DNA of 64,000 nucleotides from Schizochytrium sp. TIO01 (taxonomy: Eukaryota > Sar > Bigyra > Thraustochytrida > Thraustochytriidae), in the NCBI GenBank assembly GCA_004764695.1, contig SMSO01000032.1, forward strand, positions 7,708,668 through 7,772,667. The letters run 5' to 3'. Below are positions 1 to 64,000 of the stretch, piece by piece (position 1 is the first letter of the stretch; each line of letters starts with the position of its first letter). The notes below the pieces were generated by a model. The model worked only from the letters and a program-made list of their open reading frames with translations. It had not been told where the DNA came from and ran no database searches. Made by a program: the position numbers and the translations under genes.

Positions 1-2
1 AG

Positions 3-2063
3 CGTGGGGACAATAAGCAGTATACCCTTGCCCTGCGTAGGCTGCTTGACGAAATGGGGTTCACAAAGACCCTCATTGTTTCTAACGACGGTAATGCAAA
101 CAAAATTTGTCCGAAGCTCGGTGAGGACAAAGAGTATGCTGACGCAGTTGACATTGTTGGCTTGCACTATCCAAATGACCTTGACAAAAATATCGCACAA
201 AGCTGTGCACCTTTAGGGAAAACAATTTGGTCTGCAGAAGAAAGCTCATCATATGATGATCTCAACGGCGCTGCTTGCTGGGCACGAGTGATCGCATCTC
301 ATTATATTCTAAATAACATGACGTCCAATATCATGTGGAATCTAGTCGGTTCTTACATGCATGGCACTAATTGGTACGCTTCGTCTATCCTCACGGCTGT
401 GCAGCCTTGGTCTGGGTTCTACGAGAGTGGGGAAATGCCAGTTGTATGGTCAACAGCTCATTATACTCAATTTTCAGCTCCTGGGTGGAAAATTCTTCCT
501 GTTGGACATGGCTCAGGAGAGTTAGCCAAAGGTGGCTACTATGTGACTTTGGTCTCACCTGATGGCCAGGACTTCTCAATCATCATTGTTAAAATTTCCC
601 AAGACCATGCTTCGTGTACAAGGCCCCGCTTATGGAATTTCGACACGTCCCCAGAGACTGCTCGTATTATACTCGGGGATTCGTTACGCAAATTAATTGA
701 GTCGAAACCTCTCTATGGCCGCTATTCCAATTTTGAATCCACAGATATCCCAGCACCTATCTTTGAGCCTTATCAGGTCTCCATCGAAAATGATGGCGTC
801 CTTACCATCGATATTCAAGTTGGAGCAGTCTATACGATCAGTACAATCAGTTCCTCGCACAAAGGTAAAGCAAAAACTCAAGATTCTCGGGATAATGTAC
901 CTTCATTTCCTATACCATTTTATGATGACTTTACAAAGTACAATTGTTCCGGCTGCTTGCCACATTTCCTAAGCGACCAGATGGGAATATTCGAGATACA
1001 CAGCAAGCCTTCTGTACTACGGCAAGTAACACCTGAGGCCCCAATTCACTGGGCAGAATTCCCTCTTGGCCCTCTTTCAGTGATTGGTATGACTGAGTGG
1101 GAGGATGTTAATATTACGTCACGGTTTCGTATTCCCCTTGAAGCCTCTAAACTAGCTGCGCAAAAGAAGGTCGCCCCAGCTGCGTGTCTTGCCACGCGCA
1201 CAAACCAATATTGGAACACAGGTGTAGTTTTTTGCGCGTCAACAGAAAAATGGGTTATTCGTTATGGTGGGCCGCCTCGAGATACAGTTGTGAGTGCACA
1301 CGACGATAATGTCATCACGAGTGGTTCCATTCACATTGAGAGTGATGAGTGGCAGCGCATGTCGATTACTGTGGTCGGCGATGTTTTGAAGGCAGCTTCT
1401 ATTAATGATGTACAGCTCATCCAACAAGATCTGAAGCTTCGCTCTAGGGATAACGGCTTTGCGGGCCTTGCAGTGAATGGCTATTTCCCTATAGAATTTG
1501 CCGATTTGTCGATTCAACCTGCCGGGCCTAAATGGCAGACCCGCCCAGAAACAACTCGTTTCACCGCTGGGATGCGGCTCGGCGTTCGTGAGTGTACACC
1601 TAACGGTATCTTTGACTCGGCGCAAGCGTTTGAACTTCGTGCCAATTGGCAAATTCGGCACGTAGAATCAATTGAGGGCCTCGAGAATGATGACATGAGG
1701 CGCAATTCACTTTGTGCTGAGGCTGCCCATGATGGTTCATTGTATTTGCAAGCATGTGACATCAAGTCGGAGCAAGAATTCCGAAATGATTATACTACTA
1801 TTCGGAACCAGGAAGCTGCACTCCACAATAAAGCAGGAGATTTACAGGGCGTGCCTAATGGTAATGCTTTTGTCGGAAATCCTGTGCTTCCGAATGAAGC
1901 AACCTTCAAGCGTTGGGCATATTTTCCAAACACACTTCAGCTACGCTCGCAGCTTCACTACAACTCAGCAGTTGGCTCCCCCCAGTGTCTGACAGTACTG
2001 GGCGACACGACAGCAAGCCTCAAAAGTATTAGTCGAGACGCCATTAAAATGGCTGTTGCGTAA
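3..2063 (+). CDS. GALC: Galactocerebrosidase (GH59), 5'-truncated by window edge, with C-terminal lectin-like extension
   Basis: Lysosomal-type beta-galactosidase that removes galactose from galactosylceramide and related lipids. The frame is open from base 3, so the N-terminal part with the acid/base Glu lies outside the window. The stretch around base 231 reads TIWSAEES, matching the WSSED nucleophile region of animal GALC; the likely nucleophile Glu is at 237-239. It is followed by GACWxRxxxxxYxxxxMTSxxxWNL-like and QPWSGFYE blocks typical of the GH59 TIM barrel. A beta-sandwich and the GALC lectin domain follow; the block NGFAGLAVNGYFPIEFADL (~1458-1514) corresponds to the extreme C-terminus of human GALC. 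About 180 further residues follow (~1524-2060) with spaced QAFEL, LCAEA, LYLQAC and IRN elements, like an R-type beta-trefoil lectin. Family call is sure; the extension's fold is inference. Confidence 0.93.
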   Translation, partial: RGDNKQYTLALRRLLDEMGFTKTLIVSNDGNANKICPKLGEDKEYADAVDIVGLHYPNDLDKNIAQSCAPLGKTIWSAEESSSYDDLNGAACWARVIASHYILNNMTSNIMWNLVGSYMHGTNWYASSILTAVQPWSGFYESGEMPVVWSTAHYTQFSAPGWKILPVGHGSGELAKGGYYVTLVSPDGQDFSIIIVKISQDHASCTRPRLWNFDTSPETARIILGDSLRKLIESKPLYGRYSNFESTDIPAPIFEPYQVSIENDGVLTIDIQVGAVYTISTISSSHKGKAKTQDSRDNVPSFPIPFYDDFTKYNCSGCLPHFLSDQMGIFEIHSKPSVLRQVTPEAPIHWAEFPLGPLSVIGMTEWEDVNITSRFRIPLEASKLAAQKKVAPAACLATRTNQYWNTGVVFCASTEKWVIRYGGPPRDTVVSAHDDNVITSGSIHIESDEWQRMSITVVGDVLKAASINDVQLIQQDLKLRSRDNGFAGLAVNGYFPIEFADLSIQPAGPKWQTRPETTRFTAGMRLGVRECTPNGIFDSAQAFELRANWQIRHVESIEGLENDDMRRNSLCAEAAHDGSLYLQACDIKSEQEFRNDYTTIRNQEAALHNKAGDLQGVPNGNAFVGNPVLPNEATFKRWAYFPNTLQLRSQLHYNSAVGSPQCLTVLGDTTASLKSISRDAIKMAVA

Positions 2064-2324
2064 AACTCCATAATTGTGAGATAAAATATTTTAAATTTAA
2101 TTTTTTACTTCATAGAGCAGGAGCGTGGAAAGTTGGGGAAGTGAAGTTTCACTGGAAAAAGTACCTGCATCAGTTATTAAGGATGATGTAATTGCATCTT
2201 ATAACTAATCTACATAAAAAGTCAAACTCCAGCCTTTCCAAAGCCCCCCCTCCCCGCCTAAGCGAAACTCAAACAAAACAAAAGTTAATGGCAGATTTTA
2301 CTTTCAAAAGATTTGTTTTAAATT

Positions 2325-3938
2325 TTACATGGTCACAGTTCCTGATACGTGAAATTTACTCGCCTCAGAAACCTTGATATCGACACGCTTTCCAATCAGA
2401 GTATCATCGCGAGGGGTAATAACAACCTTTACATAGGAGTCAGTATGACCAATATTCTGGGATCCATCACGGGAAATCTCTTCTGAAATCCAACATGGCA
2501 CCGTCTGTCCTACAAGGTGTTCGTGAGGAAAATACGTTTCAAAGTAGGCTGAGATCCGCCGACTGCGGTCCTTCACAACCTGGGTTTGCAATCGCTTCAT
2601 CTTTGCTGCAGGTGTGCCAGGTCGGGGGTAGAATTGAGAAATATTGAGCACAGGAAACTTGTACTTCTCAACAAGCTTCATTGTCTCATCAAAGTCCTCA
2701 TCTGTCTCAGTAGGAAAACCGCAAATTATATCTGTGGCCAAAGTAAGTCCCGGAACGTGCTTTAGCATATAATCAGCGACTCGCTCAAATTCTTCAACAG
2801 TATACTCTCGACGCATGGCCTCCAAGACGGCGTTGCTGCCAGATTGCACAGGAATGTGAAGGAACTTAAACATATAGCCACTGCGCATTGCCTCAGCAAT
2901 TCGATCAAGTTGTGCAAGGATGAATGGTGGGTTGGTCATGCCAAGGCGTAACATCCGGTCTGGAAGGCCACGAGCAGCAAATGTTTGAGTAAGCTTTTCG
3001 AGGAGAGTACCAAGGTTGGTACCTAGATCGCGACCGTAGGCTCCTGTATCCTCACTAGCCAGCCAGATCTCACGGGCAGCACGATCTCCTGTAGCAGGAT
3101 CGTCTTCTTCTTGAAGAACCTTTTCAACGCGAGCAATAATGGCGTCTGGATCGTAGCTTCCAAGCTTGCCCCGAGCATGCTTCGTTTTACAGTACGTGCA
3201 GCTTCCAAGACAACCTGTGCTGAGCGGCACAATCTCCACAAGTTTATTCTTGCGAACCTTGGGCATATCAAGTCGTGGGAGTTCTTTCTTGCCCAGCAGA
3301 CGGACGGTGTTACCCTGCAATGTTTGTTCAACCACCTCTACAATTCGGTCGATCTGTGTCACGCCAAGCATGCTTGTGCCCTCGAGGCCCTTTAGCTTGC
3401 GATCAGCTTGAGGCACGCAGCCAGCGACAACAACGGCCTTGCCCTGAGCTTTTCCCTGCTCAACAACGTGGAGAAATGCCGATTGAGAGGGGTCTTTTAC
3501 AGTGCAGCTGTTCACCAACCAGACGTCAGCATCCTCCTTGGATGCAGTTTGCCTGTAACCATACGCCTCCAGAGCGCCTTCCATGTATTCGCCATCACTC
3601 ACATTGTGTGAACATCCGAACGTCTTGCTCCAGAAGCGACCCACTCCAGGTACCCGGCTACGCTGTACACTGGATTCTGCAGAACTTGAACCAGAAACTT
3701 GGGCATATTCTGCGGAAGTGTTTTTACTGGTGCTATTGATACCATCGTTGATTGGCTTGTCGTTGTTGGAATCATTTTCGGTGTTCGAGGTGGACGTCTC
3801 AAGAACAAATTCGTCATAGTCATCATGATCATTGTCATAAACATTGCGAGGAGCATGTACACGAACAATCCCGCCCAAATCAAGTGATCCTGCGGAGGGC
3901 TGATCCCCCGCCACAAAAAGGTCCTCAATGTCATCCAT
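2325..3938 (-). CDS. CDKAL1: CDKAL1-type tRNA t6A37 methylthiotransferase
   Basis: Radical-SAM enzyme that converts t6A to ms2t6A at position 37 of lysine tRNA. The ATG at 3938 begins MDDIEDLF, like the N-terminus of animal CDKAL1, in a good context (G at -3 and +4); the frame stays open a little further upstream but without an ATG. Visible parts of the 537-residue protein: an acidic, Ser/Asn-rich N-terminus; an MTTase domain with Fe-S cysteines C109 (FGCSHN), C145 (NSCTV) and C174 (AGCVPQ); the radical-SAM cluster C243-x3-C247-x2-C250 in TGCLGSCTYCKTKHARG; then EDTGAYGRD, IPVQSGS, DIICGFPTE and QFYPRPGTPAAKM; and a C-terminal TRAM-like domain. It ends soon after TRAM and lacks the hydrophobic tail anchor of vertebrate CDKAL1. 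Its 3' end faces the GALC gene with a 261 bp gap. Confidence 0.95.
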   Translation of the reverse strand: MDDIEDLFVAGDQPSAGSLDLGGIVRVHAPRNVYDNDHDDYDEFVLETSTSNTENDSNNDKPINDGINSTSKNTSAEYAQVSGSSSAESSVQRSRVPGVGRFWSKTFGCSHNVSDGEYMEGALEAYGYRQTASKEDADVWLVNSCTVKDPSQSAFLHVVEQGKAQGKAVVVAGCVPQADRKLKGLEGTSMLGVTQIDRIVEVVEQTLQGNTVRLLGKKELPRLDMPKVRKNKLVEIVPLSTGCLGSCTYCKTKHARGKLGSYDPDAIIARVEKVLQEEDDPATGDRAAREIWLASEDTGAYGRDLGTNLGTLLEKLTQTFAARGLPDRMLRLGMTNPPFILAQLDRIAEAMRSGYMFKFLHIPVQSGSNAVLEAMRREYTVEEFERVADYMLKHVPGLTLATDIICGFPTETDEDFDETMKLVEKYKFPVLNISQFYPRPGTPAAKMKRLQTQVVKDRSRRISAYFETYFPHEHLVGQTVPCWISEEISRDGSQNIGHTDSYVKVVITPRDDTLIGKRVDIKVSEASKFHVSGTVTM

Positions 3939-5680
3939 CGCGAAAGCAGGAATCAGCAGCTGTGGCTGACAAAGAAGCAACTGCAGCAAAGAAAATAAAG
4001 GACCTGATAACGATCTTCAACGAAGAGTCAAATCAAAGCAAGAAGATGGCCTCTATTTCGCCTTTCTCTGCTTTGAATGGCCAAATGGGGCAACGACTCT
4101 GCCTTGTGATCATGTCTTGTAAAGGCAGCGTCTCCATCAGTCTATTTACTTCAATCACAAAGAAAAAGAAAAAAAAAAATGAATTAAAACGCACTCTAGT
4201 ACGTAATAAGTACAGTATGACTAGTGGTGAAAAGAAAGAAAAGAAAAGGTAGTAGGAGTAATTAGCTGATAATAAGGAGGTAAATAGTTGGTAGCTACGT
4301 GCTAGCAACACAATAACAGTGACAACAAGAAACAAAATAATGGAGCTTATCTGTCGAAAGCTGCGTAAGCACCTCGGTCGTTAAACTAAGTAAAAATCAC
4401 TACGCGCTTCAATGAACATACACACCATGCTCAAATGGCAATGCGCAACTTAACCATCGATAAGGAGCATACACGACATTTGTTAAACAAGCAGGTACGT
4501 CCGTACTCAGTTTTCTCTTGCGAACTTTGTAAAAGACACGGTTTGAGTCTTCGAAAGTCAAAACATAAGGCGTAGAATGTCTTAATCAGGATAAATGTGC
4601 AGCTGCAATTGTGTCTTTTAAAACAGGTCAAATTGGCTTTATCCACTGCCTAGTACTGCAAGTATTATATTTATATTCGAGTGTCTAGAATGGCTTGGGT
4701 AGGTAAACCTATCCTTTCTTTTGGTCCCTCATTATGTAGGTAGGTAGAAGTGAATTAAAAAAACCAAAATTGCTTTAAGAAACCAAAAGTGAGCCACAAT
4801 CCCATTGTTGAAGGTATTAAATGTTTGTTATCTGTTTGTTTTTCAAGATAATATCAAGTTTTGTTTCAAACAGGTATGATGAGTTGCTTCAAGTATTGCA
4901 GATCTGGTTCACTTGACTGACGCTAGCTTATGGACACAACGGCTACCAAATAGTCGTACTTCATCAAAATCTCAATATGTGTTACTACGTAGCGAGCGGG
5001 GATAGTATGTCTAGAAAGGTATATCATAAACAGACTTTGCTTTCACATCACTACTTTCATGTTTGGATATCGAAGCGCTCCTTTTTTTTCTTTTTCACTA
5101 AGATAAAATAAATTAAACAAGAACACTCCGAATCGATACAATCTTAGAACGAGATGTACAATTTTAGTCTAGTAATTTGAATCAGCGAACTGGTTTTGAT
5201 TGATCCCAACCCTATGATAGTCTTTGCAACGCATTCGAAATGTCTAGTACGTATGTATGCTATGCATATAGGTAGACATATTTAGTAGCTAGCAATAGTA
5301 GTATATTGGTGTATTTACGACCATTTCTTAAGCATGACGTATGTAAAAGGACTGGTAATCCTACTAGGTAGGAGGTCCAATGCTACCTAGGCATAGGTAG
5401 GTAGGCACCTACTAACTAGACACAGACGGCCATCAACCAACTCAGAGACCAAAGAAATACCTGGAGGTCTTGACGACTTGGGTAGTCCTGTAGCTCATTG
5501 TTGTGAGAGCATTTTTACAATACAGAGGCGCGACGTTGCCTAACCTCTGCTTCTACACCTTCAATTTGATACAACCACTTCTTTGTTGACTAGTCGTTTT
5601 GGTTTAAGGTTTGAGGCTTGGAGTTTGAGGTTTGAGGCCTGATTTGATTTTGATTGGCTGGCGGTAAAGAGAATCCAAAC
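3939..5680. other. Divergent spacer CDKAL1/GRC3
   Basis: 1.7 kb AT-rich sequence between two outward-facing start codons, presumably holding both promoters and 5' UTRs. I see no coding signal. It contains TAGGTAGGTAG at 4736-4748 and an inverted arrangement of the same motif at 5393-5413. Imperfect tandem TTTGAGG units lie at ~5601-5638, just upstream of the GRC3 start. Confidence 0.6.
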
Positions 5681-6988
5681 ATGGCACCAACAGCGTCAAA
5701 GAACTCACTTTGGCAAAGTAGCAATGTGCAAGAAGCTGATGTTATCATCAGCGAGACATGGGAGAAGGCTTTGCAGTCAATTACTCGAAAGGCGTCCCGC
5801 ATCAACGAGTCAGAGGAAGGAGACAGAATGATTCTGGCTGTCGTAGGTGGCAAAGGCCTTGGAAAGTCGACGTTTGTACGATTGGCAGCAAATAAAATAC
5901 AAGCATCCGTATCATCAGATGTACGGTGCTTTCTGATCGACACTGACCCTGGACAACCGATTCTCGATCTACCTGGAACCCTCGGCCTGTTCGAGGCCAA
6001 AACCATGAACAGCGAGGATGACACGAAGGCTGCCTCAAGGAAAAGAAAAAAGGCTGCCAGCAAGAAGCGCCCACGCTCAGAGTCAGGTACAGCATCAGGC
6101 CAAGTAACCTGGGAGCAACAGAAGTCATTCTTCTTAGGTGATACGAGTCCTGCGACTCACCCTAGTACATTCATGGACAGCATCCACAATCTTGTTCGAA
6201 CATATGAGACCCTGACCGAGGGAAGCCCATCTGTGCTGATTTTGAACTTCCATGGCTGGACGATCGGCCTCGGTTCGGAAATGGCCAATGCAATGCTTAA
6301 GTCCGCCAATGTTAACTACGTGGTTCACATTCGTCACACGTCTCGAGCTGACACCATCGAGTATGATGCTAAGTCTTTGGATCGCGTCTACCGATTGCAG
6401 CCTGCTCATGTGGGTGGCTCATCTGAGGTTGCAAAAGACCAGCGCTTTGAGCGCATTTGTCATTACTTTGGTGCACCTTCATTGACTGATCTCGAACTGA
6501 AACAGTCGTTCCCTCTTCGGGTGCCAAGCGACGTAGAAATCTGCACAGTTCGTGAAGATGAAGGCTTAGACGCCGATCTGTTGATGGCCGCAGACGGTGC
6601 ATTTGTTGGCCTTTGCCGGCGTGCTCCGCTAGATACAAACAGTGAAAGTGACGATGACGCTGATGAGGATGGAAATAAAATGCTCCAGTCCAATTCTTTC
6701 GAATACCTTGGCATGGGATTTGTGTCGTATGCAGGGTCAGATCAGGTACTTCATATCGTATCTCCTATTAAGAAGGAAACCTTGTTTGAGCAAGGCATTA
6801 CACATGTCGTTCTTGGAAGCCAGGGCGCCCCGCTTATGCAGTGGTTAGCCAAGAACTCAGAAAGCTGCTCACGAAAGATGCATAAACCTTTTTTTGTTGA
6901 TGCTGAGCTGAGCGTTGATCTTGTGCCTCCTTCCAACGTCAACAAAAAGAATCTCAAGCGCAGAAGACTTACACACCGCAAGAAGTAA
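5681..6988 (+). CDS. GRC3: GRC3/NOL9-like polynucleotide 5'-hydroxyl kinase
   Basis: Nucleolar RNA 5'-kinase of the Clp1/Grc3 family, needed in yeast and human for ITS2 processing of pre-rRNA. The start is the ATG at 5681 (AAACATGGC); the frame is open upstream but only with a non-ATG codon. The 435-residue protein shows a Walker A loop G56-x4-G61-K62-S63-T64, the family's DTDPGQ motif at 87-92 (Walker B region), a Lys/Arg-rich insert at about 116-135 that looks like a nuclear localisation signal, and a FLGDTSP block after it, as in Clp1/Grc3 proteins. The C-terminus is very basic (KKNLKRRRLTHRKK). It is shorter than human NOL9 (about 700 residues) and lacks its long N-terminal region. The 3' end faces the SELENOF-like gene, 264 bp away. 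Confidence 0.9.
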   Translation: MAPTASKNSLWQSSNVQEADVIISETWEKALQSITRKASRINESEEGDRMILAVVGGKGLGKSTFVRLAANKIQASVSSDVRCFLIDTDPGQPILDLPGTLGLFEAKTMNSEDDTKAASRKRKKAASKKRPRSESGTASGQVTWEQQKSFFLGDTSPATHPSTFMDSIHNLVRTYETLTEGSPSVLILNFHGWTIGLGSEMANAMLKSANVNYVVHIRHTSRADTIEYDAKSLDRVYRLQPAHVGGSSEVAKDQRFERICHYFGAPSLTDLELKQSFPLRVPSDVEICTVREDEGLDADLLMAADGAFVGLCRRAPLDTNSESDDDADEDGNKMLQSNSFEYLGMGFVSYAGSDQVLHIVSPIKKETLFEQGITHVVLGSQGAPLMQWLAKNSESCSRKMHKPFFVDAELSVDLVPPSNVNKKNLKRRRLTHRKK

Positions 6989-7252
6989 AAAAACAGAAAG
7001 AGTTCCTTGGCACTCAATCGGTATACAAAAACAACTAAAGCAAGTGAAACTACACGATTCACATTTACGTCTGAACGATTGCAGGCAGCCATGCCGTGTT
7101 GTCTGTCTATAGATGAAGAGTGGTCATACCTTAGCAATGCCCCAAGTATCACCTGCTTCTTTGCTATGAGAAAACGCATTCAGTGATTGGAGAATACTAA
7201 TAGAGTTCTTGTGTGTGATGACCTTCTAAACCTATAATACTTTTTAAAACAT

Positions 7253-7777
7253 TTAAATGTTGATTTTGTGAGCAAGGAAATCTTCAATTTCCTCTGCACT
7301 CCACCTTCCCACCTCTATGCGACGTACAGCATCTCCATCCTCGTTACGCAGAATGAGTACTGGCCCACGTGTGAATCGATCTGTAATTGAAAGTGCCTTG
7401 CCAAAACGAGTGCTGCGGGAGTCTACAAATTCTGATACTGATGGGAAAGCAGCAATGCGAAAGCGGTCGATTACCAGCTCTGCACTAGCAACATCTTCTC
7501 CCGAATCTAAAGCTTCTTCATTACCCTGAAGCTCTTGGCAGCACTGCTCACACATATCAATAACTGCATCAATTTGGGCTAGATCATTATTTCCAGAAGA
7601 TAGAACCTCATCCAATGTCTGAGCCAATCGAACACAAGTTCCACATGAAAGTTTCTCGGGGTCAAATCCGAAGGAAACACAATCCTGTAATTCTACTGGC
7701 GTATCTTGTCCTGCCACAGCCAAGGTAACTGCAACAGACAGCAGAATGTAGACTTGAGTTAGAGTGCGTAGGAGCAT
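7253..7777 (-). CDS. SELENOF: SELENOF/Sep15-like ER protein without Sec or redox motif
   Basis: 174 residues. Residues 1-23 form a signal peptide. Six cysteines follow at 33, 45, 48, 76, 79 and 80 with the spacing C..GF..CxxC..CxxCC of the UGGT-binding domain of SELENOF. A C-terminal thioredoxin-like part (101-174) has AAFPSVSEFV, RGPVLIL and ...EEIEDFLAHKI, matching SELENOF block by block. In SELENOF the redox motif is C-G-U-K; here the aligned residues are D104-R105-F106-R107, so neither selenocysteine nor a replacement cysteine is present. It probably binds the glycoprotein folding sensor UGGT in the ER but cannot do dithiol exchange at that site. The start ATG at 7777 has A at -3; a longer frame lacks an ATG. 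No SECIS is expected. Confidence 0.78.
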   Translation of the reverse strand: MLLRTLTQVYILLSVAVTLAVAGQDTPVELQDCVSFGFDPEKLSCGTCVRLAQTLDEVLSSGNNDLAQIDAVIDMCEQCCQELQGNEEALDSGEDVASAELVIDRFRIAAFPSVSEFVDSRSTRFGKALSITDRFTRGPVLILRNEDGDAVRRIEVGRWSAEEIEDFLAHKINI

Positions 7778-8563
7778 TGTGAGATCGACCACTCTTTTTT
7801 CCAATAGAGAGGGTTTGGGCTCTGTCCAACTTTGGAAATAACTGAAGGCAGTACGTGGGAAATACGCTCAGCCTCCCCTGGTGTTAGTTAGTCTTGGAGA
7901 AAATGCAAGGTTTTCACAACCTAGGTGCATATCCACCTTGCAAGGACGAATACAACTGTTTTTTATATTAAAAGTTCTGGCCTCCTTAGAATAAATGATG
8001 CACCTAGTAAGTCCTACCCGTTTACTACCTCATATTGTTATATCTGTCAATAAGATTGTATTTCACCAAAGTAATTGAGTGCCGCCCAGCTTCTGATGAC
8101 TCCATCTTCTCCTTGGATTTCTGGGGCAGCCGAATGTCATTCTGCTTCAATGTGAACTACAGCAAGTTACGATCTCCTTTTCGTGTCTTCGCTCGATGTT
8201 GTGGTGATAATCACATTACTGCACTTGAACACTCTCATTAGTCAGAAGTAACTCCTGCTGTCACTCTTTCTTCTGCAAGTTGAGTAAAATCTCAAGGCAA
8301 AGCAATGATTCTAGCTAGAGCAAAATCGACTTTAAATGATTTTCCAATAACAAATACATTTGCTTCGGATGGTCTTGAATTGTCTTTTGCAAATTATTTT
8401 TTCTGAAGGTGAATAACTATGAAAATTTTACAATTACCTCCTTTGCAAATGAATCATATCCCTGTAAACCAATTGCAAGATCGTTCGTCCTTCAAAACGC
8501 TATGAAAGATGCTGTTTTCCTCACTACCACATTTACTATATAAGAGGTATTAATGTTAGGAAT

Positions 8564-8592
8564 GGCATGGATGCTCCAGCATCCATTCTGCC
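8564..8592. repeat. Short perfect hairpin
   Basis: ATGGATGC (8567-8574) and GCATCCAT (8579-8586) form an 8 bp stem with a TCCA loop. An outer GGC/GCC pair (8564-8566, 8590-8592) is offset by a 3-nt bulge. Function unknown; it lies mid-spacer. Confidence 0.6.
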
Positions 8593-9672
8593 ACGTCAGC
8601 TCCTGTTTCTATAGAATTATGCTATGAGGCACTAGGCGGCTCTGGCTATTGCGTTTTTCTAATTATGAATGTTGATTTATTGTTGCTAACTGCTTCTCGA
8701 TGCTCAATGTTGCTATTAAGCAAGTGACTAGGAAGGTAGGTTCTAACTATGAAGTTTGATAAGACGAAAAATAGATAATCTGAGAAACCTAAGTCAACGT
8801 CAACTCTATTCACTTAATGTCAGGAACAACATCAAGCTGGCAGGTCAATGCGAATGTTCGCAACTTCGCAGGCTCCTAATCTTCCAGTGTTTATCCCTTC
8901 AGATTCTTTATGCTTTGCATGAATCACGACACTCAATTTTCAGAGTTTCGTGCGGTTGCAGGTACGTGCTATATTTCATTAAAGTTTATTTATTTATGTA
9001 TGGGAAATTATTCTACCTAGGTACTTCTAATTGCTGTTACGTCCTCCTCAAAGTTGAAGTTCACGCTTTCGTTTCTGTATCGAGACGATAAACAAGCTAT
9101 CTAATATCATCTTGCCTAGACGAAAAGCGCATGTTCTGGTCACTCCAGGTAGTGATGAGGATTTCTTCAATTTTGTGCGCATTATGAATATTCATTTGCA
9201 CATTCAGGATGACGTGTCTGCTTCTTATACAAAAGCCTGTTTTTTCAATTTTAAAAGAAAAGAAAAGAAAACAATTATTAATTTTGAATAGTTAAAACTA
9301 ATATAGAGTACGTATGTACAAAGTAAGTAGTATACATATAGGCTATCAAAACTTGGATGTGTGATAATGAGAAGGAAGACAGAAGTTGTAGAAAGAAGGA
9401 TAATAAGAAAGAAGGCCTCTTGCGCGCATTGCTCGGTCGCACAGGAGCAGGTCTCGCGAAGGCAGAGTGGCCTTGGGTGGACCCTTCTTCAGCTAGGACC
9501 CTCACTGGATTAAAGTGAGGAGCCGAGTTGCCTACTTGTTTGCCTGGCCGCGGTCTTAAAGGCAAGCTATCTGTTGCCGTCAGTATACCGGTCGCAAGTA
9601 GCCAGCTTTGCTGCCAAAGCTAAAGTAATAGAGATCGATAGAGATTTTATACAGCAAAAACAGATCGACTCA

Positions 9673-9706
9673 AGGCGAGGCGAGGCGAGGCGAGGCGAGG
9701 CGAGGC
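9673..9706 (+). repeat. GAGGC pentanucleotide microsatellite
   Basis: Six to seven uninterrupted copies of a GAGGC-type unit, about 300 bp upstream of the COPB1 start codon, so probably in its promoter or 5' UTR. Copy number is likely to vary between strains. Confidence 0.9.
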
Positions 9707-10006
9707 AAGAGAATCGCCGCCTACTAGTACTGTTGGTGCTGCTTCCCGCTGTCTTCGCTTACTTGGTAGCCTTTATTTCGTCTTGAGAGGGACGAAGGAG
9801 AGGCAACGCCACTTGGATATTTGGACATCCAAGTTGCTATAGAGGAGCGAAGAGAAGAGAATATCAGCTGCAAGCTCAGCTGTATTCTCAATCACAATTG
9901 CATAAACCTATTGCATCTGCTCGAGGCTCGTAATTGCTCTACTTGGATTGTTCTGATACCCTTTTCTTTGCCTAGATAGTAGCAAGTAGGTAATCAAGCA
10001 AGCATC

Positions 10007-12859
10007 ATGGAGCGCAACTGCACTTTGCTGATCCACATGGATAAGGGCTTGCCCCCCACTGCACAAGAGATTCAAGAAGATCTTGAGAGCGGTAAACCGG
10101 CTCAGCAGGTCCGAGGACTTAAAACGCTCATCCTGCTGCTGCTCAATGGCGAGACCCTTCCGAAGCTTCTCATGACCGTGATTCGATACTGCGTCCCGTC
10201 ACATGACCACGAGGTAAAGAAGCTTTGCTCGTTGTACTGGGAGTGTGTAGAGAAGTATGGTGACGACGGCAAGCTTCGCGAGGAGATTATTCTCATGTGC
10301 AATGCTCTACTCATTAACCTCAAACATCCGAACGAGTACATTCGTGGCTATACTCTACGCTTTCTCTGCCGCGTTAAAGAGGCCGACATTGTAGAGCCCC
10401 TAGTAGCTGCTGTGAAGGAAAACCTCGAACACCGTCATGCTTACGTCCGTAAGTACGCTGTCATGGCTGTGTACACAATTCATAAGAACTTTGGCGATGA
10501 CCTTATGCCAGATGCTGATGATCTTATCGAAGCTTTTCTCAAGAGCGAGGCTGATGCCTCTGCACGCCGAAACGCTTTCTTGATGTTGTATCAGTGCTCC
10601 CCCGAAAAGGCCATTGACTATTTTGTCGAAAACGTCGAGAATGTGCAAAAGTATGGTGATGGATTTCAGTTAGTTATTCTTGAATTGACTCGCAAGGTCT
10701 GTCGTACCAACCCTGCACAGAAATCCCGCTTTATCAAAGTTATCTTTCAGCTTTTGCAGTCACAGTCATCTGCGGTTTGCTACGAAGCCGCCTGGACCTT
10801 GGTGTCTCTTTCATCGGCGCCTACCGCAGTTCGTGCAGCGGCAGAGACTTACACCATGCTTCTCAATGCTGAGAGTGACAACAACGTCAAGCTGATTGTG
10901 CTAGAGAAGCTCATGGACATGCGCCAATACCATGCCAAAATCCTTCAGGGTCTTCTTATGGACATTATGCGGGCCTTGGCCAGCCCTAACGCTGACATTC
11001 GCCGTAAGACTCTCGCCATTAGCATGGAGCTTGTTTCACCGCGTAACATTAACGAGGTTGTTCTTGTCCTCAAAAAGGAGATCGTTAAAACACAGAGCAA
11101 GGACATGGACCGTGAGTCTGCTGCCGAGTATCGGCAGATGCTGGTGAAGGCTATTCACCAGTGCGCTATTCGATTTGCCAACGTTGCCAGCTCCGTCGTC
11201 CACCTGCTCCTTGACTTTCTTAGTAGTGAGGGTGCTATTGATGTCATTCTTTTTGTGCGCGAAATTGTGGCCGTTTACAAAGATATGCGCGCTTCCGTAG
11301 TAAGCAAGCTCATCGATGCGCTTTCCGAAATCAAGGCTGCTCAAGTGTACCGCGTTGCATTGTGGATTCTTGGTGAGTATGCTGATACCCCTGACCTCCG
11401 CAAGGAAGCTATGGAGTCTATTTACTCTTGTTTCGGTGAACTTCCTTTTGTGGGTGCCGACGCTCGCAAGCGCGCTGAGGAGGACGGCGACGATGAGGAC
11501 GAATCGAGCAAGCCTGTTGCACAGGTCCTTGCCAAAACACAGACAAAGGTAACAGTTCTTGCTGATGGAACCTACGCAACTCAAACAGCCCTGACTTCTG
11601 CCGCCGATGAGGAAACTTTGGGTGCCGATGGCATTCCCACTCTTCGTAAGCTCATGTTGAAGGGCAACTACTTGCTTGGTGCTGCTGCAGCGGTAGCACT
11701 CATGAAGATGGTGCTCCGCATGCGCCGTGAGCGTGGCGCAGATGATGCCCAGGTGAAGAAGGCAACCACAAAGCTTCTTCTCACTTGTTGCTCCATGATC
11801 CAGGCCGGCAAGGTTGCTAAGGGTGCTATGCGCCTTGATAAGGACTCACACGAGCGCATCTCTTTCATCATTCGCACCCTCCTGGACCCAACCGTACTTG
11901 ATGAGGTGGAAACTGCCATCCTCGAAGACTGTCGTCGTGTCTTCACAGATGTTATTGAGCGGGACCGCAAGCTCATCAGGGAGCGTGAGGCAGATGCTGC
12001 TGCCGGAGTATCTACTCAACCGGATGATCTCATTTCATTTCGGCAGCTTAAGGCTCGCCGTGCTCTTGGCACTACAGAGTTTGATCTCGACGACGAGGCA
12101 TCCCTTTCCAAAGCTGCAGGCGCAAATGATGGATCCGATTTTGCCGAGCAGCTCGCTCATGTACACCAGCTTACGGGATTCTCTGACCCTGTTTATGCAG
12201 AGACACAAGTCACCGTGCATGACTACGACATTGTCCTCGACATTCTTGTTATCAATCGCACACCGAACACCTTGTCCAACCTGACCGTGGAACTTTCCAC
12301 CGTGGGTGACCTCCGCCTCGTGGAGAGGCCGCAGAGCTACAACATTGGACCCAACGCCTTCCGCCGCTTCAAGGCGAACATCAAGGTCTCCAGTACTGAG
12401 ACTGGACAGATCTTTGGTAACATTGTGTATGATTCCTCGACTTCCTCAGCACACACTGTGATTAATCTCAATGAGATTCCTATTGAGATCATGGACTATA
12501 TCAAGCCTGCGACCTGCTCTGATGCAGCCTTCCGTGCTATGTGGGCTGAGTTCGAGTGGGAGAACAAGGTTGCTGTGAACACTCTCATTACTGATGTGGA
12601 TGAGTACCTCGACCACATTATCGCTTCCACAAACATGAAATGTTTAAGTCGTGGTTCGACTAAGGGTAATGGTCCATGCAACTTCCTTGCTGCTAATCTG
12701 TATGCACGCTCTGTCTTTGGCGAGGATGCTCTTGTCAATGTCAGTGTCGAGGCTGTGGGCGGCACGGTTACCGGCTTCTGTCGCATTCGTGCCAAGGCTC
12801 AGGGCATTGCCCTTTCTCTTGGTGATCGTGTCACCTTTATGCAAAAGACCAACAAGTAG
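10007..12859 (+). CDS. COPB1: Coatomer subunit beta (beta-COP)
   Basis: Core subunit of the COPI coat on Golgi-to-ER and intra-Golgi vesicles. The 950-residue length equals that of animal and plant beta-COP (about 953). The N-terminus reads CTLLIHMDKGLPPTAQEI, followed by an adaptin-like alpha-solenoid (about 15-530) with HEVKKLCSLYWE, NEYIRGYTLRFLCR and HAYVRKYAVMAVYTI blocks. An acidic linker (~490-505) precedes the C-terminal appendage, ending with SRGSTKGNGPCNFLAANLYARSVFGEDALVNVS-like sequence of the family. Codons are strongly biased to C/G-ending forms (CGC, AAG, CTC) compared with its neighbours, as expected of a highly expressed gene. No intron. A possible AATAAA lies about 55 bp past the TAG stop. 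Confidence 0.97.
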   Translation: MERNCTLLIHMDKGLPPTAQEIQEDLESGKPAQQVRGLKTLILLLLNGETLPKLLMTVIRYCVPSHDHEVKKLCSLYWECVEKYGDDGKLREEIILMCNALLINLKHPNEYIRGYTLRFLCRVKEADIVEPLVAAVKENLEHRHAYVRKYAVMAVYTIHKNFGDDLMPDADDLIEAFLKSEADASARRNAFLMLYQCSPEKAIDYFVENVENVQKYGDGFQLVILELTRKVCRTNPAQKSRFIKVIFQLLQSQSSAVCYEAAWTLVSLSSAPTAVRAAAETYTMLLNAESDNNVKLIVLEKLMDMRQYHAKILQGLLMDIMRALASPNADIRRKTLAISMELVSPRNINEVVLVLKKEIVKTQSKDMDRESAAEYRQMLVKAIHQCAIRFANVASSVVHLLLDFLSSEGAIDVILFVREIVAVYKDMRASVVSKLIDALSEIKAAQVYRVALWILGEYADTPDLRKEAMESIYSCFGELPFVGADARKRAEEDGDDEDESSKPVAQVLAKTQTKVTVLADGTYATQTALTSAADEETLGADGIPTLRKLMLKGNYLLGAAAAVALMKMVLRMRRERGADDAQVKKATTKLLLTCCSMIQAGKVAKGAMRLDKDSHERISFIIRTLLDPTVLDEVETAILEDCRRVFTDVIERDRKLIREREADAAAGVSTQPDDLISFRQLKARRALGTTEFDLDDEASLSKAAGANDGSDFAEQLAHVHQLTGFSDPVYAETQVTVHDYDIVLDILVINRTPNTLSNLTVELSTVGDLRLVERPQSYNIGPNAFRRFKANIKVSSTETGQIFGNIVYDSSTSSAHTVINLNEIPIEIMDYIKPATCSDAAFRAMWAEFEWENKVAVNTLITDVDEYLDHIIASTNMKCLSRGSTKGNGPCNFLAANLYARSVFGEDALVNVSVEAVGGTVTGFCRIRAKAQGIALSLGDRVTFMQKTNK

Positions 12860-14340
12860 AGGAACCTTCCTACATTGTCAACAGCAGCACTACCATTCCC
12901 ATTAAGACAACAATAATAAAACCTTATAATCAACTCTCAAACCAGAAACTTTATTTCAACTTCACTTGCGGATTTGGACACGTTCTGCGCAAAAACAGCG
13001 CTCTGATTCCACGCTTTTGAAAAAGGTGCACATACGATTTTGCAGATATACCTTTAGTGCATCTGAACCCGGCGTGTTTTAAAGATTTGAGTGATACACG
13101 TTAGCTTTGAAATTAATTAAAGGCTATCCAGTTCTCAGAAAATATTGCGTTTGGCTATTTAACACAAAACCAACAATTTAAGGAATTTTGCACTTTACAA
13201 ATTTATAAATTCTGGTGTTGCATTCAATAGCCAGTTGGCCGCCTAACAATTTTTCATTAAGCATCTCTTCGCCCCCAAACATATGTATATATGTATATAT
13301 ACATATATACATATGTACATAGTTAGCTCGGTGAAATGTAGCCTTCAAAACACACGCAATCACTTGATGGCAAAAATCTGCTCAACCGGACATCCATATA
13401 TCACTTCTCCTACCTAGCACCGAGCACTGCATCTTGGTCCTCGAAGTGCTATGCTTTGACTTTTTTCTATATTTATGTGAGTAGAAGGATTGCTAGTAGG
13501 AATAGTCCTTGATCAGTTAAGGTATGCGTGAACGACCTCTGACAGTATTACACAAATTGTCGCGGCTAATAGGATATGAATTACAATGCTGGGAACTTAA
13601 CCGAATACATTATTTCGCCCTGACTGCCACCGTATAAAATAGTTTGTGACACATCTTGTAGGATTTATACTCAGTGAGCCAAGGGCTCGAATAGCCTCGA
13701 ATGCAGATTTAATGCTATGAAAACAACTATTATCTAACTGCCACACTTATCGGTAAGGGACGAAATGGAAAAGTTTATGTAGAGGCCGATATAGGTACAT
13801 ATTTAATTTTTTAATTAAAATAAAATAGGCTAGGCCTATTACTATCTCTTATTGCTTCTGGTAATTGTGGAAGGTAGATGATTTCTTTTCAAGGTTTAAG
13901 GTTAATTTTTTGTTTGAAATTGAAAACTTGCAATACTACGTAGGTACCTAGGTCCATAGTAGCCGAGTGTTTAAAACACGAAGATGATGATTGATCCAAC
14001 GGGCTAGCGGTCTAATGTTCATTAAAGGAGGGAGAGGTTTGAAGAGTTTTATAAAGAAGTAGTATGTACTCAGTAGGAATCCCTCGAGGCTCATACGGTA
14101 GAGCGTAGTAGTTAAGTTATAAAATTCCATTGCTTTCTTCTGGTCTCGGAATGCAGCTTGAGCTGCTTCAAAACCTTAAGGCATTTCTCCAGCTCCTCTC
14201 GCTCCCCTTTCTCTTTCTACGCTGGTCTGAGAAGTCAGGAGCGACACTGTTGACTTCCGTCGAAGCTGAATGGTATAGAGCTGCTAGCTGTTTTTATCGT
14301 TCAAGTTAGTCGTCCTTGTTAGACAGAAATAAAACTCAAC
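12860..14340. other. Spacer COPB1 to TFxP-repeat gene
   Basis: 1.5 kb AT-rich sequence between two co-directional genes; no coding signal seen. It contains the AATAAA near 12914, the 38 bp palindrome at 13279-13316, a TTTTAATTAAAA palindrome at 13809-13820, and TAGGTACCTAGG-like sequence at 13941-13952. Confidence 0.6.
13279..13316. repeat. Perfect 38 bp palindrome (AT alternating)
   Basis: The 19 bases from 13279 to 13297 are the exact reverse complement of 13298-13316, with no spacer. The sequence is mostly alternating AT with ATATGT/ACATAT punctuation, so it can extrude as a cruciform. It could be an expanded AT microsatellite or a structured site in the COPB1 downstream region. Confidence 0.9.
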
Positions 14341-17187
14341 ATGTTGCCGGACGATGCGCTTGACGAAGTTGAAGAGGCAATCCGACGAGCAGAAGAGCTT
14401 ATGTCCCGTGATTTAGAGATGCTTACAGCTCCATATTCACCTGATTTAGACGAAGCCGACACCAGCAACGAAGCATCAGCTTTTTTCGAGAGGGGTTTTG
14501 AAACAGAAAAGGACACTGCTGACACTGCTGCTGCCGACAATAATCATCATCATCAAGAAGGCAATAATGAAGATGATGGCATCAATTATGATGATTATTA
14601 CTATACAGAGCACATCAAAGAGGCTGATTATAGTTTTAGTCGGAAAGGCCCTGATCAGCAGACGCAAGGCGCGGCGATGAATTGGGAACTACTTGCGAAA
14701 GGATCTGAACAATATACGTTAGAAAAAGATGGGGGTCTCGATGAGAGCATTGGCAACGGCATGCAAGAACTGGTAGAGGCCCAAGAAGTTCACCGAGCTC
14801 GCAAATCAATAGCTACGAAGGGACGCCATGATGAATACGACAATGGCATTGAAGGATACGAAGAAGTAACCTCCAAAAATTCTACTATTCTAGATCACTC
14901 AAACTCTGCTGAGCTTGATGTCACCATGGCCAACCCATTTGCTCCTGATGATACAAGCCATAGAAACGAAAAGGATCAAACAAATAAAGGGTTGCAATGT
15001 CGAAGCTTTCAAGACGGTCTACAGGGACACAATCAACAGACACACAAAACACGATTAAGCAGTAGAGAGGATTGTAGCAGCGCCGCTCCTACAGAACATA
15101 GTTCTCTTGAGGAACCACGTGAAGGGGGCAAAGAAGGCAAAGAACAAATAAATTTAAGAACCCGCTATCAAAGTCGTGAAGCCCGCGAAGACCTTATTAA
15201 TCGGCTTTTACGAGAGCGCGAGGAAGCTATGGCTGCGCGTGCAGAAGTACAACGACTGGCAAAAGAGGTCGAAGATAAAGAACATGAGCAGCGTCAAGTG
15301 GAAGAAAAGAGATTGCAAACCCTCGAAAGGGAGCGCCGCCAAGGAAATCAATTAAGAACTCGTCCCGGAAGTGCGCCAAGCCAAACCCAGGGCCGGCAAC
15401 GATCGAAATTGAGACCGCGTGCCAATAGCGGTATGCACGAAAATGCAAGATTCACCAGAAAGACACTAGACCAAGTGAAAAGAGAGGTTGAGGAGCAGCG
15501 CTCTCGGGACTGTACATTTAAACCCAGGCTGAAACCTTACAGAGGCCCGATGAAGAGTAAACTACAGAATGAAACAGGTGTAGACCGCCTTGAACGGCTA
15601 GCTCAACCCAAAAGTGAATACTGGGTCCGTTTTGAAGAAGAAAGGCGGGCAAAAGAGTCAGCTAACCTTCAAGAAACATGTACGTTCCAACCAGACATTT
15701 CCCTTGCGCAGCCCAAAGAAGCCAATTCTGACTGGCAACAAAGGGTGCAACAAGCCTACCGTAATCACGTCCCGGTGGAAAAACGTCTTCACCTAGACGC
15801 TAATGAGCGATGGGCAGCACGTGAGAAAGCCAAACGTGAGCTGGAGGATGCAGAAATGCAAGCCCAACCTTTCCGTCCGCAGGTGAACCCAGTGTCTGAG
15901 GAGATCACCAAACAAATTAATTACGAGCCCATTGATAAACGGGCCTCACGTGTTCAACGCGAAAAGCAAGAAAAGCTGGTCAAGAAGCAACTAGAGTTTG
16001 AGCTCAGCGATGGAAACTTGACTTTCAAGCCGGCGATCAGTGAGCAGTCCCAGCGCCTTGCCTTGTTGGCTGCGCTCCGTCGAGGGGAAGCTCCATCTAG
16101 AGATGTTGTGGATCGTCTATTGGCCCGTTCTAACAGTGTTCATGAAAGGAAAAATCATCGTGAACATGAGGCAGCGAGGCAAGAAGAAGATTCGTGTAAA
16201 AATGCACCACGGGTTTCTAGGAACTCCGAGAACCTTTTGCAAGGAAATGAATTATATGATGGCCGCACAGCTTTTGTCGAGCGTCAGATGCGCATGGAGG
16301 AACTTCGTAGAGCAAAGGATCAACAACGTAGAGCAGAGGCTCATGATATGTCCGGTGTGGCAACGTTCCGTCCAAAAACACATCAGCCAGATGCCGTTTT
16401 GATTCGAACGAGACCTGAGCTTCTCGCGGAAACTAAAGAGCAACGCATCGAGCGCCTGGCGCGTCATGATCAAGAACGAAAGGACCGTCTCCATGCTTCT
16501 ATTCGTGAACACTATTACTCCCAGTATAATTTCAAACCTCAAACCAATCGCATATCTTCCGAGATTGTACGTGATACTCGCAAAGTGGGATCCGAACTCT
16601 TCGAAGATTTGTACAGGAACCAACGTGGTCAGATCTTTCGTGCTATGGCTGAATCCCAAGTTGTAGAAGAGTCCCTCAAAGATTGTACATTCAAGCCTAA
16701 AACTTTGCATCGTCCCGGTGCGGAACCTTCTGCTGCAATCCGACTGTCACGATTCAGTGCAGAACAAACGATTGACCATATTGAGCGAGAACGTCGCAAG
16801 AAAGAGTTGAGACTGCTTGAGCAAAAACGAGAACAAGAGTTTGCAGAGCTTCGCGAATGTACCTTCACTCCTGCTGTAAATGTCCCACGATCTGTACCAA
16901 TTGGGAGTAGCCATGTGGGGGGACGAGTTGTTATACGAGGGTTGAGTCGTCACTTGGAAAAGCAGGAAATGGCTAAGCGGCAAATAGAGGAACTCCGCGA
17001 GAGAGAAGCAAAGGTGTTTCTACAAGATGCAGATCGCATTCGGCCAGAACCTTACACTGTACCAGAGCCTTTTAATCTTTCTGAAGGCAATGCAAGGCGT
17101 AAGAATGGACCACAATTTTCCTTCCACCCGAAGACGAATGTACAAACCAAGCGTAAACAGATCGAACACATCCTCAGCCGTAGTTAG
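14341..17187 (+). CDS. Coiled-coil protein with about nine periodic TFxPxxN motifs, function unknown
   Basis: 948 residues starting at an ATG (CAACATGTTG). Residues 1-90 are acidic; 90-260 are low complexity and His/Asp/Gln-rich; 270-380 are a strongly charged coiled coil (REREEAMAARAEVQRLAKEV type). From 391 to the end, a motif of the form [C/x]-T/F-F-x-P-x-x-N recurs at about 391, 447, 510, 560, 673, 729, 782, 840 and 926. Most steps are 50-63 residues; the 560-673 step is double, as if one motif has decayed. Between motifs lie basic/acidic helices with RLERLA-like cores. Similar CTFxP-repeat coiled-coil proteins occur in flagellated protists, so a cytoskeletal or axonemal role is plausible, but that is inference. 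No catalytic domain or membrane segment is visible. Confidence 0.8.
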   Translation: MLPDDALDEVEEAIRRAEELMSRDLEMLTAPYSPDLDEADTSNEASAFFERGFETEKDTADTAAADNNHHHQEGNNEDDGINYDDYYYTEHIKEADYSFSRKGPDQQTQGAAMNWELLAKGSEQYTLEKDGGLDESIGNGMQELVEAQEVHRARKSIATKGRHDEYDNGIEGYEEVTSKNSTILDHSNSAELDVTMANPFAPDDTSHRNEKDQTNKGLQCRSFQDGLQGHNQQTHKTRLSSREDCSSAAPTEHSSLEEPREGGKEGKEQINLRTRYQSREAREDLINRLLREREEAMAARAEVQRLAKEVEDKEHEQRQVEEKRLQTLERERRQGNQLRTRPGSAPSQTQGRQRSKLRPRANSGMHENARFTRKTLDQVKREVEEQRSRDCTFKPRLKPYRGPMKSKLQNETGVDRLERLAQPKSEYWVRFEEERRAKESANLQETCTFQPDISLAQPKEANSDWQQRVQQAYRNHVPVEKRLHLDANERWAAREKAKRELEDAEMQAQPFRPQVNPVSEEITKQINYEPIDKRASRVQREKQEKLVKKQLEFELSDGNLTFKPAISEQSQRLALLAALRRGEAPSRDVVDRLLARSNSVHERKNHREHEAARQEEDSCKNAPRVSRNSENLLQGNELYDGRTAFVERQMRMEELRRAKDQQRRAEAHDMSGVATFRPKTHQPDAVLIRTRPELLAETKEQRIERLARHDQERKDRLHASIREHYYSQYNFKPQTNRISSEIVRDTRKVGSELFEDLYRNQRGQIFRAMAESQVVEESLKDCTFKPKTLHRPGAEPSAAIRLSRFSAEQTIDHIERERRKKELRLLEQKREQEFAELRECTFTPAVNVPRSVPIGSSHVGGRVVIRGLSRHLEKQEMAKRQIEELREREAKVFLQDADRIRPEPYTVPEPFNLSEGNARRKNGPQFSFHPKTNVQTKRKQIEHILSRS

Positions 17188-18179
17188 TTTCCTATCAAGT
17201 GAACTTTGTGACTCGATTTTGTTGATATTCGTTGTTTTCCTTCCCAAGGTTTCGTCTTCTTAGTCTTTGTTTTAAAATCACAGACTTTCCCTTTTCTCTT
17301 GTGAGTATAGGTATGAAAAGTTAGGGTTTTCTTTCGTTTTATGATCAATGGCCGTTGGTTATTCATCAGTTTCCTCTGGTTGACTTGTGTAGCAAAGAAA
17401 GTATTATGAATCTTAATTCTTAATTATGTAGTCAAACTTCCAAGCCGAGCACCGCATGGGGTACTCTACTCAACTCATGTAGAGGGCGTACCTAAAATTC
17501 GCTTTGTTGGAGAGAAGGTGATAAAGCATACTATAATCGTACGCCTGGGTAAAACATTCATTTCTCTAAAAAATGAAATAAAGTATTCTCTTTGTTTTGT
17601 TCTCAGAATAGAATATATACATCCACCTGTCAAGTGAATGTATCATAGGCGGTCACATGCAGGCATCAAACTGTTTTCCAAAGACACCTTTTAGGATACA
17701 TGCGTCTTTCTAAAGTTTTAGAGAGGTGATAGAGAAAAGATGAGTTGCTCAATTGAGATTGTAAGATACCTTATGAGATTTGAAATTTTGCTTCTGCAAG
17801 AGAGATAGTGATTTGTCTTTTCCTTCATTTCGATTGGTGAGACGGCTTGCATTCGCCCTTTTACAAGGCTCGTTATTTATGTAAGCACTCCACAACAAAC
17901 ATTTGGTGCTCATTTTGTAAGTACACTAGTACGCACTGAAAGGAATACCTTTCATTCATTCGAAAGTGAAGTACATGTACACTTCACAGCCTAGAATTTA
18001 CAGCTTCTACAAAACCGTCACTCGGTACACTCCACATAGCTAGACACGTGGAAACAGCCGAGATATGGTGCTTGAGTATCGAAGAAAAGAAGATATCCGA
18101 GACGCTCTTGTTAGAAATGAGTTTGGCTTCGTTATCTGTCGGAAATGTATAGGAGTGAAATGCTGAAGACATAGTTCAA
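17188..18179. other. Convergent 3'-3' spacer
   Basis: 992 bp between the stop codons of the TFxP-repeat gene and the PKA gene. T-rich tracts follow the + strand stop. A small minus-strand open frame near 17984-18172 has no recognisable product and is most likely 3' UTR. No RNA gene recognised. Confidence 0.5.
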
Positions 18180-19184
18180 TTATTCTGACGTGGGATCACT
18201 GACAACAGTACTGAAGCCTTCGAACGGATCTGCGTTTGATACAAAGCGTTCCGGCTTTGTCATAGTGTCTGGGTACGGGTCAAAGTTAGTCGTGTCGCAT
18301 GGGCCAGATACCTTAGGTTTGATAGGTGGCTCCATCTTCCTTGCTAGCAAATTCTCAAAGTTGAGACCAGACAACCATTTATGCTCTTTGATATCAACTG
18401 CTCCCCGCTTAAGACAACCGTAACGCTTGGTAAGATCAGCTGTAAGAAGCTTCTTGATGAGGTTCTTGGCCTGACGGTCGAAATAGCGCGGAAAGTTAAC
18501 ATTTCCACCCAAAATTTGCTGATAGATGCCCATAGGGTCATCATCCACAAACGGTGGCTGACCGGCGAGCATCTCAAAGATGAGAATACCCAGCGTCCAC
18601 CAATCAACCCCCTTACCATGACCCTTGTTAAGAAGTGTCTCAGGGCTAATGTACTCAGGTGTACCACAAAGCGTGTAAGTCTTAAAGAGAACCTTCTTGG
18701 CAAAACCAAAATCGGTAATTTTCATGAAACCTTGATGGTCCAGGAGTAAGTTTTCTGGTTTTAAATCGCGATAGATAATATCGTCGCTGTGCAAGTGCTC
18801 AAAAATCAGCGTTACAGTCGCTGCATAGAACTTGGCAGCATTATTGTCCAGCTGTCCTACGCGACGAAGATGAGTGAAAAACTCGCCACCGTTCACATAC
18901 TCAAGGACCATGTACAGGAAGCACTCGTCTTGAAAGGTTGCAAAAAGGTTAACAATGAATGGATGCCGTGAGAGACCATCGCTACCCTTGCTGATGCTCT
19001 CAAGAATGGACTTTTCTTGCAACATATGATCAACCTGCTGCAAACGAACGACTTCATTCTTCTTGAGCATCTTGATTGCGCATGAGACCTGAGGGTTAGA
19101 CTTGTATGTGGCGAAACGTACACGTCCAAATGAGCCCGTACCAAGGGTAACACCCAGGTCAAAGTCCTCAAGGTTAAGTGTCAT
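18180..19184 (-). CDS. cAMP-dependent protein kinase catalytic subunit (AGC kinase)
   Basis: 334 residues. The kinase domain starts almost at once: glycine loop GTGSFG 15-20, ATP-binding K38, C-helix E57, catalytic YRDLKPEN with D140, DFG 158-160, activation-loop T171 in KTYTLCGTPEY (PKA Thr197 equivalent), then VDWWTLG and the AGC tail with FDPYPD and FEGF (321-324), equivalent to the PKA FxxF end. Substrate-site glutamates (e.g. EYVNGGEFF, RDLKPEN) fit PKA rather than PKG or AKT. Differences from animal PKA: no A-helix or N-myristoylation glycine (protein starts MTLNLEDF), and ten residues (STVVSDPTSE) continue past FEGF, where PKA normally ends. The start ATG at 19184 has A at -3; the upstream open frame lacks an ATG. 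It would act with regulatory subunits in cAMP signalling. Confidence 0.92.
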   Translation of the reverse strand: MTLNLEDFDLGVTLGTGSFGRVRFATYKSNPQVSCAIKMLKKNEVVRLQQVDHMLQEKSILESISKGSDGLSRHPFIVNLFATFQDECFLYMVLEYVNGGEFFTHLRRVGQLDNNAAKFYAATVTLIFEHLHSDDIIYRDLKPENLLLDHQGFMKITDFGFAKKVLFKTYTLCGTPEYISPETLLNKGHGKGVDWWTLGILIFEMLAGQPPFVDDDPMGIYQQILGGNVNFPRYFDRQAKNLIKKLLTADLTKRYGCLKRGAVDIKEHKWLSGLNFENLLARKMEPPIKPKVSGPCDTTNFDPYPDTMTKPERFVSNADPFEGFSTVVSDPTSE

Positions 19185-20014
19185 GGTCCTGGCGATCTCC
19201 TCGAAGCGGTGAAGGTTATTGGATAGCTTTTTGGTTGTTGAAGACGCGCAACACCTCGCTCCCTGGCTTGTTTGTTTGGCCCTAGGCAACTATTTGCCTG
19301 TTACGCTCAGACGCTCTTCCTCCTAATACTGCAAACCTTGCGGAAAGGTAGCAGAGTTGCTTGTATACGCACGCTCGACACACAGCAGTAGTGTCTCGCC
19401 GTTTACAACCACTCACGTGGGGCGCGATACTCAGTAAGCAAACCGCTCAGCGAGCAAGAGGTCTTGCTGCAAGTTTTGGTTGGGAGGTCCTGATGATTTT
19501 CAAAAGAGGCTTCTTTTAATAAGAACTTAATTGTACCCAATATTCTAGGTAGGCCTCTATTGTTATGTCTTTTTAGTCAACGAAACCCTCGAATTAGGAA
19601 TTCACTCAGAACCTTTAACTGCTTCAAAAGGGAGCAGAAGCGAAAAACGCATAGAGTAAATAATAGAAAAAGAGGACTTATGTTTAATTAATAGAGTTTT
19701 TTATTTGTTTTTTTTATTTCTTTCTCCGGGGGAGAATAATGTAATGTATTCTGTAAGAGTTTAAAGGAGGTCCATCTCTCATTCAGTTTGCGTGCCCTCA
19801 TCATTTCTATCCTTACTTACATGAAACTAGCTGAAGCTACTGGAGTTGTCTCTTTCACTTGCTTCCACGTTCGTCGATCGATCATGACGTTGAAAATGCA
19901 AATTAATATACAGAGATTCGTTGACGCCAGTAAACTTGACAGTAGAGTTTTCCATATGCGAGGTTATTGGTACCGTTGAAGTGGTTCATCTACCGGAAAA
20001 GATGAATTTCTTTT

Positions 20015-20042
20015 AGAGAAAAGAGAAAAGAGAAAAGAGAAA
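20015..20042 (+). repeat. AGAGAAA tandem repeat
   Basis: Four tandem copies of a 7-bp purine unit in the long spacer. Confidence 0.85.
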
Positions 20043-21010
20043 AACCAACTTGATTTTTAAAATTATAATATTTAAAATTGCCTCTTTTTACTTTTTTCGC
20101 CCTTTTTGTCTTCCTTTCAGGAAGAGGAATAATTGGCCTAGAAGCAGATGCAAAGTATTAATTGATACAATAGGAGCAATACTAGCAGTGCTCGGTTAAA
20201 CAAGGCAACGAAAACATTTCTTCAACAGGATTTGGACAAAAACACGGTGTGCGATCTTTTGGTGTTATGGATTGATTGATTGATATGAAAATAAAGTACT
20301 CGGGAATTGTTGGCCTTAGAGTCCTTTCTATGATTTGCTGAGCATAGTTTATGGAGTCTTAACTAAGGTATGAGCATATAAACTAAACTTGAGCTCTCTA
20401 TTTGTGTAAGAATCAAAACGTTTTCTTACATGTAAGCAAAGTATGCCGGAGAGGACATACTGTCCAACTCCACTTACGCCTATAGTTGTAGGTCTACTGT
20501 AATAGATTAGCACAGGTAACCTCAAAGTAAAATTGACTCCTACTTAGTAGCAAATTATTATCTCTAGAGTAACCGAGAAGTAACGACAACTACAGTACGG
20601 ATTTAAAGACAATTTGGATTCGAAGCTTCCAGTTAATCTGATATAGCCAAAGGTTCCTCATAGCCATGAAAATTGCTTGCCTATCCAAGCATAGCACAGC
20701 TGATCAACCTTAAGAAACCTGGTAGTTGTGCTAGGTTTTAAAACATGTAAAAAGGTTAAATCCATTATTCATTTTTTTTCTAAGTATGTATACTTTACTC
20801 ATAGATCCATTAATGGACTATCACGAACAATTATGCTTGCTATCCGTGATTTTTAAAAGTCAATTAGTACTCATTCGAGCACACACGCACTACACCCGTA
20901 TGTCCAAGATCAAATTTAGGTCTTCCAAATTCCATGGAAGCCGTCATTCTCAACTTGTCTTGAACTCAACAATCTCAAATTGAATGCCATAGTAGGCACT
21001 TTCTTTACTT

Positions 21011-21268
21011 TTAATATTTTAAGGTCATAATTCTATCGGTTGGTGCCCGCATGTTGGGGGGTTGATTACAAACATAGTACTTTAAGCTGTACCCACAATG
21101 ACCATTTTCCCTTGCACCAGACACAACAAGAATCTCGGCGCTATGTTTTGGTGGAGAAAGACAGTTATAAGGATAGGCACAGGCTGAACATTTAAACTTA
21201 AATTTGTATAATGAAGTGAGAGAACATAAAGGGCAAAGCTGCCTTAGGAAACGTCTCTTGGTTGTCAT
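21011..21268 (-). CDS. Doubtful 85-residue frame with paired cysteines
   Basis: ATG at 21268, TAA at 21011-21013. The translation has CPLC at about residues 12-15, CSAC about 17 residues later, then further single cysteines including HCG, a spacing that could bind zinc. Codon use is AT-rich and unlike the surrounding confirmed genes, and no family is recognised. It could be a chance frame or a decayed mobile-element fragment. Confidence 0.2.
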   Translation of the reverse strand: MTTKRRFLRQLCPLCSLTSLYKFKFKCSACAYPYNCLSPPKHSAEILVVSGARENGHCGYSLKYYVCNQPPNMRAPTDRIMTLKY

Positions 21269-21706
21269 AAATCAGACATTAAAACTCTCTTCGTCATGGA
21301 AGGACCCTACACAACATCATCGGAAAAGTAGAAGCTTGAGTTATATGGTTCCCGAACAAGGAAAACGAAGTAGGGAAAGAGGTAATGAAGTATGAGATTT
21401 TTGGGTCCTGAATCACTATTCAATGTCTTTTGCTTCGGAGGCATTTATAGGAACGTCCCCGACGATGTAAAGTTTCTAATATGAGAAATAGAGTTGCCAA
21501 GTGTAAAAGATAACTTTGCTTCTCCATTATAGCGGGAGGAAAATTACCTCGAGCTCTCTTCCTAATGAATTGTGTTGGAAGACCAAAGTCACTTCTTAAA
21601 TAATCCATCCTATAAATTTTCAAGTTTCATAATGGTAACGAATAGGAAACGAAAGAAAAAAAGGGAGAATTCAGGAGGGTTATCAGGAGATCGTCTCCAC
21701 TCAGAA

Positions 21707-21731
21707 CCCCCCCCCCCCCCAAAAAAAAAAA
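21707..21731 (+). repeat. C14 followed by A11 homopolymer junction
   Basis: Fourteen C directly followed by eleven A. The complementary strand carries a G14 run capable of G-quadruplex formation. Length may be imprecise because such runs are hard to sequence. Confidence 0.9.
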
Positions 21732-24104
21732 CGCGGCCAAGGATGAATAAAATAGACTCTCAGTATTTTATTCGGGCCTACACAATTAAGTTGCTTTGAT
21801 GTCTGAAATAGATATTTAGATGTTGTTATGGATCAAACCGGTCCTACTCTACAGATTCTCATTATATTAAAATTAGGACAACACAGTAAGAAAAACTACT
21901 ACTCCACTTATCTCTATTGCGTTACAATAACATACAATGTGACCACAGAAGCTGCACGAACGGAAACTGTAAAGCTCCATTAAGAAGAATATGAATTTTT
22001 GCCCATTATTTATGAGAGGACTTTGAGTTTGCTGCCTTGCCACTGCTCATCTTATGTTGATGAAATCGAAGTCGGTCAATAGAAAATTTCCTTGATTGAG
22101 CCTGACAAGCAGGCTTGCATTGTAATATTAAACTTAATAAGAGTAGTTTTGTTTAAAGTTATAAACAGATTAAGAAAAGCAATTTCTGTGCATGTGTAGG
22201 TTGAGTATACACTTAGGTCTTGCAAGACATGAGTTTGTTCATCATATTGTTGAATTGAGTTTGTAAATACCTTTGCCAGCATGTTTCCGTCGTCCCGATG
22301 ACACTTTACTTCATGTTTTATCTAAATAGGGACATTATCCTGAACCTCTTCACATAGGTTAGCTTTTGCCATGCCAGGATGTGAGCATCGACCGTAAGCT
22401 ATATATTTGTTTGTAGAATTCTCATGTAGTCAGTTGCATTGAAATGAATTTTCCCAAACCTGTGCTCTGTTAAGCTTGAGGTTCTTTTGTTAAATTAGTG
22501 CAAGATGTTAAAGAACATCCGGAAGGATCAACAAAAGTATTGTATAGTTATAATTTTAGAGTAGTCGATCTGCTGAAATCGTAGATGAAGGAAAACAAAG
22601 GTAGGTGTATTGCATAGACTGGAGAAACACGGTTAAATCACCTTCTTGACTTCCAAATCAAAATTCATACATTATCCTGAATTATGTAGTATTCGTTTTA
22701 CACTTAATTCCTATAGCTTTACAATTATGTATTTCTTTGTTCAGTTGTTGTCCTGTATGAGTCCTAAATCGATACAGCTTACAATGACGTGTCGAGGACT
22801 TTGATAATGACTTGTTCATATGACCTTTGAATGGTGATCTCAACACAATCTAGTAATGAAAACGAATAACATTATTTATAAAACATTTATAAAACAGGCC
22901 CGAGCCTTGACAAATTAGTCAATATTGTGTCGCCAGATCACCATGGTGGTAGAGTTATTTTGAGAGAGTTACTTTGGCTATGTTATTATAATTAGCCGAT
23001 CATCTCGAAGAGCATTATGCTAGTAAAAAGCAAGTTCAATATTGGTTTAATCTCATTCCCCCCTAATTAATCAACTAAGTAGCAAATTAAAAACAAAAGT
23101 TACCTTGGTAATTCTATGATAGTAAAGCTCATAAGCGCAAATGATCAGCATATTTTATCCATAGCATACACAAGGCGTTGGAGCTTTTTACATATTGTTC
23201 AAAATGTGTTGCCATTCTACTGTGGTGGATTTTTTTTCAAATCTACAAGCGTATCTTGACCTTCAAGTGTCGTTTGCCTGCTGCCAAAGATGAGTGCCAA
23301 ACTTTGACTTGACGTTACATTCTAGCAAGGGAATGGAGTAATTGGAGTAGAGGAGCTATCATAGGAACTGAAGCTCAAGAACACCATATCCTTTTATGTC
23401 TTGTTTGTTTTTGTAAAATTCGTAGGTTTGATTTGCTATATTTTACACTTCTTAAAGAGGGCGCAACACTCTCATTAAAGCCATAGGTGCCACAAGCTAG
23501 AGTAGATCAGATTGTGCTAGAACGAGTCCTAGCCACCAAGGTTTTGCAGGCATTCGGCATCCTGGAGAGTGAAGTCATTTCGAAAGGCGAATTATGTTTT
23601 TCAATCAGGCAGATGCTGGTACAATGACATGCATATTTCGAGAAATACATTACAGAGGCAGAGCTTTCACTTTATGTGAATCTGGATTTGGGCTTCAAAT
23701 GCTATTGACTTGCTATTCGAACTGACGGGTAACTTTCTATCTGGCCACTGCTAATGGTTGGCCAAGCCAATCAATCAGTAGTAACCTATTACTATTTACT
23801 TAGGTAAGTAGCACCAATCAACTACTCGGTGTTAGCAACATATTGCCCCTCTCAACTATTAATAGGCATACAGTAGCAGGCACTGGTAGGTACCTACTAC
23901 TCAGCTATCCAACTATTACTATATCTATGAGTCTACTTCTCTAGGACTAGGACTATTAAGACTTAGTGAGTATGGCAATAGAGCTCTGCTACCTTTTAGA
24001 TATATGCTTAGTTACTGGCTATCGAAAGAATGCGGAGAGAAGAATCAATTGGCAATCACCAATCCTGCCCTGCTCTAACCCTTTCGTTCCAAGCGCTAGC
24101 CAAG

Positions 24105-24618
24105 ATGATCTACGACGTCAACTCTCCTCTGTAAGTGATCAAGTGTTTTCTGCCCGACTACTATAACATGTGAAGGCTCTAGTTCACGTCGCCGCATACT
24201 AGGAATCTAGTCTCTTCCTCTCTCTCTCTCTCTACCGCTCTCCCATCTCATTCGGTGTCTGAGCTTTTTCAGATGAACAAGTGGATTCCCTCATCTGGCC
24301 CAGAATAAGCTGAGGTATTCGTCTGTGTCGTTGTATATTATTGTAATGCATACGATTTTGAAACAGGTGAAACTCTCGAGTAAACAGGGTGATCGCATCA
24401 GAGCAACTTCCTGCACAGAAAACTGACTTTTCCTTGAACTCGTGCTTGATGATATTTATATATACTTGCATTAACCTATCTCCCAACACAGCTACCAGTC
24501 CTACATGGTCTTCAAGAAGGTCTCCGCTTCTAACTACAGCGCAGCTAACGCTTCTATGGGTTCTAACGCAGGCGGCGCCAAGGCTGGTGTCCTCAACCCA
24601 GGAAGTGTAGGGTGTTAG
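24105..24618 (+). CDS. Two-exon gene for a 50-residue protein, unknown function
   Basis: Exon 1 runs from ATG 24105 to 24130. An intron of 361 bp follows (24131-24491; GTAAGT at the donor, a TC-rich tract, ACACAG at the acceptor). Exon 2 runs from 24492 to the TAG at 24616-24618. The join completes a CTC codon. The protein starts MIYDVNSPLYQSYMVFKK and continues with a Ser/Asn/Ala/Gly-rich half ending NPGSVGC. Evidence for a gene: exact splice signals in frame, and exon 2 codons (TAC, GTC, TTC, AAG, GCT, AAC, GGC) with the same strong bias as COPB1, which suggests high expression; the other frames of exon 2 use rare codons. No signal peptide or membrane segment; no family recognised. The 3' end lies 296 bp from the convergent ankyrin gene. 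An alternative end by further splicing after 24600 cannot be excluded. Confidence 0.62.
24218..24232 (+). repeat. TC dinucleotide tract inside intron
   Basis: Short (TC)n run within the proposed intron 24131-24491. Confidence 0.8.
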
Positions 24619-24914
24619 CCTGTTAAACTAACACTGTTGCTTTCAAGGGCTACTTAGACAAAGACCTGCCTTCTGATGATGATAAAGAAGATTGTCTGTC
24701 AGAAAATGTGATCCCATGTCTCGCCCATTAAATATATAAATAGTTCTTATGAGGAGGAAGAGGAATCTGTCCCTTCCACCAAAATGCAAATTGAAATTCT
24801 CAATGGACTTTTAAAAGCCTTCCTTTTCCTCTGTGCAATAGATCTCGCCCTACTGAATGGTCCTGTACCAAGCTTTGAAGCTTTGGACACGTTGTCTTGT
24901 TGATCTTTTCTGAA

Positions 24915-26135
24915 TTATCCCTGTTGATCACTCATCCGTCTTGCGCGTCGTAGTCTCCTCCTGCGTTGGTTGCTCTGTTGCGAAGCAAGGAGCTTGCGCT
25001 GGTCCTCTGCAGCTCGATTCTGAACTTCAATTCGCCCTGCTAAAAGCTTCGTGATTTTTTGGTGTTGGGGGGAACTCCAAAGTTGGGCTAAAGACATTGG
25101 AGTCTGACCATATTGATCAACCGGGGAAGTTTCAATTTCTCTATGAGATAACAGTGATTTCACAACCTCTACGTGGCCACCATCTGCTGCGAGAGTGAGT
25201 GCAGTCTTCAGCTCCTCATTGCGAGTATTGACTTTGGCCCCTTCTTGTAAGCAATGATTTACCACAGCGGAGTGGCCAGCAGCACTTGCCTGCATGAGCG
25301 CTGTATTTCCATAATTTGTCACTTGCTCAAGATCAACACCGGCATTGAGAAGCAACTTCAGTGCATTCGTGTTTCCTTGCTCAGCAGCCCATGTTAATGC
25401 GGTTGAACCATGACGATTTCTATGATTCGGGTTGGCACCGCGCTCTAAGAGCATTCGTAAAATTGCAGCATTATTTTGATGGGCAGCCCACATAAGTGCT
25501 GTCCATCCTTTGTTGTCCTCTATGTTTGGATCACAATTTCCTACGAGTAGTTGCTGCACAACAAATTTATGATCAAGTAAGGATGACCATATGAGCCCAG
25601 GGAAACCTTCAAAGGCTTCGTCATGAACAAACCCATCTATGTTTGCTGATGTCTGGCTCTCTAATAAGGCTTTGACTGCAACAACATCACCCTTCTGCGC
25701 AGCTTGTGCCAGAGGAACTTGTACAATTTTGCGGCGATGATGACGTCTGCGCTCGATGCATTCATCTAATGCCTCTCCAAGAGGGGTTAGCGGATCATCG
25801 GACATCAACACCCGTTCACCTATAAGACCTTCATATTCTCCCGTTTCCTCATTAAGCTCTAGCGGTCGGTCTGAGATTGAGAGCTCAAACGAAAGCATGT
25901 CTTTGGCAATATCTCTGTCCTTGAATAAGGGTCGTACTGCGGCATTGTCGAAAGTGCGTTTGAACTCTATATGACTCAGCTTGCGAACCCCTGAAGTAAC
26001 TCTTTCATCAAACTGGAATGTTGAGCTAGCTTCTGAGATGGTCTCCGAAGTGTCCGTATACTCACTAGCCACATCGTGGTCCCATGTGTACTTCTGTTCC
26101 TCAACTTTGTCCCAGGTTCCGCTATGTCCCGCCAT
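24915..26135 (-). CDS. Ankyrin-repeat protein
   Basis: 406 residues from the ATG at 26135 (AGGATGG, good context). Residues 1-135 are acidic and Ser/Thr-rich with no recognised domain; they include a conserved-looking segment SHIEFKRTFDNAAVRPLF. From about 140 to 380 there are six to seven ankyrin repeats, clearest as KGWTALMWAAHQNNAAILRM, GSTALTWAAEQGN, GNTALMQASAAGH and KTALTLAADGGHVEVVKSLL. The C-terminus is Arg-rich (RRRRLRRARR), perhaps a nuclear signal. Ankyrin repeats mediate protein binding; no enzymatic domain shows what this one serves. The family is too broad for an orthologue call. Confidence 0.85.
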   Translation of the reverse strand: MAGHSGTWDKVEEQKYTWDHDVASEYTDTSETISEASSTFQFDERVTSGVRKLSHIEFKRTFDNAAVRPLFKDRDIAKDMLSFELSISDRPLELNEETGEYEGLIGERVLMSDDPLTPLGEALDECIERRRHHRRKIVQVPLAQAAQKGDVVAVKALLESQTSANIDGFVHDEAFEGFPGLIWSSLLDHKFVVQQLLVGNCDPNIEDNKGWTALMWAAHQNNAAILRMLLERGANPNHRNRHGSTALTWAAEQGNTNALKLLLNAGVDLEQVTNYGNTALMQASAAGHSAVVNHCLQEGAKVNTRNEELKTALTLAADGGHVEVVKSLLSHREIETSPVDQYGQTPMSLAQLWSSPQHQKITKLLAGRIEVQNRAAEDQRKLLASQQSNQRRRRLRRARRMSDQQG

Positions 26136-28278
26136 CCTTCGATTCTTCGAAGACAGACTTCGCAAGGCTCTTCTCCACGCAATACTCTCGATTGCTGCCT
26201 TGCGGGCTTCCAAACGAAGGCTGCACTAGAGAAGAAGAGAAGAATAATTATTCCACCGCTATTGACTGATCTGTTCTATGGATTGTCAGCGTCGCAAAGG
26301 TTGCACGCGTTCATCAGAACTGATCACTGCTTCTTAAGCTGTGAGTTAATTAACTACTAATAACAACACTAGTGAAACTCGGGGTCCTAGAACAGAGTAT
26401 CCTTAAACAGAAGTCATAGATAGCACTCTGGCCGAGAGTCCATCCTCATATATAATCGATCAAAAAGGTGTTAACGACAAAAGAACATTGCCACAAGAAA
26501 ATTAAGCTCCTAACAAGAACTGCAGCACTACCTTTGAACTCTCCCAAACCTGAATACTCACTCATTTAATTTATAAATTTGGTGGCTCCCCAAAAATGGA
26601 TCCCGCGCCCTATGAAACTATCTCGTTGTCACGGTGGCTTAATAATACTTATTAAACCTGTTAGTAGGTTGTAGGCTGATGGCAAAGACTTTTAAGCAAC
26701 AAACAGATATACGTTTTCGATACCAATGAATGATGTGCAACCATATATACACTATGCTGAGGTGCTTGCACACACATAGACTCCTGAACACACCTGCCCG
26801 GGAGGTTCTTTGCCTCTGGCAACTGCAAATTAATAAAAAAGGGTTTATTTTATGTTTGATTTAATTTTTTTAATAAAAAAATAAAATAAAAATTGTCTGC
26901 AGATCTCTACACTAGACATATACAGGTAGCATCAATGCGAGCTTTTCGTATGTGAATCCAACCTAATGGCTTTGCAAGTAAAATTGACTAAACCTTTCGC
27001 ATTGAGCCTAGAAGCTGAGAATCTAACAAACCCTTACCCATCAAAATTGGTTTGTGGCTGATTTTCGTGAGTGTTCAATTCAATTCGAAAAGCTATTCAT
27101 GGAGCCTGCCACTTTCTATAGTAATTCAGAACTGCAGATTCCTCTAATTAAGTTGAGGTGAAAAATTGTTTATGTGACAGGAACAACCTAATACGCTCGA
27201 GGCATCGGAATCTTTAAAAGCTGTATTTGGGTAAAAATTTGCCCTCATATGAGATTGTGTTGCTCAGCTCAGGGATGGCGAAGAAATACCTTTGACAAGT
27301 ATAGCCATCTTTGACTATTTGAAATGTCGAAAATTGGGAGGGTAAAAATAAAGAAGGAGAATCTGAGTGAGCTGCAAAAACTTATAACTGCAAAGAGAAT
27401 TCTCTCCTTTTTATAAATTCCTCGCTTTCTGCTAATAGATATTTTAAATCTCTATAATGAGATATTATTTTCAACTCTTATTTAGAAACTTTAACTTTAA
27501 AAGAAGATGAAGACCTAAAAGATCAGGTTTAGCTTGAATCTTTCGCAACTTCACAATAATCTTCGTAATAATCTTTTCGTCCGAGTCTATTTAAGAATCA
27601 GTTACAAGACAATAGGATGTGAATATACTGATTGAAGAAAATACTATCGAGACCTCAGGGTGTTCATAGGCGATGGATATGTCTACTTGTCGCAATTACT
27701 TAATTTTGTATCTCAGCACAACTCCCAATAGTGTTGCTGCTGCACCTTGATTACACAGTTCTTTCTGCAAGGTTTGCAGGTAACCAGTAAAGTGAGCTAC
27801 TGGTGGTACATAACCTAGTGAAATAGGTACCTACTAAGGTGCGTTGTCTGTTTTTTATTTTGGGGGCACTCTCAAAGGGTTACATAATAGGTAGGTACTC
27901 CTATTTTCTAAGTGTCATTGTTTCTCTATAGAAGAAAAAATAGCATTTGTACATTTGTACCAAGGGTATTGTTAGTAGTAGTACATAATTATATGCTAGC
28001 TATATGATGTTTTAAGTTTGTTTAGAAGCTATCGACTAGGCCTATCTAGGTAGATAGTAATAGTGAGCGCAGGGAGGGTAGTAAGACTTAGTTACCTATT
28101 AAAATACTCGTAGGGAACTATGAAGATATGCAAATTAAAAAGAAAAGAAATACAAAGAAAGCTTCACAAGCCACCATTACCACGGAGTCTTCTTTGGCTC
28201 TTGGCAAAACTCATTGCTAGACTCGTTTTGCTCTTCCTGTTGATCAGTCTTCTCTTTTTAAGCAAATCAACTGAAGCG
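26136..28278. other. Divergent spacer ankyrin/sideroflexin
   Basis: 2.1 kb AT-rich sequence with no gene seen. It contains the AT inverted repeat 26844-26890, TAGGTACCTA at 27824-27833, TAGGTAGGTA at 27888-27897 and TAGGTAGATAG near 28046. From 28120 an ATG is in frame with the sideroflexin gene; see that entry. Confidence 0.55.
26844..26890. repeat. AT-rich inverted repeat
   Basis: TTTATTTTAT (26844-26853) is exactly complementary to ATAAAATAAA (26881-26890); the interior also pairs in part through T7 and A7 runs. It resembles the pairs at 13797-13830 and 46757-46787. Confidence 0.75.
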
Positions 28279-29256
28279 ATGTCCTCTGATAAGCAAGAAT
28301 GCCCCCCTTTCTCTCTTGAGGGCTCTCGGTTTGACCAGAGCACCTATGCTGGCCGGTTTCGTGCATTTCTGGATGTGGTGGACCCCCGTCTTCTTCTTGT
28401 CTCAGAAAACGAGCTCACCAGTGCGCAAAAACTCCTTTCTGAATTTGCAGATGGAAAGCGCAGCAATGAGGTATCTGATGAGCAGCTTTGGCAAGCCAAA
28501 AAGGTTCGCGATGGACTCGTGAATCCGGGAACTGGCGAGGTCATTAACCCTGCTCTTCGCATGTCTGCATTTGTGCCGTGCAACATTGCTCTTGTAAGTG
28601 GCATGCTCAATGCATCCACAGCAGGATCAATTCTTTTCTGGCAATGGGCAAACCAGTCCTACAACAGCGCCACCAACTACGCGAATCGTAGCGGTTCCGA
28701 GATGACTACGGAACAGATCGCCACCAGCTACTCTATTGCGATTGGAACCTCCTGTGGTTTGGCAATGGCTTTCCGCTGGCTCGGGACCCATGGGCCCACC
28801 GCGTTTAAGCGCGTAGCTAGTATTCCTTTTGTTGTGCCCTACATTGCTGTAGCAGGAGCTGGAGCTGCTAACGTTTACTTCACAAGACGAGGTGAGATCG
28901 AGAAGGGTGTCATGGTAAAGGATGCCAACGGCAAGGACCTTGGCGTATCACAGGAGGCTGGCCGCCAGGGTGTTATTAAAACTATTCTGTCCCGGTCGCT
29001 TGGTCTCCCCATTCCTGTTTTGGTCATTCCCGCTACTGTCATGGCTCTTCTCCCCAAGAATTTGCCAAAGCGCACCATGATGGTCGCAGAGCTTCTGGTT
29101 ATTACTTCCGCCCTTTGCGTAGCTCTCCCTGGAACCCTTGCGATCTTCCCACAAAAAATGGCTCTTGATGTTAAAACTCTTGAACCATACTTTCAGAACC
29201 TATACGACGAAAATGGCGAGCCTATCACCACTGTTTATAGCAATAAAGGCTTGTAA
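28279..29256 (+). CDS. SFXN: Sideroflexin (mitochondrial serine/amino-acid carrier)
   Basis: Inner-mitochondrial-membrane carrier of the SFXN family, which imports serine for one-carbon metabolism in animals. From the ATG at 28279 the protein is 325 residues, the usual family length (about 320). Conserved blocks: RFDQSTYAGRFRAFLDVVDP near the N-terminus, NPGTGEVINPALRMSAFVPCN (about 95-115), and four to five hydrophobic segments including FKRVASIPFVVPYIAVAGAG and the LPKNLPKRTMMVAELLVI block. An in-frame ATG at 28120 would add 53 residues (basic stretch plus a long Leu-rich hydrophobic helix); I prefer 28279 because the extra codons are AT-rich (AAA, AGA, ATA) unlike the body of the gene and sideroflexins do not have such a segment. 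Convergent with the dynein gene. Confidence 0.93.
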   Translation: MSSDKQECPPFSLEGSRFDQSTYAGRFRAFLDVVDPRLLLVSENELTSAQKLLSEFADGKRSNEVSDEQLWQAKKVRDGLVNPGTGEVINPALRMSAFVPCNIALVSGMLNASTAGSILFWQWANQSYNSATNYANRSGSEMTTEQIATSYSIAIGTSCGLAMAFRWLGTHGPTAFKRVASIPFVVPYIAVAGAGAANVYFTRRGEIEKGVMVKDANGKDLGVSQEAGRQGVIKTILSRSLGLPIPVLVIPATVMALLPKNLPKRTMMVAELLVITSALCVALPGTLAIFPQKMALDVKTLEPYFQNLYDENGEPITTVYSNKGL

Positions 29257-29801
29257 ACCTTTTATAGCTCTGTGAGTCCTTAGATGGATGTGCTGACTGA
29301 TCAAGTAGCACTTTTAAGTGTTTTGCATTGTCGTTTTGATTGGGCTCTGCTTCCTCCCTCATAGCTAGCTAGCTAGCTGTATCAAGCGGCCCGCTCTTAA
29401 CCATCCCATTCCCTGTAGACTGTCTCGAAATACGTAACGTCTCATTTTCAGCTTACATACACCCACTTTTACTTGCAGTTCAATTCTTGTTTTCAAAGAA
29501 AAACAAAAAAATATCATTAGAAAACTATCCTTCGTAAAGTCTCATTAAACTATACAAAATATGAGCAAGCATAATAAAGCGAAAATGTTAACTTTGCAAA
29601 GGGATTGCCAGGATTTTAAAATGGGGCTAGTTTGCTCAAATATGTCAAAAAGCTTCACGTAGTCCTTATGAGCCCATGGATTTTTATGTTATTTATCTGA
29701 TGTTCGCTAAAATGATATCATTCATCTCATTAAATTCAAAACGTTCTTATTTATATAGTTAGAAAAGAAAGAGAAGAGATCATTCAACAAAGGCAACTTC
29801 C
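29257..29801. other. Convergent 3'-3' spacer SFXN/dynein
   Basis: 545 bp with a TAGC tetranucleotide run at 29362-29378 and AT-rich 3' UTR-like sequence. Nothing else seen. Confidence 0.6.
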
Positions 29802-32800
29802 TTAGTCATCCAGCTGAGTAAGCAAGGCAACTCCGCGCTCGATCCAGAAGCCTTGATCCATTTCGCTAGGGATTCTCAGAAACATGAGAAAATTCGATGA
29901 GTGACCCGTCGTAGCAAGAACACCTCGACGCTCTGATGTTTTGTATACTGGGCAGTTGTAGTGAGGAGGAGGCTTGATTTCGTCCTGAGGCATGGGCTTA
30001 AGCCAGACCACAGGCGCATCAGAAAATAATTGCTTTGGGTGCGGATCAGCGAGTTGCTCAGTTGTCCTATCCCACCGAGCACCATCAAAAAATAGGCCAT
30101 CCACGTAGGCACCTTCGGTAGACTCTGGACCACGCTGGTATTTAGTTTTGGGCATAACTTCAAAATCAAAATTGACAGAGTCGATTGCGATTTGATTCTT
30201 ACGGGCATAGTTTTGCATGCACCCTGTCAAAAAAGCTTGCGTGAAGTAAAACCCACTTATCCAAAAGACTGCTGGCGGTTCATGCTCTAACCAGCTGCCA
30301 AGCATCTCAAGACGACGAAGAAGGTCATTTACATATCCTCCGAGAGGCTTAAGAGATGGATAAGACTTTCCAGCCCATAGTCCAGGAACCAGACCATAGA
30401 ACATTGAGTTTCCAACTCGCTCAAGTTCAGCACTCATTACCATCTCACCTCGTACAGCTTTGCACAAGTTGACAAGAGACGGTCGAATTACACTTGTCAA
30501 GCGGTTGTAACGAACAAGCTCCTGCTGTAAAACAGTATTTAAGGATTCATCCCATCGCACAGGAAAACGAACTTGAGCAAGCTCTAAGTTGAATGCCTCT
30601 GGGAGGCGCTTTAGAATATCTTGTGCCACTTCTTCCATGACTTCATCAGGAGACTTGGAACCCGATGAATTTGTGTCAGCTTGAGTTAAAAGAATTGATG
30701 TAAAAAGAGCATTAGTTTCTTTGCGATCCTTTGTGATAGTCGCATTTGCATGAAGACCAAACACCTCTGGCTCTGCAGTAAGCGGAAATTTTTCAATATG
30801 CTCAATGAAGTCGTCTCGATTGGTACACTTAGCAGGATCTGGCATACGATAGTCCCCGCTTTCTGATATAGCATAGTTTGGCTGAAGAACATCGGATCTG
30901 TAAAAGCGACCCAGGATGACGTGTAGGCAACGGCGATCTTTATCATCAGTGACACGCCCACCGTAATTACATTCAGCTGCAGTATAGTGAAGTGCCTTGT
31001 ACGGCACTTCCTCAAATTCTTGAATAAAGAAGGCCAGCTGCGCAGCACTAATGCTAAGATCTGCATCAGTAAACTCGTACGGAATATTCCATCCCATGGG
31101 TCCAAAGAGACGTCGTTCTTGCACTAGAGCATGGAAAATGGCTAGACCAAAGAGCAAGGTATGGAAGTTAGCTTCCTTATCAGGTGAAACACTGCTTTCA
31201 AAAAAGGACGGGTCAGCAATTGGATCTGATGAGTATGATCCAATTAAATTTGCACGAAGACCTTTAGGAGGCTCATTTGTCATCTTCACACCGTTCTGTA
31301 AAACTGATACTGGGAAATCCTTTGAGGGATAGGTGGTACACCACATGCGAAATTCGGGCTTCGTGTTTTCCATAGTTATTAACTCGCAAATCCTTTCGAA
31401 TGCAGGCATCCAGCTAACAGCTAAGTGACAATTTTGCAACACGACCCAAGATCCTTCTGACTGAGCGCGCTCAATCATTCTCTCTGCAATCGGACCCTGC
31501 CCCTGTCCTAGAGAGATACTGGAGACCTGTTGCTTCATAGAATCAGCAAACTTGAGTAAGCCTGCCATAGGATCAGAACCAGGCGAAAGGATGAAAATTA
31601 AAGGGGAGAGTGCATTTGAATCGTTGTAGCAAGCTCCAAGATCAAACGGAGGCGGGTTAACGAACCGTTGGCCCATCTTGTTGATTACAAAGTCCTGAAC
31701 TGCCAAAGTAACGCGATCCGGACGGATGCACCGTAATATTAACATCCTCTGGAACGGAGTTAGTCGATCATTCTCCCACCGTTCTGGGTAAGGGAACCGA
31801 TGGGCGTTACCTGCATCATAGAGTTCCTTCCATTTCGCAGCGTCCTCTGCAAAAGTCTCTCGGAGGCCTTCAAATCCAGGCATGTCTGCTAAACGGCAGA
31901 CCTCTCCCCAAGATTTGCCAGCTAACCATTCTGGAACAGGGTTCTCGTGCGGATTGTCCATTGCAACTCCACCAGTTAGCAAAAAGTACCACTCTGACTC
32001 TTCTAATTCGTGTGCACCAAACATAAGCTTCACGGTAAGTAAGAAAGCAAACAAAAGCTTGTCTTTTTCTAGTAATGAGCGACAAATGTTGCAGTAGAGG
32101 GAATAGGTAAAGAACTCACGAAGGTTGTCCATTCTAGTATTTAGATCGTCGGATTTCTCACTGTTTCGAATACCTGCGATAAACAGATTTGAAAACCAGC
32201 TTAAAGAATACTGATACACTGGCTCAATACTGGCAAGATCTGCAATACAAAAGTAAAGCAGCTGCCCGTGATATGCTACTGGGCGGTAGCCTTGACGAAC
32301 TTCATCAATAGTCTTCTCAGTTTGTTCAGCGACTGCTTGCTTCTCCGCGATTTCATTGGAAAGCACCTTGGAGGAATTTAATGCATTAATTGCACTTTCA
32401 TCTTCTAAAATATTTCCAGAAGAGGAGGAAAGAATATGCAAAATGTTATCCTCAAGCTCTTTGAGTTTTCGCGAGTTCTCCGCGCCTTCTACAATAAGCC
32501 GTGCCTTTTCTTCAGCAAGATCGGGCCGCTCCTCAGCCACTACAGTTCCAAGTAATTGGTCTTCAAGGCCATCAGGCGTAATCATAAAGTTGACCAATGT
32601 AACCTTCACTGCAACCTCTGGAAGGTAGTGCGGGTTAGGTAGTTTGGTAGTAATGTAGAATCGAAATTCGGGACTGTATTCGACTGTGCTATCACCGAGA
32701 CGCAAACATTCAACTCCACCTTGCTTGAAAGTTTGTTTTAAGAGGAGCGGTTCCAACGCTGCGTCAAGAGTTTCTCCAACGTTTTCAAGAAGAACTGGCT

Positions 32801-35800
32801 GACCGAATTGGACTGCATTTTCAACCGTTCGAAGATAGTTTCCATCACTCAGTTTGATGACATGAAGGCCAGCTTCCTTTTCCATGTTCCTGATCCACTT
32901 GTTTGCTTGACCTTGCGGGTCGATCAATAGTGGCCAACGACGAGAATTAAAGACCACAATCCCGTTGTCGACAGAAAACGAATCGGTTGGTAAGCCATTG
33001 ACATGCCATTGACGAGTAGCAACAGGATCACCTAGAGTGGCGTTCAGTGTTACTCCCTCGGAAGCAGGAATCTTTCTCTCGTGAAGCAGAGCAGTCCACC
33101 TGGTTACCTGTTTATCCCGTAGTGCAGCGGTAAAAGGCCCGAGATAAGCTATAACTCCAGCACTTACCAAAACATCACCTGTCAGCAAGGTACATTGCTT
33201 CGCAAGATCAAGGGCACTCTGAGTCCAACGAGTCTTCTCACCACCAAGACCGTCAATGAGAGTTTTTGCGCGCTCCAACTTCTTTCCACAGAGGTCTACT
33301 TCATCTTCCAGATCTTTTTTCTTATCGCAAGCTGCCTTAAACTGTGCTTGCAAGGCTGCAAGCTCGTCTTCAACAGCCTGAAGTGCATCTTGCTTCTTCT
33401 TGAGCTCTCCCATCGTTACAGCGAGCTCGGACTCAGCCTGTGCTAATGCCTCTTTCTTCGGTGCAACAACTTTTGCTACGCGATCATACGCCTCCATAGC
33501 ACGCACCCATTTACACATACCACAGGCTGCGACAGAAGCCTTCTTCACAATTTCTGGCTCAAAGTTTGGATCGTTGACGAATTTTTTACGGATAATTTCA
33601 ATGAATTTGGGGTTGATGTTGTCTTTATCATACTCCTTCAAAGTCTGCAAGAACTTAGCATCAGCAAGCAATTTTTTACCTGGAGTCCACCAATCGTCTA
33701 CCTTCTTCGTTGGGTCGTTCGGATCTTTAGCCTTCGCGCATTTTATATTAAGCATTACACAGATGGCTTCCATTGTCAACACTACACCGCCAGGCGGGGT
33801 TTTGAAGTTCTTGACTTCGTTGATATCGGAAGGTTTGAGCGTATCGAGAGCATCTACAGCATCTTGAAGAAGTGGCATTGCAACAGCAAGATCATCCTCA
33901 CACTCCTTTTTAATTGCGCCAACTCGGTCAGCTTCGCCTTGAGCAATGGCGGCATCCTTACCGACAGACTCTTTTGTAGCCTCAACACCTGGAAGTTTTT
34001 CTTCGATCTGTTTCATAAGAGCATCTGTATCTGCTTGAGACTGTGCAAGTACGGGTTGCAAATCCGTGAGTTGTTTTTGCATGTCCGCAACTGAAGATGC
34101 TGCAAAGTCTAGTTTCTCGAGACCAATCTCATAACGGCGTTTAGCTGCTAAAACTTTATCTCGACAAGAGTTGAGAGATCCCTTGTAAGCAAGAATAAGC
34201 TCAAGGTAAGATGTTGGGGTCACGTAGTTGATGCGCCTCATACTAGATCGGAAAAATTCTGAGAGTTCCTGAATGGAGGTATGAAAGCTTTGGCACGTCA
34301 TGACAATTGAGCTCAAAATCTCCTCACGAGTGGCTTTCTCAGAGTCACCAATCGGCAAATCTGCAAGGAAACGCTCCGCAACAGCAACCAAGGCATCAGC
34401 AGGCCAAAGGCTAAACCAGTCGATGACACAACAGTTGATTAAACTTGGGTACATACGTAAGCGATCGCGGAATTCTCCTCCAATAGGACTGAAGGCAAGC
34501 ACAACATGCAACTTCTTGCGCACGCGCTGAACAAAAAACTGCCAAAGCTCTAGTGCGTTCATATCAGCAGCCTTTTTACCGTATACTTGCTTAGCGAAAG
34601 GACGCACATTCTCCAAACATTCGGCTTTTTCGTCGCTAGGAAATAGGTTCGGGATTTCACCAGAGTTAAGAAGGTTATTTATATCTTCCACAAAGCTTGG
34701 TTGCTTAATTTGGGAATCGCTGAAGAGGAATACTGCATCTCGAGGATTCAGTGCTGCAGCTCTGATGACTCGTTTTAAGTCCTCGTGCCATTCAGTCTTG
34801 TTGTAATTCTTCGAAATCTCGATTTGGATAACGTCAAAATCCGCAATAAAACCAGCTAAGCGTGTAAGTGACTGTCTTCCAGAGCCACCCACTCCTACGA
34901 GTAAGGCATTACCTCCAGGCATTGCAAGAACACGGCTGATCCGTGAAACATGTTCAATCGCAAACAGAAACAACACCAATTGCATTGGGGTCTTACTCAC
35001 AGAATTGTACTCCTCCAAGTATGTATCAAGTGTTTCTGAGAGCTTTACAACATCTTGAATCTCTTCATATAGACGCGGATCGGCGCCAGGAACCATGAAG
35101 TCTCCAAAGAATAAACGACGCATATCATCCAGAACAATATCATCCCCAAAGTTTGAACCCTCCGGACGGCTTTCTTTCAGGTGTTTGAAAATTGATGAAA
35201 AGTCCGCATTAAAATGTTTGGGTGAGAGTGTCTTTATATAACCAAGAAACCATGAACGATCTTTATCATCAATCAGGCGATCAGAAAACACTCGCATCAC
35301 CTCATGCACCCAAAGCCTTACTACGTAAGGCCTATCAACTCCCTCCGTCTGTGGGCCGACCATTGTTACACCTTGGATTACACGAGAAAAGTCGCGAAGG
35401 TTGAAAGTGTAGTGCGATTTCGCAGGAGTTGGTAAGAGTTCCTCTTTTGCTTTTGTGTAAGACTCAAGCGTAGCAGCAACAATCCCCCCTGCAAGACCAC
35501 GAATGGATTCATCAAACCCAGGCTTTCCAAAATGCCAGGTCGTAAGTGTTTGGAATATGCGAACAAGAGTTTGATCAGAGAATTCTGTAAACGTGAGAAC
35601 ATTAAAATGCCTCATCATGCGTGGTGTGATGAAGTTACGCCCACCGCCCGGAGGTCCCATTGCAGCCACCAGCAGCGTGTCGATAATGGTTCGGAAGGTC
35701 TTTTCTTTTAGATCGTACCACCCGCCATTGTCAACAAACTGGCGCAAAAGCTCAATTGGAGGCTGCGCACCATACTCCTCAACCACAGGCATGTTCAGAT

Positions 35801-38800
35801 CATCAACGAACAACATATACTTTTTCCCAACTGCAGGACCAAATACTCCCTTTCGACGACGGTCCATCCGGCCATCAACAATATCTTGAAGCTGGGCTGC
35901 GCTTGTATTGGCCGAGAAAGCGGTCATGATAGACATGTATTTTTCTCTATCTAGCTTGTTCATTAAACAGTCCACAACATATGTACTCTTTCCTGTTCCT
36001 GTTGGACCAATAACGAGCGTTGGTTTTTCATGTGTATACAACGACGTAAGGAGATAGGAGAACTGAGAAGTATTCTCCGTAGGAACTACAATAGAGCTAT
36101 ATTCAGCATCATTTGGTATCTTGAATTTGTCCAGCATATCGATCCAGCTTTTCCAGCGCTCCTCTTCAGGCAGGTAGCAGTAGTCATAGACCGAACCATC
36201 TTCAGGTATAGGAATGCCAAATTTGTGAATCTTTGGGCCATCTCCAGCTTCTTCTTCGTAGATATCTTCTTCCACCTCATCGCCTCCTGTGTCAGACGAT
36301 GATGGTTCTTGAGTTTTGTTGTTTTTCGCAGGCTCAGGATCATTTTCCTCACCTTCGTCCCCAGCATCATCCTCGTCTTCGTCTTGATCCGGGGCAGGCA
36401 GCTCTTCTTTTTTAATCGGATCAAGATTAAAGCTAGGTAATTTCCATTTTGCAGCGAGTAATCCGATCCAAATTTTCGGGTAGGATTCTTGAATGTATTT
36501 ACCCTCATGATCACTAAGCACCTGCCGAAGATATTCGCTGAAGAGGGACCGACTTGCAGCATCAATAGAAGCTCCGATTGACCAGATTAAAGAAAAGAGA
36601 AAGTACGTCTCTACCTCAACATCCGTGGCCTCACGAATTTTCGGTGTTCCATGCGGTGCATTCGGGTTTCGTAGCAACGTCTCTAAGCAGCTTTCGAGGA
36701 GGCGAATGCAACTGACGACAAGGTTTGCGTTCACTGTTGGGGCTTCCTCACGGCATCTCTTGCGGACAAAGATTATGCACGGATCTACAAGCCATTTAAA
36801 TAGAACTGTGAGAAGACGGCGTTGGCGTTTGGTAATGAAAAAGGGTGGAGCACTAGCAAAGGCATCGTCATCTTCTTCTAGAGCGGAGACTTTTTCTGCA
36901 ATATCCTGGTTGCATGTAATACGGTCAAGCCAGGAAGAAAGAAGCGGGAACCAGCCCATTCGATGAGGCTCAAAGAAAATCACACCACATCGTGAAACAG
37001 TGGCAGGTGAGGCTACCTCAAGATCCATTGGTTCAAACATCATAGACATTGTGTCTGAAAGTGCAACCATTTCACCACTCTGAAGACATAGCTTTTTGTT
37101 ATCGTCCAATACAGTGTTCATGTTTTCAATCCAGATAGCATCCACAGGGCCATCAAACATCACCCATTTGCGGTCCTTTTCCTCGCCAATTTTATTGTTT
37201 GCACAATCACGATACTTAATTGCAAGTACACCATCCGTCCACTCATGAGTGACAGGGTCGAACTGACCGTAAAGCATGCCCATAGAAATTGACTTTGGGT
37301 TTATAACAACAGCCACAACAGTTTGCCACCTGGAATCATCTGGGTGCTCTTCATTGAGTAATGTGAGAAGATCCTGCAAGCACCTCCAAGAGGAGGTCTT
37401 TCCTCCAAACGGTAAACCAACAACCATAAAACCGTGGCGCACAAGCATCATCTCATATACTTGAATTACTTTTCCATAAAAGTAATCGTCAGGCTGGAGA
37501 CCAAGACTCTTGCATGTTCGTAAGAAAGCATTTCGAAAAAGTGAACGATCTATCTCGGGAAGGACGACTCCGGGAAACAAATCGCCTACGATACCTTTAA
37601 ATAAAGGCATATCTTGAGAAAGAAACTTAGGCTCATTGACGTCAATGATTGAACGAAGCATCAAGACAGCTTCATCTGTTTCACGATTTTCTTTGAGACG
37701 TTTTTGTGCACCTGCAGCACGGAGAACTGACATCACCGCACGCATACCATAATCATAGTGTTTTTGCGAACTGAGCTGCTCACTACAGAGGCGATAAGTT
37801 GCTACAATTTTCTTTGCTAAAACTCGAGCATTGAGGTAGCCAAAACTATACAGAATAATTTCACCAATTAGCGCATAATCTGGAACCATCATAGCGCAAG
37901 GACGAAACAAAGCCTTCAAGTTATCAGGTAGCTCTGATCGACCGGCGTAACCTGGATTCATTGTAATGTATACATTACAGCCAGCTTTGAATGGTAAAGT
38001 TGTGCCCTCAAATTCCATGACATCAACTTTATCAATTTTGCCCCGTTGAATGGTAAGAATCTGTTGTGCAACTACAGACAACACTTCGAGTTCAATACGA
38101 TTGAATTCATCAAAGCATGCCCAAGCTCCACTTGCCAACAGGCCCTTAAAAAATTTACCCATGGCCAAGTAATCGAGACCATCTGAACAGTTAAAAACTA
38201 CGGTCTGTACTGCAACAGCTTTACCAAGATCCTTAGTTGTCTCTGTTTTACCTGTGCCTGCAGGTCCTTCTGGGGCACCTCCGTACAAAAGCTGCAGAGC
38301 ACCCATCAAAGTTCTGTAGCAACGATCAGTCAGAGGTGTGACAACAAGGCGTCCTGAGCAACCAAGATATTCATAGTCATACTGGCAACATGCGGTAATC
38401 ATCTTCACGTCAAGTGAGCCTGGGGTTCCAGTTGTTGCAGAGTGACTATTGTCATACCAATAGTATCGAAGCTGGGCGATCCAGTCAAAGTCAAGAGGAG
38501 AAGACATTCCAGTTTCTGCCAATTGTCCAATGGTATCTCGAGAGTGGACATCTAGAGTAACCATTGCACCGATTGCTGTTCTCATAAGCTTAGGAAGGTC
38601 ACCACGTACAAGCTGGACAATATCTTGAAGTTGTTTTTGAAGAACTTTGAAATAATCGTGTAGTCCAGCATTTCCTTTCTCACGAAGTGCCTTTTCGACT
38701 TCGAGAGTCCAAAAAGCTTGACTAACGCCAATAAGCATCTGGCCTTGCCACTCTTGTACCCATTGAATACGCTCTGTGGTCTCAGCATAGGCTTTCATAC

Positions 38801-41800
38801 ACATATCCAAGGCATATGCAACACTGCGACGCATAACCGTCTCGGCCTGCACAAGCCAGACCTCTACGTTTCCACCTGTGCTATTAGGGTTGATGACTTT
38901 ATGGTTAATTTTTTCGTAAACAAAGTCAACTCTCTCTTTCTGTGGACTCATCATTGCCTGAATATCAAGGTTTCCATCGAATACGAGCTCATTGATACCT
39001 TCAAAGCATTTTTTCAGATGCGGCTGTACACGCAAAGGATCTTTAGTTTCTGAGAGAATCTCTAGCAGTTCATCGTTTGAAAGGAAGAAAAACCGTGGAA
39101 AGTATAAACGCTTAGTCTCAAGGTAATTATTGAGACCTTTTTGAATACTATCCATTAATTCATTTGCCCGCAGCATATCAGAGAGAAGCCCAGGGCGTCT
39201 AGCTGTGATGATGACTCCTGGAAGCTCAGCTGTTTTCCCAACAGCTTCACGCCATAGATCATCCACTTCCCGGAACATTTTTGCTTCCGTTGGCATTTGT
39301 TTCATAATGTCAGGAGAACCAAAAATAGGTTCCAGGTATAGCCATGTACCCTGAAGTTGTAACCAATTATCAACAATATTTTGAAGGTCGATTAAGGTTT
39401 GCTCCCAATCCTTGATTCGTTCAATAAAAGGTTGCACGTAGCGGCTACTTCGCATCGCTTGTGCTTTAACAATGTGATCATCAAGGAGTGTTTGAACTTC
39501 GTCAACACCACCAACGATATAGGTTCCTGTGTTTCGATACGGTTTGACCACAAACTCCAGAGGCTCCCATTCCTTCTCCATCTTGTCCATGCCCTTTTCA
39601 AGAGAGTATTCTTTATTGGCACTAACGCAAGTGTCCTCAATGTCATTTGTGAATTTGTGAAGGCCGACTTCGATACACGACTCCAAGTTCACCTCACGAG
39701 AATACTTGACTGGAAGCTTCGTAATATCGGCAATAAGACCCCAGTGACGTTCTCTGAGACCAGGATTGCAAAGCAAAAGCATCAGAGGAATGTATTCGTC
39801 AAGGTAGGTTTTAGACTCATTAAACAAAACAGTTGCCGCCTTGAGAGGCTCGTCCAGTTCTTGGCGCTCAAATTCTTTCACGAGTTTTGCCATTGCTCGA
39901 CGAACATTGTCTGCATCACGATCAACTTCTTCAGCATCCAGGCTTATCAAGGGCTTACTGAGCCATGTGTTAGTCTGATCCGCAAACTGCTTTGCAGTAT
40001 CCCAAAGAATTCCGTATGGGTCCAAGGACTTCTTGAGGGCGGTAATGCGAGTCATCCACATGGGTATCGTTATCTCCTGCGCAAGAAGCTCCTCTTGCTC
40101 ACGAATACCGTCCATTTCATTCTCCGCGTCTCCAATAACCTTGCGGAGATCGTTCACGCGCTTTAAAGATCGGTCGACACCAAGAGGAGAGAGATCACCC
40201 ATGGTTTGCAGTTTAAGGCAATCCTCTTCTGCACGAGAAAGCTCGTCTGCAAACAGCTCGCGACGTCGCTCGAGTACTTGGATCCGCATTTGTTTTTGAG
40301 ACTCTTGCAGCTTTTCGCTGCGCCGTTGGGATTCCCAAACTTTCGAAGGAAATGCATATACGTTCTGCACGAGTATAGTATCCTCCTCTGACAGATGGTA
40401 ATCGTAATTAATGGCGAAATTAATGCGGGGACTGACTTCGGTCACAATTCGCTTTTCCATCTCCTTAACTCGGGTTTCACACTCCTTAGCATAAATGATG
40501 AGCGCGTGTAGCTCCTCGCTATCTTGTGGTTCCTTGACAAGCTTTTGCATCATTTCACTGTACTCTGCGCAAAGATCTTGCATTATTTGGGAGTTATCTT
40601 TTGCAACTTGAAGCTGTACGATTTCGACATACTTTTCTGCCTTCCCCCGGTAGGCACCTTTGATTGGGGTACAGTCGATCAAAAACATTGGAAATCGCTC
40701 AAAGTCTTCTACAGCGTTTTCTATGTCCCTTTGAACAGTGCGAAAGCGCATCAGTTCTGTGTTTAGCTCTTTTAGTGATGCTCGGCTCTCCATGCCAAAC
40801 TTTCGATTTTTAATTTTGAAAGCTACAGCTGTATCTTCTGACCCATCGTACAGTCCTTTAAAATTTTGAAATGACTGAGCAAGGCCCTGGCAGTCTCTGT
40901 ATCGAATCTGGACAATTTTTGCAATATCTTCTTTGATTGCAATGAGACGTTCATTATTCGAGAGCATTTCACATGGTGCAAGAAAATTTTCACCATCTAC
41001 CCGTGGAATTTTACTTGCAGATGCAACGACAGCATCGAGGACCTGATGAATGGTTAACGTCAGTTCCTCTGCAGTAGGCATAAAAGTTGGGACTCCATTG
41101 TCATCTACAGATAGTTTGATAGAGAACATAGGTGCTGGAGGAAGTCCTTCCTTAGATATGGAAGTATCGCCAAAGGCTTGGAAAAAGGTGTGTACATCAT
41201 CAAGTGAGCTGTCAATAGCACCTCGGACTTGTCGCGACATCAGCACGCATGCCGTGTCTAAGATACGTTGCCCTGCAGCGGTGATGCAAGGTGCAGACTT
41301 GGACGGGGTTGATGACGACATATTCTTCTTTGGAGAACTTGGGTTGCCACTACTACTATGTGAAGATGAAGACATTCCCTTATCAGATTCTTCCTTATGT
41401 TCAGAATTCATTTCGTCTCGCATCAACCCTTCCAAGGAGTCTGAAAGGATCTCAGAAGCGCGCTGAAGCCATTTGTCTTTAAGATGAAGCCGGACAGCCT
41501 CTGCAACACTTTCGCTGTGCTTCGCAAAAATCATGGGCTCAAAAGGAAGATGAAGACGATATTCTAAAGATCCCATCTCGACAAAAGTGCTCCGAGGGCT
41601 CATGTCAAGAACCCAGAGCTCTTGGAGTTCTTTTAAAGCTGTATCAAGTGCTAATTGAGAAACCAACTGAGTACGGGCGTTTTCTACTGCCCGATGGGAA
41701 ACACCAGTTTCTCGAAGAATGGTCCAAGAGTGACTTGTAAATTCTTGACTTGTCCAGTCATGTTGAGGGTCAAGAAGATACTTTGGATTGATTCCATATG

Positions 41801-42605
41801 CAATTTGCTTGCTTGGATTCAACAATTCATATCGAATTGAGGAGGATTTAATGCAGTTGAAGTAGTTGCTACGCATTTCACTGATCATAGTGGAAACGAA
41901 GGTTTGGCGGTCTTCGATACTTAAGAGTGAATCATGTGGCGCTTCGGGAAGCTTTTGCAGTACTTGATTTTCCCATGATTCCTTGTGTCGAGCAATCTCA
42001 CATTGTCGCCCGCAGACATCTAAATATGTAAACGAGTCCATGGCTGCTTCAAAGCACTCAGAGTTCTGACGAATTGTCTCTCGAAGATCGTCAGACTTAG
42101 AGCCTTGTCTTTCTGCAGCATCAGATGCTTTGTCATGATCAAATTGAAAATGCGAAGAAGTTAGGCCTGAGCTAAAGCTATCTACAGTGACCAATGCGGG
42201 ACTTGGTGCATCAACAGAAATAGGACTCCAATTGGCCACATTGAACCGCTTCCCACGACGTTGTGGACTGTGCGGAGATGTTGGAGCAATCGCAATTGGA
42301 TCTGAAGGTGATTTAGGCGGAGAAGGCGAGATAGCTTTGGGAGAATCCGAATCGATATTGATTGGACTTCGGAGACGAGGCTTTGTTGGGCTACGAACAC
42401 CACCCGTGGTGTCATTCTGTAATGTTCGAATAGTTAGCTTGCTTGCCTCAAGCGTGTAGTTGCAGCCAATCTTGTCACTAGGTGAGCTGTACTCTGTTTC
42501 ACTTCGATAAGTTGGGCTTTGTGTTTGACCATCGACGCTTGGCAAAGTCGGCTGGCGAAGAGGGGTCAGTCTTCGAGGACTGCGCGGTGAAGCTGATGTT
42601 TCCAT
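29802..42605 (-). CDS. Axonemal dynein heavy chain, single-headed inner-arm type (DNAH3/7/12-like)
   Basis: 4267-residue motor subunit of a flagellar inner arm, in one uninterrupted reading frame. The ATG at 42605 has A at -3 and G at +4. Residues 1-150 are Ser/Pro-rich with many SP sites and have no counterpart in the core family. The tail and linker follow, then the AAA+ ring: P-loops GPAGTGKT (~1446, AAA1), GLPFGGKT (~1728, AAA2), GPTGTGKST (~2198, AAA3) and GVGGSGRQS (~2568, AAA4). An acidic insert (~2061-2121, runs of D/E) lies between AAA2 and AAA3. The stalk coiled coil and microtubule-binding domain span about 2825-3120. The C-terminus has DGLFFDGARWD, VVWLKP, YKTSERRGVLATTGHSSNF and WIERGVALL, closest to human DNAH7/DNAH3. 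DNAH1 and DNAH6 are the alternatives; phylogeny is needed to decide. The gene shows that the organism makes motile flagella. Confidence 0.97.
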   Translation of the reverse strand: METSASPRSPRRLTPLRQPTLPSVDGQTQSPTYRSETEYSSPSDKIGCNYTLEASKLTIRTLQNDTTGGVRSPTKPRLRSPINIDSDSPKAISPSPPKSPSDPIAIAPTSPHSPQRRGKRFNVANWSPISVDAPSPALVTVDSFSSGLTSSHFQFDHDKASDAAERQGSKSDDLRETIRQNSECFEAAMDSFTYLDVCGRQCEIARHKESWENQVLQKLPEAPHDSLLSIEDRQTFVSTMISEMRSNYFNCIKSSSIRYELLNPSKQIAYGINPKYLLDPQHDWTSQEFTSHSWTILRETGVSHRAVENARTQLVSQLALDTALKELQELWVLDMSPRSTFVEMGSLEYRLHLPFEPMIFAKHSESVAEAVRLHLKDKWLQRASEILSDSLEGLMRDEMNSEHKEESDKGMSSSSHSSSGNPSSPKKNMSSSTPSKSAPCITAAGQRILDTACVLMSRQVRGAIDSSLDDVHTFFQAFGDTSISKEGLPPAPMFSIKLSVDDNGVPTFMPTAEELTLTIHQVLDAVVASASKIPRVDGENFLAPCEMLSNNERLIAIKEDIAKIVQIRYRDCQGLAQSFQNFKGLYDGSEDTAVAFKIKNRKFGMESRASLKELNTELMRFRTVQRDIENAVEDFERFPMFLIDCTPIKGAYRGKAEKYVEIVQLQVAKDNSQIMQDLCAEYSEMMQKLVKEPQDSEELHALIIYAKECETRVKEMEKRIVTEVSPRINFAINYDYHLSEEDTILVQNVYAFPSKVWESQRRSEKLQESQKQMRIQVLERRRELFADELSRAEEDCLKLQTMGDLSPLGVDRSLKRVNDLRKVIGDAENEMDGIREQEELLAQEITIPMWMTRITALKKSLDPYGILWDTAKQFADQTNTWLSKPLISLDAEEVDRDADNVRRAMAKLVKEFERQELDEPLKAATVLFNESKTYLDEYIPLMLLLCNPGLRERHWGLIADITKLPVKYSREVNLESCIEVGLHKFTNDIEDTCVSANKEYSLEKGMDKMEKEWEPLEFVVKPYRNTGTYIVGGVDEVQTLLDDHIVKAQAMRSSRYVQPFIERIKDWEQTLIDLQNIVDNWLQLQGTWLYLEPIFGSPDIMKQMPTEAKMFREVDDLWREAVGKTAELPGVIITARRPGLLSDMLRANELMDSIQKGLNNYLETKRLYFPRFFFLSNDELLEILSETKDPLRVQPHLKKCFEGINELVFDGNLDIQAMMSPQKERVDFVYEKINHKVINPNSTGGNVEVWLVQAETVMRRSVAYALDMCMKAYAETTERIQWVQEWQGQMLIGVSQAFWTLEVEKALREKGNAGLHDYFKVLQKQLQDIVQLVRGDLPKLMRTAIGAMVTLDVHSRDTIGQLAETGMSSPLDFDWIAQLRYYWYDNSHSATTGTPGSLDVKMITACCQYDYEYLGCSGRLVVTPLTDRCYRTLMGALQLLYGGAPEGPAGTGKTETTKDLGKAVAVQTVVFNCSDGLDYLAMGKFFKGLLASGAWACFDEFNRIELEVLSVVAQQILTIQRGKIDKVDVMEFEGTTLPFKAGCNVYITMNPGYAGRSELPDNLKALFRPCAMMVPDYALIGEIILYSFGYLNARVLAKKIVATYRLCSEQLSSQKHYDYGMRAVMSVLRAAGAQKRLKENRETDEAVLMLRSIIDVNEPKFLSQDMPLFKGIVGDLFPGVVLPEIDRSLFRNAFLRTCKSLGLQPDDYFYGKVIQVYEMMLVRHGFMVVGLPFGGKTSSWRCLQDLLTLLNEEHPDDSRWQTVVAVVINPKSISMGMLYGQFDPVTHEWTDGVLAIKYRDCANNKIGEEKDRKWVMFDGPVDAIWIENMNTVLDDNKKLCLQSGEMVALSDTMSMMFEPMDLEVASPATVSRCGVIFFEPHRMGWFPLLSSWLDRITCNQDIAEKVSALEEDDDAFASAPPFFITKRQRRLLTVLFKWLVDPCIIFVRKRCREEAPTVNANLVVSCIRLLESCLETLLRNPNAPHGTPKIREATDVEVETYFLFSLIWSIGASIDAASRSLFSEYLRQVLSDHEGKYIQESYPKIWIGLLAAKWKLPSFNLDPIKKEELPAPDQDEDEDDAGDEGEENDPEPAKNNKTQEPSSSDTGGDEVEEDIYEEEAGDGPKIHKFGIPIPEDGSVYDYCYLPEEERWKSWIDMLDKFKIPNDAEYSSIVVPTENTSQFSYLLTSLYTHEKPTLVIGPTGTGKSTYVVDCLMNKLDREKYMSIMTAFSANTSAAQLQDIVDGRMDRRRKGVFGPAVGKKYMLFVDDLNMPVVEEYGAQPPIELLRQFVDNGGWYDLKEKTFRTIIDTLLVAAMGPPGGGRNFITPRMMRHFNVLTFTEFSDQTLVRIFQTLTTWHFGKPGFDESIRGLAGGIVAATLESYTKAKEELLPTPAKSHYTFNLRDFSRVIQGVTMVGPQTEGVDRPYVVRLWVHEVMRVFSDRLIDDKDRSWFLGYIKTLSPKHFNADFSSIFKHLKESRPEGSNFGDDIVLDDMRRLFFGDFMVPGADPRLYEEIQDVVKLSETLDTYLEEYNSVSKTPMQLVLFLFAIEHVSRISRVLAMPGGNALLVGVGGSGRQSLTRLAGFIADFDVIQIEISKNYNKTEWHEDLKRVIRAAALNPRDAVFLFSDSQIKQPSFVEDINNLLNSGEIPNLFPSDEKAECLENVRPFAKQVYGKKAADMNALELWQFFVQRVRKKLHVVLAFSPIGGEFRDRLRMYPSLINCCVIDWFSLWPADALVAVAERFLADLPIGDSEKATREEILSSIVMTCQSFHTSIQELSEFFRSSMRRINYVTPTSYLELILAYKGSLNSCRDKVLAAKRRYEIGLEKLDFAASSVADMQKQLTDLQPVLAQSQADTDALMKQIEEKLPGVEATKESVGKDAAIAQGEADRVGAIKKECEDDLAVAMPLLQDAVDALDTLKPSDINEVKNFKTPPGGVVLTMEAICVMLNIKCAKAKDPNDPTKKVDDWWTPGKKLLADAKFLQTLKEYDKDNINPKFIEIIRKKFVNDPNFEPEIVKKASVAACGMCKWVRAMEAYDRVAKVVAPKKEALAQAESELAVTMGELKKKQDALQAVEDELAALQAQFKAACDKKKDLEDEVDLCGKKLERAKTLIDGLGGEKTRWTQSALDLAKQCTLLTGDVLVSAGVIAYLGPFTAALRDKQVTRWTALLHERKIPASEGVTLNATLGDPVATRQWHVNGLPTDSFSVDNGIVVFNSRRWPLLIDPQGQANKWIRNMEKEAGLHVIKLSDGNYLRTVENAVQFGQPVLLENVGETLDAALEPLLLKQTFKQGGVECLRLGDSTVEYSPEFRFYITTKLPNPHYLPEVAVKVTLVNFMITPDGLEDQLLGTVVAEERPDLAEEKARLIVEGAENSRKLKELEDNILHILSSSSGNILEDESAINALNSSKVLSNEIAEKQAVAEQTEKTIDEVRQGYRPVAYHGQLLYFCIADLASIEPVYQYSLSWFSNLFIAGIRNSEKSDDLNTRMDNLREFFTYSLYCNICRSLLEKDKLLFAFLLTVKLMFGAHELEESEWYFLLTGGVAMDNPHENPVPEWLAGKSWGEVCRLADMPGFEGLRETFAEDAAKWKELYDAGNAHRFPYPERWENDRLTPFQRMLILRCIRPDRVTLAVQDFVINKMGQRFVNPPPFDLGACYNDSNALSPLIFILSPGSDPMAGLLKFADSMKQQVSSISLGQGQGPIAERMIERAQSEGSWVVLQNCHLAVSWMPAFERICELITMENTKPEFRMWCTTYPSKDFPVSVLQNGVKMTNEPPKGLRANLIGSYSSDPIADPSFFESSVSPDKEANFHTLLFGLAIFHALVQERRLFGPMGWNIPYEFTDADLSISAAQLAFFIQEFEEVPYKALHYTAAECNYGGRVTDDKDRRCLHVILGRFYRSDVLQPNYAISESGDYRMPDPAKCTNRDDFIEHIEKFPLTAEPEVFGLHANATITKDRKETNALFTSILLTQADTNSSGSKSPDEVMEEVAQDILKRLPEAFNLELAQVRFPVRWDESLNTVLQQELVRYNRLTSVIRPSLVNLCKAVRGEMVMSAELERVGNSMFYGLVPGLWAGKSYPSLKPLGGYVNDLLRRLEMLGSWLEHEPPAVFWISGFYFTQAFLTGCMQNYARKNQIAIDSVNFDFEVMPKTKYQRGPESTEGAYVDGLFFDGARWDRTTEQLADPHPKQLFSDAPVVWLKPMPQDEIKPPPHYNCPVYKTSERRGVLATTGHSSNFLMFLRIPSEMDQGFWIERGVALLTQLDD

Positions 42606-43184
42606 TTTTAGATACTGAGCAACACCTCTGCAGGAAAACTGCAAAGATCAAACTATAATGTACTCACTTTGTCTCTGAGGTTCTTTGTAAGATAGATGAA
42701 TTCAGAGCTGGGGTTTGGTCTACTAGTACTGTGAAAGTCTAACACTCTAGCTTTCACAACCTGCCTTGACCAACAATGCGAGTTGAAAACGCAGAACCTG
42801 TAGGCTGCAAAAGACAAGGCCCTCAGACAGGAGAAATCACGAAGCTTGAAGTTTAAGCGCTGCTGCCACCCCCTTTTCAATCCTACAATCCTCTACTCTT
42901 CGATTCTTCTAGATCTTGCCCGACCCCTTTCGGTCGGGCACGATTCACCAAAAGGATATACAACACAAGATCGTACAGCTCGCAAACGACAAACGACTTG
43001 TCCAGATAGAGGGAATAAGCAGGCTTGGAGACTTGGCAAACAAACACAAAGAAATAAACAAGACTATTGCAATGCAGCCTCTTGTATTGTTTTCCCTTGT
43101 AGATCAACACCATGTCTATGCAAAAGCGACAATAGTAGTGCACACGTGTAATGACATTGCAAGAATGAGCCGTTGAGCGGTCAT

Positions 43185-43274
43185 AAACCTATTTTTTAGG
43201 TTTTACCCTAAATTTAGGGGCTAAGAACCTAGCTTGTTTATCAGATTTAACAAGCTTTTTCGGTTTAAAAAGCT
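43185..43274. repeat. Cluster of four consecutive inverted repeats
   Basis: Four perfect inverted repeats fall within 90 bp. They are AAACCTA/TAGGTTT (43185-43191, 43197-43203; 5-nt loop); CCCTAAATTTAGGG (43206-43219; no loop); AGCTTGTT/AACAAGCT (43231-43238, 43249-43256; 10-nt loop); and AGCTTTTT/AAAAAGCT (43253-43260, 43267-43274; 6-nt loop). The last two share AGCT, so their stems are mutually exclusive. Confidence 0.8.
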
Positions 43275-43617
43275 ATATAATAATGACAAGCTAAGTATCA
43301 TAGGTAATGTAACATTCAAATAGGTTTTTGGCCTATAAGCTGTTCAGTTTGTGGTTCTTTATTAGCCTATTCTAAAACCAAGGGTTCTCTGGTCTTAATT
43401 AAAAGAGGAATCAGAGTAATTTTTAACAAATTGGTGAATTTATTCATCACATTCACTGATCACCATGGCTGACGGTAGGTAGGTGGTAGTACTATCTAAA
43501 ATATTATTCTAATTATATAGAGGCTAATATACCTATATCCAATACAGATTTATTTTAAAAAAAGAAAAGAAAAAGTATAGACCTATATCTATACTATATG
43601 ATAATAATATTAGTAGG

Positions 43618-43640
43618 AATAATAATAATAATAATAATAA
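43618..43640 (+). repeat. AAT trinucleotide tract
   Basis: (AAT)n run about 140 bp upstream of the C3HC gene start. Confidence 0.9.
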
Positions 43641-43782
43641 AAGTACATATAAACACAAATTTGATTTGAAAGTATAATGTTAAGAGGCACTACCTACTTA
43701 CGCCTATCATCAGAAGAAAAAGTACACCAGGAGACCGCTTTTGCTGAAGGCCGCGTGCGGCGAAGGAGAGATACTTGCAACG

Positions 43783-44487
43783 ATGGTTGATGAGAAGGTT
43801 GAAAAGGACGGAACAGATTTGGAGAAGAGGGTTGATCAAGCTCTCCAGTCTTGGAACGAAGGAGTGTCTCTTCTGTTAGAGTCCTGGAACGAAGAGGCTG
43901 TTCCAACGAATGGGCAGCGACGTCTGGCGACAAGTAGGGTTAGCTTTAAAGGCCTTGAACTGAATCAACGCAAACGCAAGCGCACACAAGGTCACGCATC
44001 AAGCTATAGTGCATTTGTTGCACGCTTGGAAACCTTCAGTCCCTATACTTGGTTCGGGAAAGCACAAAGGATTGATAAGTATCATTGTGCAGCTCATGGG
44101 TGGTGTATCCTTAACAAGGGCATACTAGCTTGTTCTTCGTGCAAGAAGAAGCTCTCGTTCGCAGATTTTGAAGACAAAGTTGCGAGAGAGGGTATATCAT
44201 ATTTAAAAGTAATTGACGAATTTGCGGTTGCGTTGGAGCGGGCTCATGAAAAGCACTGCCCTTTTAACTTCAGTTTCGTGTCAGGTGAAATAGCAGAAGC
44301 ATTGTTGTCTAGACACTCCCGAGAGTCCAAATGTGAGGTTATACAAGGAGTTGTGACTCCCCAGATTGGACTGGAGAACAATGCTGCGCATAATGGAATA
44401 CAACTAGAGAAGGATGCTGCTTTAGTCGAATTAGCTGTGGCTAGTCAAATTCAGCAATTATCAGAGTGTGCTCGCTCTCAGGACTAG
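43783..44487 (+). CDS. ZC3HC1: C3HC zinc-finger protein, NIPA/ZC3HC1/Rsm1-like
   Basis: 234 residues from ATG 43783 (CGATGG). Residues 60-160 match the C3HC zinc finger of NIPA: RLETFSPYTWFGKA, then C102 followed by GW (106-107), C117-x2-C120 (CSSC), and H155-x3-C159 preceded by a helix. Human ZC3HC1 anchors the nuclear basket protein TPR at nuclear pores; yeast Pml39/Rsm1-type proteins do similar work. A basic stretch (NQRKRKR, 61-67) could be a nuclear signal. The second Rsm1-type domain of the long family members is not visible in the remaining 75 residues, so this is either a short form or the gene continues in an unrecognised exon. Confidence 0.8.
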   Translation: MVDEKVEKDGTDLEKRVDQALQSWNEGVSLLLESWNEEAVPTNGQRRLATSRVSFKGLELNQRKRKRTQGHASSYSAFVARLETFSPYTWFGKAQRIDKYHCAAHGWCILNKGILACSSCKKKLSFADFEDKVAREGISYLKVIDEFAVALERAHEKHCPFNFSFVSGEIAEALLSRHSRESKCEVIQGVVTPQIGLENNAAHNGIQLEKDAALVELAVASQIQQLSECARSQD

Positions 44488-44991
44488 AGTATATAGAACT
44501 TTGTTTTCTATTTTTGTGCCCATCTCTATTGTTACCCCAACGTTTGGTTTCTATGTAATCTGTGCATAATTCGCGCTCTCGATTTGTCAGCAGGTATTTC
44601 TCTTTCCTTGATTCATCACCATTATGATAAAAATCTGACAACAATCAATTAGTCTTACTAGGCGTACTGCAAAATGCTCATATTGCTGGGTCATTAAAAT
44701 AATAATATATCTATCCTGCTACAAATATGGTTATCAGACAGAGCATAAAGCTGCACAGTTGAGAAAACCACTGAAGTAGTTTTCATCTAAGTATGCCTTT
44801 GAACCCTCTCCTTTTCAAGGTTGCAAGAATATTCTTTACACACTTGACTATAGTATCGATTTCTTATTATGTTAAATTGGGCATTAGAGTTCACCTTGCT
44901 TTATTGCGTAAACACGGATTGATAAATGGATAGCGAAGATACATATCCATCTTTTTTTTTTTTAACCAGAGCAGGATGAACATTGTCAAAT
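44488..44991. other. Convergent 3'-3' spacer
   Basis: 504 bp AT-rich 3' UTR-like sequence with a T12 run near 44952. No gene seen. Confidence 0.6.
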
Positions 44992-45687
44992 TCATTTTTT
45001 AGCACGGGAGGATGAAATTACAAAGCCAGCCACAAGAATTCCGCAGATTCCAAGAAGTTGGTAGCTATAAGATGTTGACTCGACTTCAGGTTCTGCTTTG
45101 TATGTTTCAGAGGCGCGGCAAAATATTTGGTTACAGCAGTGACGTTCAATGATACACATATCTGTCTTGAATTCTTTTTGTGTACATGGGTTTGTAGTGG
45201 ATGGCTCGAGACCGATGGGGCATCTCGGCTGCTCATCGCAACAATCAGTATCATCATCAACAAAAGTCTCTCCAGCTGAGGCTGTGTTGCTTAAATCTTC
45301 ATATGGGTTCGTGGTTCCTCTGGGGTCACGACCAGGTAGTGGACAAAAGGCCTTCCAGTCATCAGTTTTCCCGTAACATGCTGTATCCATGATAAGGCAG
45401 TCCGTGTTGCATCCTGCTTGTGTCTGCCAGAAGCATCCGGCACCTGTACATTCCTCACACCCTTGGTATTCTGTGCACGCTCTTTTCACATCCTGGTCCA
45501 AGTCGCGCTCATCCATCATGCTTCCTAGGCGCAGCGACCGACTTGTCCCATAGATTTTATCAGAGATTGAAGAGGCAAGAGGGTCTGCTTCAGAGAGGGC
45601 TTGATTCGGATGGGCTAGCCCGACCAAGGTGATAGCCATAACGAACCACCCTGCAAAACATAGTCTTGATTGCCCAGTATACATCAT
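44992..45687 (-). CDS. Secreted or type I membrane Cys-rich protein with PSI-like domain
   Basis: 231 residues from ATG 45687 (a second Met follows directly). A signal peptide occupies about 1-31 (FAGWFVMAITLVGLA). Residues 65-118 hold a PSI-like cysteine pattern (C..YxGCEECTGAGCFW...CNTDC) of plexin-semaphorin-integrin domains. A second Cys-rich part (~147-190) has DCCDEQPRC, a central C and HCCNQIFC. One transmembrane helix lies near the C-terminus (LLGICGILVAGFVISS), followed by the short tail SRAKK. It would be displayed on the cell surface or in the secretory lumen. No close family recognised. The 3' end faces the C3HC gene. Confidence 0.78.
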   Translation of the reverse strand: MMYTGQSRLCFAGWFVMAITLVGLAHPNQALSEADPLASSISDKIYGTSRSLRLGSMMDERDLDQDVKRACTEYQGCEECTGAGCFWQTQAGCNTDCLIMDTACYGKTDDWKAFCPLPGRDPRGTTNPYEDLSNTASAGETFVDDDTDCCDEQPRCPIGLEPSTTNPCTQKEFKTDMCIIERHCCNQIFCRASETYKAEPEVESTSYSYQLLGICGILVAGFVISSSRAKK

Positions 45688-45734
45688 ATCTTGGCTGGAT
45701 TGTTAGACTTCCTTCGCTGCTCAGTCGTCCGGCC

Positions 45735-45773
45735 GTCTGTCTGTCTGCCTGCCTGCCTGCCTGCCTGCCTGCT
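45735..45773 (+). repeat. CTGT/CTGC tetranucleotide microsatellite
   Basis: About three CTGT units followed by about six CTGC units, 50 bp upstream of the Cys-rich protein's start codon, so in its 5' UTR or promoter. Confidence 0.9.
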
Positions 45774-46756
45774 CTCTATCTTGTCTGCTCGTTCGATCGC
45801 TAGCTTCTGCTTGTTGTCCTGCTCGCTTTTTCGCTTAAATTCGTGTTTGGGTGAAGCAGTGAAGACAAGGAAAGAAGGAGAAAAAAGGAAGGAAGGAAGA
45901 AAGGCGAACAAAACTTTCAAGTTCTTTCTTCTATTTGTTTTCATCTTTTTAAAAGAATCTCAACTTTAGAGGTAGGTAGGTATTAATTAGGTAAGTAGGC
46001 TCCTAAATATTTTGTGAATTTCGAAAAAAAGCTCCGAGTTACGATCAAACTAACTAAAACTAGATATCACCAGTACTAATGATCATTAACCAAATGCTAA
46101 CTCTACCTTCTCTTCAACTTGAATTCATTTTAGGTAGGTAGGTACATATTATCTATTACCTATCATTAGCAGTTGTAGCTTTAAAAAATTCTATATATGT
46201 TGTGCAATCGTGACTTGTCGTATTTGATCAATATATGAAAGGCCCATTCCATATTATTGTATTTCATCTACTACCTTTTTAATTATACCATTGAATACTT
46301 TGATTAAAAAATACTTTTAAAATGGAAAAGGAATACCATACTACTAAATACTATAGTAGTAGTGGGTTTGCTATTGAAAAGAATTGCTGAGAGAGTTAAT
46401 TCGTCGGATTGCAGGTGGTGCTCGCAAAACCTCTCTCACTCACTCTCTCTCTGTCTCTCTTCCATGACTCGTAAAAATTAGAACTTATACTTTCAGAGCC
46501 ATTGCCATTTCTTAGAAAACAGGGTAAAGCTCATTTATACTGATGTCATTGAACGAGTATTTTTTTTATCGCCTCCATCAATCCGTTTGACATGCGAGAG
46601 CAAAGTAATTATTATTCTTTTGTAGTACCATAGCAGTTTGATACCTCGCAAGGTAATCTATCAATTAATGAGCACCTTCTTGAGTTTCAACCTAGTAGGA
46701 GTCACTATCTGACCAGTTAAAGGTAATGAGTGAATGCTTTTATTATTATTATTATT

Positions 46757-46787
46757 AATTTTATTTTTTATAAATTAAAATAAAATT
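46757..46787. repeat. AT-rich inverted repeat
   Basis: AATTTTATTTT (46757-46767) is exactly complementary to AAAATAAAATT (46777-46787) across a 9-nt loop, directly after an (ATT)n run. Confidence 0.8.
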
Positions 46788-48632
46788 CATATACAATGGT
46801 TTATATTGCCTATTGTTGCCATTTACAAAATTTACCGGTACTCGCCGTACAGATATTGTACACCTGAGAGCCTTCCCAGTTTTACTTGGGTAGTTCAAGT
46901 CCAAGTATATCCCTCATACTACCTGAGAAAAAACCTTTATCTCTGGATACTAAATGGTTTAGTGTAGGTCTGCTGGTTTTATTTGGCACAGGCAGCTGTA
47001 GATTGTAGGACGTGCTCGATTCCCTGATCCGAAACGTTGAATCCAGTTAGCATGAGGATCTCTTTTTCATTTTTTTAAATCAAGCCATATAAATCGCATC
47101 ATCTATTCCTTCTTTTATGTCTATATGTATTATATGCTAGTCAGAGATTTATATAGTAATTTGAGACTCAAAAACTCAAGTAAGAACGCACCTGTAGGCT
47201 CTTCATTCATAAATATTAAAAATAAAAATAAAAATGGAAAATATTGGCATATATATTTTTTAACTTTATTTTAAAAATTAAGAGTTCACACTTAAGTATC
47301 TAATAGGTACATACTATCTACTTAGTACGCGAATTATAATGTAAAACTGGTTCAAAACTTTTGCTTGGTACTACTACCTATTGAGATATTGCTGTTGAGT
47401 ACCACCAGCCGTATCAACAGTTCAACATAGTCATACTTCATCTCGTGCTGCGACACTGATTTTGTGATGAGCTTCCAGTTTCTGCTTATTTTACTTACAC
47501 CCCGCTGTACAACGTATTGAATATCAACTACATATTTGGGCGCACGCTGTTTACGTACACGAAGTTTGAAAAGTTGGCGCGTGCTTCTTCAAACCTCCGC
47601 TCCACACGTACTATCTAACCACATTATATTGGGTTGTGTCTGGTGGGTCCTCACGCACCAAATTGAGATTTTTTATTGTATGCTAATTATACACTACCTG
47701 CTAGAAACCTTGAAAGGAGCACAAGTATGTGTTTGGAAAGCGCAAGAGCTTCGACATAAGAGTAATTTCGGGAGATAAACAAAACGATTTTAAAACCACT
47801 GATTGACGATGACCATCTAAGAGCTATGCTATTTAAAGTGAGAGCGTCAGACTGCTTGCAGCTCAGAGACGAAAAAAAAAAAATTCAAATCAGCTCAAAG
47901 ATTTGAAGCGGGCGTTTTCTTGTTAAATTGAATGAACAAAACAACTATCTATGAATGATTTGACAAGATTCCACTAGTATCAAAAAGCACGTCAGACAGC
48001 TCTACGAGTGATGATTGTGTGCTCAGTCTGTCACCCTCATTTGGTTCTTTGATTGTTGATTACTAAGTCCTCTAACTAAGCTCGTTTGTGAAGTGGAACT
48101 AAAAACTCGAACTTCAACAAAATAATGCTATTTTCAAATAGTAAGTAGATAGAATCATTTCCGCTGGAGGTTGCTGGGAACCATGTACCCACTTGGATAA
48201 ATGCATAGGTATGTGACATCGGCATTGTCGTGTGAGCTTTAGCTTGCCGCTATCTTTTAAATGCTGGTGCTCAACTTTTTGAGGCAAATTATTGATACTT
48301 GAAGTTGCAAGTCTTGTTTTGTTTCTCATCTCTGTTGCTCTCCCTTCTGGAGTAATTATTTTCAATTCATGCAACCATGCCTTTTGGAAAACGTTTAATC
48401 AAGCAATTCTGAAAATTTAAGATCTCAAATATTTCCACGCTGGACACGCCTTCCACGGTGTTGGCTAAGATTGTTTTTTTACAGGTCCTCGTATGCAATT
48501 CATTTTGTTCAATTGAATAAAATCCATAACAACATGAGAAATGAATCTACGCAGCAATTGAAGGTGAACATCAAATATCCGATAAGAGAATTGAGCTTGA
48601 GATACTTTGAGGGGAAATCCCTCTAAACTAGC

Positions 48633-48667
48633 AAAAAATTAAAAAAATTAAAAAAATTAAAAAAATT
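48633..48667 (+). repeat. A7TT 9-bp tandem repeat
   Basis: Four near-identical copies of a 9-bp AT-only unit. Confidence 0.85.
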
Positions 48668-49662
48668 GTCATTTTTTATCAAACATTTTTCGAGAGATTT
48701 CTGCTAAATTCTCTTTTTGCGCTACAAATCAGCGTGGTATTACAATTAAAAGGGGAGCTCCTTCGAAGAAGGCAAAACACTTCAAACGTTATTGTTTTTC
48801 TCCAAACCAGTGATTCTTATATTCTTGAATAGGAATCTAGATCTGAAGGAGCTCTTCCTTGGGTACTTGATTTGTTTGACTACTTGGAATATACGAATTG
48901 AACATAGAGACTGCATTCAGAGTGGATTTGGATTTTGCTCAGATATGGTGGCATTATATTTAGGCCTGGGTCTATATTAGAAAATAGATGTATCAAAATA
49001 ATCATGTATATTCTTCAGCTAATGATTATCATGCCAATCTCATTTTCATTCACATTTTTTTTAGAGAAGCAGACCTACAACTTGGCCAAAGTAAGTTACT
49101 TGCGTAGAAGCTAGTTTCACCTTGTTTTTTACTTTTCTGATGCTCACGTCGCGGAAAGAAATTTTTGTATCTGAGTAGGAAACTTTCTTTATATTCAACC
49201 TGGAGTGACAAAAACTAAAGTATGTAACACACTAATGGATCACAGCAGCAGCACGCTGTCTCTGCTCTAGGAATCAGAATAACTGTAAAAGTTTAGGCTT
49301 AGTGCCAGGTAAAGATTTCCACATGCAATTGTATTATTACTTACTATTATAAATTAAAAGCAAAACTTTTAAAAACATGAAATATATGATACTTTACGTA
49401 CCACATTAAGTGAAGTATTATCTTAGACTAGCTAGTTATGTCCAGCTAATTTTTACTATGTTAAATCATATTGGCTTACGTGAGAGTAAAATGTTCTACG
49501 AATATGACCAAGTAAAAGGATGTGAGAATGAGAAGCAGTGGACGCTCCTTTTCGCAGGAGCGAGCCTTGCTGCTGCCCACCATACAGGAATATATTGCCA
49601 AGTTTAATTGGCTATTGTGACGGCCCTGCACTACCCTCTAATATTCGATTTGGCTTGAGATA

Positions 49663-50778
49663 ATGGCCGCTCTACTCACTCCGCTGCCTCGCATCATTAT
49701 CCTGGACGGCAGCGCAAACTCAGACCAACCTAGCCTTGCCGCGGCCTTGACAGAGAGATATCACAATCTCCTCCCTTTGGACCATCCGCTCGAATATCTG
49801 CCTGGTTGCGAAGGAAAGAACAAAGATCAGAGTATTGGTAAAGTATGGCAAATTGATACAAAATATTATACTGCAACCACACGTGTAGAAACCTTCAATC
49901 CTCAAGACGCCGTTGCTTCTTCACAAGATGAGTTTTGGTGGGAGGGAATTCAAGCTGTTATCTTCGCAATCGACATGGCTAAACCTTCTGAATGTATCCA
50001 GGCTTATACTTCTCTGCTGGAAAGAGCCGAAGACATAGACACTTTCGTCTGTGTTGGCCTAGTTGCGGGTGCTACTCACAGCGAAATTGTTGGGACAGCC
50101 ACAAAAACTCTGAGTGTAGTGGAGTCACTGCTCGAAGATGTTGATCCCTCTATTGAGTTTATTCCTGTCAAGTTAGAAAACTATTTAAACAAGAGTGCTT
50201 CCTTAGAACGAGATTCTGATGGATCTAAGCTTGGACTTGACAGATTGGCAGAAGTTTTGGAGACAACAATGTGGAGTAACATGCAGCCAAAAACGCTTTC
50301 AAGTACTACTACATCTGAAACCTTGAGCCAAGAAAACATGCAACTCTCATGGAATGAATCTAACTCCTCGCTATCAAGTGCTCCTTCGTTTTCTCACGAA
50401 GCGGAAGGTCGTTCGTGTGATGCTTCTGAAGACTCAGGTTCTTGCATGGTTAAATGCCCTGTGGATACAATAGTTGAAGCACCATCTGTTGACGCATCTT
50501 GTCACAACAAGTCAAGCTTTCAGCTCGCAAACAGTACGAATGAGCCTGAGGATATTGCTCTAGTGGCTACAGCTGCTGCAGCGATGAAAACAGATTCTAA
50601 TATAGATGATCTTGCAATTCTGATGGACGAGGTTCGCCGCGTCAAGTCTCTTCACGGGACGAGATCTAGAGATCAACATGTGCAAGAAGCTACACTTATC
50701 GCGATGCGCCTCGCTGCTGCTCTTGGTCTTGATGGGGATTGTGACGACGAGAGCGTTGAAGATACGAATGATATTTAA
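49663..50778 (+). CDS. AAGAB: AAGAB/p34-like adaptin-assembly chaperone
   Basis: 371 residues from ATG 49663 (TAATGGCC). The N-terminal 190 residues match the pseudo-GTPase fold of AAGAB (p34): IIILDGSANSDQ in place of a proper P-loop, IDTKYYTATTRVETF (compare STKYYTADI in human), AVIFAIDM, VCVGLVAG, and TTMWSNM (compare NVWSNV). A low-complexity Ser/Thr-rich middle (~205-315) follows, then a C-terminal helical region LAILMDEVRRVKSLHG...RDQHVQEATLIAMRLAAALG, which in human AAGAB mediates dimerisation and binding. AAGAB chaperones gamma- and alpha-adaptin during AP-1 and AP-2 assembly, so this links to clathrin traffic. GTP binding is unlikely. Confidence 0.82.
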   Translation: MAALLTPLPRIIILDGSANSDQPSLAAALTERYHNLLPLDHPLEYLPGCEGKNKDQSIGKVWQIDTKYYTATTRVETFNPQDAVASSQDEFWWEGIQAVIFAIDMAKPSECIQAYTSLLERAEDIDTFVCVGLVAGATHSEIVGTATKTLSVVESLLEDVDPSIEFIPVKLENYLNKSASLERDSDGSKLGLDRLAEVLETTMWSNMQPKTLSSTTTSETLSQENMQLSWNESNSSLSSAPSFSHEAEGRSCDASEDSGSCMVKCPVDTIVEAPSVDASCHNKSSFQLANSTNEPEDIALVATAAAAMKTDSNIDDLAILMDEVRRVKSLHGTRSRDQHVQEATLIAMRLAAALGLDGDCDDESVEDTNDI

Positions 50779-51325
50779 TATCATCATTTTGGTACTGCCG
50801 GTGGGTTTCACTTATTTTCACAAAGTATTGGCCCCTGTGATTGGTGGCAACATTTTGAGTGTGCGTCTCTTTGCTGTCACTATCAGGTGCTGTGGTTGAT
50901 CAATATTCGCAAGCGTCTGATACGTTAGCCTTGAGTAGTCAGAGTATTATTGAAAAGTGTCCAGAAATACAAATTATATGAATTCAAGGTATTGCAAAAG
51001 CAAAAGCTGCAGAGGCTAAATTCCTGTTTCGAGTTCCAATGTTTGAAGCTTGCTTATAAATTCTTAATATAAAATCAGCACACCTCTCGCCCATGTTATA
51101 AATTCCAAACGCCTTCAAAAAATAATCTCTGGTGCCTCAAATACTTTGGAAATAGAACCTATAATTTAACTATACATACAGCGGCAGATTTTTTTTTTAA
51201 AAGTAACCTCCTTTGAGTGAAGCAGTTGGTCACACTTAAAAGAATGTTGAAGAAAAATTTCTTAGGAATCCCAGCAGAGCTTTTTCTATTGACCAAAGAA
51301 AACATCCCTTCGGATTTTAGCATTT
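50779..51325. other. Convergent 3'-3' spacer AAGAB/TMEM260
   Basis: 547 bp AT-rich sequence, 3' UTR-like; nothing else seen. Confidence 0.6.
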
Positions 51326-53707
51326 CTAAAAATGAGACGACTCTCGTTTCCGTAATGCTTCTAAGATTGCAATGAAACGGTCGTATATAGGGTCAGAAGA
51401 GTCACCTAGGGTCTCGAATACCGTAAGCATTTCAAAGGAAATCTTTTCTGCTGTAAGAGCATCCTGAGGGTTATGTGTCCCAACATACTGCAGCCAGCGG
51501 ATGGAAGCTAAAGCAGCATTTTTGGCAACATCACCTACCGAAACAGATATGGTCTCGGTCACCTTTACGTTAAGGACAACCTGAGACAGAAGATCCACAC
51601 TTTCTTTAAGACCGGAAGCATAAAACGGTGAAGAGTAATCTCTTTGCAGCGCCGCTGAGAGAAGGAAAAGTGCACGTTGGTACACAGAATCCCATAGAAT
51701 ACACAACGCAGCATACTCCCATGTACCTGAGACGATTCTGTTAGCTTTTGGAACGGCTGAGAGAATTCTGAGTACGGGATTAAGATGAGCGCGAGACTCA
51801 TGACGCCACTTGTCCAACCAAACATCATCAATCAATGTATGATTTGGCTCACTTGAGTCCTTTCGAGTTGGAATAAATTCAAGCGGAAATACTTTCCAAA
51901 CAATTCCATGAGGAACCAGAAAAATTCCTCCAGGATAAGAATTATCCGGTCCAAGCTTGCTGTCGTCAAGACTGTGTAGGTCAATGAATACCTCTCCCTT
52001 GAACTGAACAGCATTACTACGGCAGAATTGAACTACCATTTGGCTATTCGTCTCAGATCCGCGTTGTGTCTCCATTCCATGTTTGGGAAGCTTTGGAAAT
52101 GTCACATTTGGGTATAATGGCGCTTGCTTAGAATGAAACCACGGATAAGGCATCATTTGAAATGATAAATGAGTCACATCAGGCCGCTTCCCTTGACATG
52201 CTTGCTTAAATCGAACCGAGTTCCAATTCATATCCGTATGCGAGACAAGAAGAGCCCCAGTTGGGAGGCTAGCGAGCAGGGTGTCTGCATAAGCTCCTAT
52301 GAGGTAACTCTGAGAGTTGGTATCATTTGTTGCAACTTGTTTACTGATCAATGCAAGGGTGGCAAGACCCACTAACACAAGCAAGGGGATTCGCATTCGA
52401 GAAGCCTGCTTCTCAAGAAACTCGCTCGACCGAATCGCACCGAGACCCAACCAAACACAGATAATCAAATGTGGTTGAATCCAAAAGCGCCGGTGAACCT
52501 CGCGTGACATTGACATTGACAATGGCAAATTTGCCAACGAGTGGAAAACAGCGAAATAGAAGACAAAAGCAAGCAACAGAGCAATGCCTAAATGGGAGTT
52601 ACGGATACTTGTCATAGCTCCATAAACTACGAGTGCTGGTGCAGCTAGAGGCAGTGCTATAGTTTGCTCTAGTACAAGATCTTGTATATAAGCCCATGAT
52701 CGCTCTACGAAACCTTCACTGAAGCCTTTAAAACCACTAAGTGTCATAGTGCCATACTCTTGACGGAAGAAATGCCGAAGGAGCCCAGGTAAAGTATCCG
52801 TCGCACCCCATGATCCAATTTTTGGTTCACCTGCTGAAATGTAGAGATATAGATACGGAGAAAGTCCTGCGAGGCCTGCAACTCCATAGTAAATCCAACG
52901 ACGAACATTCCAGGGTCTGTCAAGCCAGAATACAACATAAAAAACTAAAGGAACCTGAAACAGAATACTAGTGTGCTGATTTGACATACCTAAGCCACAT
53001 ACAAACGCCCCAAAGCAGATCGTTTGGGTGCGCTTTGGGCCCAAAATTTCTTGTTTACGAGATAAGAGCACTGTTAAGAAAATAAGGATACTGCACAACA
53101 GGTTATTCAAGGCAAACACCTCTGCGCCGACAGTATATGACCACACCAAAGGAGACATTGAAAATGCAACACCAGCCATAATAGATACTGCAATGTGCAG
53201 AAAACAATTTATTGAAGACGGCCGTGGCCACAGCAGGATAGAGAGTGAAACAAAGCCACTGGCACCAGAACCGCAAAGGACACTAGCCAAGTTTGCGGCC
53301 TTTGCACTCGACAGCCAGGGAGCTGTCAGCTTCATAAATGTATGTGTAAACAAGATAAAGAGCGGGTATCCTGGCGGGTGAGCAACACCTAGTAAACAGG
53401 CCTCGGCTAGAAGCTCTCCAGAGTCGCCGCCGGGAACATCATCATAAATGTGTTCCCATTGGGCAGCACTTGTCAGAGTAAAGGTGACACTCCACACCAG
53501 AAAAGTGCTGACCAAATTCGAGCTCCAGGAGTGAGCTTCTGCAGGTACGTGGGCCTTTCCTCTGGTTAGCAGATCGCTGTTGCTGGATTGTGACAGTTGG
53601 CTCCTCTTTTTCAGTCTCGCGGTTGCTTTTGCTTTGCCCTTCTTATGAAACGATACACTAGCCCTGCCTGTTATATTTTGGCCAACTTGTCGTTCCGAAC
53701 GTGACAT
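51326..53707 (-). CDS. TMEM260: TMEM260-like O-mannosyltransferase (DUF2723, GT-C)
   Basis: 793 residues, multi-pass ER membrane glycosyltransferase. In human, TMEM260 O-mannosylates IPT domains of receptors such as plexins and MET. The start ATG at 53707 has A at -3. The N-terminus is basic and cytosolic (about 1-60), then a first TM helix and the family signature GGDSGELLAEACLLGVAHPPGYPLF at about 90-113, where the acidic residue of GGDSGEL is the likely catalytic base in a luminal loop. About ten further hydrophobic segments extend to ~480; the C-terminal third (about 490-793) is luminal and soluble, as in the family. IPT/TIG substrates are not visible in this window, although the neighbouring Cys-rich PSI-like protein belongs to the kind of extracellular architecture that accompanies them. 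Confidence 0.9.
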   Translation of the reverse strand: MSRSERQVGQNITGRASVSFHKKGKAKATARLKKRSQLSQSSNSDLLTRGKAHVPAEAHSWSSNLVSTFLVWSVTFTLTSAAQWEHIYDDVPGGDSGELLAEACLLGVAHPPGYPLFILFTHTFMKLTAPWLSSAKAANLASVLCGSGASGFVSLSILLWPRPSSINCFLHIAVSIMAGVAFSMSPLVWSYTVGAEVFALNNLLCSILIFLTVLLSRKQEILGPKRTQTICFGAFVCGLGMSNQHTSILFQVPLVFYVVFWLDRPWNVRRWIYYGVAGLAGLSPYLYLYISAGEPKIGSWGATDTLPGLLRHFFRQEYGTMTLSGFKGFSEGFVERSWAYIQDLVLEQTIALPLAAPALVVYGAMTSIRNSHLGIALLLAFVFYFAVFHSLANLPLSMSMSREVHRRFWIQPHLIICVWLGLGAIRSSEFLEKQASRMRIPLLVLVGLATLALISKQVATNDTNSQSYLIGAYADTLLASLPTGALLVSHTDMNWNSVRFKQACQGKRPDVTHLSFQMMPYPWFHSKQAPLYPNVTFPKLPKHGMETQRGSETNSQMVVQFCRSNAVQFKGEVFIDLHSLDDSKLGPDNSYPGGIFLVPHGIVWKVFPLEFIPTRKDSSEPNHTLIDDVWLDKWRHESRAHLNPVLRILSAVPKANRIVSGTWEYAALCILWDSVYQRALFLLSAALQRDYSSPFYASGLKESVDLLSQVVLNVKVTETISVSVGDVAKNAALASIRWLQYVGTHNPQDALTAEKISFEMLTVFETLGDSSDPIYDRFIAILEALRKRESSHF

Positions 53708-54538
53708 AGTGCAAAGCGAGCTTGCCAAGTCACCGCTTTGGTTGCATCGCCTGATGCAACGTCCTTCTTAAGGACTAAGGAAATGCTTTCCGAGTATGAA
53801 TCCAATTTAACTGAAAATTTGTCATGCAGTTTCGCTATTTTCCTGAATTTCCAGAACCAGGAAATCAATATTTAATTTGTAGCCTTTTCATAATTGTTGC
53901 TGGCTTAGAGTGCGTCATAAACAGAAAGCAAAACATTAAGAAATCATGCATGCTGGCACCGAGTTACTCCACTACCGGTACCAATCTTACATGACCGGCA
54001 AAATGACAAACCATCAAATATGGCTCACCCAGTTATATTGTTTTAGCTTGAGTATTTACTGAAGATAAAAGATCTTAACTTAGTACCTCTGACTAGTGAA
54101 AGTAATCATTTATGAATTTGGCAGCTAGATACCATCGTAGATCAACTTTAGAGTATTTTATTTTACTTTTCGCTTGGAAAGCCGTAAAGGGGTCACCTAT
54201 ATACGTAGTAAAGTCATTAAAACAATTATTCTTTTTAAAGACTTAATTAATTTTCCTATTAATTTTACTTTTCTAAAAAAATATGCAATAAAACATGTTT
54301 AACTAAAAAATCATCAACCATGTAGGGCAAGCGTGGATAATAGATCTTCGCAGATTGTAGCTACAGCAGAAGTGCTTCATTTGTTTAGCTCGTCACAGCT
54401 GAGTGGGTACAGAAGGAGACAACTCTCTAACCTCTCGAGGCTTTGAGTCGAACAGGTTGTTAAGGTCTCTGAGGGTTTTTGAAAAGTTGAAGAAAATAAG
54501 TAGAGAGCTTGGCTCCTTCAGACAGCTAGGTCTCTGCC
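53708..54538. other. Divergent spacer TMEM260/RIC1
   Basis: 831 bp, the shortest divergent spacer here, presumably a shared bidirectional promoter region. No gene or strong repeat seen. Confidence 0.6.
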
Positions 54539-57500
54539 ATGCTGGCACTCGGCCCACCAGATATTCTCCGCGTAGACGCTCAGCATATTTGGCAGGAAGG
54601 AGATGATCTAAATTCAAAGGAAGGAGATTCTAGACGCACTCAAACTGTCTCGAACCTACCTAACCACTTGAGTGATCGCCTCTTACTTGTTGAAGCAACA
54701 CTTACAGGCGATCTCGTGCTTTGTGTTGGGACCAACTTTGTCACAGTACTAGCCTGCAATGGTGAACGGGATTGGACACCCGTCGGAAGCTGCCGGCGCC
54801 CCTCCTTTGGCAAGAGCTTTGTTGACGCTAGTCAAGCTGCATGGAATGCGGACGGTTCATCTTTTGCAATTTGTAACTCACACGGTATCGCAGAATTCTA
54901 TGATGTCTCAAAGTTGGATAAGGTTCCCATCCGTATATCTCGTCCTGGGTGGTTAGAGGACACATACCCTGATCGCCGCGCTGCAAATCTTCGACAGGTA
55001 CAATTTCGCTGCTCCGTGAAGAGTACTGTGGAAGGCGAGTCTATTTTTTTGCACTCTGTTGTCCAACATCGACTATGGCTTCTAATGGGAACGTCGCGAG
55101 GTAGTATCGTACGAGTCTTATGGACTGGTGAGGTTGTCATTGATCGCGAAGTAGATGCTATGCCTGGAACAGCTGCAAAGGCTACTATCAGCCAGCTATC
55201 TATTGGCTGGCAACAGCGTGTTGGTTTTGTAAGCGCAACCGGCTGTGCAGGAGTCTACTCACGTACAGAAGATAGCACTCATGTTTACCACCTTTGTGAG
55301 AAAGATGCAATGTCTATAGCAATGCATCGCAACCGACCCCTAGCGCTAGTTGGATTTCGTCTTGGTACAATCAATGTTTATGCTGTAGGGCGTACAGCTC
55401 ATCGTGTGCTAAGACGTATTGCTTTTCCTGTCCATGAGCTCCCACAACATCTGGATGCTCGAGCATCTGTTCGTCGTAGTGGCGGCGATTTTGCAACCTC
55501 AAATACGCTACGCTGGTGCCCAGATGGGAGCAATTTCTTTGTTGTAGGATATACTGATGTCGGTTTAATGGTGTGGTCAAGCACCGGCGCAAAGGCCACC
55601 TCCATACTGCTATCAAAGGCGGCACTAGACGAGGAGATTGTCACTCAACCGAAATGTGCGTGGGCTCTTAAAGGTTATGCTCTCGTTACCAAACCTTCGC
55701 ACTCATCTGAATGCCCCGGGGGCGGGGGGTACACAGTCTCTTTCCAAGACTTTGTTAAAAGCTGCACCGGACCACAGCATCTTATTGGAGGCACAACATC
55801 AATGTGTCTGCAAGGCTGGAATTACATTCTTGCATTGCAAAATCAAGAATGGGATGTGAATAGCCTTTCATGGCGACGCGTAGATGTGCCAGGTATTTAC
55901 CTTCGGGACAACTGGCCTATTCGTTCTGCAACTACTAGTATGTCAGGAAACCTCGTTGCAGTTAGTGCAGCACACGGCTTTGCGGTTTACTCTCATACAA
56001 CTAAACGATGGAACATTATTGATGAGTTCTATGAAGACAAGGCGGCCCCTGCGTTTTCTCATTTTTGGTGGGGGGACGAATTTTTGTTTGTAATACAATG
56101 GGACGCAAGCGCCCAATCGTGGGAACTTCTTGCCTATCAACCAGACGAATTACGTGCAACTGCCGTGTTGGGTCGCGTGCACCTTCCAAGTCGGCCCGTT
56201 GGATTTGATACATTGTATGCTGAAAATATTCTTGTTGTGCAGTTCCACAGCCAGCTTTGTGTCTTCCATGTCCAATCGAGCCACAACATCGGTCATGTGC
56301 CTGAAACGGTGGCTGAAGACCCTGGGTCTGCCTCTGAAGGAGAGGAGGATAGCCCATACCGCCGAGCGCCTATCGCAGGCGCGAAACGCGTTCTTGATCC
56401 TGCAGCAGAGCGAAGTTGTGAAAATCAGCCACATAAGCCGGCTCGCCGACACTTTGTATTTCGACGTGCTTCCTCTGCCACTCACCAGCCTGCAACCCAT
56501 GGTATAGTAACCAGGGTATCTATCACCCTCCAACAAACAGTGGAACTTTCATTTCTCGACAATCACGAACAGAGGGAGATACCTATGGCTCTTTGTGTGA
56601 TGCCATGTGGAGCAACTCGCAGGGCTGGAATTCCTATAAGATTTCCCAAGTGTGCAGTCCTGACAAGTTCGGGCGATCTTTATGTTGTAGACACGGATGA
56701 AGGTTTACATCGAAAGGTTTGTTCCGGAGTATTCCGTATTATGCCTCAATCATGGTCAAAAATTGATCAGAGTGACGACATTGTTCTTGAAAGTGTTCTA
56801 GAAAGAAATGTGCGCCGTGACCATGAATCTGGAGTGAGTAATGGGAGTCTTACGGGTATTCTACACCGTTCGCCATCAGGTTACCTATCCTATGAAGGAA
56901 CACCTAAGCTCCCAGCTGCCTTACTTTATACGATATGGATTCTTGATGCACATGGACTTCGCCTTTGGCTTCCAGCATTGGACCCTGACGCGGAGCAGAT
57001 TGATACACGAGGCGCTGCTGCTTACTGGGATGTTCTTCCGCTCGGAGTTTTAGAGACGCACGGTCTTGTTGTTGGCATCTCGCAGCGATCACGAAACATT
57101 ACCCAGGAGCACTTACCGTGCTACGAGATGTCAGTTCGCGTGAGCCCAAGTACCCACGGAATTTTACAATGGCTTGTACAAGCCGGACGCCAGGATTTAG
57201 CCTCACAAGTACTTGTTCAAGCAAGTACACATCTCCCATTGTTCCAAAGCACGTTAGATCTATTTTTGTTTAATGTCGTCGAAACCGACTTTAAGCATCG
57301 TGACGAATCGCCCGCGGAACACCGATTCTTACTACCTGATGTGATATCCTTATTACGAAAAGGGAAAATTGCTGCGATCTTAAACTCAAGAGCCTATGAT
57401 ACGCTTGTGATCACCTGTGCGCGGAAAATGGAAACAAGTCGCTGGGATCTTTTTTTCAAATGGGCTGGGAACCCTGAGCAGATTTTCAACGACTCCATCT

Positions 57501-57667
57501 ACGCAGGGGATTTGCGTACTGCTGCAGGTAGCATGGTTGTTGCAGATTACTTTACTCCGAACAAATCCAGTCGTCGCATTGCTGCACTAGCTCATGCTGC
57601 AAAGTTACAAGCAGACGAAGGTTTATTAGCAGAGCTGGATGCGTTTCGTTTGACTAAACTTTCCTAA
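54539..57667 (+). CDS. RIC1: RIC1, Rab6/Ypt6 GEF subunit
   Basis: 1042 residues from ATG 54539 (GCCATGC). The N-terminal ~700 residues are WD-like beta-propeller sequence (SQAAWNADGSSFAICNSHGIAEFYDVS, TLRWCPDGSNFFVVGYTDVGLMVWSS, and others). The C-terminal RIC1 domain (~870-1000) has HGILQWLVQAGRQDLASQVL, LDLFLFNVVETDF, LLPDVISLLRKG, CARKMETSRWDLFFKWAGNPEQIF and GDLRTAAGSMVV, matching the family block for block. RIC1 with RGP1 activates Rab6/Ypt6 at the Golgi for endosome-to-Golgi retrieval. The length is near yeast Ric1 (about 1050) and well below animal RIC1 (about 1420). No RGP1 gene is in the window. Confidence 0.9.
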   Translation: MLALGPPDILRVDAQHIWQEGDDLNSKEGDSRRTQTVSNLPNHLSDRLLLVEATLTGDLVLCVGTNFVTVLACNGERDWTPVGSCRRPSFGKSFVDASQAAWNADGSSFAICNSHGIAEFYDVSKLDKVPIRISRPGWLEDTYPDRRAANLRQVQFRCSVKSTVEGESIFLHSVVQHRLWLLMGTSRGSIVRVLWTGEVVIDREVDAMPGTAAKATISQLSIGWQQRVGFVSATGCAGVYSRTEDSTHVYHLCEKDAMSIAMHRNRPLALVGFRLGTINVYAVGRTAHRVLRRIAFPVHELPQHLDARASVRRSGGDFATSNTLRWCPDGSNFFVVGYTDVGLMVWSSTGAKATSILLSKAALDEEIVTQPKCAWALKGYALVTKPSHSSECPGGGGYTVSFQDFVKSCTGPQHLIGGTTSMCLQGWNYILALQNQEWDVNSLSWRRVDVPGIYLRDNWPIRSATTSMSGNLVAVSAAHGFAVYSHTTKRWNIIDEFYEDKAAPAFSHFWWGDEFLFVIQWDASAQSWELLAYQPDELRATAVLGRVHLPSRPVGFDTLYAENILVVQFHSQLCVFHVQSSHNIGHVPETVAEDPGSASEGEEDSPYRRAPIAGAKRVLDPAAERSCENQPHKPARRHFVFRRASSATHQPATHGIVTRVSITLQQTVELSFLDNHEQREIPMALCVMPCGATRRAGIPIRFPKCAVLTSSGDLYVVDTDEGLHRKVCSGVFRIMPQSWSKIDQSDDIVLESVLERNVRRDHESGVSNGSLTGILHRSPSGYLSYEGTPKLPAALLYTIWILDAHGLRLWLPALDPDAEQIDTRGAAAYWDVLPLGVLETHGLVVGISQRSRNITQEHLPCYEMSVRVSPSTHGILQWLVQAGRQDLASQVLVQASTHLPLFQSTLDLFLFNVVETDFKHRDESPAEHRFLLPDVISLLRKGKIAAILNSRAYDTLVITCARKMETSRWDLFFKWAGNPEQIFNDSIYAGDLRTAAGSMVVADYFTPNKSSRRIAALAHAAKLQADEGLLAELDAFRLTKLS

Positions 57668-58502
57668 CCTGTCGATGTGCTTCCACTAAGCATCTAGTTC
57701 CTGTATGTCAGATAAAATGCTTCTGTTTCTTTTTTTCTTAAAGGTTAAAACACCACGAAAATTAGTTTGTTACAAGAAGGAACACTTAATTTGAACCTAC
57801 CGTACAGTGCATTATTCAAATCTGCAAATGGCTCGACTACCAGTATAGCTCTTTGGTTTCAATTTATACAAGGATGCTGCAAGGTTGCAATATCGTGCTA
57901 TCAGGGTCAGATATAGTATACAAGATTGCATCTATAAGTTATACCTTCTAAGCAAAACTCAACCTTGCCACTTCCGATTTTGCTGCTCAACTCATACATT
58001 CAAATATTGAATTTTTTTTTTAAATTACCTATTTCAAAGAATAGTAGTTCGTTATACTGATCAAAAAACACAAAGTTCAAAGAGGAACTTAATTTAAGCC
58101 TGATATTGAGACGAGAGTAATATTAGGCTTTCAGAGAAGATGTTGCGATTTTAAAGTTGAAGAAACACTAGGAAAATGGCATGGAGCCAAGAAGCACAAA
58201 ACTAATTGTACTTATGGCGTCCATAAATGTCACAAACATCATTTTACGATTCATTGTGTTGTGTGACACATTCGACACGCCAAACAACAGACAGCGCACA
58301 TCGTCGAACATGTACCTCACTTGTTAGAAAGCAAAGAACTGGAGATTCTACCTACGTTTAGTGAGTGGTGTATCTTTCCAAATGGAAACTTTAACTATAT
58401 CTTGCTATCAAGCGGGTCAACTCAAACACACTTATCTCGAGAACACATGAAAACAAAAGGACAAGTTCGCATCAGATGGGAATACAATGGAATGTTGGCA
58501 AT
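57668..58502. other. Convergent 3'-3' spacer RIC1/FHA
   Basis: 835 bp AT-rich sequence with a T10 run near 58012; one CTACCTACG at ~58350. A small plus-strand frame at 58321-58548 overlaps the FHA gene's end and has no recognisable product. Confidence 0.55.
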
Positions 58503-61500
58503 TCATGAAACGATACAACCGCAACCCGTTGGGGCTGAGGCATCCTGAATCATCGTAGCTCCTTGATGGTCAGAGTAACTTTTGGAATCGCTCTCATCAT
58601 CTGAATCTGGCTCAGCTTTGTGTGAGTCACGTGCGTCACCAGAATGACCTGCCCTGGTTATTTGTGTGTAGCTCCCACGACGCATTGCAGCTGTTGCTAC
58701 AGAACGGATTTGCTTTCTAATTCCATATGTCCGGCTCGTGTGTTGACGAGGACGCCCCAGGATACGAAGTTGTGATTTACCAATTAGAAATCGCTGACCT
58801 GGCTGTAAGAAAATCCCATCGTCACCTGCTGCAGTTCGAAGAAACGTCCCCATACGGGAGCAACAGTCGATAAGACGCCAATGCTCTTCCACAGAGTTAT
58901 AAACAATACGACAATGTAGCGGAGAAATGAGGGGATCATTTGGGACAGAAATCGAGCAAGAAGGGCTCCTGCCAATTGTGCACTCATTTTTGTCGACCAG
59001 AAAGATGCGGCGCTGAAGAGGGCCCTTTATACATTGGATGATCATAAAGGAGTCTAGGTCAGGAAAGGTAATAGCGCGGGTGTCTGAGTCGAGTCCGAAT
59101 GCATTGAGGACATCATTATACTCGTCAACACGTGCTAGGCCAAAGCTCTTGTCTACATTATTAGTGATGTGGACTTCAGCTCCGTCCTCTTCATCCCGGT
59201 AGGAGGACACGATATTGATATGATTAGACGGATCAATCTGATTTGGAAAATGGCGAACCAAAGGAATCGACCCTGGGGTCTCAATTTTTTGCAGCATATG
59301 TTCATCACCCTCCGATTGTAGTTCCTGAAATTGAAGTGTTTCAATCTGAGCTAGGCGCTCTTCCATTAAACGTTCTTCATTTCGCCGAACTGATTGGCGT
59401 TCCTTCTCTGCACGAGTTTCATCTTCATCATCCTCATCTTCTTCCTCGTCATTTGGCCAGTATTGTCCATCAACATCCTGCGAGGCATCTCCTAAGGTTT
59501 CACCATCAGCTGCAGGATTGCCGTCGTCATCTCCTGACTGTGTTTCTGCACGAGGGGAAAGTTTGAGAATATTACCATTGAAGCGAGCAGAAATGCCTCG
59601 GCGACTGTCACGTGTGCTTCCTTTGCTGCTGTTGTCTGAATCATAGGCGGATTCCTCCTCATCAGGGGTGCCTTGAGCGCCAGTAGACTTGACCCTTGGG
59701 ATTTGGATTCGAGTGCTACGGATAGTTCCGCGATCCCCAGAGCGATTAGATGGACGTCCAATTACTCGGTCTCCATCTTTGGTGAAGCCTATCACACGAA
59801 ACTCGCTTGCGCCAACGCGGAAAACCTCACCAGCAAGAAGCAGGTGAGGAGGTGTAGCAGCTGAACCAAGGCCCGGGGGCGAACTCGATGCAATCATTTG
59901 TAGAACCGTCTTTCGGCCTGCAGATCGGCTTGCCTCCATGAGGAATGCAGTCTTCTTCCCGCCGCGTTTAAAGATTGTTGCATGACAACGACTCATTTGA
60001 GCATCATTTATAGACAAGGTCATTTGCCGACTTCCTCCAATAGTAGCTTCGGTAACATTAGAAATGCCATCGAAGATAAACGATTCGACTTTTCCATAGC
60101 GCCATACATTGGAGCCGTCCCACGATGATACTCTAACTGGAGCACGCACTTCGATGGCGAGTTCAACAATGTTTTGCCGTCCCCTTTGTTTAACGACAGC
60201 TTTTGGTTCATTGCCAACAACGGCATATTGCAGCCATGACGACTTGTTGATTGACAGTGGAGTCACAGGAACCTGCTTAACACCAATCTCTGCTAAATTG
60301 GTTTTGTTGAGCTTGAGACGACGCTTTTCAGTAGGGTCTGCAATCCGTACATGAATTTCAACACCCGTACAGCAATCATGTTCGCTTGAGTCGCGAATCC
60401 GACGGTTTGTCACCGCGATGGCATCACCATCATAAATGCCCCAGGGGCGCCCTGGAGTGAGGATAAGATGGACGGCTGTCATTCTGGCATATAATAACTG
60501 CGATTTATTTAACTTTGCCCCCCTCTGAAATACATCGCTGAGACTATGTGGACACATGAGTGTGAACACGTTGTCAAAGGCAGTTATTGTTGCTACAATC
60601 TTGACTGGACAGCCTGGAAGCACAATATCGCACGTATCGGACCCACCAACTGTAAGAATGTGGCCCCTTTTTAAGTGTGCTTGGTGAGAAACAGAAGATC
60701 GGGTTTGGGCCTGTAACTCTTCCACGGGCGGGGCAAAGTTAATGATCCGAGGATGCTTTCCATCGATCGCATATCGAAGAACTAGCTTGCTTCTTGGCAG
60801 TTTGCTACTTGACTTGACACCCCCTCGGTTATTGCGGTTTCTTCGGGAAGCCATGAGCATACGTGAAGCTCGATCATGAGTCTCTGAATCAGCCCAGATT
60901 GGAGCGAACGACATCAAGTCTTCATCAAACTCCGAAACTGGAATTTCGTCGATAAGAGCTTTCGCATCTATAGATTTGCCACGTCCACGTGACTTTCTAG
61001 AGTTTCGGGACAGATTTACAGAGGAAGTTAGCTGCCGGATGCGGCCGGTGTCTATTTCAGTGCTTGTGCCAAAGCGAACTTGCTTGACTTCATTATCTAT
61101 TTTGGTGGAAAGTTCAACAGGGCGCCGAGGCTCTCCTGTGATAGACATAATATCCAAAGTGCACGAAGAAGTCTCGTGGCTACCAATAACGAGTTTCATA
61201 CCCTCCTCGAGTACAATACGATCTCGCCAAGTGCTCTTATGCAAGCAGAGCATGACTTCGACATTTTCAGGGACTTGCTCCTGGGCGAGGACATAGCCTC
61301 CAGAGACACTGGGCATGAGTGATAGTAGAAGGTTTTCACAACCTGCAATGCCTGTGATGAGCGGCTTCCTCCCATAGGAATGAACATTATCGTCTAAGTG
61401 AGAATTGAAGCCATCTTCCATACAAAGGGTAGACTTCCACGTCCAGTCAGGTGGGACAGCGCCCTCTCCGCAAATTAACATGCCATTTTCGCGCAGGGAA

Positions 61501-61895
61501 AGGGCACGAATGTGCTGCTGATCAAACCTTCCGAGATGAAGGTGCCTTTGTGCAGCATTGTCTGCTTCCTCAACTGCCTGCCACGCAAACTCGTTATTTT
61601 GCACGCTCATGTTGAGAAATGGCAAATGCCCAGTGTGAGGCGGCGATACGAGTACAACATCGCCCCAAGTATTACCATTATACTGACTGCGTCCCTCCTC
61701 TACGCTCGGAAGAGGAATAGCTTGCGGGCCATAAAGATGTGTCGGGGCAGAGGTACCATTGTTGTCCTCAGCTTGATCAAAGCCATCGTCGTGGTCATTT
61801 CTTGGAGTTTGAGCGATGCTATCAGCAGCAACACCGTCATCCCAGATGGGCACTGCAGGAACCCCTGCGGAGACAAGTGCTTCTGGACTAGCCAT
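58503..61895 (-). CDS. Multi-FHA-domain protein with C-terminal CaaX box
   Basis: 1130 residues from the ATG at 61895 (A at -3, G at +4). An ATG at 62024 is in frame and would add 43 Arg-rich residues resembling a targeting sequence. Three FHA or FHA-like domains: about 410-500 (VGGSDTCDIVLPGC), degenerate because the SxxH is lost; about 615-700 (IGGS...NDAQMSRCHATIF), with its GGS and SRCH elements; and about 965-1050 (IGRSPSCSISVPNDPLISPLHCRIVY), canonical with R, S and H phosphothreonine-binding residues. A D/E-rich stretch lies near 815. The extreme C-terminus is GCGCIVS: CIVS fits a farnesylation CaaX box, with an extra Cys two positions upstream that could be palmitoylated. This predicts a membrane-anchored phospho-reader, a combination I do not know as a named family. 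Confidence 0.85.
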   Translation of the reverse strand: MASPEALVSAGVPAVPIWDDGVAADSIAQTPRNDHDDGFDQAEDNNGTSAPTHLYGPQAIPLPSVEEGRSQYNGNTWGDVVLVSPPHTGHLPFLNMSVQNNEFAWQAVEEADNAAQRHLHLGRFDQQHIRALSLRENGMLICGEGAVPPDWTWKSTLCMEDGFNSHLDDNVHSYGRKPLITGIAGCENLLLSLMPSVSGGYVLAQEQVPENVEVMLCLHKSTWRDRIVLEEGMKLVIGSHETSSCTLDIMSITGEPRRPVELSTKIDNEVKQVRFGTSTEIDTGRIRQLTSSVNLSRNSRKSRGRGKSIDAKALIDEIPVSEFDEDLMSFAPIWADSETHDRASRMLMASRRNRNNRGGVKSSSKLPRSKLVLRYAIDGKHPRIINFAPPVEELQAQTRSSVSHQAHLKRGHILTVGGSDTCDIVLPGCPVKIVATITAFDNVFTLMCPHSLSDVFQRGAKLNKSQLLYARMTAVHLILTPGRPWGIYDGDAIAVTNRRIRDSSEHDCCTGVEIHVRIADPTEKRRLKLNKTNLAEIGVKQVPVTPLSINKSSWLQYAVVGNEPKAVVKQRGRQNIVELAIEVRAPVRVSSWDGSNVWRYGKVESFIFDGISNVTEATIGGSRQMTLSINDAQMSRCHATIFKRGGKKTAFLMEASRSAGRKTVLQMIASSSPPGLGSAATPPHLLLAGEVFRVGASEFRVIGFTKDGDRVIGRPSNRSGDRGTIRSTRIQIPRVKSTGAQGTPDEEESAYDSDNSSKGSTRDSRRGISARFNGNILKLSPRAETQSGDDDGNPAADGETLGDASQDVDGQYWPNDEEEDEDDEDETRAEKERQSVRRNEERLMEERLAQIETLQFQELQSEGDEHMLQKIETPGSIPLVRHFPNQIDPSNHINIVSSYRDEEDGAEVHITNNVDKSFGLARVDEYNDVLNAFGLDSDTRAITFPDLDSFMIIQCIKGPLQRRIFLVDKNECTIGRSPSCSISVPNDPLISPLHCRIVYNSVEEHWRLIDCCSRMGTFLRTAAGDDGIFLQPGQRFLIGKSQLRILGRPRQHTSRTYGIRKQIRSVATAAMRRGSYTQITRAGHSGDARDSHKAEPDSDDESDSKSYSDHQGATMIQDASAPTGCGCIVS

Positions 61896-62215
61896 ACTTA
61901 CGAGACGATACGCGCCTCTACCAGAGACTGCCCTGCGCAGGCTTGGGCTCCCTGTTGCTTGCGCTGACGGCGGCGTAAGAACGCAACCTCGCTGTCTTGT
62001 CAGGGTTTTACACAGCGCGCGCATGGAGAGGGAGCGAGCGCACAACAAAAATTGAACACACCATTTTAAAAATATTACTAATTGTTTACCTACTAATAAT
62101 TATAATAATGCAATACTCCCGTTAACTAACAAAACAAATTTGAAAGCAAAAACTTTTAAAATTTTAAAAATAAAAATAATAAATAAGGTCAGTATTAGAC
62201 TCAGTAGGAGCCATG

Positions 62216-62315
62216 CTAGGCCTGACGGCCTTGGTACAAAGAAACAAAGATTTGAGACTTAGTTCGTCCTCGACGGCTCATGTCATCGTGCACAGTAAAG
62301 AGGTAGGCAGAGATG
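62216..62315 (-). CDS. Candidate 3'-terminal exon of an unrecognised spliced gene
   Basis: On the minus strand a pyrimidine tract (CCCCCCTTTCTTC...) ends in CAAG just before 62315. A frame then reads SAYLFTVHDDMSRRGRTKSQ..., ending QGRQA and TAG at 62216-62218, with codons (GCC, TAC, CTC, CAC, GAC, AAG) like the confirmed genes. The upstream exon is not identified, so this could also be a 21-codon ATG frame or chance. No family recognised. Confidence 0.3.
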
Positions 62316-62399
62316 CTTGATTGTGATGAAGAAAGGGGGGATACTAGTTCAAGGTATCCTAGCAAGGATCATTAATGTTTCATTTTTGAAGAAGAGGGA

Positions 62400-62434
62400 A
62401 AGAAGACACTTCAAGACTGAAGTGATCTCTTCTT
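62400..62434. repeat. Bulged 14 bp hairpin
   Basis: AAGAAGA + CACTTCA (62400-62413) pairs with TGAAGTG (62418-62424) and TCTTCTT (62428-62434). The loop is AGAC; a 3-nt ATC bulge sits on the right arm. Confidence 0.8.
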
Positions 62435-62595
62435 TAGAAGTGTGTACGTGTGCACACCGCAATATTTAAGTTGATTCGAGAGGTAGTACTAGTAGGAATA
62501 ATTATAATATGTCTTCCGGTGCCAGCACTTTCTCATTTATTTACAAAAATAGTTTTTATTTGTATATATGTATTTAGTGTGTTAATAACTAATAC

Positions 62596-62655
62596 CAATA
62601 GTAGTAGTGTTAATAGTAGTAGTTAGTAGTAATAATAATAATAATAATAGTAGTA
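62596..62655 (+). repeat. AGT/AAT trinucleotide-rich microsatellite
   Basis: Interspersed TAGTAG and (AAT)n runs over about 60 bp. Confidence 0.8.
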
Positions 62656-63000
62656 TATGATTATTATTTTAAAAAACAAAAAAAATAAAAAAACTACTAG
62701 GTACTAGTAACAAACTTATCTTATCTTTTCCTTTCTTTCAACTTTCATGTAAGCTTGAGAAGGAAATAACAATAGTGTGTATATCTCACTCAATACAGGC
62801 TTTAAAATTCAAAGTGCGTGCTTGCTTGGGAGAGAGAGAGAAAAGCAGCGACTTCCTTCGAAAGAGCTCCCGCACCAATACGTATAATGAGCACGAAAAA
62901 GACAGTATAAGCAAAGCAAAAGAAGAGAATAGCATCAGTAGCAGGGTGCTTTTTCAAAAATAGACCTTAGGAAATTCAAAGCAAAGGCCCCTTTTTTCCC

Positions 63001-63043
63001 CTTCTTCTTCTTCTTCTTCTTCTTCTTCTTCTCCTTCTTCTTT
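63001..63043 (+). repeat. CTT trinucleotide microsatellite
   Basis: About ten uninterrupted CTT units then an interrupted set, a polypyrimidine/polypurine mirror tract able to form triplex DNA. Confidence 0.9.
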
Positions 63044-63075
63044 TACATGCGCTTTGTTCGTGCACGCGCGCACAG

Positions 63076-63100
63076 TAATGTTTTCATCTCGAAAACATTA
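63076..63100. repeat. 10 bp perfect hairpin
   Basis: TAATGTTTTC (63076-63085) and GAAAACATTA (63091-63100) pair exactly around the 5-nt loop ATCTC. An alternating purine-pyrimidine GTGCACGCGCGCAC element lies just upstream at ~63060. Confidence 0.85.
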
Positions 63101-63915
63101 AAGGTGCATTGGCACTCAAGCTATAATTGAGGCTAGGCCGTACTAATCAGTACTTACCAAGAAGCTATAGTACGTACAGTAGTCGTAGGCTAGTAGTAGC
63201 AGTTTGTACAGACAGATCCAGCTAGCACCAGAACCATCTCTATTGGGCCTGGACTATAGATTGCTGGAGGAAGTAGGTTACGGAAAAAGAAACCTCAAGA
63301 ATTTAGTTTTTGCCATAAACTTCAGATGTTAAAATAACTATACTATCAAAACTAAGCACAAAATATACGAGTAGTCGTGCATAATGACAATAAATTTTAC
63401 AGAGGTGTTGAACATACTACGCTTTGGTGCTTTATACAAATTACAGACTTGTAATGTATGCATGAACAAGCGATCATCTCCAACAGCAAACAACTCATTT
63501 TTATTTATCTTATTTTCGCATCCAAAGTAGAGGAGGAAAAGTTATATGAAAACACTCAAGTGCGGCCTCTAACATTGAGATATTCAATGAAACTTGCAGA
63601 ATTCGTTATAATGATTTACAAACAAATTAAAAAATAAAATTAAAAAATCGTCAGGTTGAAAGTCAGACAAGATGAAATTAACTTAAAATAAGAATGAGTG
63701 GAAATCTCAACAACATATAGAATATAGAAATTATGGTCATGCTACTGGGAATATAGCGTGTTGGTAAATCATCAGAAAGGATCTAAATTTATATAGAATA
63801 TAGGCTTTCTGGGGGTGAATCATCAGCGCAAGACCATAGCTGAAACGATAGTCAAAACAGAATGCAAATTTATATTGTAATCTTTTGGGAGCTCTACTTA
63901 CAGCGAGTAGCAATT

Positions 63916-64000
63916 TTAGTGATTGGTTTGGTTGAACTTGGGTTTAGCCACAAATGCAGGGGAGAGACCCTTGCGAAGAGCATGAGTAATAACAATGACA
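63916..64000 (-). CDS. 3' end of an unidentified gene, cut by the window edge
   Basis: The minus strand from 64000 reads VIVITHALRKGLSPAFVAKP... and ends FNQTNH with TAA at 63916-63918. Codons (CTT, CGC, AAG, GGT, CTC, TCC, AAG, TTC, AAC) carry the same bias as COPB1, which favours this frame. A competing frame starts at ATG 63983 and stays open into a GTAAGT donor (63896-63901), giving a basic N-terminus like a mitochondrial presequence. I cannot identify either product. Confidence 0.4.
   Translation of the reverse strand, partial: VIVITHALRKGLSPAFVAKPKFNQTNH

Follow-up and report, generated by a model that had tools for sequence, protein, structure and literature searches.

Organization of the locus

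The window analyzed here, a 64-kb stretch from a 64 Mb assembly of 37 contigs, contains genes for coatomer beta, a protein kinase, an ankyrin-repeat protein, sideroflexin and a TMEM260-like protein, neighbors of a small candidate gene with the following features.

24105..24130, plus strand: exon 1, 26 nt, ATG at 24105, coding for MIYDVNSP and the two first bases of the L9 codon, ending in phase 2
24131..24491, plus strand: intron, 361 bp, GTAAGT...ACACAG, with the donor GTAAGT at 24131-24136
24471..24475, plus strand: putative branch site, TTAAC, its A 17 nt before the last intron base, similar in placement to TTTAACC in RPS26 intron 1
24492..24618, plus strand: exon 2, remaining part of the 50-residue protein, TAG at 24616-24618, last six codons atypical

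A sequence-only reading had proposed this two-exon model (ATG, 26-nt exon, GTAAGT, 361-bp intron, ACACAG, TAG), and its coordinates proved exact on re-reading. After joining 24105..24130 and 24492..24618, the frame was open for 50 codons and gave the product MIYDVNSPLYQSYMVFKKVSASNYSAANASMGSNAGGAKAGVLNPGSVGC; the surroundings of the acceptor read cATTAACCtatctcccaacacAG. With the intron retained, a stop was reached at once (MIYDVNSPL-TAA). As the 14-residue N-terminal motif is complete only without the 361-bp intron, protein production requires splicing. The TC tract noticed earlier in the intron is present (about 24211-24243), but it lies ~250 nt away from the acceptor, whose polypyrimidine tract it is not. 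The bases leading into the start codon (gccaagATG) are similar to AGCAA(A/G)ATG, which is seen at tubulin and HSP70 genes of the same genome. An Rfam scan of the window gave no match, and a scan for bacterial promoters and terminators was uninformative, as one would expect of eukaryotic DNA.

The RPS26 gene of the same genome begins with a 35-nt exon 1 ending in phase 2, followed by a 799-nt intron that ends in TTTAACCAATCTACAG (TTTAACC...CTACAG), and its second intron begins with GTAAGTGA. The likeness to the candidate, which concerns architecture only, lies in the very short phase-2 first exon, the long first intron with its TTTAACC...CAG end (ATTAACC...ACACAG in the candidate) and the candidate donor, which is the donor hexamer of RPS26 intron 2. 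In contrast, the proteins are unrelated, and the two RPS26 introns differ in their donors (GTGCGT for the first, GTAAGT for the second).

The predicted spliced product matches the wound-inducible basic protein family

PF08186 (wound-inducible basic protein), a family of small proteins of about 47 aa, was the sole Pfam family matched by the spliced product, with 25 bits (E 2.6e-5), a score that lies at the family's curated cut-off (also 25 bits) and not well above it. Residues 1-23 aligned to positions 1-20 of the 44-position profile; residues 1-22 alone reached 25.2 bits, and the exon 2 product alone gave no PF08186 match. From the initiator Met on, the first 14 residues (MIYDVNSPLYQSYM) agree with the N-terminus of the plant family, and the MIYDVNSPL[FY] signature of PF08186 likewise starts at this Met. 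In its longer form, MIYDVNSPL followed by [F/Y]xS[F/Y], the signature is reassembled over the predicted splice junction. Ten of the 14 N-terminal residues are identical to those of the plant wound-induced basic protein. This plant sequence itself scored 79 bits against PF08186 over its full length, and this end-to-end match confirmed it as a member of the family. Beyond profile position 20, the candidate showed no PF08186 alignment, so that the homology claim is limited to the N-terminal half; the K/E-rich hydrophilic tail seen in the plant member is not known to be obligatory. The 50-aa product is basic (pI 8.93), with no signal peptide evident by eye.

The product had been regarded as a candidate lineage-specific protein, with no recognizable family, a view that the PF08186 match of the joined product overturns. 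The accompanying prediction that single-frame searches would miss the gene was borne out: searching the whole genome with PF08186 in all six frames returned zero matches, as expected if the intron cuts the motif. Overall, the gene is very probably real and a member of a known, uncharacterized family of wound-induced basic proteins, as judged from the sequence.

The plant PF08186 proteins of Phaseolus vulgaris, rice (Os12t0405700), barley (HORVU1Hr1G086850) and quinoa (XP_021736943.1) resemble the candidate in their length of ~50 residues, their basic character and their MIYDVNSPL[F/Y]xS[F/Y] start. By contrast, the candidate tail is rich in G/A/S and carries few charges (GRAVY 0.07 vs -1.39 for the plant wound-induced basic protein), the tails do not align, and the host, probably a unicellular heterotroph, would have no tissue that could be wounded. 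The literature found on the PF08186 protein consisted of plant transcriptome, mapping or proteomic lists, none of which gave a mechanism. In raw quinoa, a 5.3-kDa mass-spectrometry peak was tentatively assigned to the wound-induced basic protein (PMC11203106). Up-regulation of the protein was reported for nanoparticle-stressed bean (PMC8065513), and in rice it is a candidate within an interval for blight resistance, with an effect that the authors call purely speculative (PMC7034821). Our literature search found neither a protist member nor a functional study of the family, and a search of solved structures found none for the candidate or the plant protein.

Specificity of the predicted splice junction

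We scored all open ATG/GT/AG combinations on both strands of the 64-kb window (first exon ≤53 nt, intron 60-600 nt) by BLOSUM62 against the first 18 residues of the plant protein. The predicted join ranked first among 97,497 open combinations, with a score of 58, and the runners-up used the same exon 1; the best joins in two shuffled windows scored 33 and 37. The predicted acceptor also ranked first among the 53 AG acceptors within 1 kb of the donor. Decoy products, which kept exon 1 or the first eight residues with other continuations, reached 13.9-16.9 bits to PF08186, and therefore about 8-11 bits stem from residues past the junction. These bits are independent support for the exact acceptor.

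A degenerate DNA pattern for MIYDVNSPL occurred exactly once in the 64 Mb genome, and at one more place with one mismatch; the reversed control pattern had 0 occurrences in the same genome. The locus is single copy in the genome. The one-mismatch place lies at L027 1501-1560 (G000:C4:1148849), where AAGATCTATGATGTCAATTCTCCCTTC encodes KIYDVNSPF right after a long TTGAA pentanucleotide array. It has no start codon and no Pfam match in its own frame, and it was set aside as a relic or a chance occurrence. The pattern scan of prokaryote genomes gave one match, MIYDVNRPL within a bacterial ORF for a coiled-coil protein, which was also rejected (about the chance expectation by our own estimate). 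Tblastn-type and pattern scans of viral contigs found no relative.

Codon usage and alternative explanations

Codon adaptation (CAI) was computed with the HSP70, eEF1A and tubulin genes of the same genome as reference set. The whole joined frame scored 0.44, compared with 0.32 for COPB1 and 0.11-0.22 for the other window genes. The claim that exon 2 uses favored codons holds for codons 1-44, whose CAI of 0.66 compares with 0.69-0.86 for HSP70, tubulin and eEF1A and with 0.06-0.18 when exon 2 is read in its five other frames. It does not hold for the final six codons (CCA GGA AGT GTA GGG TGT, 24598-24615), with a CAI of 0.025. Among all stop-free stretches of 41 codons in the window, the one with the strongest bias starts at 24475, in the same frame as exon 2. 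This codon bias therefore points to a protein that is probably well expressed, and a real two-exon gene for such a small protein is supported by the sequence.

Since codons 1-44 are biased and the last six are not, the C-terminus of the 50-residue model is uncertain. A real gene with a mis-modelled C-terminus is possible though somewhat doubtful: the frame could be interrupted by another intron past about codon 44, or it could have shifted recently, or through an indel in the assembly, near AACCCAGGAAGTGTAG. The abrupt fall in CAI would be unusual, as 10-codon stretches at or below 0.11 were absent from seven highly expressed genes and made up 2% of such stretches in COPB1. However, six codons are a small sample and the tails of disordered proteins drift, and our search for a third exon found nothing convincing: no donor/acceptor pair gave a strongly biased one (best 0.36, with poor donors). 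In the mis-modelled case, the true protein would differ after LN, which is compatible with the PF08186 assignment for residues 1-44.

It is far less probable, indeed very improbable, that an open splice combination resembles the plant N-terminus by accident. The Pfam score is merely at threshold, KIYDVNSPF also occurs at C4:1148849 without a recognizable gene, and MIYDVNRPL lies inside a bacterial protein; against this, the match starts exactly at an ATG in good start context and runs on across a consensus intron, in the frame with the strongest codon bias of all 41-codon open stretches in the window. Horizontal acquisition from a plant or green alga, instead of vertical descent, appears unlikely. 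The papers found naming the family do concern land plants, but protist reports may be absent merely since tiny split genes go unannotated, and long residence in the genome is indicated by a native codon bias, an intron of native type and a tail that has diverged.

Proposed function and origin

The product would be a cytosolic, mostly disordered basic microprotein. An N-terminal Met-Ile is a substrate of NatC-type acetylation, and this end is probably kept and acetylated, giving Ac-MIYDVNSPLYQSYMVFK. Comparison of two sequences and one profile suggests that the N-terminus is the part kept by selection. In the likeliest mechanism, this N-terminus, fixed at residue 1, would be a short linear motif by which the protein docks on a conserved partner, and the K/G/A/S tail would serve as a spacer free to vary; taken by itself, this docking mechanism, proposed from conservation, is doubtful. 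The short first exon and 5' intron resemble those of the abundant housekeeping RPS26, and by this analogy a single-celled organism would more likely express the gene constitutively at a high level than strictly upon wounding.

We tentatively propose, as a real possibility, that the "plant wound" protein is a housekeeping microprotein of ancient eukaryotic origin, shared by stramenopiles and plants, which has mostly escaped notice because its only conserved motif is split by an early intron, and that it docks through its N-terminus on a partner that is itself widely conserved. The earlier notion of an orphan microprotein gives way to homology from land plants to a probable thraustochytrid; no new taxonomic range is claimed. 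Were the family so ancient, both its name and the wound-response view would be misleading, and a single-celled organism would offer a simple system for finding the partner and function. The locus is also a concrete case of an early motif-splitting intron that hides a small family from six-frame and ORF-based annotation.

Other observations in the window and genome

The minus strand of the window carries a single-exon open frame of 4280 codons (29802-42644). Elsewhere in the genome, we observed a PfaA-type polyunsaturated fatty acid synthase, whose neighboring matches sum to 1157 bits (cut-off 1010). Its presence agrees with a thraustochytrid host, as support short of proof. The synthase is divided between two open frames (L037 and L038; 1031 and 2172 aa) within 9 kb at G000:C4:608161-617209, which may reflect a frameshift, an assembly error or a true split.
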